From contig OZ020524.1 of the NCBI GenBank assembly GCA_963971425.1, forward strand, positions 19,149,022 to 19,213,021: a DNA stretch of 64,000 bases, in the 5' to 3' direction. The position numbers and the translations under genes were made by a program. This DNA is from Bryoerythrophyllum caledonicum. Its lineage: Eukaryota; Streptophyta; Bryopsida; Pottiales; Pottiaceae. Positions within the stretch are counted from its first letter, which is position 1. Each line of letters opens with the position of its first letter. Below are positions 1 to 64,000 of this stretch, piece by piece. The notes under the pieces were generated by a model. That model saw only the letters and a list, made by a program, of their open reading frames with translations. It was not told the origin of the DNA and ran no database searches.

Positions 1-1334
1 CAGCTGAAGATTGCTGCAACAACCTCCTCCCCCCACCGCTGAAGTCCTTCCTGCTCAAGCTGATCATGACGCCCCAGACGAATCGAAGTTCGGCACTATT
101 GCCCACAGCTGCAAGGTTATTACGAGCTCACTCACGGCGGAGCCCAGAGAAACCACCGATGCCAAAAACTTGCAGTTACTCACGCCGAAGCTCTGCACGG
201 AAACCCACGCCGAAGCCTTGCGGCAAGCTCCCGCGCCGTAGCCCAGCGCTAAACTCCTGTGCCAAGCTTCCACGCCGAAGCCCTGCATCAAGCCTCCACA
301 TCGAAACCCAAGTTCCTGCATTGTGGGTGGATAGGCTGCAGGTTTGTATGACACTCCGAACCCCTGCACCGAAGACGCACAGATCGTCAACGTCCGAAAA
401 CCCAGAAGCTCTTGCGCCGAAGACCAGCAGACTGACGTCGACCCACAACACACGAACCCTAGAGCCGAACATCAGCGGACTTACCTCATCCTACAACTCA
501 GGAACTCTTGTGCCGAAGACCCACAGTCCCCCCACGTCCCACCACCCAGAAATCCTTGCGCAGCTGTGTCGTGCGGTCGGCGCGCATCACCGAAGACCCG
601 TAGAAGACCCTCGTCGAAGACCCGCTGTCACCACACGACTGCGAACCAACCCTCGCCGAAGACCTCAGTTTACTGCACGACGAAGTATTGCCCCTCACCG
701 AAGACCCGCCTCTACTTCAGGGGTACTCTACCCAAGACCCACCTTTGCTCCAGGCCTGCGAACGATCTCTTTCCTCGTGGAAGGGCGTGGGAGGCCAAGG
801 AAAGAAGCTTGCAACAGATCCTGCTTAATCGTGGAAGCTAGAAGTAAGTCTACAGCTGGAGGTCGGAGAAGACTCGCAACCGGAAGGAGAAGGAGGTTTT
901 CAGCTAGAGGTGGAAACTGGTCCTCAACACAACCAGGTCATAGCCCTCTATCACTTCCCTCTCATAAACTTGTTAGTATTCTTTTGTGGGTTTATTATGC
1001 AAACCCAGTGGCAATCACACAACTCTTAATATCAAATTTGTTCATTTGGGGAGGTGACCACCGTTATGGCACCTCTCATGTGTGTGTATGTATGAAAGTC
1101 ACGAAAAGTCATAGTCTTGATCTTTTTCACTTAAAACTCTTAGTAAATAGGGGTCAAGTGAATTGCGTGTATGCCATGTCCGTAGCTCTACCACTCCCCT
1201 TCTTGATCATTTCAGCTTCACAAAGCCCTCAATATATGTTGAGGGAAGAAGCTAAAGACAAGACGATAAGGGGTAAAGCTGTAGCAATCTTCCACACCAC
1301 TACTAGTAACACTCTTTCTTTTGCTATCTACAGC
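1..1334 (+). other. Leader/5' UTR region of the LINE with degenerate GCCGAAG repeats
   Basis: A GC-richer stretch upstream of the likely ORF1 start. Between about 160 and 740 the core GCCGAAG (variants CACCGAAG, GTCGAAG), usually followed by ACC or CC, recurs about a dozen times at irregular 25-75 base spacing. A long reading frame (66-1370) runs through it because stops are rare in this composition. Its protein is a low-complexity PKT/PRR string with no recognisable domain, so I treat it as untranslated or promoter sequence rather than a gene. The frame is the same as ORF1, so an N-terminal extension cannot be formally excluded. Confidence 0.45.
160..740 (+). repeat. Degenerate GCCGAAG minisatellite
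   Basis: About twelve imperfect copies of a (C/G)(C/A)CCGAAG(A/C)CC core are visible. Neighbouring copies differ in length and sequence, so this is an old or relaxed array. Confidence 0.5.
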
Positions 1335-3182
<1,848 letters not shown>

Positions 3183-3199
3183 TAACCATAAACATTACT

Positions 3200-3253
3200 C
3201 ATTGTAAACTATTAATTATACTTTGTGGAGACATAGAAACTAACCCCGGCCCA
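3200..3253 (+). other. 2A-like ribosome-skipping peptide upstream of ORF2
   Basis: In the ORF2 frame the codons immediately before ATG 3254 encode CKLLIILCGDIETNPGP, with G-D-I-E-T-N-P-G-P at 3227-3253. This matches the 2A consensus D-(V/I)-E-x-N-P-G-P with the usual preceding hydrophobic LL segment. In 2A peptides the ribosome skips the bond between the final Gly and Pro, releasing the upstream protein. 2A-like sequences are known from LINEs of trypanosomes and several animals. Here it would separate ORF1 product from ORF2 product if both were translated as one chain. The frame is open upstream through the microsatellite. Confidence 0.85.
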
Positions 3254-5272
3254 ATGCCAAATGTCTTTCACAACCATCCAAAAACTCACAAAAAACTATC
3301 AAAAATATATTTCATTCGGAATACTATAAAACTCCACCCCGAATATCAACACCTAGCATCCTCCTTTGCACCACTTCTAAAAAATAACCACATACTTCAC
3401 CAATCTTATTCCACCCTCTACCCCAACATTTCCCGCTACATACATCAAAAAAACAACCACCCATCCACACATATCTTATTCGCCATAATTACCACCCTCC
3501 ACCCTTCAATAGACGAATGCAACAACATCACCAACCAACATGCTACCAACACAAACCCAACACATTGGACAAATATGCTACTAAACACCCTATCGTCTCT
3601 ACATAATCCCCCTGAAAGACATATAGATACACTCCACCCATACTCCAAATTCCTAGCGGAAAACCAACACCTTTTTGAACACAAAACCTCTCTCCATAAT
3701 GACCTATATAACTTTATTCATAGCCAAACCACTCCCCCTTCCCCCGATGAACTACAACTAAAATTTCCCTGCTTCCCGCACAATCTTATCCTTGAAGCTC
3801 TCAGATGCTTTGAACCAATTCATGCTTACACACACCCCACCCCGACACCCGCCTATATTTCCCCTCCACCTTGTAACCACGACAATATAGACAATAGAAA
3901 CACACATATAATTACATGGAACGTGTCAACGTTAAACACTGCTTTACCATGCATCCACAATCTTACCGCACACACCAACACACCACCCGCCATAATTGCC
4001 ATACAAGAAACTAAACTAACCGCTACTAAATCCACAAAATACATCCAAAAAACATTCCCCGATTATAAACTTATATTTAATAACACCCACTCTCTCACAC
4101 GATGCATCCAACAACGGAGGCCATATACACCGGCAAGAGGAGGTCTACTCATGCTCATACACCAATCATATGCTTTCCCCGGGAATATTACCAAAATTCC
4201 TACCCCGGCTAATATACCGCCATATCTTCAAATTATTGAAATTACTAACCGACCTCTCCAACCATGGCTAATTCTTCATCTATACATGCCCTCACACATA
4301 GAAAACGTTAGGCTTATTCCGGAAATCCAAAATTCCATCACTTCACAAATCAACACACACACTAACCATACAATAATACTTTGTGGAGACTTTAATCGAG
4401 ATATTGCCCTTATTGGACGACAAAACGGAGGGTTGTTTACCCCCCCACTTGACATAGATTATCAATGGCAAAATTATACGGATAACCTGGAACTATATTT
4501 AATCCCAACCGATACACAATACTCTCGTCAAGGAGGACTTAATTACACACACACTAGCCTAATTGATGGATTCTACATTAAAACACCCAACCGTATCCAA
4601 TATACATCTCTCACCAATACCACAACCAACTTAAACTTGGACCACTTCCCAATCCAACTAAACATACCTCACAACATCCTTATAAGTAGACCTCCCACAA
4701 CCATCAACTCAAATGACATCAAAATACTTAACCCCATCCCAAGAGAAAACCTGGATAACTTTAACACAATATTCTTTGAAAAAAACTCACTACAAATAGA
4801 CTCCTTCACAAATACTCTTTCTAACCACCAACACCTCACACAAACACAATGGCAAGAAGCTTGCACAACTCTTGACAAACTTATTAAAGAAATCTCTACT
4901 ACATTAGAAAAGACTTGTAAAGCACCCCCGATTCCACAACTCACTCCTAGAACCTCGAAGCAAGGAGGGTATCTCCCGAGAAAATTAGCAAAAAAATGGA
5001 AACAACATCTTGTCACATACCACACTATTCGTAAAACAATCTATATTGCAAAAACCAACCAAAATTGGCGAACCCACCCCGTATTTTCTGAACTACAAAA
5101 CCTCCGTCACCCTCAAATCCCACAAGTACCACCATCTAACACCCCTCACGAAGACTGGCTAAAAGACATTGCAACCATTGCAAAAATTGCCAACAAAGAA
5201 GCTCGGAAAATTACTACAAAATACACAAGAGAATGTGTCAAAAAAGCCATCTCTAAATATTGCCAAATATAA
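3254..5272 (+). CDS. LINE ORF2 segment 1: AP-type endonuclease
   Basis: N-terminal part of ORF2 (672 residues to the premature TAA at 5270-5272). The first 210 residues are an unassigned His/Pro/Asn-rich region. The exonuclease-endonuclease-phosphatase fold follows: HIITWNVSTLN at about 3905, IQETKL (catalytic Glu) at about 4004, YMPS, then ILCGDFNRDI (Asp and Asn) at about 4376, IDGFYI, and the C-terminal LDHFP (Asp-His) at about 4640. All expected catalytic positions are present, so this enzyme would nick target DNA for target-primed reverse transcription. Translation resumes in the same frame directly after the TAA, so the stop is probably a point mutation. ATG 3254 directly follows the 2A motif. 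Confidence 0.88.
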   Translation: MPNVFHNHPKTHKKLSKIYFIRNTIKLHPEYQHLASSFAPLLKNNHILHQSYSTLYPNISRYIHQKNNHPSTHILFAIITTLHPSIDECNNITNQHATNTNPTHWTNMLLNTLSSLHNPPERHIDTLHPYSKFLAENQHLFEHKTSLHNDLYNFIHSQTTPPSPDELQLKFPCFPHNLILEALRCFEPIHAYTHPTPTPAYISPPPCNHDNIDNRNTHIITWNVSTLNTALPCIHNLTAHTNTPPAIIAIQETKLTATKSTKYIQKTFPDYKLIFNNTHSLTRCIQQRRPYTPARGGLLMLIHQSYAFPGNITKIPTPANIPPYLQIIEITNRPLQPWLILHLYMPSHIENVRLIPEIQNSITSQINTHTNHTIILCGDFNRDIALIGRQNGGLFTPPLDIDYQWQNYTDNLELYLIPTDTQYSRQGGLNYTHTSLIDGFYIKTPNRIQYTSLTNTTTNLNLDHFPIQLNIPHNILISRPPTTINSNDIKILNPIPRENLDNFNTIFFEKNSLQIDSFTNTLSNHQHLTQTQWQEACTTLDKLIKEISTTLEKTCKAPPIPQLTPRTSKQGGYLPRKLAKKWKQHLVTYHTIRKTIYIAKTNQNWRTHPVFSELQNLRHPQIPQVPPSNTPHEDWLKDIATIAKIANKEARKITTKYTRECVKKAISKYCQI

Positions 5273-7024
5273 GAAATTAGCCCAAAAAAGATTAACAGAA
5301 AAGTCTTTAAAAATAATACAAACCTGCCACTAGACTGCGTTTTAGATCAAAACAACAACATTCTAACCAGCCCAGAGGACATTGCAAACGAAATACATTT
5401 TCAACAATCCATAAACAATAGACCATCCACCCCCCCATGTCACTTCCAACCACAACATACATCAACATGCACGTGCGGAGTTAGGCAATACCCGTGGCAT
5501 GATTTGGACAGATTTACCATTGAAAAAAGAGGCGAACCAACAACACCTCTCCACACATATTATAACATAGACACTTATAACATGTGCCTAAAAAATTTGG
5601 GAACCAACAAAGCCCCCGGCCCGGACCACATACCTAACTCAATCCTAAAAAATATGCCCCCTAGATTCCATGACCTTCTATCATTATTCTTCCTTCATTG
5701 TTACAAACAAAAATCCATTCCCGCATCTTGGAAAACAAGTTTAACAATCTTATTATACAAAAAAGGCAACCCATCCGTGCTACCTAAGGGCCATCGACCG
5801 ATTGCTTTAGCTAACACCATTTACAAATTATATACTAGCACACTAACATCAATATTATCGGCCTACCGGGAAAAACACCAAATATTACACGAAAGCCAAG
5901 AAGGGTTTAGAGCCGAGAGAAGTACCACACGGCAACTACAAACCCTCATTGCCGCTCTTGAGGATGCAAAATTCACTAATAATGACATTTATATACTCTA
6001 CATTGACTTCAAAAACGCTTTCGGATCCATTGATGATCCCCGATTGCTAGCCATTATGAGCGACCTCGGGTACCCGGAAGACGCAGTCACACTAATTGGC
6101 AATATATACTCCCAATCTAACACTACATACGTCGGAGAATTCTTTGGTAAAACACGCCCCATCCACATCCAACGTGGTACCATCCAAGGCGACACATTGA
6201 GCCCATACCTCTTTATTATTTTTCTAGAACCTCTATTGAGATGGCTTCAAAGAGGTAATAATGGCTACACATTTGGCACCTCAAAAGTAACCATAAACTC
6301 GGCCGCATATGCCGATGATCTAGCGGCCATCTCCGGACGTCTTAAATCACTCCAAATCCAATTAGACAAAATAGACAAATTTTGTCTATGGACCGGGATG
6401 GAACTTGGGGTCCAAAAATGTGCCGTAACTGGATGCCCTAACAAATCCAAAATAAACCCAACCGCCTTCAAAGCCCTTATCCAAGCTACCAATATCCACT
6501 ATCGTAACCAACCAATTCCGGTTCTCAACCAAAACCAACCCTACATATACCTTGGAATAAACCTAGTCCCATCGTTAAAATGGAAAATTCAAATTCACGC
6601 TACCACTACAAAACTTATTAAACAATGTAATGAACTTACACTAAGTCCGGCCACATTGCAACAAAAAATAAAAATGATTGATACAGTCATACGACCGGGT
6701 ATCTCATACAGTTTCTATGCGGTCCCTTATTCCATGCCCGCCATAAACAAACTTGATAAACAAATCATAGCCATACAAAAGAAAGTATGCGGACTCCCTA
6801 AATGCACGCCTAATGTCATAACACAACTCCCCCACGAACTATTCGGATTAGAAGCTTTTTCCCTCAAAAATGCCTATCTATGTTGCATTGGTGAACAACT
6901 ACAAAATGCACTTAACGACAAAGGACGACTAGGACTAATTTACACTGGACTCCTTCGGCACACCCTTGCCATTTACGGAGGAGCACAATACCTACAAAGA
7001 CTTAAAAAATCTGATTGCCTCTGA
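5273..7024 (+). CDS. LINE ORF2 segment 2: reverse transcriptase
   Basis: Continues in the same frame after the TAA at 5270; the linker after that stop already reads like the pre-RT region (NRKVF, then LTSPEDIANEIH). RT motifs appear in order: NKAPGPDHIP (about 5608), PKGHRPIALANT, ESQEGFRAERST, IDFKNAFGSID (first catalytic Asp, about 6003), GTIQGDTLSPYLF (about 6176) and the YADD box (about 6308). All catalytic aspartates are intact. The family carries out target-primed reverse transcription of its own RNA. The frame ends at 7024, but frame 3 takes over at an A6 run (7004-7009) with plausible coding to about 7077, so 7010-7024 is out-of-frame read-on. Confidence 0.9.
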   Translation, partial: EISPKKINRKVFKNNTNLPLDCVLDQNNNILTSPEDIANEIHFQQSINNRPSTPPCHFQPQHTSTCTCGVRQYPWHDLDRFTIEKRGEPTTPLHTYYNIDTYNMCLKNLGTNKAPGPDHIPNSILKNMPPRFHDLLSLFFLHCYKQKSIPASWKTSLTILLYKKGNPSVLPKGHRPIALANTIYKLYTSTLTSILSAYREKHQILHESQEGFRAERSTTRQLQTLIAALEDAKFTNNDIYILYIDFKNAFGSIDDPRLLAIMSDLGYPEDAVTLIGNIYSQSNTTYVGEFFGKTRPIHIQRGTIQGDTLSPYLFIIFLEPLLRWLQRGNNGYTFGTSKVTINSAAYADDLAAISGRLKSLQIQLDKIDKFCLWTGMELGVQKCAVTGCPNKSKINPTAFKALIQATNIHYRNQPIPVLNQNQPYIYLGINLVPSLKWKIQIHATTTKLIKQCNELTLSPATLQQKIKMIDTVIRPGISYSFYAVPYSMPAINKLDKQIIAIQKKVCGLPKCTPNVITQLPHELFGLEAFSLKNAYLCCIGEQLQNALNDKGRLGLIYTGLLRHTLAIYGGAQYLQRLKKSDCL

Positions 7025-9594
7025 TCTCCCATTACCCGAACACTCTTTCTACTCAAAACAGAAGGCCAAACATTTCTAAAAAGCACCTAGAAGAATTCCT
7101 ACTAGGCCCCGCGCCGCTAGAACAAAATTGGGCAAATGAAATTCATAACCTCCCTAGACTTGACCGTCAATTATCCGCCAAACTCCTACAAAAACTTTTT
7201 TCCGCAAACATTACGAATCTAAAACAAATTACTCTACCAAATGGAACACACCTTATGGACGACAAGAACTACAAAACATTCTATGGTACCCCCCATAAAC
7301 TAATAAAAAGTGCACTAAGCATTGCTAAACAACTATTTTGTCACCCTACATGCCTCCCTATATGCCCCAACCCTTGCAACGCTCATGCCCCACCTTACAC
7401 ACTAAAAGACCCGTACATCATTGGTCACCATGACATCCACCCCAACACTAACCTCCCACCTACTCCTCCAATTTCGCCACACTCACAACCACAGGCCCCT
7501 CCACCACATATATTAAAAAATCCTTCCATGTATCCTATAAACAACATAACCGCACACAAACAAAAAAAATACATTGACTCCAACAACATAAGCAAACAAT
7601 ATACGTCATACCTATGCCATTGGCTCCACAACAACACCACCTACGCCAAATGGCTCCCACAAAAAAATCTTTTCCCTTGGCACAACCCAAATACTTCCGT
7701 ACATAACACCAAAATTCTCATACAATACTACCTTAGAACTCAAAACAATCACTACCTAAACATCATACAAATACATCACCCACAAGTACAGCCCCGAGAT
7801 AGAAGATTTGTCACGCCACCTCTTATTATCCCCCTCCTCAACATCTGTACAACCGAATGCAACCCCGATACCGACATCCTCACACAAACAAATACAATAA
7901 AAATACAACAAGATAATGCTCACATTTACGAAGGAAATGGAAGACACCTAATAACCATACCAATCGATAGACTACAATGGTTGTGGAACCAATATCACGA
8001 TGCACTACAAACCCCCATTTGCATTGAACCAATACCCCAAACATTTGAAACAGAAATTGTTTGGCTATATCAAAGATATAAATACCGTATACCCAAAAAT
8101 GACCCCCTTAAAAATGCACACTACGCATTACCCGATCCCATCTTAAACTACCTTATTACATCTATGAATATTACACACTCATACTTCTCATCCCCCGTTA
8201 CATGCTCCACAAAAATTTCAAAATTCTACTCTCCATTCGAACGAGATAAGATTTTTGGTTCTCTTGGAAAAGCCTTCGATCATAAATGGAGCGGTATAGG
8301 CCTTGCACACCCTCACAACGAAGTAGAAACTCAACAAGCAATACATTGGGCGCGCCTAGCGGCAAACAACGATCCCAACCACAACATCACCATTATTATT
8401 ACTCCCGACACTCAATGGTACCAAAACTCTAACCCACATTTAGGCCCATTCCCGGACTCCCACATCATAGGACTATTTGAAGCGGACTCTATGACATACA
8501 AAGAACCCACTATACCACCGCAAATACAAACACCCGGCCTTGAAGCAGCAACCTTACGTATCCTATGCATACATCACCAAACTCAAGAAATAGGTAATAT
8601 GGAAAACTTCACTCATCTCACTTTAATAGCAAAAAATCTAAATATTAACAAGGTATATACCGCTATTGCCCCTCCCACACCAATTTCAATCCGTGTAAAC
8701 CGTAACAAAAAATGGTCTAAAACCCCCCACATAAACTTCCCCGCACTACCAATTACCGAAACGAACCTCCCATTCCCCAACTACCAAACCAATACCGTCC
8801 TTAAATTCGACCCCAACTTTAGCTACTATACTGACGGCTCCTTCAAAGAACCAACCAAAGTAAGCCCGGGACATTGGCACCGTGAAAAAGCCGGTTATGG
8901 GGTATACAATTCATCCAAACAAATTAAATTAGGTAAAAGACTACATGGACTCCAAAATATCCTAAGAGCCAAAATGATGGCTATACACAAAACCCTTAAG
9001 ATAATCACCACTCAATACCCAAACGAACCAGCTCACATTTTTACAAATTGCATAAATGTATTATATCTCCTTAATACACACATAAAACACCCCACTTTAC
9101 ACAACAATCACCCGGACAAAACCATCCTCACCTCTATGGTTGTAATGCTTCAAAATCGCACACAGATTACTACACTCCACAAAGTCCGTGCTCATGCCAA
9201 TATTGACGGCAATGAACAAGCCGATAAACTAGCAAAGGAAGGAAGAGAAAAAACCCACAAAAATGCCGAACACCCATATGAACACGCCCATGCCACCCCA
9301 TATTACTTTCATAAATATGAATGGCCCTCTATGGGAGAAACTCCAGACAAAGGCCCCATACGTTTCTTAGACAAATACCTCAAAAAACATGATCTTGTAA
9401 ATAACCTGGAAAAACTCACAGAAAATTTCCCCAATATTGATAAATGGACCGGCAACCCAAATATTCATAACGAATTGTCCAACAATTTTTGGAAAAACCC
9501 CATAATTACGGACGCACAAATCACATGCCTAATCAAATTCCGCACCGGACAATACATGGGAAATGCCCGCAAACAACTCTTTTTTTGGAATTGA
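7015..9594 (+). CDS. LINE ORF2 segment 3: linker, PCIF1-like methyltransferase remnant and RNase H
   Basis: Third frame segment; genuine coding probably begins after an A5 run near 7080. A Pro/His-rich linker has a Cys cluster at about 7338-7385. At about 8130-8530 lies a region resembling the PCIF1/CAPAM m6A-methyltransferase core: FSSPVTC, KFYSPFERDKIFGSLGKAFD, KWSG, then A-H-P-H-N where family members carry N-P-P-F, followed by a hydrophobic strand ITIIITPDTQWY. RNase H follows at about 8815-9270 with YYTDGSF, RAKMMAI, IFTNC and VRAHANIDGNEQADKLAKEG. Two of its acidic catalytic positions are changed (expected E reads K, expected D reads N). The frame breaks at a T7 run (9580-9586) before the C-terminal endonuclease. 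Confidence 0.75.
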   Translation: MPLISHYPNTLSTQNRRPNISKKHLEEFLLGPAPLEQNWANEIHNLPRLDRQLSAKLLQKLFSANITNLKQITLPNGTHLMDDKNYKTFYGTPHKLIKSALSIAKQLFCHPTCLPICPNPCNAHAPPYTLKDPYIIGHHDIHPNTNLPPTPPISPHSQPQAPPPHILKNPSMYPINNITAHKQKKYIDSNNISKQYTSYLCHWLHNNTTYAKWLPQKNLFPWHNPNTSVHNTKILIQYYLRTQNNHYLNIIQIHHPQVQPRDRRFVTPPLIIPLLNICTTECNPDTDILTQTNTIKIQQDNAHIYEGNGRHLITIPIDRLQWLWNQYHDALQTPICIEPIPQTFETEIVWLYQRYKYRIPKNDPLKNAHYALPDPILNYLITSMNITHSYFSSPVTCSTKISKFYSPFERDKIFGSLGKAFDHKWSGIGLAHPHNEVETQQAIHWARLAANNDPNHNITIIITPDTQWYQNSNPHLGPFPDSHIIGLFEADSMTYKEPTIPPQIQTPGLEAATLRILCIHHQTQEIGNMENFTHLTLIAKNLNINKVYTAIAPPTPISIRVNRNKKWSKTPHINFPALPITETNLPFPNYQTNTVLKFDPNFSYYTDGSFKEPTKVSPGHWHREKAGYGVYNSSKQIKLGKRLHGLQNILRAKMMAIHKTLKIITTQYPNEPAHIFTNCINVLYLLNTHIKHPTLHNNHPDKTILTSMVVMLQNRTQITTLHKVRAHANIDGNEQADKLAKEGREKTHKNAEHPYEHAHATPYYFHKYEWPSMGETPDKGPIRFLDKYLKKHDLVNNLEKLTENFPNIDKWTGNPNIHNELSNNFWKNPIITDAQITCLIKFRTGQYMGNARKQLFFWN

Positions 9595-10291
9595 AAGATT
9601 CCCTACAATAACATGTCCAATTTGCAACACCACGGACCCGGACACATGGCTACATGTCTTACTCAAGTGCCAAAACCCCCATATACACTCATTAATTGTC
9701 AAAAGACATAACAAAGCCGTATGGGCTCTTCGCAAACTACTTATTTCATCAACCAAATCCCGGTGCTTCATTCTCATGAATGCCGGAACCTTTAATGACA
9801 ATCCACAAGAAAATACGGTCCCCCCTTGGCTATTACCATGCATTTGTCACACTCAAAGATGCCACTGCAATGCAAGATTCAAACCGGACCTACTATGTGT
9901 TAGAGGGCTTTCATACAAAGACCCACCACCAAACCACATAGACCCGAGTCTCACTATTCAGTTTATTGAATTCACATATTGTAATGATAGATTCTCTCCG
10001 GACACTATTGCAAACAAAACAAACAAATACCAACCATTACTTGAAGATATTCAAGCATTAGGATGGAAAGTAGACCCCCTCATTGTCATCACCGCAGGTG
10101 CTAGAGCCACCACCTTCATTCCCTCAATGACAACCCTTGAAGAATCATTTAAAATCCCCATCACTTCAATCAAAACCACCTTTTCTAACATTAACACTAT
10201 CGCAATTCAACATGCAATGTCGATACTCCTGCATAAACGAAAACTTGAAAACAACCAACCCCTTCCTGACACATCGAACCCCCCTCCATAG
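9563..10291 (+). CDS. LINE ORF2 segment 4: restriction-like endonuclease (RLE)
   Basis: C-terminal end of ORF2 in its own frame; true continuity with the preceding segment is at the T7 run 9580-9586. A CX2CX9HX4C knuckle (CPIC at about 9613, then WLHVLLKC) is followed by VKRHNKAVWAL, the conserved RHN-type motif after the knuckle in R2-like elements. KPDLL (PD) at about 9880 and IEFTYC (E) at about 9966 follow, with a downstream Lys (KTNKYQPL). This is the R2/CRE/Dualen restriction-like nuclease signature. With the AP-type domain at the N terminus, the element encodes two unrelated endonucleases. The stop is at 10289-10291. Confidence 0.82.
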   Translation: MPANNSFFGIERFPTITCPICNTTDPDTWLHVLLKCQNPHIHSLIVKRHNKAVWALRKLLISSTKSRCFILMNAGTFNDNPQENTVPPWLLPCICHTQRCHCNARFKPDLLCVRGLSYKDPPPNHIDPSLTIQFIEFTYCNDRFSPDTIANKTNKYQPLLEDIQALGWKVDPLIVITAGARATTFIPSMTTLEESFKIPITSIKTTFSNINTIAIQHAMSILLHKRKLENNQPLPDTSNPPP

Positions 10292-10524
10292 TCCTATATT
10301 TGCACTATTCCGTACACGCCCTCCCTCTTTTAAAAGACCTCTGAGACCTTGGGTCCTTTGTTATTGGTTGCTTGTTACCGTGGACATAGTGTCTACCTTC
10401 AAAAAGAGGAAGTAGTTCCATTCTACTAACCCATGCCCGGTGGGCATGGATTTGGTGGTGGAATGAACGGACACTTTATTCACGCCGGCCCTTAGCCTTT
10501 GGGGACCGGCGTTCTTCTTCTTCT
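10292..10524 (+). other. LINE 3' UTR with conserved 3' tail (about 10385-10524)
   Basis: Non-coding. The last ~140 bases (GGAAGTAGTTCCATTCTACT, then GGGCATGGATTTGGTGG, then CCGGCCC...GGGGACCGGCGTTC) are clearly homologous to the 3' ends of the SINEs at 41.7-42.2 kb. The CCGGcCC / GGGGACCGG pair can form a stem-loop, a likely recognition structure for the reverse transcriptase by analogy with other LINE/SINE pairs. Confidence 0.75.
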
Positions 10525-10672
10525 ATATCAAAGTCATTTTATAGTTATATCAAAGTCATTCTGTAGTTATATCAGAGTTATTCTGTAGTTATATGAGAGT
10601 TATTCTACATGAAAGTTATTCTGTAGTTATATCACAATCATTTTGTAGTAATATCATAGTCCTTCTACAGTT
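10525..10672 (+). repeat. 22-bp tandem repeat at the LINE 3' terminus
   Basis: Units of 22 bases (ATATCAAAGTCATTCTGTAGTT type) start at 10525, 10547, 10569 and 10591. A shortened unit and two diverged units follow, ending near 10672. Short tandem 3' tails are typical of some LINE clades, so this marks the 3' boundary of the insertion. Confidence 0.8.
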
Positions 10673-10973
10673 GTTTTGAGTAAGTATATTGTTATTGTGT
10701 AGTAATGCATCTAAATAGATTGTATAATTACAATTGTGTTTGGTGGCTTGGCAGTAATGTGAGTATTGAAAGGATGTTAATCCTATGATTAATTGGATTT
10801 TTATTTCCAACAATTTTATCAAAGTATTTGTTTCTTTTGAGTATGTATGTGGTTGCATTTAAATGCATCAAGAAAATCATTGGGTTGAAGGTCAATGTTG
10901 AATAATGAACCAATATTAAATAGATAGATGTGAGCCCCAAAAACGGCTCACGGTGACAAAGGGGTCACACAAC

Positions 10974-11125
10974 TCACATATTGAGGTTAGGAAATAGTAA
11001 AATGGATAAACCAATTGAATTAATCCATGATTGTTTTGCTAGAATGGCCTCACATATTGAGGTTAGGAAATAGTAAAATGGATAAACCAATTGAATTAAT
11101 CCATGAATTTTTTGCTAGAATGGCC
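10974..11125. repeat. 76-bp tandem duplication
   Basis: Two adjacent copies, 10974-11049 and 11050-11125, each beginning TCACATATTGAGGTTAGGAA and ending GCTAGAATGGCC, differ at very few positions. This is a recent duplication in non-coding sequence. Confidence 0.93.
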
Positions 11126-11997
11126 AATTGGCCTTTTAGCCTACCAATTCTCAATTTAGAAGCCATATTATGGAAATCAAGATTTTTATATGGTTAACCA
11201 AAAAAAAAATAGAGTGGAAAAAATAAAAGCTAAAAAATAAAATCAATGGAAATGATAAAAAAAGAAAAGAATGGAAGAAGGAATTACCTTCTACCAATTC
11301 GGAGACCACGAGTAGCCCCAGTGTTTTAACCACAATTAAAAAGGGGTAGATGAGGAGGAAAATGAAGAATTTTGGTGAGGAGGAAGAAAAAAGAATGAGG
11401 CATAAAAAGCCTATTAAAAATTAGTCAAGAAAAGCCAAAATGGCTTGAGGCAAAACCCTCCACTAATCACTAATTAATTAAGCATGGTCCCATGCAAGGG
11501 CGGTTCAAGGTTAGGTAGATGTAGGTGGGATTAGAACCCTTGAATTAGTTAAAGGGCCTCACTTATTGTTGCCCATGTGCACATCATGTGACAAAGAGTT
11601 AAAATTATTAGTGGTAGTATTTTTTTAGTTAAGTAGAGGCACCTCCCTTGTTGTAGCAAGGTTGGCTTGGGAAGATTTAGTATGTAGGTTGATGTTTTTT
11701 AGCGGGTCATTAGTGGTGGCAGCCAAGATGGCGGCTAATGCCTGCCAATATGAGGGGAACGAACGTGGGGAACGCAAGGGAGCAAGAGACTCTGAGGGTT
11801 ACCCTCACGAGGGGAGCTCATTTGAGACAGGGGACTAATGGAATGAGGGACGAAGAGGACTGAGAGGAGAGCCGGAAGCCCCAACCAGGTAGAGGAATTT
11901 TGAGAGAGAGTAGACTGAGAAGAGGAGAGCCGGACGCTCTGGCAGCGAGTGTAAGGAAGGTTGATTCGATTAGGGACGAGCTGGGAGTGAAGCAGAT
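11126..11997. other. Intergenic, no gene seen
   Basis: AT-rich to about 11730, then a sharp change to G/A-rich sequence leading into the 35-bp minisatellite. No conserved protein motif in any frame. Confidence 0.5.
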
Positions 11998-12150
11998 CAC
12001 GAAGAGGAAGACCGCAGCACGAGGAAGGCATTAACGAAGAGGAAAACCAGAGCACGAGAAAGGCGATTACGATGAGGAAGACCGAAGCACGAGGAAGGCG
12101 TTCACGAAGAGGAAGACCGCAGCACGAGGAAGGCGATCACGAAGAGCACT
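11998..12150. repeat. 35-bp minisatellite in a G/A-rich island
   Basis: Unit starts at 11998, 12033, 12068, 12103 and 12138 (CACGAAGAGGAAGACCGCAG type), about 4.4 copies. The 35-base period is not a multiple of three, so it is unlikely to be coding. It sits in an unusually G/A-rich island (about 11735-12300). Confidence 0.88.
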
Positions 12151-15100
12151 AAGATCAGCTGAGGACGAACACGAAGGGCACCTAGACCAGCGAGAGTGCA
12201 CCAGAGACACAAAGATTCTGAACACGGAGAGGAGCTGAACCTCAAGAGAAGACGACGGGCAGAGGATGAACTGCTGTGCCGGATCATGAAGCCTCCCCTC
12301 TCAACTTGTTAATCTCAACTTGTAAATAAGGTTGAGTTGCATCTATTGCTTGTCGTAGGGGATGAACCATTAATTTATTGTCTTCAACAATTGTACGGAA
12401 GCGCTGCTGAATTTAGAGCAGAATTAAGTTCTTAAACCTTAAAATATTTTAAATAAATTCAAAGAACTTAACGAAACGGTGAAGGTGGTTGCATGACAGT
12501 GTGCATGAGTAACAAGGTCGTGTATGAGAGTATGCGTTGATGTGTGCATGTGATTGCATGATTCATGATTTATGTGGGTGGATGTGTTGAGTAATGATAG
12601 TGTTGGTCGCATGCCTGTGAGTCCGGGTTTAAGTCGGTTGGTTGATTAGGTGATCCCATTGTGTTTAGCACAAAAAACTTCTAAGGGCTGTAGGAAAAAA
12701 CATTAAAATCGGAGTTATGAACAAAAAGATAAGTGGAACAAAGTTCTGGAGTCTTGAAAGGTGTCTGTCTGCTGTCGACTGTTGTGGGGGTTGTATCTTG
12801 GTCAAAATCTGGTAGTGAATGTTGTAGTCAAGTTAACAATGACGTGTTGAACCCTTTTAAGCCAAAAACATTGAAAACAAAGCCATAAGGCAAAAGTTAT
12901 GTATGTTCAAAGTCTGGGCAAAATTCGTCCTAAAAACACTTGTGATAACCAAATTCTTCTTAGCCCCATCATAAACCACTATACCCTAGCATGGGGTGTG
13001 TATGAATGGTCTTGATTGTTGGTTGTACAAGGGGCTGAATCCCTGGAGTAGGGTCTTGTGTTCAAGATAAGCTTCCCACTAGAAGGGTTTATTTGGCTCA
13101 CAATAGATATGATTTTGATATTGAGAATTTATTATTAGCTGTACACACTATTTGAGATTGTACCGATATGATGAAAAATATAAGATATGGTTTCAATATA
13201 ACAAATCATTTAAATTGATATAGGTTATTTGGATTTGTGTAAAATTTTATATGTAGATATTAGTTTAGTTTTATACAATGATTTTATACAAATCACATTG
13301 AATTACATAAACCTTTGATATTGACCTTTAATCAAAAGATTTCTTTGATGTAGCCCACAAACTAAAACAAACCTTGTTTGTCATGGAGAGGGGTGCATGT
13401 TTAGTAATCTACAAGTGGGAAATTTCATATTTGAGTTTTTCTACAAGTGAGAGGGGGTGAAAATTCTATCTATTATATTAAGAAACTTTGGCTAGAGACG
13501 TTGTGATGTCCATCGGACCAATATCTAGCACACTAGAGTTTTTTGAAAATGTAGGAAGTGAATCCTTTTGTAAATTCCTATTCTAAAATCTTTTAATAGC
13601 AAGTAGGACCACATGGAGATGATGACTTGGCTTGAAAGAGGTGTGAGAAAATTACTCGTCAACCCTCAAGGAGCTTAGGGAATTATATAGGGAGTTTTAA
13701 CTTGCACTTGGGAGGGCCCAAGAATATTGATTGCGAATTTACTGCTCCTACAAAAAAAAAAAGCATGGAAATCTCTCATGCAATTTTCTTTTCAAATTTA
13801 ACGCTTTAAAAACGACACCTGCAATCAAGCTTGGGAGGTGCCACGAGTGGGTACATATCATTGCAACTAATCACTAAATCATTTATACAATGGGTACATT
13901 TCATTGCGGATGGTTACTACAAACCTCACCATTTTATTCACCCGTTAGACTCTAATGCACATCCTCACTTCGTTTGTTGGAAGCGCATGGATCCAAGGAA
14001 CTTAAACTAGGGCGCAGATCAAACAGAGCTGAAGTATCAATCACCAATTTGCAAATTACTTTAAAGGGTGACCACCTACAAGCCTCTTGTCTTTAAAGGG
14101 TTAAATCTCGGCCTCTCAATCACTTCTATTTGAACTTCTGGATAGACTTTCAAAAGAGCTAGACTGTTCTCAAACTCACTCACATACGAACATCTTCCGA
14201 TTAGGGCCTTTGCAATCAAAATGGTGGAAGTCTCCCCAAATGTGTAGACTTCATAAATCACATCTTTAGACCATCCTCAATGGACGCCTTGAACGTCCTA
14301 AGGCTGTCACGTTGTTTTGCAATTTAATGCTAATTCCGCCGCCCCAACCCCACCTTTAGTATGGCCGTCAAATTTTGAGCTCGCCAAACTCTGCCTCCTA
14401 CACGCTAGAATTCTAGAGTATTGGGAGTCCTTTAAGTCACTTGCAAGTCATAGGTAGAGCAAGCAAAAAGTACCTGTGGTTGACCATATAATGGCTTGGG
14501 TACTTTAACATAGTTGCAAGAGAACTTCTCTAACAAAAATTGTAGAAAAATAGGTTGCAAAGGAATTTTTTCTGATGAAAATTGCAAAAATGTGGGCTAT
14601 AAGGTAGAGGCTCCCAATTCCAATCACTTAACCAGTTGGGGACTTAAATGACATTGTATGTCATAAACATTTATGCAAAAAGATGCGGAATTAGGAATGA
14701 AACTCAACAAGTATATTTTCAAATTTAATTAGGAAGATTTGAAATTGATATAGAATGTAAATGCCCAAAAACCACTGGAGCCCATAATCAAACTGTAGAG
14801 TATGTGAAATTTGGTGCCCTCCTTCACCTAATGCCAATAAGTGAGAGTGTGTAAAAGAGAAAAGACATGCCATGGATAACCAACTCATGGAGGGAATCCA
14901 ATGCCAATCAGCCTTGTTCAACTTTCGAGGCAAGGCCACCAATGAGAGCTCAATTGAGGTAAAGCAACCCAAAATTGCACACTTCATGACCCAATGCCAA
15001 TAATGACTGGGTTTTTTTAGATTTTGAGTAATCGGTTTTGGGTCACTTCATACACCATTTCATGCATTTACCATTTACATGCACCATTCCATGTATACTC

Positions 15101-15562
15101 TACCGATCAGAATTGGGTGCCTCTACCTTATATAACTCTCATATACAAGCTGGGGTTGAGACGTGCCTCCTGCTTTTTGAGACTTGCCACACAGCTCTTC
15201 GTTTACTGGTTGAGGACCTAGGTTCATGGCATGCATTGAGGTTCATATCCTAAAACCCAAGATTGAAGCATTTTAACAACCTCTGCATGAAAAACAAGCT
15301 TGACATTGTGAAGTGGGTCCAGTAATAACAAACAATGCAAGCAGCTGCTGGTACAAATTTACACTCTTCTTCAGGGCTTTTTCTTTTGGCTACATATTTA
15401 TGAAGGAAACAGAAACTAGTGTTATAAAATTGGACGGAGCAAGTTTGAATGGCTCAGTAAGAGAGGTTAATGCAAGAAAAGAAAAAAACAATGCTCCTGT
15501 CTTCAAGGATTACAGTGCTAAAAAGTCGACTAATCGCACCACTTCTCTAGCTACAAGGATCA
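12151..15562. other. Intergenic, no gene seen
   Basis: Mostly AT-rich. Only short open frames occur and none has recognisable motifs or composition typical of the genes in this window. Confidence 0.5.
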
Positions 15563-15690
15563 TTGTGGATTCATTATTGATGTGGATCACCTACACAAAT
15601 TTACATCAAGCACATGCATGTCAAATTCTGATTAGGCATTTGTTTTCAAGCAAGTGTGCCAATCAACAATTGCATGTAAGTTTCCCAATT
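15563..15690 (+). repeat. Dispersed repeat, copy 1
   Basis: Shares ATTGATGTGGATCACCTACA, TTTACATCAAGCAC and GCATGTCAAATT in the same order and spacing with 43062-43188. Both copies are on the same strand. No terminal structure was recognised; the family is unknown. Confidence 0.75.
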
Positions 15691-16301
15691 AGTGTAGAAA
15701 CTCACACTACAACAACACACTCGCTAGTATGTGAATCAAAGCGACTTCTAGACAACTAGCCATAACATTCACGGCGGCACACTCTAGCTAGTGCCTTGAA
15801 TGTCACCCGCTTTCTTCCTTGCCTTCGGTTTCCTTTCTCTTTGGCACAAAACAAGCATCGTTTGATTGCTAAAAAGAACCAAGAAACAAGAAAAAAGCGC
15901 CAGAGCCGGCTGCGCAAGGGGAAAAACTCCCTAACCCGCACGACATGAGGGTCGCGCACATGCTACAAAACCAAGTGCGTTTGGTTAGATGAAGTGGTGA
16001 CGTGCCCCACCAAGGCGGTTCCCAACGCGGCAGTCTCCACAGGATTTGCATTTGCAACAGAACCGACGTGCTGGACGTGCAGGACCCAACTCGCTCGTGG
16101 GACACATTTAGAGGCCAAACCAACTCTGTTTTGGGAGCATGTGCACGACAGCCTATGGTTGCCTTGCCTCCTACACAACGCCTCGTGACATCCCCAGTTG
16201 GTTTTGAAACACTCCGCCTTGCCTTTGGCTTTGGTTTGTAGCATGATCTTCTTTTCAGGAACTCTCAAGCTAAGAGCATCCCCACCCATGTGCAAAACCA
16301 G

Positions 16302-18156
16302 CTAGCGTTTGAGGGAGTTTCCGCCGTCGAGGACGATTTCGAAGAGGTCCGAGTCGGCGTCATGGCGGTGCTCCACATCCGCCAGCCAGTGGGATTCCAG
16401 CCTGCCCATGGAGAACAGGTCCGTGCTGATGTCGTCGTCGAAGAAGGACGCGCTCTTGCGCGTGCCAGCGCCGGGCCGCGTCTGCAGGATGCGGCAGCAC
16501 GGGTTGCCCACGCGGGCCGCGTTGGCGGGCGCGTACTCGAACGCGCGCTGGCCCAGGTTCACCGCCACCGTCACGTCGTAGTTGCTGGCCACCGTGGGGT
16601 ACAGCGGGTTGCCGAAGTCCGCGCTCTTCAGGGTCGCCTCGTGCACCAGATCGCCGTTCACGGTGAAGAAGACGCGCTTCACGCGCGGGTCGAATCCACA
16701 CCCCACTGTTGTCTTTGGCGCGCGCCAGGGCCGCGCCGCCTTCACCTCCTGCTGCTCCTTCCCTTGTGTCGTATGGGGGACGCCTGGTCACACCTCACAG
16801 CACTTTGCTTATGGCCTCGTACTCATCAATCGGTTCCATATCCCTATGTTACAGAAATGTCAGCTATCCAACCTACATGAAACATTGACTAAGGATCGGA
16901 GTTATCGACGGGTTCGACAAACACTGACGGCTCTGCGCCGATCACAAACTGATCCAAACATGACTTTACATCTCAAACTAAGCGAAAAGCAGGCACCAAA
17001 CTTACTGCCACGTGACGGATGCCTCGATTGTCATTACAAATTCACAGGCGATGAACCAAATCTAAGGACTACATACAAAAAATATAGCCTTTTGTGGCAT
17101 TTAAATGCACTGAATTTTGGCACGCTTGTACACACCAAATTCAAATGTATGTTGTACCACCTGCTACGATGTTCAATTCATCAAACCTTTCCAGAAACTA
17201 GTGGCTAGATATTAGAGAGCGTACTCTTGAGGATACGCCACAACATGGGGAACCAGTGCCTACCTCATCACTTCACAACTCGGTAGGTTGCAGGACAAAA
17301 TCGAACATACTAATCAAAGCAGCAAAAGCAGGTAGACTTACTGACCATTGACATAGCACTGGCCATCCGCCGACAGGAAGCCCACTGACCCCGGGTCGAA
17401 TCCCAGGAGCCGGAACGGCGGCGCATCTGCTCCCGCAAGTCCCACCGACAGCAACTCATCCCAATCCACCTGCTCTCCTTTCTCCACCGCGGAGTCAACC
17501 TTGGAGTCACCATCGACATCAGCCTCTCCCAGCTGGTACCGCTCCGAGGTGGTCAAGCTCTGCGCGATCAGCTTCACGCGCTCGCTCCCGGCCAACGAAC
17601 TCCGCTCGGAACTGGCCTCATCCACCACGGAGATCTCGAAGTAGGCCTCCTGAGGGTACGGATACGGCCCCAGAACGGGCCCGGGGAGCGGGAGCGCGCT
17701 CTGGAGCGCCTGCACGGGGAGCACGCAGCCGTCGCGGTTGGACTGCAGCCCCGGGTTGAGGCGGATCTGCTGCACGGCGCGATCGGTCCACGTGATCTCC
17801 GGCGCGGGGAACTTCATGGCGGAGCAGGCGCTGCAGGTCTCCCACATCTCCCACATGGTGGACGTGGCGAAGGAGAACGCGAAGGCGCCCCAGCCGTGCT
17901 CCAGGGCGGTGATCACGTGCGACGGGTGCTCGCTCCACTGGAACGCGCGCAGCGGGATGCTGCTGCGCCACAGGCTCGCCATGAGCGCGCTGCGCTTCAG
18001 CGCCGCGTCGCGCCTGTCGATGGCCACGGGCTCTGGCTCTGTCACAAAATGACTCCTCCATATTCTCTTACAGTAGCTGTAGATGAACAGCGCCAGGAGG
18101 ACCGTGGGCAACGCCGCGGCCACCACTGCCAGCGTCACTGCCCAGGCCGGTTCCAT
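16302..18156 (-). CDS. Membrane-anchored SPRY-domain protein (two-exon gene, junction unresolved)
   Basis: Exon 1 is 17342-18156, read on the minus strand. ATG 18156 (followed by G) opens MEPAW and a ~22-residue hydrophobic span ending YSYCKRIW, a likely signal anchor. It continues into the first half of a SPRY fold (EAYFEISVVDEASSE, WDELLSVGLAG, LGFDPGSVGFLSADGQCYVN) and ends at a clean GTAAGT donor. Exon 2 (acceptor near 16750-16760, stop at 16302) has TVGCGFDPRVKRVFFTVNG, FGNPLYPTVASNYDVTVAVN and a conserved-looking end, DSDLFEIVLDGG. SPRY domains bind proteins, often as adaptor receptors; no enzymatic function is implied. Problem: exon 1 ends in phase 2, but the AG sites I see before exon 2 do not restore the VGCGFDP frame. 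A small deletion, a missed micro-exon or an assembly error is possible. Confidence 0.68.
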
Positions 18157-18167
18157 CTCTGATACTG

Positions 18168-18755
18168 ATGAAGCTTCACATGTGATCCCAAAGTTTTCCC
18201 CCACATCCAGAGCTTCCTAGCCATGCCCTTATCGTGCTAGAATGTCACAAAGAGTGCCATCTCCGGAGCTTCACATGGCCCGGCGAACAGAAAGTTTTCT
18301 CCCACATTCCTAGAATTCTAGCCATGCCCTCGTTGAACTTCAATCATCTCAGTGCCCCTCAGCTTCGAAATCCCATCTTCAGATTCTTCCGACATGAAAC
18401 CAGGTCCCTGCCCCTGTTAGATCAAGTGACAAAACGAATATCAGAAGATGGTGAATTGTTTGATTGCTTTCGGTGAATCTATGGTAGTGCAAAAGATATA
18501 AACTGCAACTAATTTCGTTGCTTGCAACGGGAACAACCAAACATTCCATTGTTGTACTAACTAGAGTACAATATTCCTCCAGCATCCATCTCACCTTCAG
18601 CTTCTGAAGACTCGTCCGACATGTGATGGCCTCAACTTGGATGATGCATGAATCAGGTCCTCGCTGCTGTAACATCAGTGACAAAACGTTAATGTGGTGA
18701 ATTTTGATGTCATTGCTTTCGGTGAATCTATGTTAGTGGAGCATGGTGCGAAGGA
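18168..18755. repeat. Two imperfect direct repeats upstream of the SPRY gene
   Basis: Block one: 18168-18230 resembles 18267-18330 (GCTTCACATG, then AAGTTTTC(C/T)CCCACAT, then CTAGCCATGCCCT). Block two: about 18385-18495 resembles about 18611-18750 (CCGACATG, then CAGGTCC, then AGTGACAAAACG, then ATTGCTTTCGGTGAATCTATG). Both lie in the region expected to hold the 5' UTR or promoter. A possible 5' UTR donor on the minus strand (GGAAAG then GTAAACC, near 18911) is compatible with a leader intron. Confidence 0.6.
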
Positions 18756-18994
18756 TATGAAATTGGCAGATCATGATCTCGAGCTCAATCTGTGAGTTTC
18801 GATTCCAAGCCAGTAGAGTGCACAAGATCATACAAGATGCAACTGATTTGCACATCTTGTTGCAAAGTGATCCGGTGCAGATCTAGAGAGAAGGGAGAGG
18901 TGGTTTACCTTTCCTTGGTGAGAATTTGAGCCTGCCCGTGCGTTGCGTCTCCTCCTTCAATGGAAGCTTATATTGATCTGGCACACAACACATT

Positions 18995-20914
18995 TCACAA
19001 TCAGAGCGTTTAAATAAAAAAAAAAAAGGTCACCAGTGTTCAAATCAGAATACCAACTCAAACAACCAACCCACACCAGCGATGCATCTCGGACCTAATG
19101 AGGGCCCAGCTACGACCCTCATTTTTCAAAGAGTAAATAGCACATGTTCTCATTCCCAACGACTCCCTCACGCTACCAAAATGGCCTACCGACATCTAGA
19201 TCTGTCGCCGCGGCACCCAAACCTAAGAAACAGAGAAAGGACTTTTCTAAAACTCCAAGTTCTAAAACTCCAAGTCAGGAATAGCTACACTAAAAATGGC
19301 AGCAAAAACAGGGTTCGCGCTCACAATCAATCAAGTTGCAGCAGATCAAGGATACACTGCTCAGAACAAGATGGCCAGGGTGCGATCAACAAGATCAAGT
19401 TTGTTGCAAAACTGCTGACACAGAACTTCACACCCTCAAATTCAATGAAACCAACAACTTCAATCTAGTGATGGAATACCTTGATGCATGCACACTTGGA
19501 GAGAGCAATAATCCCTGGAAGAGTTGCTGTATGAGGCACAAGGCGTTGGTATGGGACGACGTTGACAAATGGTGTCAGGCTACCACTTTCCAATCAAAGA
19601 GTTAGGCGTTGTTTGCAGCTGAAAATTAAGCTGTTCTATCCAAGGTTTCAGATGATGTTTCTGAGCTTCTAATGCATTGAGTGCAACCACATCACAAGCC
19701 AAGGCAGTACTACGATCGCCAGGCTTTTCCAGAAGGAGTACTGACACCCTCAAGTCCTAGTAGTGGCGTAAATTAAGAGTCTGTTAAGGTAGTGCTACTT
19801 CTAAATTGCGTGATACCATGGATAGTGTGAGTGATAGTTTTCATTGAACTCAGGAAGAGTTTGTTGAGGATAGGGCTACTACTCATGCCACCATCACCTT
19901 GAAGTATTGTTGGATCTGGTAGTCAAACCACTCACTATGCTAAAGCATACACCAGCTGTTTGTACTTGTACGGTATAAGGGAGTAAAGTTCACCACCTGC
20001 TATGAGTACAACAGTTCTTCTAGGCTGGAAGTAGCTAATGTGAGCAGTAGTCCCACCTCAATCAGCTCTGTACAGCGTCCTTGCACCCTCTGAACGCGCT
20101 TCATGGCCAACATCTGCTTTTGCAGAGCTCTGTTCCTCCTCGTACACTGAAGCCATACCTTTGAACTTGGCTTGGAACTGTGTGTATCATGTTGGAGGGC
20201 AGCAACTTTTGGCTACAAACAGAGGCCGATCTACAGCTATGATTCGTTTTGCGTGCCATTACACCAGGCCCAATTGAAGTCTGTGTGCGGTACAACAGTC
20301 AACGTCACCACCTCGTGTGGTAGTAAAAGCCAGCTGGATGTAACCTCGGTGGATAATTGGATACTATGTAGATTGGGCATTGAAGCTGAGAAGATTTCCA
20401 ATTACGGGATATAATGTGAAGGTGAGTATCCGGAATAAAACAGTTAAGCCATGGTTTGGTATGTTCTAGACCCAAAGATGGATAAACAGAGACTTGGTAC
20501 AATGTTAATTTTGTACATGGAATGCAGTAGTTGTGGGACTTGTTTGTAAAGGAAAAGAACCTGAATTATGTGTGGGGAGTGGTTCACATGTAGCCTGGGA
20601 GGACCTCATACTCAGTGGCTCTGCACTAGGTACATGAATCATGTGCATGCCAGTGGGTTAGCTACAGGAAAAGCAGCAACTTGGTTTCAACTTGGGCCAG
20701 AATTTTGATGATGAGATCCTTTTAACGTATGAGTTGCTGTGTGGCCTTGTCACTGAATTGGATTGGAATGACTTGCTAAACATGCATAGTAGGAAGCTTA
20801 AGTATTTGTGATCCTTGTGGGTGAGTGGCTGAATATTTACATTCAATGTACACTTGACTCTCCCATAAGTTATACCTCTAATAAGTTAAAATGCCGCTTA
20901 CTTATTACCTCAGC
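18995..20914. other. Intergenic, no gene seen
   Basis: Several short open frames but no domain, no splice-consistent gene model and no repeat structure recognised by eye. Confidence 0.4.
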
Positions 20915-21337
20915 TAACGTCAAAATACCTTAAACTGACACTTTAGTGATTCTGTGTTTCAAAAGTTGAGATTTAATTGCAAAAAAAATATGCTTGGGTA
21001 GAGAAATAAGGTTCTGATTTGTGAGAGAATTTTTTTTTGAAAACAACGTTGTAGATTGTGAGAAAAAAGAAAGAAAGTGGGTTTCCTCCAATCAACCCTA
21101 AAGCGACCAAGTTTAGTGACAAAACCAAACCTTAAAAGCACATTAAACCGTCACCTCTATCCCACCAAACCGCCAGCTCCATCCAACTCCATCCTTGCAT
21201 TCATTGGTGGGCTTGGAATAGACTTGGAATATTTCTGACAGAAATTATGACAAAAAAAGAGAGGAAGAAATCCGGTTCTGACGAGGTCTGCAGGGTCGCT
21301 TCAGGGTTGAGTGTCGGTTTAAGGTATTTTGACGTTA
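20915..21337. mobile_element. MITE with 26-bp terminal inverted repeats and TA flanks (Tc1/mariner-like)
   Basis: The left end TA-ACGTCAAAATACCTTAAA and the right end TTTAAGGTATTTTGACGT-TA are perfect inverses over the terminal 18 bases. They stay inverted for 8 more (CTGACACT versus AGTGTCGG, one mismatch). The dinucleotide TA lies immediately outside both ends, as expected for Tc1/mariner insertion. The ~420-bp interior has no transposase ORF, so it would be non-autonomous. Confidence 0.82.
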
Positions 21338-22509
21338 ACATGTAACCATTGTTGATGTTTTCAGTGTATAGCTTAGGGAAGAAATTTGAAAGTAGGTGTA
21401 GAGGTCAAGGGGATTCTTTTTTTTGTTGGTAGCCTCATATCACAAAGCCTTGTGCCTCAAATTCCAAAGCTACAAACACACTCGTGTGCCTGTGATCGGT
21501 GTGGGTGGATGAGGGTGCAATGGCGTGAAGTTTCCGAGCCCTCTACTAAACCCACTACTAACTTTTAACCTCTACTAAGTTCTTGCCACCTCCATCCACC
21601 GGCGCCATATTTGGCTATAACTTATTGTATGGGAGGGATGAATGTATTCATGAGCAGTACTAGCAACCTGGTTGCTACTAAGTCATAAGTATTGCGCTTC
21701 ACTCATGTAGAATGCCAAAAAGGGTGCTTATACTTATCTTTTGTAAATAGATTGACTCACTTGCTTTCAAATGTTTCTAATAGCACTTGAGAAACAAAAG
21801 GATTGCTAGTAGTTGAGGTCATAATTCTATAACCTATAATAGTAACACCCTGCTTTAACCGCTAAATACCAAGTGTCCCTTGGGGAGACGATTTTGATTT
21901 TGGGCATGTGCCTAAAATTCAAAAAAATATATTCTTTTTTGGAAATTAATATACTAGATTGCCATTGAAAAGAGCTTTGTGAAGGTATTATTATTATTAT
22001 TTTTGGATTTGTGGTTTGAAAGTTAGTACCATTCAAAGTTAGAAGTGGGGATTTCGGGCAGCTCTAAAATTTTGCTAGAAGTTTTTTAATACATGTAGAG
22101 AATATTACCTTCTTTGAAGTTTTTTTGTTGAGAATCTTGTTTATAGTGTAAAAAAACCATTTTAACTCAAGTCAAACATTTTTACACATTTCGGGCAAGC
22201 AAGGAAAAAAACTTCATCTTTTCTGCATAAAACGTAGAGATCTTTATATTTGACACTTTCAGTTTTTTCGGCAACAATGTGTGGTGAGAACCTTCTTGTT
22301 GACCATTGGGATCATCAACCTAAAACATATTAAGTTCAAATAAAAACAAAACGTGAATTGACAATTTATGAACCTCAACTCTAAGCACACTTGTTTTGAA
22401 TATGCTACACCCTTTCTTTTCCTCTAAAAAATGGAGAATAGGGAGCTAACATCATGCTTAACACAATGGTAAAGGATTTAGACCTTGTGTAGTGCAAAGA
22501 TATGATATA

Positions 22510-22747
22510 TGTTAAGATACATCGGGATATACGCCCATTAGTTACTGTTAGGGTTTACTGTTAGGTAAACTTCCGTATCAACCATATCAGTACTAGTTGA
22601 TTCTGACATTAATACTAATCATCTACAGTTATGGCTTAGTGGCGGCTCCTCCCCGGAGTACGGACTCCCGTCCTTTAACAGGCACGTGTACTCCTCTAAC
22701 TATATATGAACCCCTCTTGACAAGGGCCCCAATTCATTCCCTCAACA
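22510..22747 (+). repeat. 5' LTR of the copia element
   Basis: Begins TGTTAAGATACATCGGG and ends CCCTCAACA. It contains GTACGGACTCCCGTCCTTTA, shared exactly with the 3' LTR. Confidence 0.92.
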
Positions 22748-23003
22748 CGTTATCAACACGAGTCTTTTTGCAGCTGAATTTTTTTATACTCACTCCATGT
22801 CTGACCTTCGGTAGTTAGACACACGCATTTTTTTTCTTCAATCTACATGATCTCTGATTCACTGCTGTACGGTTTTATTTTTGATGCGTTTACTATTTAC
22901 GGTTACAACTTTTGACAGTAGGACACTGTTCAATCACAGGACCATGTCAACTAACTGTAGAATGTAGACAGAGATGCACACACTGACAGGCACGTAGACA
23001 GAG

Positions 23004-24083
23004 ATGCACACACCAGGAGATACGGAAAGGGTAGTCATGACCACACACGGACGCACACGAGAGTCGCGTACACAACCATTACTATTCGACCCACTCGAAC
23101 CTGTTGGATTGAACTATCTCGAGTGGCACAATGATGTTAAGGCATATATGTCCGCGGAGGAACTGGACGGAGCTCTCGACCCCGTCATCGCGATCGACTT
23201 CCTACCACCTTATCGCTTACAGGCGATATTAATCCTCCGCTGACACCTTGACCTTTCACTACGGCAACAGTACATCCAAGTGGACGAGCCGACAGACCTG
23301 TGGGGTCTACTTCGAGCACACTTCCACCAAGAGGCCACCATCTATCTCCCATAGGCTCGGAGCACTTGGATAAACTTAAGAGTGTTGGACCACCTAGACT
23401 TCTTGTCGTTCAACGCCGAGCTTCACCAAATCACCGCACAACTCAAGCTCTGCAGCGACAGGGTCATCGACACCGAACTGATCAATAAGGCCCTCTCAAC
23501 TTTTCCTCTTGTTTGCGCTATTCTTGCACATCAATATAGAAACATGAGATTTGAGACACACTCGCAGCTAATGTCGTATCTACTCTTAGCCGAGAAGCAG
23601 CAAGAGTTGCTATCGAAGAACGCCGAATCTAGGCCACCAAAGGAGACGCATGCGACCGAAGCTCCGCGATCAGGCAAACACGATGATGCTGATTCGCCAA
23701 GTGCAACCCCGGACAAGGCGCAACCGTGCAAAACACACAATGCGGAGGTGTCCAAGTGAAGACAAAAGGGAGACAGAGGTAAGTCCTCTCCTCATCTCCA
23801 AAGGAACACTCAGAAACCTAAAATAGACAAGTCTAGCTCATCTAATAAAAAGAGCATAAAGGGGTCATCTTACAAATGTGGACGTAAGGGCCACTACGCA
23901 AAAGAATGTAGGACCCCTACATACTTCGTAGAGTTGTATAAAGAACTTTAGAAGTTGAAGGGCGAGAAGAGGGAAACGCACACCCTCGATGCACCGTCCT
24001 TCACAGAATTAGATCCGGAGAATTACTTGACTGTGAATGAGCAATAGACAACCAATGTCAAAATTGCCTTGCTTGATAGCCCC
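23004..24083 (+). pseudogene. copia gag and protease remnant
   Basis: One frame carries the gag-like start (ATG 23004 or 23037; LNYLEWHNDVKAYMSAEELD), the ALSTFP...MRFETHSQLMSYLLLAEKQ segment typical of copia gag, and a nucleocapsid knuckle near 23877 reading S-Y-K-C-G-R-K-G-H-Y-A-K-E-C. There the first cysteine of CX2CX4HX4C is replaced by serine. The protease motif near 24069 reads LLDSPSTHTI, so the active-site D-S-G is D-S-P. In-frame stops at 23241 (TGA), near 23352 (TAG), 23757 (TGA) and further downstream show the frame is dead. Confidence 0.75.
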
Positions 24084-24529
24084 TCAACTCACACGATTCA
24101 TCAGGACCCTGGCAATCATGTGATATAGTCACCATTGCTGGAAGTCGAAACTTTCGGTTTCGAGAGGGCCGGGCAACGATAATATTGTCCAGAGGATTCC
24201 CCCTCAAGTGTGAAAGGGCTATGTATACCCCTAGTGCCCCTGGCAGCTTGATCAACTACAAGGATATAAATGCAAATGACATCCACATCTCCACCGTAGT
24301 GGGGAAAAATGAAGAGACGTTAGAACTCAGGCAAGGGCTGAAGATCCTTGCCACCGCTCACGCGAGAGTCAACAGTCTATATGAACTCCAAATAATGGGG
24401 AGTAGCCACATCTCAAAATGAGATAATGATGAACCAGGCAGACCTGCCCGAACAAACCAACTCACGGCAAGGGACTACAACCTTGGTGCAAAAGGAAAGT
24501 CGTTCCTCACGGCATCGCTCAAGGCAGAC

Positions 24530-25135
24530 CTATGGCATCGACGCTTGGGCCATTTAAGAACCACGATGTTCAGACGGATGCTGCTAACGCTAATGGGGCA
24601 CAACATGTGCACGAGCGAGGCGGAGAAGGTTGCCGAATGCACCGCCTGTATTCAGCGGAAGTTGATCAAGTGTCCATCCCAATGGAAGCTACCAATGGAG
24701 CTCCCTGCACCACTCCACCGACTCCAAGGAGACGTATGCGGCCCAATCAACCTGCCATCAGGCCAGTTCCGGTACTTCCTAGTCTTGGTCGATGGTTCAG
24801 GGAGGCACGCAGAAGTATCCCTATTAACCGCGAGGAACATGGTGTTTCCGAAACTCCTAGCTATGATCCTCAGATTTAGAAATCATTTCCCTGATTTTTC
24901 CATTCGTTTCTTGATAATGGACAATGCGCAAGAGTTTAGATCTCATGCTTTTGAGGACTACTGTTTAGCCTCAAGAATCGAACTAACGTATTCAATTCCC
25001 TACGAGCATTCCCAAAATGGGTTAGCTGAGGCCTTTGTAAAGAAAATCCAATTACTTACAAGACCTCTACTCCTACAATCTAAGCTACCACCCACCATGT
25101 GGGGACTAGCGTACTACATGCAACAATGCTCCTAA
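24530..25135 (+). pseudogene. copia integrase remnant
   Basis: LWHRRLGHL (HH part of the zinc-binding N terminus) is followed by ECTACIQRK (CC), then the D,D-35-E core: QGDVCGPI, IMDNAQEF and HSQNGLAEAFVK. Integrase inserts the cDNA into the genome. It is in a different frame from gag, and ends at TAA 25133-25135 while recognisable C-terminal sequence continues (MSTPVPE, then AIYLGYDSPS), so at least one frameshift and stop have accumulated. Confidence 0.8.
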
Positions 25136-25461
25136 GGCTACGCCCTACACTACTAAATAATCAATCATCACTAGAGTTGATGTTGGATAGAACCCCAAAC
25201 GTTGCCCATTTGTACGCGTTTGGCTGCCAGATGTCCACCCCTGTTCCAGAACCACAGTAGAAAACAATACCAGCCCATAGGAAACAAGCCATATACCTAG
25301 GCTACGACTCCCCTAGCATCATCAAATATGTATTCCCGGACTCGGACTCGACACACAAGGCTCGCTTTGAGAACTGCAGGTTCGTAGAAACCATTTTTTC
25401 TCAAGCAGTTAAGTCAGACCAGTCCACCGAACTAAACTTCAGAGCTCCGGAAACCCTTACA

Positions 25462-26805
25462 ATGAACCCAGATCCTAGAACAACCCTAGCTGACACTGAA
25501 GTCAAGAAAATTTTAGACATACGAGCGCTAGCGGATAAAATCCCAGAGGACCTAAGTACAGGCCTAAAGATCATTAGAAATCCCCTACCCGGGACAAGAA
25601 ACCAACTGGTTCCACCCCCAACGAAAAAGAGGAAGCCGCACGCTACACCCTCAACCTCAAAACCAAGTCACGCTAAACCAGCGACACTACACACTGAGTG
25701 TATGGATAGAGAGTTCAAATCAGGGATCCTATGCAATGAACTAGAAACTCCAGGAGGAGCACTAGTAGCCACGTTCATTTCACAGCTAGCAAGCTTGGAA
25801 CATGAGCCAGTTACCTTAGAGCAGGCGAAGGCAAGCTCTGAATCGCTTCAATGGAAGGCAACCCTCCACGCCGAATACGCGTCGCTAAGAAAACGCGCAG
25901 TATTTGGACCCCTGATCACGAATCTCCCTATCAAACCTATCGGCCACAATCTGATTTTTACTCGTAAGAGAAACGAGCATAGGGAGGTCGTCAGATATAA
26001 AGTAAGGTTAGTCGCCCAAGGTTTTACGCAGAGACCCGGGATCAATTTCGAACAAACCTTCTCTCCGGTGATGGACAACACCTCATTCAGGTACATCTTA
26101 AGCCTAGCTGTCCAGTTGACACTGGAGACCCAACTACTTGACGTGGTTACGGCATACCTTTACGGAAATTTGGACGTCGACATACACATCCGGCCGCCAC
26201 CGGATTTTCTCAACGAGAGCATACTCGCCAAACCAGGCAAGCACTCGGGGCTGAAGCTACACAAGGCCTTGTATGGCTTGAAGCAAGCTGGGCGTATGTG
26301 GTACCACCATCTTTGCACCTTTTTACTTTCTCATGGCTACATGAATCATCCAGCTCTTCCATGTGTGTTTGTTCTACGTGATAGCTCTGGTTTCATCATA
26401 CTAGCTGTGTATGTGGATGATTTAAACCTAGTTGGAACTAAAAAGCTCTGCTCTCACGTGGACACTATACTAACATCTACATTCAAGATGAAACTACTTG
26501 GTAGAACCACTTTCTGTATTGGATTACAGCTTCGCCCCCTCCCAGACGGGAGTACTCTACTTCATCAGGAAGCCTATGTGAAGAAACTTCTACGGAGCTT
26601 CAACATGGATCAGGCCCACCCGCTGGCAGCACCAATGATGGGCCGAAGTAAAACAAGCGAAGACCCCTACAGGCCATGCGAGGAGAGCGAAGAGGAAGTC
26701 GATAGGTCACGATACATGACGGCTGTCAGCACTCTACTTTATCTCGCAACTCACACCAAGCTGGACATATCTTTTGCCACCATCGTCTTAGCAAGACACA
26801 TATAG
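25462..26805 (+). pseudogene. copia reverse transcriptase remnant
   Basis: RVT_2-type RT: SLQWKATLHAEYASL, YKVRLVAQGFTQRPGINFEQTFSPV, LDVVTAYLYGNLD, LHKALYGLKQAGRMWY and the AVYVDDLNLVG active site. In D-V-V-T-A-Y-L-Y-G the usual AF of the copia DVxxAFL(Y/N)G motif reads AY. The frame ends at TAG 26803-26805; the same frame continues with copia sequence (KPAARHWNGVKHLLRYLRGT), so the TAG is a point mutation. Confidence 0.88.
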
Positions 26806-27414
26806 AAACCGGCAGCTCGGCACTGGAATGGAGTCAAGCACCTCCTACGCTACCTTCGGGGCACCAAAGACTTAGGCCTTCACTTCAGAAGAGACAAACC
26901 AGCCGAGATCATCGGATACACAGACTCCGAGTTCAAGACAAATAAACTATCAGGGAAGTTGCAAACAGGCTACATCTTCATGAAGAACGGAGCACCCATC
27001 TCGTGGAAGTCAGTTAAGCAGACAGTGACGGCGACGTCAACAAACCACGAGGAGCTCCTTGCATTTCAGGAGGCCACATGCGAGGTTGTGTGGTTACGAA
27101 CTATACATCAAACCATCGTTGATCAGTGCGGCCTGACCTTGGAGAAGAAACCAATAGTTATCTTTGAGGATAATGTCGCGTGCATAAATCAAGTCACCTC
27201 CGGCTTCATCAAAGCCGACCGAATCAAACATATTAGTCCTCACATCTTCAGCTTCACACAAGATCTCACCGAATCATGGCATATCGAAGTACGGAAGATA
27301 GAATCTGCTCGAAACATAGCGGACATGCTTACTAAGGCTCTACCTGCGTACAAACACCGAAAGGTAATATGCGACGTAGGCATGAGGACTATTCAGGAAC
27401 TTCTAGGTTCCTAG
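26806..27414 (+). pseudogene. copia RNase H domain
   Basis: Same frame as RT after the TAG: LRYLRGTKDLGL, GYTDSEFKTNKLSGKLQTGYIF, SWKSVKQTVTATSTNHEELLAF, IFEDNVACINQV and NIADMLTKALP. TDSE, E and D catalytic positions are visible. It ends 99 bases before the 3' LTR, the usual spacing. Confidence 0.88.
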
Positions 27415-27513
27415 AAGGATTACACTCTTTTCTTTTACTCGTTTTTTTTCCCTTATCAAGGTTTTTCCCTTATAAAAGTTTTTAATGAGATAACCTAAAT
27501 GGTCGAGGAGGAG

Positions 27514-27752
27514 TGTTAAGATACATCGGGATATACGCCCATTAGTTAACTCCAGGGTTTATTGTTAGATAAACTACCGTATCAACCGTATCAGTACTAG
27601 TTGATCATGACATTAATGCTAATCTATCTACAGTTAAGGCTTAGTGGCAGCTCCACCCCAGAGTACGGACTCCCGTCCTTTAACGGGCACGTGTACTCCT
27701 CTAACCATATCTGAACCCCTCTTGACAGGGGCCCCACTTCAATCCCTCAACA
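27514..27752 (+). repeat. 3' LTR of the copia element
   Basis: Same TGTTAAG...CAACA ends as the 5' copy, preceded by the polypurine tract. About ten percent divergence from the 5' LTR. Confidence 0.92.
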
Positions 27753-28945
27753 ATATCAAGCCAAGTCAAAGTCTACTAATCCACTCAAAGCAAGGAAGAA
27801 AATGAACCATTTGTTTGACTTCAAACACTATAATCTTTCAATCCGTGCGGTCAAAGTTTATGAATTTTTGTGAGTATGTTGCTTAGTAAGTCTTAATTGA
27901 GATCCTACGGTCAAAACTATAAATATAAAGTTTTATTTTCTTCCTTACGCATTGCACTAGAATCAACAATTTTGAAGTCTTTTTTGTGTGAAATTGTCAC
28001 GGTCCCTTACGGGTTAAAAATGTTTGGTTTTGTTTTCACGTATGGGTTTTCTGAATTGTGGTACTGAAAATAGAAACCATTGGAGTTGTAGAAGGGTAGT
28101 CTCTCCTTCTATGAGTTCAAGAAACACAAAAAATTGAGTTAAAAATCAGTAAGACTGGTTGATCCAATGTATGTATGTTGCTGGGTTGTATTGGAATTTG
28201 GTAAGCCACTTGCAATGGTCACAAATTCACTTAACCCCTAAGGTACCAAGACAGTTTTACACCAAAAACACTTCAAACTAAATGGATTCTAGTGCAACGA
28301 ATAAAGAAGGTAACAAAAACTTTTATTTTTAGTTCTGACCGTAGGATCTCAATAAAGGCTTATTAAGTAATACATGTTCAAAAATTTCATAAACTTTGAC
28401 CGCACGGATTGAAAGATTAGAGTGTTTGAAGTCAAGCAAATGGTTCATTTTCTTCCCTGCATTTAGTGGATCAGCAGACTTTGACTTCAAATGGTGTCCA
28501 AAAATTTCACTACAAAAGGTCTAAATCTATTACCATCTTGTTAAGCATGATGTTAGCTCCTTACACACCAATTTTTAGAGGTAGAGACCGGGTGTAGCAT
28601 ATTCAAAAGAAGTGTGCAAGGAGTGGAGGCTCTAAATTTGTTAATTCACACTTTTATTTTTTTTGAACTTAATATGTTTTTGATTGATAATCCGAATGGT
28701 TAATATGAAGGTTTACATTACATATTGATGTGGAAAAAATAAAAAGTGAAAAATATGAAGATCTCTAGGTTTTATGTGGAAAAGAAGAAGTTTTTTTGGT
28801 ACCTTGCCCGACAATGAGTGACAATGTGTGAAAATGTTTGACTTGGGTTGGTATGCTATTTTTCACTAAAGACAAGAAATTTTTTTTGACAATATGTAGG
28901 GAAATGATATTACTTGCGAGTACTGAAAATCTCACTTTCAATAGA

Positions 28946-31180
28946 GTGTCCTATCAAAAGTTTTTGGAGGTGCCCGAGGTGCCCGCCCTCCCCATTTAAA
29001 ATTCAAAACCCTATAACTTTTTCATCAAATGTCCAATTTAGGAAAAAATTATTTTCCTATTAACCCCTAAAAATCCTTGTGTTCTTGGGAGCTCGAAAAC
29101 CAAAAATTGCGAATTTCTACCACCTTGTTGGAATTGAGGTATGGTCAATGTATTTACTGTTTTTTAGTACTTTCAACCGTAGGATCTTGAACCTAGCTAC
29201 TATGGAATATACTATATCAAATTTGAGCCGTTGGATGTGCACCATTTGTGAGATTATAATGTTCAAAGTTGATGCAAAACTTTTTTTGGGCATTGTTAAA
29301 AAGACATAGTCTACTTTGTGCAAAGGAAAACTTGATGATTGCTACACCAATCATTTTGCTCATATTTTTTTCCATGTGGAGAATCATGTTCTGAATGCCT
29401 ATGCATTTTTACAGAGACTCATTTGGCTTTTTGGACCTTCATGCAAATTATTTTCCAACAGAAGGTATAAAAACGGTGATTTGGAAAAACATGCATCACG
29501 TTTATTGTATTTAATTTAGGAAAAAAATGAACGGTGAGTAGGTACCTCTTTAAGTTTGTGAATTTTGGGAAAAATTATTAAATCTCAAATTTTGACGAAT
29601 TTTGAAAGAAAAAAATGTAATATTGTGAAACTTGTTGTTGTAATTTTTAAAGGCTGCCCTTGCAGAATTGGTAAGAGGTTCAACATGGGTCACTTGGAAA
29701 TTTGAATAGAAACTTAGTTATGAACATATTAGCAAAAAAACATTTCAAAAAAATGTTGAAAATAAAAAGTTTTTTTCTGCCCGCCTAGAGGTTGAAAACT
29801 AAAATTTGAGTAAATAAGCTCAAAAATTGGAATTCGACTTTGCAAATTGTTGCACATACACCTTGTAGTATAGGGAACACCCCGTAAAAATCTTTTGCAA
29901 AAATATTAAATTTTACCCCTTGAACTAGGCTGCCCGAAATAGCAAAAAGCCATTTCGGCTTTCAAGGATCTTTAGGGGTTAAAGTCTTGGTAATGTCTTT
30001 ATATAGTAAAGATTTCAAAGAATAATGTTGGAAATTGACATCATAGGAACCTGACCGATTTTTCAAAAAGCCAATTTCGGACACTTGGTCCTTTAGGGGT
30101 TAATGTAGAGACATCCAGATCAAATTGCACATTAAAAAAAATACAGTTTGAATGAAAGTTTTAACATTTAAACTAGTGATAGAATTGATTTCCAAACCTG
30201 GTAGAAGGCATAATGAATTGATTAGTCACTTTGTGATTTAAGAAGCAGCAGTCCACCTTTGACCCTGTCTGTGGTGTAATTTCTGCTTATGATTCTTGGG
30301 GAACACTTTAACATCTAATGAAGTAATCATAATGATTCAGAAGCCTGTACTAACTTTCTGTTCAAGAAACAGACCCAGGTTGATTACCATAATTTGGGTG
30401 GAAATTACCGTACCCAAGAGTCAGGTTTGGTGAATTTTAAAAAAGAAAAATCTAAGAGATGCCAAGAATTTTGGATTAGATAAATAATTAAAAAGTTTTA
30501 CTCGTGCAAAAAGGAATTTTCAAGAAGATATATTCTATTTTTACAAATAAATAGATACAGTGCCAAATCCAAATAAGATACACAACAGTGCCAAATTTCT
30601 CTACTCTAATATGCATGATCATGCAAACAATTGGTGAATGTCATCACCCTATTTAGAGTATAAAAACTACAAGAGTCTCGTATTTTATCTTGTAATTCAC
30701 ATTTCTTTAATAGTCTTCATTAAAATCCTAGCTTTGGAGATGGAAAAAGGAAAAGTCCTTTCCTTTTAACAAAAGCAAAATCTTTTGCTCAAGAATGGAC
30801 ATGTGTTAGAGTGTTATTAATGGTTTTTTCATAATCAAAAGCTTTAGAAGTTCACTCCTACAAGCGCAAATTCCAGTTTCCTTAAATCAACATGGTAAAG
30901 TATCATGAGCAAACAATCTATATTAGAAACAAGAAATCTAAAATATGTGCAAGGATTTTTCCCTTGGAAAATACATCTCTCTGAAGAATAGATAAAACGA
31001 TCACGCCTTCTTCTACTAGGGGAAGGATTTGAACAAAAATAAAACCCTCAATTTCTATACATTTTTTAGTAAAAACAATGAGGGGTGCTAAGAACTTTTC
31101 TTCATTATTGTCCTCCTCAAAAAGTTGTACGATCATCTCTACAGTTGTAGTATTCATCTATACATCACCATGCTTAGTAA
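28946..31180. other. Intergenic, no gene seen
   Basis: AT-rich with many poly-A/T runs. The phrase TTTAGGGGTTAA recurs near 29985 and 30095 beside GCCATTTCGG / GCCAATTTCGG, suggesting a further, very decayed repeat. No coding motif. Confidence 0.4.
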
Positions 31181-31189
31181 AGCAATGTA

Positions 31190-31810
31190 CTTATATGGAG
31201 GGAACAAAGAATAATACGTTTATCTTTCAGTGATAGCCAATAAAAATTACAATTTATACCCAAGTTACATTATGTTTTTCCGATGAAATGTAAATCAGTT
31301 ATGGTGTCATGTGTAGCTAGTCAAAAGGGGGTTTACCTTACATCGGTCTCCGTAGATTATCAAATAGGGAGGGAATTTGTCCGAAAACATATTTGGGCGA
31401 GGATGGAACCCGAGAATGATCTCATAAGAATTGGGCTGGCCAGAGAATCTGTTGACATGGAGATGGTGTGCGCTGTACAGGCCTCATGACCTCAGCGTGT
31501 CCGGAGAAGTCGCAAAGGCATGGAGCGTCACATGATGGATGGCTTCTGCTCTCTCCACCTGCTTTGTTATGTCTCATCAACTTGCAAGCACAACATCTGC
31601 AGTTGCTGTTTGCATAGAAAGCTGAACCAGCTCATCTTTCCCACACCTGCAACTACCTTAGTACGACCCAAAATCGACCAAGGTAAACCTATAACTCGAC
31701 AATGTGGAGAGAACGAATAACAATACATTTATTTTCCAATGATAGCCAGTAGAATTAATTTGTTAATCAAAGTGATTGCATGTTTTTCTGATGAGATGTG
31801 AATTAGTTAT
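31190..31810 (+). repeat. Pair of ~110-bp imperfect direct repeats
   Basis: 31190-31305 and 31700-31810 share GGAGxGAACxAATAATAC, AGTGATAGCCAxTAxAAxTT and TGTTTTTCxGATGAxATGTxAATxAGTTATG in the same order. The unique ~395 bp between them contains no recognised gene. It could be a solo-LTR-like or duplicated unit. Confidence 0.6.
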
Positions 31811-34771
31811 GAATTTTCAAAGTGTGTTGTAATGTTTAGCCGGTGGCCGCCGATAATTAAGAGGTCTTAACTAACAGCAAGAATGGGTGGTAATGAGATG
31901 GAAGTTGGTTGGTTATACCCCAATTTTGTAAGTGTTGGTTATGGGTTTTGATTGGTTAGCTCTCCAAGGTCTAGCTTTTGATATTTGAAGCACAGTAACC
32001 TTTTCAATGTAAGTTCCAACACTCCCGTTCTCGCAAAGATAACCCATACGCCTATTCTAGTTTTTAAAAAAAAAATCAATATCAAATTTCAAGTTTGTAC
32101 CACAAACAATGAATGTGCTTTAGGGGTAAAGGTAGAACAACTTATAACTGCACCGCTACCCAAAATCATTCTGTAGACTATGCATGAAATGGTTAGGTCT
32201 GACACAAATTGGTGAAGTTGGACACAATTCAATAAACATAAATTTCAAACAATCAACATAAGTTTCAAATAATCAACATAAATTTTAGATAGATGTAATT
32301 AGAAATTTTCAATAGCAACACTAGGTCATGAAGGTGTGCAATTTTGGGTTGCTCCACCTCACTTGAGCTTGTCATTGGTGGCCTTGCTAAAAAGTATGAT
32401 TGGTTCAGAGCAATTTTGAGTCATACATGTTTGGTCATGCATGACATGCATTCATTGTCTATTCCTAGCATTGAGCAAAGGGGAGGCAAACAATTCCAAC
32501 CCGACCCATGACAAGTAACAAACACTCTACAAGGCAACTAAGGGATCCCATGGATTTTAGGCTTTCAATTTCTATATCAATTTGAAACCGGTATCTATTT
32601 TGAAATTTGTTTGTTGAACTCCATCTCTCTTTCTTCATTGTTCTACATAGTTTCTTTTTAACATACAATGTCATTTTAGACCCCATTTGACTTCAAAGAA
32701 CAGTTATGGGTCGCTCCACCTCAATTGAAACATAGTCACATACAGTAGTCAACCTATAATAGCTATGTTATGAATGAATCACTCATTGTGAAACCCACTG
32801 CACATTACCAAAGTAGGACTTCCCTGAAATACTTCCAATTGTTAGTGCAAAAAGATATAGTGTGTAAATTATTGTACACACCAAGTGAAGGTCTGGATAC
32901 CTGTACCTCATGTCACACATTGCTACAACAGTACTGCAGCTCACTAAGGGCCTAGACTCCCTCTTCAAAGTCCTGTCCCTTACACAGCATTATTGAGCTC
33001 TCTGAGGACACAACACTTTAAATGCAGCTTTGTTAACCTTCATGGATGTCAGAAAGCACTACTGTAGTACTGCACCAACGCAACCCAGGCTCTAAGATCT
33101 TACATTCTGATTATCGTATTCTGAGGAGATAAGCTGTTGCTTGTAATCTGCACTTGGCCAGTCTGATAGTCAGAAGATTAGAAGCGTCATACCAGAATTT
33201 GCGGCCTAGCTTATCGTATTTCAGAAGGTGTTCTTGAGTTCAGTACATTCTGCAGCGAATATAGCACCAGAAGAAAGATCAACTGAGTTACGGGTTAACT
33301 GGAAAAAAAGATACGAAACGTAAGAAAAACACCACTCCGAGAAAGGTAATGACTTCGAAGAGAGGACATCAAATAAAATAAAATAAAAAGTAGGTTCTCA
33401 TTGCATAAGACTCCTCAAAAGAAGAGTGACCCTTGACAAGGAACTCCTCTGACGATTGGCAAGGAACAGCAGCCCAACTTAGGCTGAAAAAACCGCGATG
33501 ACGAGAGTCGAATTTGTGATTCTTAACGGCGAAAAAATCTGCTTTCAAAGGAGAAGAGCAAAAAAGAAGGAATCCCCTGATATATCACCTGCGAATGATC
33601 ATTTACATGTTGACGAATCCGCTAGACAAACAACAGAAGCCGAATATTATAGCTGAATATTATATATAACTAGAACGACCGGTCTGCCAGCTGAATCATG
33701 AGCAATCAATTACTTTGCCACATTGATGAGTCAACTCAATGTCTGCACCGGTACCCTGTACTAGGGTACAGTAAGTTCAGACAATCACCCATTTCAATTT
33801 ACCATGACGTTTCCGATACCAGTCACCTTAGGTGTTTGATATCCGCCCATGTAGCAATCAGACTGTCTTCATACTTCATCCTCCAGATCTTTTGCATCAA
33901 CTTGGAGCATGTGTAAAGAGGAGTGTCGTCGACGAGTAGGAGTGGCACTTGCTCAGGTTCTTCTAGCTCCTCCTGCTCAACTTTCTCAAGATCATACACA
34001 GTCTGGTCAGCATCATTCTGTTGCCTTCCTTTAAGAGCTCAGTATCTGTTGACACTTAGCTGAAATCTTTTCACAAAGTCTGTTATCAACAGCAGCATCA
34101 CCTACAAGCACAAACCCCTCCATCTCTGCAAGGTTCAAGTTCAGTGTCCTCTTCGTTACACAAGACCTACAGACTCTGCAGACTGGCTCAAGAAACTATT
34201 GTCACTTCTTAGAGTTAGTAGATGGAACATTCCAGCTAAGCATATTCAGCCAGAGCTGGCCTCATGAGTACCATCACATGCATGACAGATGCCATCGAGC
34301 AAGAAAAATGACCACTTCCACAAGGCGGACAGCTTATCAAACTTCTAAGAACATAAGACGAGCTAATGTGACACTAGATCAAAGAACAATGACCACAAAA
34401 AGGCAAACTGAGGTGGACGGAAACATCGAGTGAATCGCCAAAAAGGACCTTGCTGGAAAGCTGGTGGTGACCTATATCTATTCATCAGCCCACTTTGCTG
34501 CCAAGATGGATTTTCCGACCACAACGCTAACAAGCAACACATAACTCGTGACCTTAGTAAAGCCCCGGCAAATAAGCTTCTCTTTCTGAATGGTAGAAGA
34601 GCAGTCACAACTATCACAATACAAGATGCTTTGTTTGAATGCCCTTCATCCTGCCGCTCTCAGCAACCAGTCTACCTAACGAATGTGTAAAAAACAAGCC
34701 TGTTGGAACAAGAACTCACTTTACCTCCACAAGCACAAGGCCAAACTAACCCCGCAAAGTTGACAAATAGA
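31811..34771. other. Intergenic, no gene seen
   Basis: AT-rich to about 32900, then more even composition toward the 3' side of the kinase gene. The last few hundred bases should include the kinase 3' UTR on the minus strand. No other coding motif was recognised. Confidence 0.4.
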
Positions 34772-37195
<2,424 letters not shown>

Positions 37196-37412
37196 CACTG
37201 ATTTTGGTGTTTAGTGTCATGGCCAGTAAATGACTTGAAAATGCTATAAGTTTTCACTCTTGATGAATACTTTTACCGACCATGTCTACTGTCATCCCCC
37301 TCTTTTAGTAGTACAGATTGTTGTGCTCATAGTAAAAATTTATATCAAAAGTAAAAACTTACAGCATTTACAAGTCATTTACTACCCATGACACTAAACA
37401 TCAAAATCAGTG
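37196..37412. mobile_element. Hairpin MITE-like inverted repeat
   Basis: Arms 37196-37264 (CACTGATTTTGGTGTTTAGTG onward) and 37344-37412 (its inverse, ending AACATCAAAATCAGTG) are about 69 bp each with a ~79-bp loop. No coding capacity. It lies ~0.5 kb upstream of the kinase start. Confidence 0.8.
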
Positions 37413-39156
37413 TAGTGTTGTTACTCTTCGTACCTTAGCGCGAAACCCCATGTAACGCCCAACCCGAATTATCACTCTAGCTTCGTTACTTGCCGAATAT
37501 ATGGAAGAAAATGTAGGGCCACTTCCATGCATTGTCGTATAGAGAGGGAAGCGCTTTCAGAATTCACAGGGGATCTGGCTGCAACCGGAATAGATGGCAG
37601 GAGAGTCCAGACAGGTCTTTAATTCTTCTGTTCTTCAAACCTTCATATCTTTGACTCTTCAAACAACTCTCCATTGGCCTATCATGTGGTGGCTCTAAAC
37701 ATGTTAAGGGTAAAGGTAAGGTGATAAGAACCGACGGCCTCGGACGGATAAAACGGGACGGCCAGACCACAAGCTGAAACCATTTGAAAGATTGGCTCCT
37801 TAAATTCAAACCCACGGCGACCAACAATCGCGCCTCACCGGTGGAAACAACATGAATATGACCGTGTAGGTGATCAACCCCACTTCGCCGCAACAAAATT
37901 TACGAAGCAGAATTGAAAAGAACTAACATCCAAATGTGGCTGGGAATAACAAAATAAAGACAACGAGCCTCCAAATCCGGCTAGGAATAAGAAGCCCCAA
38001 GCCACAATACACGAGTCTTCATGTCTTCTTTTCTTCAAGTCTTCAAATCTTCATGTATTCAAAAACACAAAGAAACTCAAAAGAAGTGTTCAAAAACACA
38101 ATTAAAAAACTTCTACCAAGGCTGTAACCTTCAAATAAGTGCCACAGATGACTCAAAACTCTAACTAATATGTGTAATAACTCTCTGGAAAGCTAATACA
38201 AACAACTAACACTTCTCCAAATTTCAAGTCATTCTAAAGTATTGTCCAAAAGTTATATGAGTTCAAAGTTCCGCCCTTCTAGAAATTCAATCGCTCATAA
38301 CTTCTTTCTCAAAACTCTAAATCTTAATTGTAACAGTTTTTTCGAGAGCTATGACATTGGTGCATACACTTTTCAAATCTCAAACCATACTAAACTACTG
38401 TCCAAAAGTTATGGCTTGTTGAAACCTCTGCCCTCTCAATGGATCGCCTCGGGTTTTCACAATTACAAACCTTCATAACTTTTGCAATTCAACTCCAACT
38501 AACTTGAATGATAAGTTTATGGAAAGCTACACAAAAGTTCTACAACTTCTGAAATTTTCACAAAGAGACGCAAAAACTACAAACTTTTGTGGCTGCCCGA
38601 ATCTCTGCTCTTCTTCGTTGGGTGGTAACAGACCCTCCTCTGCTCGCACGCTTGTAACTCTTTGTCTACAACTCTAAATCAAGCGAAAATAATCTCTTTG
38701 AAAGCGCATCTCAAAGAGAAAAAAACCCTCAAAATTTCATTCCAAAATAATTCTTACAACCAGAATTATGGCCCATCAAACTCTCAACTCTTTACACCCA
38801 CACGCACTTCACTCTAAAGCACACTAACCATTTTTTCCCCAAAAACCCGACCAAGAAAGAGATAAATGATGCCTACCTACCCTCTAGACCCCTAAGGTGG
38901 ATAAGATCAGCCCATATGCATATCATATGAGCCTCAAAACACCATTGACCCTAGGAAAACTCAAAAGATAAGTACCTATTTATTTTTTAAAGTCAACAAA
39001 CCTTTAGAGTTCAAATTAGGAGGTAAACTATCTTCTATCTATCATCTTTTAGTTTCTAACATTCAAATGCAACACAAAGCACTTATATTTAGTACAAACC
39101 TTCAATAAAAATCAAGTAGAGGTAAAAACTAAAGTGAAAGAACAGTGTTATTCCAT
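37413..39156. other. Intergenic with a degenerate ~150-180-bp repeat (about 38215-38640)
   Basis: The phrase TGTCCAAAAGTTAT recurs at about 38244 and 38399, each followed by a C-rich CCGCCCTTCT / CTGCCCTCT block; a third diverged block follows near 38600. No gene was recognised. Confidence 0.4.
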
Positions 39157-39585
39157 CTACAAGAACTTGAGGATGCGCTTGATAGTAATAGCGATGTAAT
39201 CTGCACGTTGAGTATTTGTCATAGGATTCACTGGCCCTTCTAACCAACAATGGTGACCAGTGCTTACTTCGATTGGCCTAGTTATACAGAAATAATAGTC
39301 TTCGTTCAGGCCCTCGAAACTTCGTTCAAATGTCACTTCACGGGTGCCCGGTTCAACACCTCCAGTTTGAAGTAAGATCTCTAAAACACGAGCGTTCTTT
39401 TAAAGATTACCATGCCAACGCTGCTCAACAAAAGGCTGCTTCAGCGGGCGAGAAGATCCAGCTTCATCTTGCGGGTGCACTGGCAATGGTGTGGAAACCG
39501 CCGGCTAGAATGGTTGAATTGGCAACTGAGACAAGGAAAGCTGTAAATCTACCTCCGGTTCAGACTCTAGATTTTGTGACTCCAT
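39157..39585 (-). pseudogene. Unidentified protein remnant with two in-frame stops
   Basis: On the minus strand one frame of exactly 143 codons runs from ATG 39585 to TAG 39157-39159, interrupted only by TAG at 39505-39507 and TAA at 39400-39402. The translation looks like real protein: acidic start MESQNLESEPEVD, a Pro-rich middle, then GGVEPGTREVTFERSFEG, DYYFCITRPIEV, GHHCWLEGPVNPMTNTQRAD and YIAITIKRILKFL. I do not recognise the family. The stops split it into pieces too short for a length-filtered ORF search. It may be an old gene fragment or a piece of transposon protein. Confidence 0.5.
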
Positions 39586-40775
39586 AAAAACCCTCCAGTT
39601 CGACATATTAGTTTGAACTTCAAGTCCAAACACAATCTCTAAGAATGTAAAGGAATATTTCAAATTGGTGAATATTGTTTACAGCTTTCGCCTTTTAAAC
39701 AATCCCATGAGCAATAAGCGTCACCTTGAAGCTACTGGAAGCGTCACCAATAACTTTCGTCCTCCTAATCAAAGATTTTTCCAAAAAGATAAACAAGTAA
39801 ATGTTTCATACATTGTAGATATTTACATCACGACAGCGTCTCAGTCGTTTGCTATTATAATCAACCCAAGGTTTTGGATGCTTCCAAGTTGTACCCCAAC
39901 ACCTTTATTATGAGAATTTGACAGGTCCCACCTTGAACTTCACAATCCATCTTGCTCTGAATAATATGTTGGGAGGAATGGGGAAGCTGACGGGCTTGAA
40001 AAGCGGTTGCATCATCCCGGAGATTATCAGCTACATCCGACCTTACTTTTTCAGGTAGAGTGAGAAGCTAGCTACATGGAAGTGACCCGACCCCGTTTGA
40101 GATGATGGGTCGGGTATTGCATGGAACCAAGATCTTAGTTTCATTAATTGTCAATTTGTTGACAATTAGTGTGCAAATTGTTGCCAAGTTTAAGATGAAT
40201 ACAATTCTTTTTTTTCCGATTTTGTTGCCAACTTGGATTGTTGCCGCCTTCAGTGAGATTTGTTGCGGAGATCGAAGTTGTTGCATTTTTATTTTGTTGG
40301 GTTTCACCTCTGTACATGCAACAAACCTCGTTTTCTAATCCCATTCAAAAAGATGGACACAAACAACATTGAACCTCACTCTCAACTCCACATCCTCTCG
40401 ACTTGCACACTTCAAAGGCGTGCCAAATTCATGAGAGATTCGTCCCTGGCAACTCACTCTCCTCTATTACAAATCAGAACGCTCTTATACACGCTTGAAG
40501 AAGAAATTTAGAGCAAACAAACACTTTTTGCTCATAATCGACCAATCGTGTGAGATGAAATCTTCCAATTTAAAAAACAAAGAAACCTAAGAAATAGAAC
40601 CTGATGAAAGAAGTTTGACTTTCTGGAGTTCTCATATTTGGGATTTTTTTAGGGTAGAAATTTGAGGTTGGATAGTTGAGGGGTTTTAAGTGCAAGTTTG
40701 CTATCATTTGGATTGGAATTTAAATTGTGGTAGGGTTCCATATTTGATGCATTGTGCCAGTTTTAGGTTTCGATT
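39586..40775. other. Intergenic, no gene seen
   Basis: Short open frames only. A local palindromic phrase (AATTGTCAATTTGTTGACAATT, about 40145-40167) can form a small hairpin. Confidence 0.4.
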
Positions 40776-40784
40776 GCTTTCTAT

Positions 40785-41175
40785 GCGTGTGTGAGATCTA
40801 AAATATGTGTGTGGATGTGTGTAATCTAAGTGTGTGTGTATGTGTGATCTAATTCTGCTTATGTGTGTGTAATCTAAGTATGCTTGTGTGTGTGTAATTT
40901 AAGTATGTTTGTGTGTGTGTAATTTAAGTACGCTTGTGTGTGTATAATCTAAGTATGCTTGTGTGTGTGTAATTTAAGTATGTTTGTGTGTGTACTCTAA
41001 GTATGCTTGTGTGTGTAATCTAAGTATGCTTGTGTGTGTAATCTAAGTATGCTTGTGTGTGTACTCTAAGTATGCTTGTGTGTGTAATCTAAGTATGCTT
41101 GTGTGTATAATCTAAGTGTGTGTGTGTGTGTGTAATCTAAGTATGTGTGTGTAATCTAAGTATGTGTGTGTGTGA
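40785..41175 (+). repeat. GT-rich ~20-25-bp minisatellite
   Basis: About 16 units of the form GTGTGTGTAATCTAAGTATGCTT, varying in the length of the GT part. The number of GTs changes from unit to unit, giving a compound microsatellite/minisatellite. Confidence 0.93.
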
Positions 41176-41689
41176 AATCTACCACTAAATTTCAATATGT
41201 GAAATGTAACAACGACCAAAACTTATTGTTATTGACAATTGGTATTTAAGTTGACATTTAATGTTTGTTACATTAGTAGGGTTATTGACATTTAGTGTTC
41301 AATTTCGTAATTAGTGTTGCAAATACTAAATATTGACTTTAGTATAATAGTAGTAGTAAGAACTTTGGGCCCTTTAGGGAGTCGGTGTGAATAGAGTGTC
41401 TGTTCGTTTCCGTCACTATATCAATGTCCTCACGACACGGACCAATATGGAGTTGCGGGCGACGCAAGAAAATATCAAGCTCCTTATCACGACACTACAG
41501 CCAATCCTAGCATTCAAGTCTGGTTCCGAAAATTGCGCCGACGCACCCGCGCATGCGTTGCGTCTTTTATCCCCTTTCATTGTTGCAAGGATCTTTTTAA
41601 ACTTTCTTTCTATATTTTAACCGTTGTCAAGAAATTTTGTTATCCAACCAATTTTTATGATTTATTGATTTTGCTGCAATATGGAGAAG

Positions 41690-41866
41690 AAGAAGAATTT
41701 GGGTCCTCAAAGGAGACAGGCGTGAATAAGTGTTTATTCATTTTCTTCACTAAGCCTATGGCCACGGGACATAGGTTAGTATAATGGAACTACTTCCCCC
41801 TTTTGAGGATAAACAATTTTTTTACATAGAAGACTTCCCTATACTAAATGCCTTAGAGACAGGCAC
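41690..41866 (-). mobile_element. SINE copy A (5'-truncated, minus strand)
   Basis: The reverse complement contains GGAAGTAGTTCCATTATACT, CCCGTGGCCATAGGCTTAGTG, a block ending ATTCACGCCTGTCTCC, then TTCTTCTTCTTCT. These match, in order, the LINE tail at 10405-10524. The tRNA-like head is missing. Confidence 0.72.
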
Positions 41867-42235
41867 TATAGCCTTGGTGTAGTGGTTTGAGTCATAGCAC
41901 ACCAATAAGGTGGTTGTAAGTTCAAGTCTCCATGTCGGCGTGGTGCCTACCATCATAGTCCACCCAAGTATGGTGGAGGGTCTTGAGACCTCATTGTATG
42001 GGTACCCGAAAAGGCCTTAGGGAGGGACGACATGTCGGTTGTCTTTAAGGCACTTAGTGTAGGAAGCACTTAGTGTAGGAAGCACTCGGTGTAGAAAAGT
42101 GTTTACCTTTCAAAGGGAAAAGTGGTTCTATTATACTATCCTGTGTCCCGTGGCCATGGACTTAGTGAAAATATTAAACAAATACTATGTTCACACCGGT
42201 CCCTGTCGGAGACCGGAGTTCTTTTTATCTTGCCT
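41867..42235 (+). mobile_element. SINE copy B (full-length, tRNA-derived head, LINE-derived tail)
   Basis: The head at 41871 has an RNA polymerase III A box TGGTGTAGTGG (41875-41885) and B box GTTCAAGTC (41920-41928) at normal tRNA spacing. A unique body follows, then a tail (about 42105-42232) with GTGGTTCTATTATACT, CCGTGGCCATGGACTTAGTG and ACCGGTCC...GAGACCGGAG. The tail is homologous to the 3' end of the dual-endonuclease LINE, including its stem. SINEs are non-coding and depend on partner LINE enzymes. Confidence 0.82.
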
Positions 42236-42415
42236 TAGGCACAACGGACATGTTTATCCCCAAAGGGCTTTTTGGGTACCCATACAACGAGGTCTTAAGA
42301 CCCCTTACCATAGTTAAGTGGACTATGGTGGTAGGCACCACACCGGCGTGAGGATTTAAACTCACAACCACCTCACTAGGGTGCCATGACCCAAACCACT
42401 ACACCAAGAGTGTGG
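42236..42415 (-). mobile_element. SINE copy C (head and body, minus strand)
   Basis: The reverse complement gives A box TGGTGTAGTGG (42396-42406), a B box with one change (GTTTAAATC, 42353-42361), then GGTGCCTACC, ATAGTCCAC and TTGTATGGGTACCC in the order seen in copy B. The LINE-like tail is absent. It lies directly against copy B in opposite orientation. Confidence 0.8.
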
Positions 42416-43061
42416 TGCCTTTTGTTGCAACAACAAAAATACGGCAATCAAATACCCTACGTTTTGGTTGGATTTGTACGTAATTATTTCCAAATGGAGA
42501 CTGTTCAAAAGTTTTGGAAAATATATAGGATTTGTTTAAGGTCATACCCATGTAGTGCCAAGGTCATACCCATGTAAAATATAGGTGATACTCATATAAT
42601 ACCTAGGTCATACCCGTTGTTTCCAAACCATTGTGAATTAGAAAAACAATCAATTCCGCAAGGAGTGTCCGAACTCAACCAATGCATATGGTATTGCTTA
42701 AGAGATGGATGGAATTTGTTGTCTTTACTCTCAACCTCTATGTTTCATTCTAGGATCTCACAAAAAGGAGAGAGAAATCTAAGTGTATAGGTTTACACAA
42801 ACCAAGCAGTTGATAACCCCTAAGGAATCATTTGTACCCACGGGATGCAATTTGCGTTTGGGCACGCTCCTAAAAATCTAATTTTGTATATAATTTTTTG
42901 AAAAAATAAAGTAAGGATAAGAATGTACATGGGTTATTTTTGCAAGGATTTTTTCTTTGAACTTGTAGGAAAAATGTTAGGGTGGTTTAAACATGAAAAA
43001 CTCAAGTTTGAGTTGTGTTGGATGCTGTAGAGCTTAATAGTACATTGTTCATTATATATAG
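42416..43061. other. Intergenic, no gene seen
   Basis: AT-rich. A short motif, GGTCATACCC, recurs three times at about 42541, 42561 and 42605. Confidence 0.4.
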
Positions 43062-43188
43062 CGTGGATTTGTCATTGATGTGGATCACCTACACTAATTT
43101 ACATCAAGCACTTGCATGTCAAATTATGATTGTTTAATTGTTTCCAAGGAAGTGTTTGTCAATAGAGGATTGCTTGTAAAACTTCCAA
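43062..43188 (+). repeat. Dispersed repeat, copy 2
   Basis: Same-strand match to 15563-15690 (ATTGATGTGGATCACCTACAC, then TTTACATCAAGCAC, then GCATGTCAAATTATGATT). No ORF. Confidence 0.75.
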
Positions 43189-43240
43189 TCATGGACCATA
43201 CTTCCATCGTCTATGACCGGAGATTAGTCCGGTAGACTCC

Positions 43241-43554
43241 TCAGGGCGTCCCGGGAGGTTGCAACTTTGTAGCCGCTTGTCCCTTCTGAAAGACCCAAGG
43301 CTTCTCGTATAGTCCTTTGCAATCCATTTGGATAAGGTCATCCTCTAATTGTTTACCTTTCGCAGTCCCTTCCCACTTGTTGAGGTCAACCTTCGAAAGC
43401 GCCAGTGATACCGGTAGAGCCATGTTGTCCGGGATGGACTAGCTCCGTGATGTGCATATACCTCGACCAATCTCCCCATCAACTTATCACAACCTCCCGT
43501 CAAGCCCGGACAACATAAATATACCGGACAACCAATGAACTTTCTCCGGAACAC
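43241..43554 (-). pseudogene. Possible coding remnant, family unknown
   Basis: Two overlapping minus-strand frames each look protein-like: MFRRKFIGCPVYLCCPGLTGG...LVEVYAHHGAS, then in another frame MALPVSLALSKVDLNKWEG...DLIQMDCKGLYEKPW. This could be one gene fragment with a frameshift near 43420-43450. No motif allows a family call. Confidence 0.25.
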
Positions 43555-44555
43555 TTTACTAGACTAACGTTGATGTAGATATCGCACGTATCTAGTAACA
43601 CGACTAACAAAACAATATCACAATTGACCACTTCAAAGAGATGACTTGAGAGAACAAGAATTTGGAAGGGGGTCTCCCGGTTGATCGGGAGACCGGGAAA
43701 AAGATGGAAAAATTAGACAAGACCTAGAGATGAGGGGAGAATGGAGAAAATAGAATAGAAGACTTTGCCACGAAGCCGGGACAATGGAAAACAAACAATG
43801 TGAAGCGAAGGTAGACGCACAAGTACAAGAAATCAAGATCTAAGACATACAAGGTCTAGATAGAATCTACCAAGAGACTTTTCTCTTGACTGGAAAGGAG
43901 GTAAGCAGAGTTTACTCCGGGAGAAGAGACGTGAGAAGAGATCTAACAAACAAGAAAAACTCACTATTTGGCAAGAATCACCTTTTCGACAACTTCTAGC
44001 CACCTCCTTGTTGCACCCGCAACCTCCTCGAAATCGCGGTCTAGTCTCTGAATCTTCTCGCCATGGCTGTGAATCTCCTTGCACCATCTCCACGCCTAGG
44101 AATCTTCACCACTGTCGTGTGAAAAAGTCCCCTCCACCACCATCTTCTTCCAAACCCTAGGTTTGAAGCTTCAAATCCTAGGTGCCACCAACTTTCCTCA
44201 AAACCCTAGCTTCCGCGCCCTTCCTTCACGCTTCCTCCAACACCTCCTTGAAAAGCCTCCTCCAACAACTTCTTCAACAACGATCTCCTTGAACGACCTT
44301 CTTCAACTTCTTCTTCTTGAAACCCCAACTTCAACCTCCTTGTAAGAACCCAACTTCAACCTCCTTCTTCTTGAAACTCCAACTTTTTAAAGAGAAAGAG
44401 AGAGAAAAGAAAGAGATAGATAATCTGGAGAGAAAGAGGAGTGAGAGCGAGGAGGAAGAAGGTCGGGGGAGAAAAAAAAACTTACTCGGCGGGGGACTCG
44501 GGAGCTCGCTGGCTAGGGAATGTCAGGGGCTCGTTGGCCGGGGGAGGCCATACTA
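43555..44555. other. Intergenic, compositionally mixed
   Basis: Includes a pyrimidine-rich + strand stretch (about 44100-44400, repeated AACTTCTTC / CTCCTTG phrases) and a purine-rich stretch (about 44395-44500). Short open frames there are products of that composition. Confidence 0.4.
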
Positions 44556-44645
44556 GAACTCAGGTACCCGGGTACGATACTCGGGTTGGCTCGGTACCCG
44601 AGTGGGTACGTACCTGACCCATATCCAGGTTGGTACCTGGGTATA
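44556..44645. repeat. GGTACC-type short repeat
   Basis: About eight overlapping GGTACC / GGTAC / CTCGGGT phrases in 90 bases. A similar GGTATC/GGTACC-rich patch occurs at about 48905-48985. Confidence 0.5.
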
Positions 44646-44727
44646 TATTATTTATTTATTTATAATTATTTATTTATTTTTCTTTTATTTTTATTTTTTC
44701 CTCATATAAAATAAAGTGCCTATTTTC

Positions 44728-45110
44728 TCCAATAGGGACTTAAAACTTCCAAACAAGGTAAAAACCTAGACAACTACTACTAAAACTAGCACTTCTAAGT
44801 ATACTATCTAGTTGATGAAGATTTTGACTAGTTTAGTTTTAAGTGGTGATTTTGTCCCAGAAATCCTTCTTGGGCATTCTTTGTAGGTTTTTCCGGGCAC
44901 AACCTTGGTAGTTTTAAGGCCCGGTTTAATCACCACTTTTTATACTAATTAACTAGTTAAGCATTTACCGACTTTCAAAAATTATTATACAACCTACTTC
45001 TACGTAATACTAACTACTTTGTCGGTTATCTAAGACTAAAAATCACAATTTAACTAATTTTTTTGGTAGGGGCAACCAAGTGGGAGTTTTAGACTCCCAC
45101 ACAAGGCATG
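44728..45110. mobile_element. Possible MITE with degenerate inverted ends
   Basis: The left end (AGGGACTTAAAACTTCCAAAC...) is an imperfect inverse of the right end (AAGTGGGAGTTTTAGACTCC). Subterminal GTGGTGATTTTG and AATCACCAC are also inverted. The element would be ~380 bp without an ORF. The match is by eye only. Confidence 0.4.
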
Positions 45111-46259
45111 TCTTAGAAACATAGATGCGTCAAAGGTAGTTTTTGAAAGTGAGTGGAAGTCAGTTAGTGGTATAAAGTTCCTTCAACTATGTCATTCTAT
45201 GGCCTCTGGGTTACTAGCACTGATTGACGCTAATGGAGGACATACACGTTGATAGATTTTGAATAACTAATTTTGTGTGTATTTTTTGGACTTAGAAATT
45301 TTTACACATGTTATCAACATAACAATGATCTTGTGACAAAAATTTCATGTTGAAATAACAACCCTAGGGAGGCTGTCAAAGTTGGAAGTTGTGAAATGAT
45401 TTTCCCCTTTGTTTCTCACAACTACACCTATTGGATATAATTTTTTTTTGGGTCACTTGAGCTTGAATTTTTTCACACGTGTAATAAACATAAAGGTGCT
45501 TCCACTCCAAAAATTCTATGGAAAAAAAATCTTCAATCCTTGGGAGGGTGTTAAAGTTGCAGTTATGAAACTTTTCTTAGAACTACCCCTTGTTGATAAA
45601 TCTTGAATATTTTGTATAAATCTCCTGGCCTTGAAATTTGATACACATGTTTTCATCATAAATATTAATTTGTGTCTAATATTTTCTGGTAAAATAACAA
45701 ATTTTCAACCCTAAGGAGGGTGTCAAAGTTGGCAACAATGTGGACACTATCCTTGGAATTGCCCAAGGTGCCAATTTGGGTGTCACCCCACTGTACATTT
45801 CATGCAAATTTCAATTTATTTTAGACACAAACGTCTTAGAATCAGATTAGATGGCACGGTTGTGGTCGATCACAAACATTCCAATTTTTATTTGAAATTT
45901 CTTTAGGTACAAATATAGTTGTATATAATAATCATAGAGGCATGAGATAGTTAAGTCCTTGGTTTTGAGACAATAATAATAAAAAGTATTACAAAGTAAG
46001 TTATTTATAAAAGTCACAATATTACAAATAACTGCATGAACTTTTACAATTTTCTTTTCAACTGTAAGAACCTTTGATTAAGCCTAAAATCTAAGGTAGA
46101 TAAGATTGCAATTTTATGAATATCATACTTGCAGAAATTGACAACATACAAAATAAAGTGGAAAGAAAATAAATAATTCAAAATTAATTTGACATTCCAA
46201 AAATCATAATGTTTATAGTGCAAATACTAATGGTGTCTTTTTGGAAATTTTAAAGAACT
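45111..46259. other. Intergenic, no gene seen
   Basis: AT-rich. The phrase GGGAGGGTGTxAAAGTTG recurs at about 45366, 45541 and 45715, suggesting a ~175-bp degenerate tandem repeat. Confidence 0.45.
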
Positions 46260-47008
46260 ACTAGCAGTTGGCGCTTGCTTTGCAACGCATTAGTTCAACT
46301 ATTTTAATGTAGTTTTTGTATCACAAAATACTTAAAAAGAAGGTAACAACAATCTACATAAAATATAAATATGTCATTGAGAGCTATGCATGGATTTAAA
46401 TAATGTAATAGAATAGAATAGAAAAAAAAATCGGTTTTAGATTTTTTGCATTTTAACATGGAATTTCAAAAATGTTTTGAACGTCAGATTTGTAATAAAG
46501 AGTTTCAAATTTGTTTTGGATAAGCACAAATTGCAACACACAAATTGCAACACACAAATGCAAATTTCACACACCCACAAACTCAACTTGCAAGTACAAT
46601 CTCAATTTCACACACCCACAAACTCAATTTGCAATTACAATCTCAAAACTTGCAATCTCACCTCAAAACTTGTAATTTCAATCTCCACAGCTCAAATATG
46701 CAATTTTACAACTCCAACTTTGTATGCCAACCTCCAAGATCACGACTCCAACTTTACACCTTTCGTACTCCAAGTTTACAATTCATAATTTACAATTCAA
46801 TCTTTAAGTGCTTAAATCAAAAAATATTTTGAACGTCAAATTTGTAATCAAGAGCACAAATTACAACACACAAATGCAAATTTGACACACCAAGAAACTC
46901 AAGACCCTAAATTTCAAAACGGCGCAATAAACCACACAATAATTAGCAATTGGCGCTTGCTTTGCAACGCAATAGTTCAACCATTTCAATGTAGTTTTTA
47001 TTTTACAA
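46260..47008 (+). repeat. Nested direct repeats flanking a low-complexity TGCAA/CACAC tract
   Basis: Outer repeats: about 46260-46330 and 46943-47008 share TTGGCGCTTGCTTTGCAACGC and AATGTAGTTTTT. Inner repeats: about 46477-46575 and 46828-46890 share TTTGAACGTCA(G/A)ATTTGTAAT and CACACAAATGCAAATTT. The interior (about 46510-46800) is a degenerate C/A-rich array of CACACCCACAAACTCAA and CTCAAAACTTG phrases. Confidence 0.6.
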
Positions 47009-47035
47009 AAAAAAAAAAACATTATTCACTACACG

Positions 47036-47130
47036 GTTGACCGCGCAATTAACTGTGCGGTTGACTGCAACGTTTCTATAGTTCACTGCACGGTTCACTG
47101 CGTGGTTGATCGTTGCGTGGTTCACTGCAT
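47036..47130. repeat. ~12-bp GGTTCACTGC minisatellite
   Basis: Roughly seven variants of (C/T)GGTT(C/G)A(C/T)(C/T)GC in tandem, two of them interrupted. Confidence 0.6.
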
Positions 47131-48149
47131 AGATTATGATTTTAGTAGTATGATAATCACCTAAAAAATAATAGCGTCTTTCAAAATTTAAGGAAAACTA
47201 CAACAATTAAAAATAATAATGTCTTTTGAAAATTTATAGTATCTTTTGAAAATTTGTTGTGTCTTGTTAATAATAATAATAAAAATTCATGAAAATACGT
47301 CATCACAATCAATGATGTAGGTACCTGCATGAAAGATGATATAGTTTTAAAAAAAAAGTATTAGTTAGTTAAGGATAAAAAAAATTGCTATAAACACGCA
47401 ATTAAGCAATTATGCACTTAGCCAAGTGCACTGGTTGCTGGTAGAAAGCCGCAAGTTATTTGCTCATAACTTTTAAAAAAATCAAAATTTGGCAAAAGTA
47501 TAGTATGTTTTTTGTCACAAAATTTTGGTGATTGTCGTGTCAAACATTGGCATCTTAATGTTCATATAAGTAATATATTTTTTACATTGGCTACCTTATT
47601 TTTAGAAAATATATGATTTCTAATCTAGTTTGCAAATCTGAATACAAAATTATAATCATGTGCCCAAACAAATTATAAATGTGTTTTGAGTTATTATAGG
47701 ATTTTAGAGTACTGCACTTCAACTGCAATGTGTAAGAGACACAAAAATATATATGCAACTTCCTAAGATAGTGTAAAGTACCTCATTGTATTTTATAATG
47801 CAAAAACATACATAATCAAGCAATTCCACACTATTGTTGAGGGATTCTAAAATCAAACATATCATATGGACCACCCAATATATAAATATATACCACCCAC
47901 CGAGTGATAGACACATCTTAAACTGCATTATACTAACGTACTTGCCACCTAAACTGCGTGCATGCTCTACTATAGTATACAGCTCCAGGCTCAGAGCTCA
48001 TCTTTTGGCGCTCGACTCATCCACTTCCGCGATCCACCAGCCGTGGCTCTCCCAGATTCTGTCAATTTTTGGTGGTGCCATAACGCAACACTCAAAAAAC
48101 CTGTATATCATTACAAAACCATAGTCACTATTAGTATGGAATAAGAATT
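47131..48149. other. Intergenic, no gene seen
   Basis: AT-rich, only short open frames without motifs. Confidence 0.4.
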
Positions 48150-49830
48150 TTTGAACCTCCAATCATAGCACAATTTTTTTGAATATGCTACACCCCTTGT
48201 CTACCTCTAAAAACTTTTGCACTACACAAGATCTAAATCCAATACCATCATGTTAAGCATGTTGTTAGTTCTTTGATGAAATAGCATATCAATCCAAGTC
48301 AATTATTTTCACACATTGTCACACATTTTCGGTCACGGTACCAAAAACATTTCTACCTTTCCACATAAAACTTTGAGATCTTTGTATGATTCACTTTTGA
48401 TTTTTCCTACCACATTATGTGGTGTAAACCTTCTTATTGACCATTTGGATTCTCATTTCAAATGATATCAAGTTCACAAAAAAACATAACGTGAATAGAG
48501 AATTTTTGAACCTCCACTCATTGCACAATTTTTTTGAAAATGCTACACTCCTTTTCTACCTCTAAAAATTGGTATGCTAGGAACTAACATCATGCTTAAC
48601 TATATGCTAATTAATTGAGACCTTTTATAGTGCAAAAATTGGACACCAATTGAAGTCAAAGTCTGCTGATCCAGTAAACGCAGGGAAGAAAATGAGCCTT
48701 TTCTCTACTTCAAACATTATAATCTTTCAATCCGTGCGGTAAAACTTTATGAAATTTTTCATGCATATTACTTAATAAGTCATAATTGAGATCCTACGGT
48801 TTAAACTACAAAAAAAACTTTCTTTTTTTATCCATGCTAATTGCACTAAAACAAGCATTTTTAACAATTTTTGGTTGAGATATTCTCTACATAACTTATG
48901 GACCAAGGTACTTAGGGTATCAATATCGAGGGTATCACCACCAGGGTATGACTTCCTGGGTACCATAACCGGTTATCAACAAGGTATAAATTAGGGTTTG
49001 GGATTAGGNNNNNNNNNNNNNNNNNNNNNNNNNNNNNNNNNNNNNNNNNNNNNNNNNNNNNNNNNNNNNNNNNNNNNNNNNNNNNNNNNNNNNNNNNNNN
49101 NNNNNNNNNNNNNNNNNNNNNNNNNNNNNNNNNNNNNNNNNNNNNNNNNNNNNNNNNNNNNNNNNNNNNNNNNNNNNNNNNNNNNNNNNNNNNNNNNNNN
49201 NNNNNNNNAGTCCAAATTTGTCTTTTGAACTTTGGTCCTTTTACTTTGTTTCTCTTTATGTTTAAACTTTTTACATATCATGTTAAATTTTCATGCTATA
49301 TGTAATACGAAGATACTTGGAAGTTTTTATCACATGATTTTAACAAATGATCATATAAATTTTATGCATGTTTTGCAGGTTTCTTCGAAGGTTGAAAAAC
49401 ATGTCCAACAACAGCGACGAAATGGTGATTTAATGTTGAACCGCATTATACATCGGTGCGTGTACCGCTAACACCTGCAACGTACCTTGAGGTAAATAAT
49501 TATTTTTATACAAATTCAAAATTGATTCTTGATTGATCTTCTGTACCATGTTTTTTGTAGAATAACCTTTATGTTGATGTACAAATACGTTTTTTAATTA
49601 GCAATTGTAACAAATTCCAATGGTGTCACTAATAGCAAGTAGACAACATGGTTTATTTTCTTCCCTAGGTTGAGTCGATTCCTATCGTTTCAGTTCACTT
49701 GATTTCAAAAGTTTGCTTCACACATGATCTAGATTCATTATCATCATGTCAAGAATGATATTAGTTCCTTGTACACCAATGTTTAGGGGTGAAGAAAGGT
49801 GTAGCATATTTAACCCAAAAGGACCAACTG
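48150..49830. mobile_element. Second foldback element copy, containing the assembly gap
   Basis: The left part (about 48150-48880) matches the left arm at 22.1-28.0 kb: CACATTGTCACACATTTTCGG, CACATAAAACTTTGAGATCTTTG, AACATCATGCTTAAC, GTCAAAGTCTGCTGATCCA, TTTCAATCCGTGCGG and GAGATCCTACGG. 49660-49820 matches the inverse (TTATTTTCTTCCCT, ATCATCATGTCAAGAATGATATTAGTTCC, GGTGTAGCATATTT). The middle includes 200 N. Confidence 0.65.
49009..49208. other. Assembly gap (200 N)
   Basis: Exactly 200 N, a conventional placeholder length, so the true distance is unknown. The flank on the left is a GGTATC/GGTACC-rich patch. Confidence 1.
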
Positions 49831-49994
49831 TAAAAAATGAGCTTTATGAAAGTTCGGTCAAGATTCTATGAATCTATGGTGTCAATTTCAAACATTTTTC
49901 TTTGAAATTTTTACTATAGAAAAGCATTACCAAGACCTTAGTGGTAAAATATTTCTTTCTTAAATTGGACATTTAATGAAAAAATTATAGGATT

Positions 49995-50198
49995 TTGAAT
50001 TTCAAATGGGTAGACACACCGGAAAGAACCATGTCTGGGGCTAGCATGTGGAGAAAGTGCAATGTATTTGGAGTGCAGGTCGAAAGCAGGATTCACATTC
50101 TTCAATCGGCAAAGGCTCACATATTACAATATATTGCAATGCAAATCGAAGCTATTGATGACGACCGTTTGCAAGCAGCCCTAAATTCTATGGAGTAG
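49995..50198 (+). CDS. Possible terminal exon or gene fragment
   Basis: A 67-codon frame ending in TAG that reads like soluble protein (KWVDTPERTMSGASMWRKC, then an amphipathic SAKAHILQYIAMQIEAIDDD stretch). The sequence just upstream (ATTATAG at about 49984) can act as an acceptor. No family recognised and no upstream exon identified; the 200-N gap could hide one. Confidence 0.28.
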   Translation: MNFKWVDTPERTMSGASMWRKCNVFGVQVESRIHILQSAKAHILQYIAMQIEAIDDDRLQAALNSME

Positions 50199-51413
50199 AT
50201 AGTGTGCCTTTAGGAGAGTATACTAGTTGTGTATGGTAATTGCTATATAGTGTATGTGTAAGAGTAGTATATTCTATGGGTGATGTAAGACGCTATGTCA
50301 TTAATCCTATAGAGTAAAGGTGTTTTTACTATTAGTCCTAAGTCCAATTGTAGAAGCATCTATATTTAGTTTTCATCATTGTATGCATTATGTACTACGT
50401 AGAATATCTTTTAATCAAATGCCAACCCTTGCATAAAGTATGTTTTTTTGTGATTTCACCTGTTTGTATACTACAATCCTTCAAATCTATCTTTGAAATA
50501 TTGTGAAACTATATTGAATACACATTTATCTAGTATTAACGAGGGGCCACCAAAAATTAGTTGAAAATGCCAAAAAATCACTTCCAATATTAACAACCAT
50601 GATGGTATGTAATATTGTTGCAGAAGCTCAATTTTTTTTCCTTTGAAAAACATTTATTTCTTTGAGTTTTTTTTTTTTTTTTGCAATTTTGTCACTTTTG
50701 TTCGCAATGGCCGCCGTTGTACCCAAGTGCACTTTTAAATGGCCAAGTGCATAATTGCTTAATTGCGTGTTTATAGAATTTGAATTTACATTGGTACTTG
50801 AAATTGTCGAAGAGATTTATCTTGAAAAGTCATTTCAATTGGTTTAACATGAGATTCCAAATATGAGATTCCAAATATGAATGACTTTTAAACAACCAAT
50901 GGACAAATGAACCTAATTATTTTTATGATACAGAGATACAATTTGAACAAAATTTATTTTTCTTTCAATATATCAACTTGATTTTACACAAAATTTGATC
51001 CAATTTTTTTATGTGAATAAAATTCAAATTAATGATATTCTAAAGGATTTTTCATCAATGGAAATTTCAATGATTTATCATTGATGAAATCTTAAACAAA
51101 TGGATAACATTTAAATAGTATACTACTAATGTTTTGAAAATGATTTGAAAATGAAAATGAGACTTTAAATTATGTAAACTTTTGATGTAAATATGACATA
51201 ATTTAAATTTAAACCGCGTTTTAAGATAGCCATGTTTAGGTTATCGTAGGTATTAAAATTTGGTTGCTGTAAAAGAATCAAAAAAACATTGATATAAAAA
51301 CTTGCAATGATTTCTTATCTTGTATATTAACGATAGAAAAATTCCCTTAAGAATTGTAAGCTACATGTATAATTCTTGTGATATTTTTTAATTCAAAATT
51401 TGACGTATTAACG
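50199..51413. other. Intergenic, no gene seen
   Basis: Very AT-rich with several short simple tracts. No motif. Confidence 0.4.
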
Positions 51414-51578
51414 GTTTTCGGTACGATCTCGGTCTTAGATACGGCCTCGGTTTTATGTACGGTCATGGTTTTAGGATACGGTATCGGTTTCAGGTACGGT
51501 ATCGGTTTTAGATACGGCCTCGGCTTTAGGTACGGTCACGGTTGTAGGTGCGGTATCGGTTTTAGGTACCTCTACGCG
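51414..51578 (+). repeat. 18-bp minisatellite upstream of the F-box gene
   Basis: About nine 18-base units of CGGTTTTAGGTACGGTAT type, with one 19-base unit. It lies ~190 bp before the chosen F-box start codon. The period of 18 keeps frames open and produces a GIGFRY-like hexapeptide repeat that I consider non-genic. Confidence 0.92.
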
Positions 51579-51765
51579 TGTAAAAAGCGTGGATTTCCTT
51601 AACAAATTCATTCCGAATGTCTCAACGAGTGGCATTTGGAAGTTCAAATCCGGGTTCGACAATTGCATTTCATTGCAATCGGGCGGATTCACGTCGTCGG
51701 AGTGTACCACGAGCAGAGCGGAGACAGTCTTTTTTGTCTATGAAGGAGAGGGGAGGCAGACGGAG

Positions 51766-54700
51766 ATGAAGAAGGCGGAGTCACAATCTCGTTCCAGACC
51801 CGGGAGCGCGAGCCGGAGCAATGCGGCGGACGATCGCTCCCTCAATCTGCGCACCTTGGCCGACCATCTCCCGGACCCGGCGCCCAGGTTTGCCAACCCT
51901 AATCCGCCAATCCGTTGTGTTTTATCCTGAAAGTAGTAAGAATTTGGAGTGTTTGATCTGAATCTTGAGAAAATTGAGCTCTCTTAGTCTCGATCCAGTT
52001 GAATTACCCTCTGTGATGGATTTGTTCTATAAGTTCTGAGAATTAGGAGTGTTTTGATCCGAATCTTGAGAAAATTGAGCTCTCTTAGTCTCGATCCAGT
52101 TGAATTACCCTCTGTGATGGCTTTGTTCTATAAGTTCTGAGAACTAGGAGTGTTCTGATCTGAATCTTGAGGAAATTGAGCTCTCTTAGTCTTCATTCTG
52201 TTGAATTACCCTCTGTGATGGATCTGTTCTATAAGTTGTGAGAATTAGGAGTATTTTGGTCAGAATGTGTGAGAAAGAGATGATGCAGCTCTCTTACTGA
52301 GAAGGTTTGTCTTGAATACTAGTCTGATTACACCGCAAGAGACAATGCCACCGTCTTGGATGAACATGATCGTTGTGTTGTGGAGTGTTGTCTGATTTGT
52401 CTGAAGTGAAAATTGTGGTTAGATTTTCAGAGTTCACCTTGATAGTGATAAAGAGTGAAGCTCTAGGTTTGCGTCATCTCTCTGATTAGGTATTGGTGCT
52501 TATTTAGGGTTAGTGAAATGCAGAATCAAAGGTTTTTCGGTTTATCAAAGGCAGTGTCTATTATCTTTTGTGATTGGCTGTTCTTTGGAGGCTGTAACAT
52601 TCTGGAGCTGAGTTTGTTGATGTTTATACACAAGTAGAAGGCCTGGTGGCCTGTCAAGCAGAAGAGCAAGTCTGGACCAGCAAGGTTCACCAAAGGTGCC
52701 AAGCAGAAGAGCAAGCTTGGACCAGCAGTCTTTAGCGAAGAGACCTTCGCTAGGGAAACAAGTCCTTAAGAAGGAAGGCGACGTCGCCAGGAGCAGAGTT
52801 TCCAAAGCTTCCAATGAGGCGAAGAAAAGTGGGAAAGAAGTGGAAGCCATAGCTTCAAATCTGCCTCTGGACTCTCTCTGCCTTTGTCTTGAAAAGCTGG
52901 AGTCCGTGTTCCATATTGTCACTTGCGCTTCCGTTTGTCGCCATTGGAGAGACGCTGCGCGTTCTGACTCGGTAAGTCCAACGTTGGTGATTGACCTCAC
53001 AATGAATCCATTCGGATGTTCATGAGCTAGTTGGGATTTCGTATTTTTACAGTGATTGTACCGGTTTTCTTTGGTGTAGGTCTGGAAAGCTTTGTACCTG
53101 CGATGGTGGCAAACAGAAGAAGAGGAGAAGGGACCACCTTCTCACACCATGAGAGTGCCGCCAGGATTTGATGCTTGGAGAGCTGCTTTCATATCAAAGT
53201 ATTCCGCGGGGGTTAGTGGAATGCTTGTTTCTTTCCGTTGTTTGATCGTGAGCTGTGAGAGAAGAAGAGTTGCAGGGTTTGTGTTTCAGATATTAAGCTG
53301 ATAACATACCCCTGTGCTTACAGAAGCGGAAGATTCAGTCCGAAGTAATTACTCATGGCGTGAATGCAGGATGGCTTCGTGTTCGTGGAAGGCTTGATAG
53401 GCGTGGGAAACAAGGTCTGTCGCCTTTTAACCTCAGCCGCTGCAGTTGTTTATCAAGTGAGGCAAAGACATCATGAGTTTTGACCTCTTTTCTCATTTTA
53501 AGTACTTACAATTTGGTCTTAACAGCTCTAAATATCCATAATAGCTCAAAGAGGAAAAAGGCGGCTGAGTTTTATGACTACTTCTCAAAGGCAGCTAAAA
53601 CTAGTTTTAACTTGAGTTCAAAGATCACCAAACTCTTCTGTACTTTATAAGAATTATTGTTAAGATACCACCAAGCTCTTTCATTGATCTTATAGCTATT
53701 AAGAGTGAGAAAAGATTAGTGTTATATATCAAAAGAGGGATATCTTTGGGTGACTTAAAAACAACTCGACTGAGTTGGGACATTTGTTAGTTGAATCGGT
53801 GCTGGTGGTGATTGATAGCTTGGATTGAGCTGTTCCTTCTAGAAAGAAACTGTCAGCAATGAAACTTATGGGTTTTCTGTGCAGTCAGAGATTGCTTGCC
53901 TGGGGATGCCATGCGAAAGATTGTGGACCAATTAGGACTCACGTTTCATGTTCAAATTAATCGAGATCCACCCATTCGACTGAGAGGTACGTGAAAGAGC
54001 TCTTTCATTGCAAGTGATCGAACATGACAGTGTCGTTGAAGATCAGTGCCACAGCTCTAATCTATGTGTCTTTTGATCTTCGCTGATCTGCAGGTAAGGC
54101 TTCTGTGGTTTACTTTCCCGGATCCTGTCTCTTGCGGTATCCTACGAAAACTACTAAGACTGGCGTCAGCTTGAAATCCTTGAAATCCTTCAAAGTAAGT
54201 ATTTTCGTTCTATAATCTATTACATGTCGGTCCAGAAATGCTCTGTACATTGTATTAGGCTATATCTTTCTGTAAGAGCTCTTTGGTTTGCTTATCACTT
54301 TATAGAGGTCAGGGTTTCTTGGAAATGGAGAATGTCCGTAAATTACGCGGTATAATCTGATTGGTGCAGGTAACAGCAACAAGCGACAGGCTACTGCGGA
54401 CATGTACAGTTGCAAGTTTTGCGCCATTTGTATCCTTTATATGATCCTGTGGCAGATTTCTGAGTACTTGTTTCAGTTCTTTAGCATCTTACTAGATCAC
54501 GTAAAATTTGAATATTGCACCAAGTTTGACCTTGACATAGCACGCAGATGGGCGGCCACTGGGAGATGGTGTCAAGGGAAGGGCCTCTGCGGCTACTGCA
54601 GCAAACTCCGCAGCATCGCATGTCGCTGATCGTGGGTACATTGGTTGAGGGAATGCATGGAGTTGATGGGTTTAGCATGGAAGAACATGGGGAGGAACAA

Positions 54701-56195
54701 GTGCTGCTGGTAATGGTTAGCTTGCACTTCAGCGACATCATTTGGATGATGTTGGAGCTTGGAGAAGGTGACACACCGCAGATTTCACGTCGTGTTTTCC
54801 ACGACCACATGGATCCTTCTTACGGTACGATACAGCTTGAGATGTCTGTCAAATTGTGTTTTTTCCTTTCACTTTACCTTGATACTGCACTGGCTGTACT
54901 TCAGAAAACCAGAACATGGATTAATAAGTAATTACAAAAAAGTTATCAACCCTTCATGTATTGGTCGGTGAAAAGCATGTGACTGTAGTATTGCAAACAG
55001 GCTTACACAACTGGCATGCAAGCGTTCAGCTTCACACATTTGGCAAACTTTTATGGAGGCAAGAATTTCACCAGGTATTCTGTAGAGCAAGCGACTAAAT
55101 AATGGTCTGCCGCAATCCACATTTTATGTTTTGACCTGGCGTTGCAGTCTATGACTCAGTTGTAGAGATCACTGAAGTGCTACGTTGTTGCAGGTGTTCT
55201 GGAGCCCACGAGAATCTACACCAGGTCAAAGGGCTGTGTTTTTACTCATCTCATCTGTACGTGTGCCCTTCTCGATTCATCCACACGTTGTCTGACCTCA
55301 ATAAGAGTTTCACAAGGTCCACGTAAATCGCTTGGTGTGTCTGATTCTAGATGGGATTGTGCTGCAGCATGAGGTGTTCCCGGGGATCCTGACTTCTCCT
55401 TGGCGCACGGAAGTGTTCTCTGGGGAACTCAGGGGAGTCTTTATGTTGGATTTCACACTATGGGATGCGGGGATGGAAATCGCATGGCACTGCACGCGTG
55501 CTGTTCGAACTTATCCTGCTGAGCTAGCCACTGTTGAGGTATGCCCACTTCTACAATGGTTGAGGTACTGAATAGGTCGGTCTCCTCAACAGGAAGGATG
55601 AATATCTCATTTCAGTTGCATTAGAATGTGCGGATCATCGATTCAGTGCGAATCAGTAATTCCAGGCACTTAAAGCTCACAATCACATTCGAACGAATCA
55701 GGAATTCGTAGAGCTTTCATCAGGAAAACCCTTGGGTTCATAAACCTGAAATTCATTATTACTCTAAAACTGAGGATACATTCTGAGTCATGTTACTTCA
55801 TATTGAGGAGAGAAAACATGGTTTCATTGCGTTGGATCCAGATCATTTGAGTTTGTGTAAAACCTAGTAGTTTAGTTTTGCACAGTAGCTTCATAAGAAC
55901 TACATAAACCTTGCATCAACTTTGAAATTATATACATGTCATTTCAATTTTCCTGATGAAGCTGTGCCTTGCGTATTGGCAGTACGGTCCACCTGGAATG
56001 GATGGTGAGAGGATGCACACAGGCGTGCAGGATGAGGAACAAGGTGCGAGTGTCTCCATGAACTTATGCACTCCATTTGCCGATGGGTGGGGTGCAACTC
56101 AAGACCTGGCCAATTCTGTGGTCATCACAGATCTACGCTTTTCACTGACTCCCAAGTTTCTACAGTCCTGGTTTGGCCGCTCGAATCTCAGGTAG
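51766..56195 (+). CDS. F-box protein gene, 12 exons, 597 aa
   Basis: Exons: 51766-51887, 52635-52971, 53080-53211, 53324-53414, 53885-53986, 54094-54194, 54370-54429, 54548-54824, 55001-55074, 55194-55256, 55317-55538, 55983-56195. All introns are GT-AG and all phases fit. The F-box is in exon 2 into exon 3: LPLDSLCLCLEKLESVFHI, then ASVCRHWRDAARSDS and VWKALYLRWW. F-box proteins recruit substrates to SCF ubiquitin ligases via SKP1. Before it lies a basic Ser-rich stretch with SRRASLDQQ twice. The C-terminal ~440 residues contain no repeat type I know (not LRR, Kelch or WD40). Conserved-looking blocks include DAMRKIVDQLGLTFHVQINR, HWEMVSREGPLRLLQQTPQH and WDAGMEIAWHCTRAV. Least certain are the exon 2 acceptor (52634), exon 7 and exon 10. 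Confidence 0.85.
51941..52270 (+). repeat. 101-bp tandem repeat in intron 1 of the F-box gene
   Basis: Units begin at about 51941, 52041, 52142 and 52243 (AATTxGGAGTGTT, then GAGCTCTCTTAGTCT, then GAATTACCCTCTGTGATGG). Three near-complete copies plus a diverged one. Wholly intronic in the model above. Confidence 0.92.
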
Positions 56196-56435
56196 TGGGC
56201 ACAAAATCTCAGGATTGACTTAGTAGAGCTTATTCCCATTGGTGCGTTGGCTCCAAGCTCTTCTAGAAAGCCGGTTATCATGTTCATGTGAGGGAGTCTG
56301 ATATTTGATATGCTATGGTTATGGAGCTCATTGGGATCGTTTATATGACAGTCCATTCGGAGAGTGAATCCAGTGACATTTAATCACATTTGCTGGGGAA
56401 TTCGTAGTTATACCACATAACTTATATTGACGAAC

Positions 56436-56517
56436 ATAAGCGGTATCCGTAAAGGTTGGATGACGGTGAGAAGTTAAACCTCTACGGATACCGCTTATCC
56501 AACCTTTACGGATACTC
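56436..56517. repeat. Inverted repeat/hairpin with a third copy
   Basis: ATAAGCGGTATCCGTAAAGG (from 56436) is inverted at 56477-56498 with one mismatch over 22 bp. CCAACCTTTACGGATAC follows immediately (56499-56515) as a further inverse partial copy. It is 240 bp past the F-box stop. It could be a MITE fragment or a 3'-end hairpin. Confidence 0.75.
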
Positions 56518-57139
56518 TATTATCCCAAAATACCTGCAAGTGCATATTTCCGGCATTCTCAACCCTTTGAAGACGAGAGGTCCATAGGTGGTCACTTTTG
56601 GAGTAATTTGTGAATTGGTGGACCGATACTATGGTCTATTTTAAGTTCCTTGGACCCCTGCGTTTTTACTGAATGTGGTGAGAATCTATGCTGGAGTCTG
56701 ATGGGCCATCTATAGTGATGTTTGTAGTGATTAGTCGTGAAGGATTGTACCCACTGTGTAAATGATGTAGTGACCAATTGTGGTCTAATGTACCTAGTCA
56801 TGGCATCTTCTAAGGCTTGGTTGTATGTATTGCCCTTAAAGGTTTACCATGCAATAAATGGCCATTTTGCAACTTCTCAAACATGTAGTAAGTGCAAGAA
56901 TGATCTAAATCTGAAATGCCATGTATTATCGGATTGGGCTCAATATAGTTTCAAACTTTCGCGACTATTCTACACCAATTCTTACACGTTGTATGTCAAA
57001 ACACATGCAAATCATCATGTTGCAACCCAAAGCTGACTTCTCAAACCTTTACGGGTTAATAGAATACCTGGAATTATAGTTAGTCTACTGTACTCAAACA
57101 TCTTCTCTGTCATCGCCTTGGATTATCCTTATACTCTGT
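56518..57139. other. Intergenic, no gene seen
   Basis: Mixed composition. A 99-codon open frame (56737-57036) has no recognised motif. Confidence 0.4.
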
Positions 57140-57700
57140 TGTGACGGTCATGTTGAAAATCTACTAGACAATAAGAAAGCTTTAACTAGTTGTCTCTCAG
57201 GCTCAGTTATAAGGTCGATGGATGAGTTTGGTTAAAACTTTTGTACTTAAATAAATTTTTGACGAATCATAAAATGAGTTAATTAATTTATATGTTCTAC
57301 ATAATTGTATATTTCTACCAACTATATTTACAATGATCAATCCGTCACGAGACGTGGCATCGAGGGCCTCTCCGCATCATAGTGTTTTAGCGTAGATTAG
57401 TTTGTTACCGATCTACGGGTTTACGGACGTACAAAGGCGCACCACATTCATCCGTGGATGTTTTCTATCCACTTAGAATTGTGTGTGTATATATATAGCG
57501 CCGCACATGTTCTTGACTTGACGTCTTTGTCAAGTCAAACTTTGTGAGTGAGTTAGAGAATGTTTTGTGATTACCTTTGCTTGTAAGTAATTGTTGGTAA
57601 TTAGTAAAGGCTCAACATTCTCTTATACTACTTGCATACATTGATTCTCCCTTTGTGGAGTGCGAGACGTTTGACTACCCCAGTGATTCACTAGTTGTTT
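57140..57700 (+). repeat. Possible LTR of the Ty3/gypsy element
   Basis: Starts TGTGACGGTC, has a TATA-like run (TATATATATAG, about 57488), and lies ~1.3 kb upstream of + strand gag. No second copy exists in the window, the right end is undefined and no convincing primer-binding site follows. Confidence 0.28.
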
Positions 57701-58600
57701 ATTTGACAAAGACGTTCCATTTTCTCCCACTAGATTTCTTATTTTGAGCTAGTAAAGTGTGAGAAAAAATTTAGGGTAGTTTTAAACATTGTAGAGCGCA
57801 TTTGAAAGATGATAATGCAACAAATGGTGCTTCAATCCAATGATTTTTGAAGAAGTTGTGGGTGGTGAAAGTTTGGAGCTTTCTAGGGTTTCTACCCAAA
57901 ATAAATGAGAAACTTTTGATTAAAAGGTTTTTCAAAAACCACATTTTTGTAGGTGTTAAAAAAGAAAAAGAAAAAAACTAGTCAAATCTTTGAAGTTCAT
58001 TTGTTGAGGCAATTTAGCTCGGCTTTGAGCAAAACTTGCGCTCACTTCAAAGTGAAATATGCCAAGAAATCCATTAGAATTGTTGAATTGGCATTTGGAG
58101 TTGATCTTTAGACCTAAATGATGATTTTTAAGGGCTGAATTGTGTTCTAAAACACCAACTTCCTAAAATTTCCATAGAATTTCAAGTCTTGAGACTTGGA
58201 GAAACACTCTTGAATGTTCCTCTCTTTGTTTGTTGCAGGTTTTGCGACTATGTGACTATCTACTACACGTAGGTGCCAGTGGCTCTAGTCATTTTCATTT
58301 ACCGCATTCATCTTGTTGGGAGAGAGGATCCGGTGTTGATTTCTGGATTCTTGTGCAGTACCTCCTCCGTGGTGCGGGCTTATTGCCGGTGTATTTTGAT
58401 GGCCCCATTTCTCGTTGAATTAGATTCTAATAGGGTCCCATAAGGGTGAAGTTGGATTGATGGCCGAAAAGACCTTTTTAAGTGGAGGGTTGTCGTTGGG
58501 TCTGTGCTAGCTGGAGGTGATGACCGATGAACTACAAAGTTTGGTGGTTTTGCAGGTGCATGTTGCCCATTGGTACCCTTATCGTTTAGATAGCACACGT
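57701..58600. other. Gypsy leader or intergenic, no gene seen
   Basis: AT-rich to about 58200, then G-rich. No conserved motif recognised. Confidence 0.35.
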
Positions 58601-58989
58601 AGATAGGTCTCGAGGTGGTTGATGTTTATGATCAGAACACAGAGTGAATATTACCATTTTTCCTTAGCAGACGACTCGGAGAGTGCTTTTACCATTGTCT
58701 TTGGGCCAAGGTCGGATACCGACAAGGCTTTTGAGCCTATTTTGGAATTCGATATTGACTGTATGTTTTGGAGCATGGGCACCTTTGACGACATGGAGGA
58801 CGATCCCCGTCATGTTGTATAAGACAGGTTTTCGAGACGGACTAGGGCATCTCTCTGCTTGATTGGCAGCTCTAATTCTAAATCTAGATAAAAGAGTAGC
58901 GCTAGTAGACGCCGTCGTTTAACGACTGGTATGCGTACAAGCTCTTACCCCAACCTTTGGAGCTAGAGGTCCTTCAATCATAGAGGTGG

Positions 58990-61095
58990 TGCACTACTGA
59001 GGACAAGGTAGAGTTGCAATCTGTTGAGGAATACTGGCGCCAGAATGTGGAGTTGGTGACTGCACTCAAGAAGAGTGCGGTTGCCCAACTCTCGACTTCC
59101 ACTAAGGAGCCCAAGGTGGAAGAATATTCCTTTGGTCAGGACTCCAAGGGCAAGGGCGTTGCCGTTGTGGCCGAACGGTCTGGCATGGGGGCCATGTCAT
59201 GTTTGGCCATGGCAAGACGTGCGACATTGATGGCGGTTGGCGATCTGCCATTCTTCGATCCCTTGGAGCAATTCATGGCACACGTGGAGGTGGAGTACGG
59301 GGAGTTCAAGCGTGATTAGATGTAGCACAACCAAAATTTCCTCCCTGAGACGAAGGCGCTTAATAGTGCGTTGAGCGTGATCGAAGCCACGAATTTGGTC
59401 ACGGCGCTGATGGATACTCCTAAACCCAAGAAACTTGCCACCACGACCGATAGCTTGACGGAAGCACATCCTAAAAAGGTTGTGCATTGTTCGGCTTGTG
59501 GGGAGGCGGGTCACACCAAGAGGGACCCCAATTGCTCCAAGAAGAAGAGGGCGGACACCGTGAAGGTCAAGCCTAAGACGGAGGTGGCCAAGACTGCAGA
59601 GAAGGTTAGGGGCAAGGGAAAAAATGTTGTGACATGCTCTCATTGTGGCAAGTTGGGCTACAGTAATGAAAACTGTTTTGCTCATCATGCGGAGGAGCGC
59701 CTAGAGTCTATGGCTGCTGAATCGGATATTGTGAAGACACTTCAGGCCGAAATGGCAGATCTGAAGAAGTAGATAAGCGCGATGTCGTCTCTGGGACAAG
59801 TGACAGACAAACAACTTCTATTAACGGGTGAGAGCTCATCTTCAGCCTTAGATTGCTATTTATATGGTGCTTTAAGGGAGGTGGTGGCAACAGTTGCTAC
59901 TCGTGCTTAGACTACCGCACATGCCCCTTCCTCTTTTGTGCCGAGTGATAGTGGCCGTCCACGCCACACGCATTTGCAGGACTACATTGGTCACTCCCGG
60001 ATACCTCTTTCATTCAGCATCGTGGATGTAGCAACTTCTATTGCAGCTCCCACTCCGACCCTGGGCCCATCAATTTCATCCACTCGTGGAATTGCCACAC
60101 ACACCTTGGAGTATAAGGTTTTGCAGTTGCCGGTGTGTGACGGTGTGTACTTTTTGATAGCGGATTTTCAACCATCCGGTGTATTCCACTTGGCGGGCAG
60201 TATGTTGAAGGGCAAGGTGTCCATGCCATTGTTGGAGGTAACGCAGGCAGTGACGGCTCCACCCACCGAGGAGGATTTGGTGGCAATGTGGGCAAAGTTG
60301 GCGGCGGAGGAGGCTATTTTTGCATTTGAGGCCAATGCCACGTCTACACCTATGGAGTAACCCTCCGGAGATCTGTCCTTGATCTCTAGAGTGGCTTATT
60401 TGTTTAGCACTGCAGTTCGGTTGGCATGGGAGCGACGTAGTGTGCATCTAGGGGTAGTACATTTGGTGAATGACGATGGACTCATGGTGGTTGGCTGTAC
60501 GGACAAGAATCCCACATGTGCTACACCTCTACGTGTTATCTTGACCTCCAGAGCTCAACCAATGATGATTGGCAACTAACTAGCCTAGGATTTGGGTCTA
60601 GGTGCTGTGGACCTCAAGCCTTGCTTATTTACAACTATTACATGGATGGGGGGCATGGAGAAGGCCATGGGCTACATCCGACATCCGTTGCATTAAATGT
60701 TCAGCGTATAATTTGGTCCATTGTTCTCCCGTATTTCTCTCCAGTGCGTTGTGACTAGTGCCACCAACTACGACATTCTAGTGGTCACCAGACGCTTCAT
60801 CCTCTTGGTTTTCCATGTAGATAACTACATGGAAAAAGCCTGGATTAGGCCTAGGTGGTCTACCTGTGATGGCAAAGAGGAGCTCATTCTGGTTGTCTTC
60901 GCAGCTAGCGCGGTGACTTCCACAACAAACGCTTTGTTCGGGTGTAGTGCTATGGCATCCGATTTGCCATGTGGTTCTACACTTTTGGACGAGACATATG
61001 CTTTTATGTTGGGGGTAGTGGAATCACATGAGCATATTCTAGTGGAGATCCATGCACTTCATTGCAAGGATCCACATATCCACGAAGAAATCTAA
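58990..61095 (+). pseudogene. Ty3/gypsy gag and aspartic protease remnant
   Basis: One frame, broken by stops (59317, 59770, 60358 and several at 60570-60710), carries gag (VEEYWRQNVELVTALKKS; DPLEQFMAHVEVEYGEFKRD). Two zinc knuckles follow: CSACGEAGHTKRDPNC (about 59488) and CSHCGKLGYSNENC (about 59635), where the usual His reads Tyr. Then comes a retropepsin-like domain (60530-61050): AQPMMIG, LKPCLFTITTWMGGMEKAMGY, CVVTSATNYDIL, KAWIRPRWS and FGCSAMASDLPCGSTLLDE. The position expected for the catalytic D-S/T-G reads T-S-R, so the protease is dead. Confidence 0.68.
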
Positions 61096-61699
61096 GTAGT
61101 TTTATCGGATGAAACGTGGCTCAAAGATCTTCGACAACGAGGGGAAGTCCAATTTCCAAGCGGCAGACGAGAACGGAGCGGTATCAAGCAAGCCATATGC
61201 CAGCCACACTTATAATGGTTACACAATAACATGGTAGACGCGACCTTTTCATCAGCATGCATAAAAACAAAAGGCCCTATGGTACAACGGCCAACTCCAG
61301 ATGAACGGAGTCACCAATGGATAAATAGGAGGAAGGACAATTCTTAGAGTGCTCCCAATACTCTCGACCATCCTTGCCTTCTAGAATGAAGATCCCATTG
61401 GGCAATATATTCTTCACGCAAAGAATAATGCGCCCGAAGTTTACGTCTAACGTCGTTGATGCTACACACTCTAGATAAACGTACTGTCTCGTGGAGATTC
61501 ATTGCAACTGAGGTCAGTAGGCACGGCAATGAATACAAACGTACCGCAATGTGCGTCAGTATTGAGTGATGGATAAATTTTCTAAAGCTATCGTCATGGT
61601 CTGCTTGAAGAACTCTGCTCAAAGAACTCCGCTTGATCCCGTAAGCACTGGGTCGACACCTCTTGATCGGCCAAATCCGCAACCAAAGTCAATTTTTCG

Positions 61700-64000
61700 C
61701 AAATGGAACCGGGTAAAATGGGCTCTCCCCTATAACAACTGATACGGGCTAAAAACAACCAGTGAAGCTTGCCGTACCAGTGAAGATTGCTAAATTGGTA
61801 CCCCCTGGCTATCCATGGTATTATCAGATCTCAACCACACTGACCACCTTGGAGTAATCCATACTTCCGTTGGCCATGCTTCACGGTCTGAACCACACAT
61901 ACCGCCAAATCGTCCGCTTCTGGATGATCTAGAGAAGTGGTATGGTGATTTATCAAAGCTTTGGTATATAAAGCTTCAAAAGACCCAAGGAATTGATGCC
62001 CGTCGTTAGTCAACACCTCATCTAGAGCTCTAAAACAAGCCAACATCCAATCAAGGATTGCCATAGCCTCCAACTTCGAACAGTTCTACGATGATGCGAC
62101 AAATTTAATCCACTTTCTAAAGTGCTCCACCATCTCCAACAAGTATTTGAATCCATGTAGGGTAACAAACAAGTAGCTTGTCAAAATCCAAGGACCAACT
62201 ATAGCTCAATCCCATAATGGCCAAAGGCTGCAACTGCAGTGGCAAGGTGTTAAAACAGGAGGACATCCGATTACACATTTCACACCGAAAAATATATGGA
62301 GCGACCTGGTGATACATGCCGGTCCACCAATACTAGTTGCGCAATATCAAACGAGTCCATCGCACACCAAAATGTCTTAAGTCTTCCGGTATTTGCCGTA
62401 CCAACGAAGCCATTTGGTCAGGTTTGGGAACTATGCGCCTAATTCCATACGGCCACACTCAAAATAGAAGTCTATTCTCCCAACGGATCCTTGTTATCTA
62501 GTGTCTAACTTAATCACGCTCCATAGTAGAAAGAGCTCGTGATAGTGTCTTGTGTTATAGCTTGTGCAAGACTGGAATATTTTCTTATACATTGCTAAAA
62601 ACTTTGGCCTTATCCGGTTCCTCATCCGTTGCCAAATTAGACAACGTTGATGCGAAACTAGACATCAACGTGACGTAAGCTCCATGATACAACCTCGGGT
62701 TTGATTCCCTGTCATAGTCCCTATGCTAGGTGGCACTAGTCAAATCGTCTTCCGATAGACTTTGATTGCGAGAAAGGCCATCTACATCCAAATTCGTGAT
62801 GCCGGCCCGATGTACAACGCCAAAGTCATACCTCTGAAGCAACTACGTCCATTTGGCGAGCTTGCCATTGAGCTTGACAAACTCCATGAGCCACTTCAAC
62901 GGTGGATTGTTGGTTACCTACGTAAATTGTTGCCCATGTAAATAGGGCTTAAAATGGCATATGGCCTAATCCGTAGCCAAAGCCTCGACCTTGTAGGACA
63001 CATAGTTGGATTCCGTCTTGTTGCTCTTAGAAGCAAACGCCACAAGGTACTCACGTCCTTCCTTATCTTTCTAAGTCACTATGACTTCCTATCCTACAAC
63101 ACTTCAATCCATGTGTAACTGAAATGACTATATAGCATCTAGACGTCGCAGTACAAGAGTTGAACCAAGCTTCAACTTCAAAGTAGCAAACGTGTGTTGC
63201 TGCTCCCGTCTCCAAATCTATGGCTCATCCTTCTCCGTGAGAATACTCAAAGGCTTAGCGATCAAGCTAAAATTCTTGATAAACCGGCTATAATAATTTG
63301 CCAACCTTAGAAAAGCTCAAAGCCGTGATACGTTGGTTGAGGCAAGAATCTTCTACAACGCATTCACTTTAGCCTATTACACGCTAAGACCTCTTGGAAC
63401 AATCATGTGTTCCAAATATAACAACCAATTGTGGAAGAACTTGCACTTGCCATGCTGCAAGCGCAATCCCCACTGCCATAACCTTTCAAATAGTGCTTGA
63501 AAATGCCTCACATGCTCATGTGGGCTACTACTAAAAATGATAATATCATCAATGTAGCATTGAGCAAAAAGGTAAATTGGTCAATACCTAGTCCAACACC
63601 CTCTTAAACTCAGCCGCTGTGTTCTTGAGGCCAAATGAGAGAAACTTTCAATGATAACTCTGATCTCGATTAACTCTCCAAAATGCGGTCTTCACCCGCT
63701 TGTCCTCCATCAATGGTATTGGTGATAATTGGACGGCATATCTAGAGTACTAAATACTCTGGGATATTCCAACGCATCAAATAACTCCTCCGGCGTGGGC
63801 ATAGCATACCGGTATCACTTGGTCTTGCGATTGACTCGCCTGTAATTTCCACATATCCGCTCCTTCGTCCGGTTGCCAAAGATGTCATTCTTTGATGGCT
63901 TAATCGTGGCACAAATGTACTTGCCGTTGGAGAGCTCAATGAAGTTGGCGGCCAACAACTCCTCACGACGAGTTTGAACTCCAACTTTCTCAGAAAGACC
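61700..64000 (-). pseudogene. Ty3/gypsy pol remnant: RT, RNase H, integrase
   Basis: Read on the minus strand from the right edge. RT: FIELSNGKYICATIKPSK, NYRRVNRKT, STLDMPSNYHQ, FGLKNTAAEFKRV, CYIDDIIIFSSSPHEH (catalytic YIDD at 63546-63557) and ANYYSRFIKNFSLIAKPL. RNase H remnants follow (about 62870-63230). Integrase: RCEMCNRM (zinc-binding CC, about 62280), a first-Asp region near 62190, LTNDGHQF (about 61995) and HPEADD (Glu). Many stops and frame changes interrupt it. It is truncated by the window end. Confidence 0.75.

What the first reader, a model, noticed from the sequence alone, without database searches (positions are those of the whole stretch)
3254..10291. One LINE encoding two unrelated endonucleases (AP-type at N terminus, restriction-like at C terminus) in a plant-like genome
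The sequence shows EEP motifs (IQETKL, GDFNRDI, LDHFP) and, after RT and RNase H, a CX2CX9HX4C knuckle, an RHN motif and PD...E. Published Dualen elements of Chlamydomonas have this dual architecture and were proposed as intermediate between the two LINE groups. Finding it beside an SRPK gene of land-plant type would extend the family, or its survival, into streptophytes. Motifs are seen; family placement is inference.
Basis: partly seen in the sequence, partly recalled or inferred. Interest (0 to 1): 0.85.

Follow-up and report, generated by a model that had tools for sequence, protein, structure and literature searches.

The report
Land-plant LINE with two endonucleases
A very abundant, recently active jumping gene in what is probably a land-plant genome makes one large protein that carries two unrelated DNA-cutting enzymes, a remodelled relative of an mRNA-cap methylating enzyme and, just before it, a peptide that separates proteins during translation; elements with two such cutters were known mainly from green algae.

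Summary
The window copy is a dead member (two stops, two frameshifts in ORF2) of a very large LINE family. Seven fetched relatives have an unbroken ORF2 of 2,340-2,345 aa: AP-endonuclease, reverse transcriptase (RT), PCIF1-like domain, RNase H, CCHC knuckle, restriction-like endonuclease (RLE). Both nucleases are under purifying selection (dN/dS 0.09-0.14; 0.06-0.10) and keep their motifs. The moderate-confidence C-terminal model has PD-(D/E)XK topology and matches R2 endonucleases among others; the RT scores best against R2 (120 bits; L1 77). Two copies differ at 1 of 7,271 sites, so activity is recent. Plastid rbcL-accD order says land plant, though a second plastid type is in the assembly. 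Filed as Dualen/RandI-like: the dual-nuclease definition is met; RT phylogeny and comparison with Chlamydomonas Dualen were not possible. New variant of a known kind.

The parts
1335..2840 (+). ORF1 remnant (ATG 1335, in-frame TAG 1368-1370; 3' end lost into the microsatellite)
   Evidence: 76-81% aa identical to ORF1 of L040-L045; 87 rows scored of 3,707 first-look candidates in own genome, the window's own among them; only a sub-threshold Pfam match, 0.15, none for ORF1 of L042
2846..3162 (+). (CAA)n/(CTA)n microsatellite (approximate ends), read as poly-Q/poly-L in the ORF2 frame
   Evidence: sequence; triplet tracts of variable length upstream of 2A in L039-L045
3185..3253 (+). 2A/StopGo-like motif THCKLLIILCGDIETNPGP, followed by ATG
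   Evidence: 1,479 exact genomic matches to G-D-I-E-x-N-P-G-P-M, reversed control 0
3254..3901 (+). ORF2 N-terminal region, no accepted domain
   Evidence: KTI12 at 0.011, below cut-off, for the same region of L041; mosaic between subfamilies
3902..4678 (+). AP-like endonuclease (EEP) domain
   Evidence: Pfam PF03372 2.1e-5; best PDB match of the intact copy L041 is L1 endonuclease, 0.0027; dN/dS 0.09-0.14
5270..5272 (+). in-frame TAA, lesion of this copy
5590..7084 (+). reverse transcriptase region (Pfam core 5759-6562, YADD; outer bounds approximate), TGA at 7022-7024
   Evidence: Pfam PF00078 8.7e-27; R2 is the best PDB match of L041
7085..7090 (+). approximate site of first frameshift of this copy
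   Evidence: tblastn with L039 ORF2
8038..8409 (+). PCIF1 (cap m6Am methyltransferase)-like domain; HPHN at 8308-8319 in place of NPPF
   Evidence: Pfam PF12237 2.5e-9; 13 of 13 aligned members; motif place by eye
8821..9246 (+). RNase H domain
   Evidence: Pfam PF00075 1.9e-9; one catalytic E and one D changed in this copy, kept in 7 of 7 intact copies
9580..9590 (+). approximate site of second frameshift of this copy
9614..9670 (+). CX2CX9HX4C knuckle
   Evidence: kept in the 7 intact copies
9701..10288 (+). restriction-like PD-(D/E)XK endonuclease (KRHNK, KPD 9881, E 9968); stop 10289-10291
   Evidence: AlphaFold2 model of the L041 region and VIA-align matches incl. R2; dN/dS 0.06-0.10
10385..10516 (+). 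structured 3' UTR
   Evidence: 27 distinct sequences (from 35 matching rows), 40 pairs, 1,070 of 1,080 cells paired, 5 pairs with two-sided change; structure derived from the same sequences; 1,077 core matches in genome
10512..10524 (+). (TTC)n 3' tail, end of element
   Evidence: homology between copies ends at about 10524, flanks differ by eye

Best explanation
The window holds a dead copy of a dual-endonuclease LINE (Dualen/RandI-like) that is abundant and recently active in a land-plant genome. Shown by sequence: ORF1; then a low-complexity stretch open in the ORF2 frame; then 2A; then one ORF2 with AP-endonuclease, R2-like RT, PCIF1-like domain with a replaced catalytic motif, RNase H, CCHC knuckle and restriction-like endonuclease; then a folded 3' UTR with a (TTC)n tail. 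Inferred mechanism: ribosomes enter the ORF2 frame from the end of ORF1 (by frameshift or by reinitiation without AUG), the 2A peptide lets ORF2 start as a separate chain (P-M-P-N...), ORF2p binds its own 3' UTR hairpins, one nuclease nicks the first strand to prime target-primed reverse transcription, RNase H removes the RNA, and the second nuclease serves second-strand cleavage or a different target choice. The PCIF1-like domain most likely serves as an RNA- or cap-binding module rather than a methyltransferase.
Confidence: 0.8

Rival explanations
1. It is an ordinary Dualen/RandI element: the PCIF1-like domain and the 2A are already present in Chlamydomonas Dualen and only the host is new.
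For: Dualen is described as coding for both nucleases (PMC3636483 passage; PMC4640811 passages) and RNase H is reported from Dualen/RandI; green-algal RandI also ends in short repeats, (ATT)n and (CTATTT)n (PMC3747384 table passage).
Against: None of the passages read mentions PCIF1 or 2A in Dualen, but the founding paper (Kojima and Fujiwara 2005) is not held, so this is untested.
Confidence: 0.3
2. ORF2 starts at the ATG right after NPGP, so the 2A peptide is never made and its conservation is a by-product.
For: An ATG follows NPGP in all 9 copies examined.
Against: The 2A residues are kept while their codons vary synonymously in diverged 5' lineages, and the frame upstream is open far longer than base shuffling allows in 7 of 9 copies, up to 739 codons. 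A non-coding stretch would show neither.
Confidence: 0.08
3. AP-only LINE with a plain zinc knuckle; the C-terminal nuclease reading is wrong.
For: No Pfam or PDB sequence match for the C-terminal 270 aa; moderate model confidence.
Against: Predicted PD-(D/E)XK topology with the PD and E motifs in place, R2 RLE among the matches, some aligned over knuckle plus nuclease, strong conservation, R2-like RT.
Confidence: 0.05
4. Two elements nested or side by side give the appearance of one dual element.
For: The window copy has its domains in several reading-frame pieces.
Against: Seven copies have all domains in one uninterrupted frame.
Confidence: 0.01
5. The PCIF1-like domain is still a methyltransferase with an altered active site (HPHN) acting on the element's own RNA cap or on DNA.
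For: The substitution is nearly fixed: A/V-HPH in 15 of 18 fetched sequences, window not counted (7 of 7 in L039-L045; L046; 7 of 10 others), with dN/dS 0.10-0.19.
Against: Disrupting NPPF lowers activity of mammalian PCIF1 (PMC6318281 passage); 3 of 4 motif positions differ.
Confidence: 0.15

Closest known systems
Dualen/RandI LINEs (Chlamydomonas and other green algae)
   Same: AP endonuclease and PD-(D/E)XK endonuclease in one LINE, with RNase H (as described in passages)
   Different: Land-plant host; 2A and PCIF1-like domain are not mentioned in the passages I read; tail (TTC)n against (ATT)n or (CTATTT)n; Dualen sequences themselves were not compared
R2 LINEs (R2Tg, R2 of Platysternon, R2Bm)
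   Same: RT similarity; C-terminal knuckle plus PD-(D/E)XK fold match
   Different: R2 has no AP endonuclease, RNase H or PCIF1-like domain and targets 28S rDNA (recalled); here the 3' flanks of 34 distinct places (39 rows printed, some the same copy) look unrelated by eye
PCIF1/CAPAM, cap-specific m6Am methyltransferase
   Same: PF12237 similarity, incl. the F(A/S)SP..C and FGS.G stretch
   Different: Catalytic NPPF reads HPHN; embedded in a LINE protein
2A-bearing non-LTR retrotransposons (Odon 2013, seen only as a citation; L1Tc and CR1-type elements recalled)
   Same: 2A at the N-terminal side of the AP-endonuclease-bearing protein
   Different: Here 2A lies between an open low-complexity leader, adjoining ORF1, and a dual-nuclease ORF2
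Plant L1
   Same: AP endonuclease plus RNase H (RNase H of plant L1: passage)
   Different: RT nearer R2 than human L1; has the restriction-like nuclease

Membership tests
Dualen/RandI | AP-like endonuclease N-terminal to RT | tested here: met
Dualen/RandI | Restriction-like PD-(D/E)XK endonuclease C-terminal to RT in the same protein | tested here: met
   by fold model of moderate confidence and motifs, no sequence-level match
Dualen/RandI | RNase H domain | tested here: met
   four acidic residues kept in 7 of 7 intact copies
Dualen/RandI | RT branches with Dualen, apart from RLE-only and AP-only groups | tested here: inconclusive
   R2 119.9 bits, L1 77.1, R2Bm 66.3 in PDB search; no tree with Dualen, I, CR1, RTE
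Dualen/RandI | sequence similarity to Chlamydomonas members | not testable with these tools
   no eukaryotic collection beyond the own genome; founding paper not held
R2 clade | RLE as only endonuclease, 28S rDNA target | tested here: not met
   AP endonuclease present; 3' flanks differ from place to place by eye
L1 clade | RT nearest L1 and no RLE | tested here: not met
   human L1 only, plant L1 not compared
PCIF1/CAPAM methyltransferases | PF12237 similarity | tested here: met
PCIF1/CAPAM methyltransferases | catalytic NPPF | tested here: not met
   HPHN; correspondence of the motif is by eye, the PDB alignment stops just before it
PCIF1/CAPAM methyltransferases | methyltransferase fold | tested here: inconclusive
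   model failed, pLDDT 41.6
2A/StopGo | core (D/G/C/N)(V/I)ExNPGP (PMC12846837 passage) | tested here: met
   DIETNPGP or DIEKNPGP in 9 of 9 copies; 1,479 in genome
2A/StopGo | separation of nascent chain at NPG/P | not testable with these tools
   needs a translation assay

The most novel reading that the evidence does not exclude
A LINE lineage captured the core of an mRNA-cap m6Am methyltransferase, fixed an altered active site (HPHN) and keeps it under selection, probably to recognise capped or cap-proximal RNA (its own or the host's), while 2A recoding makes ORF2p from the ORF1 message and two nucleases share target cleavage. It would be a living intermediate between the two LINE endonuclease groups in land plants, carried in over a thousand copies.
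Probability: 0.35. Interest if true: 0.88.

Novelty: new variant of a known kind. Interest (0 to 1): 0.78.

Why it matters
The position of dual-nuclease LINEs has been read as showing that AP-endonuclease LINEs arose by replacement of the RLE (PMC4640811 passage), but they were listed from green algae only in 2015, with cryptophytes annotated in 2025. An abundant and very recently active family in a land plant, with both nucleases under selection, makes the question 'why two nucleases' experimentally open. The PCIF1-like domain and the 2A add two testable functions: RNA-cap recognition by a retrotransposon, and StopGo recoding in a plant-genome element, where a 2026 survey found no natural use in plant viruses.

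Tried and rejected
Relatives elsewhere: RT piece against viral contigs and RLE alignment against viral contigs and genome contigs found none. RLE by sequence: no relevant match in PDB (three weak viral L-protein rows at E 0.8-1.1, none) or Pfam. PCIF1-like fold: model failed, so no fold search was made with it; single-sequence PDB searches with this domain gave nothing. RT tree: not made, no references for most clades. Target-site duplication of the window copy: only an 8-bp match, and similarity to L042 continues upstream of it, so not claimed. 5' end of the window family: not reached; L057 and L058 are 99.9% identical over 3,234 bp that reach the end of L058. A standard slippery heptamer at the ORF1 end: none seen by eye. 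Rfam gathering scan of the window: none; tRNAs: none. Host lineage: not settled. Not held: a 2016 adenine-methylation paper, Kojima and Fujiwara 2005, Odon 2013, one review. Papers PMC4640811, PMC8226300, PMC3747384, PMC12846837, PMC4981915, PMC3636483, PMC4438587, PMC6318281 and PMC12747079 were seen as passages only; all others as search listings. That no held paper links PCIF1 to a retrotransposon-encoded domain rests on the listings (30 of 6,675 shown; 2 of 2; 3 of 3; 12 of 243). Land-plant Dualen: listings (8 of 8 papers; 7 of 7; 30 of 4,305, nearly all off topic; 40 of 178, most on other uses of the letters) show none by title.

Full report
What is there. The window is G000:C12:19149022-19213021 of a 437-Mb assembly. 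On its + strand, from at least 1198 to about 10524, lies one damaged LINE. The copy is dead: TAA at 5270, TGA at 7022, frameshifts near 7087 and 9583, ORF1 stopped at 1368.

Relatives. A search with the C-terminal domain scored 150 rows, the window's among them, of 9,060 first-look candidates; more than 30 lie in frames above 2,400 aa, counted by eye. I fetched 7 copies of this subfamily (L039-L045) and one of a second subfamily (L046). Of these 8, seven have an unbroken ORF2 of 2,340-2,345 aa after the 2A; L045 has the 2A in one frame and the rest of ORF2 in another. L046 is 69-71% identical to the others. L040 and L041 differ at 1 of 7,271 aligned sites; of the 7 copies compared the window is nearest L039 (K2P 0.06). 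In the PF12237 search 42 of the 150 rows share one score (50.6 bits, E 4.0e-11), 33 of them in a 3,087-aa frame (counted by eye), which suggests a young subfamily; only L046 and the 5' part of one more were read. The core of the 3' UTR occurs 1,077 times with up to 2 mismatches (control 0), which at 9-10 kb each would be about 2% of the genome if all were full length (inference).

The PCIF1-like domain. PF12237 matches 13 of 13 aligned members (best 1.4e-14), and all 150 scored hits in the genome pass its cut-off. A profile of the domain ranks PCIF1 (6irx) first in PDB, though only at E 0.77; the aligned part includes F(A/S)SP and FGS.G. PCIF1's conserved NPPF (its disruption lowers activity, PMC6318281 passage) corresponds by eye to HPHN here. 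A/V-HPH is kept in 15 of 18 fetched sequences; three read ADPH, APPH and AYPH. Because the model failed I claim homology, not a tested fold. A conserved pseudo-methyltransferase used for RNA or cap binding is my inference.

2A and expression. Directly before the finding's start is GDIETNPGP, preceded by a hydrophobic stretch; all 9 copies examined have DIETNPGP or DIEKNPGP followed by ATG, with synonymous differences between lineages. The degenerate pattern for G-D-I-E-x-N-P-G-P-M has 1,479 exact genomic matches and 0 for the reversed pattern; the 100 or so listed vary in the degenerate positions. The ORF2 frame stays open 60 to 739 codons upstream of 2A (the stretch is defined by its openness, so the test is the shuffle): no stop-free case in 2,000 base shuffles of the non-repeat part for 6 of 9, 0.4% for L039, and not significant for L042 (28%) and the window (15%); in the same stretches the other frames hold 1 to 40 stops. 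Four of the 9 have no in-frame ATG there. In 6 of 7 copies with both ORFs the 2A frame is -1 relative to ORF1; L042 has the same frame. After the ORF1 stop follow a conserved stretch and 2-3 small hairpins AGTATA...TATACT in 6 of 6 copies, one with a two-sided compensatory change. So ORF2 is probably entered from ORF1 by frameshift or non-AUG reinitiation, with 2A then freeing it; which of the two is open. The L046 copy as inserted lacks ORF1: a 12-bp duplication marks its ends, and it sits next to, apparently inside, an older element with a distant ORF1 (30-36% identical).

3' end. 27 distinct 3' UTRs share a 40-pair predicted structure (1,070 of 1,080 cells paired, 5 pairs with two-sided change; the structure comes from the same sequences). 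The copies end in (TTC)n, with flanks that differ by eye at 34 distinct places. This fits specific 3'-end recognition and dispersed target-primed insertion (inference).

Host. rbcL is followed by accD on contig C821, an order I recall as that of land plants; a second rbcL, angiosperm-looking from memory, is on C590 and another of equal score on C894, so one plastid type may be a contaminant. The window itself carries a protein kinase gene at 35407-36441; that it is an SRPK of land-plant type was not tested. Land plant is likely, lineage open.

Comparison. Works like: R2-type target-primed reverse transcription with an added AP endonuclease. Member of: the definition of Dualen as coding for both nucleases is met, RNase H too; RT position inconclusive; direct comparison not possible. 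In 2015 Dualen/RandI was listed for green algae only; a 2025 annotation reports it in cryptophytes. I therefore call it a Dualen-like LINE, new variant.

Noticed in passing
window 41685-41815 (- strand): 76% DNA match to the 3' UTR at 10390-10524: probably the 3' end of another, older member of the family.
   Followed up: no
L040 against L043 and L044, ORF2 aa 1-240 (L041 is the same sequence, L045 shares the 2A codons): Mosaic: the stretch from 2A to the start of the AP endonuclease is only 44-69% identical while ORF1 of L041 (85%) and the rest (mostly 80-98% in the windows read) are close, pointing to recombination or template switching inside the element.
   Followed up: partly
L046 214-2430: A degenerate second 2A-like motif (GGDINTRPN) precedes the intact one; the 3,087-aa frame has a long repetitive leader.
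   Followed up: no
G000 C821 and C590/C894: Three rbcL hits of two kinds in one assembly (C894 known only by its score).
   Followed up: partly
G000:C10:661486-662199: One copy lies in a 4,622-aa stop-free frame, possibly ORF1 and ORF2 in one frame or a very long triplet tract.
   Followed up: no
window 25261-26802: Copia-type reverse transcriptase (RVT_2, 8.3e-51).
   Followed up: no
window 28317-28861 and 48279-48821: Inverted pair of repeats, 82% identical over 547 bp.
   Followed up: no
L057 1-3600: The ORF1 frame stays open over all 1,200 codons, far upstream of the usual ORF1 start, with no Pfam match; several ORF1 copies lie in 1,604-aa frames.
   Followed up: no
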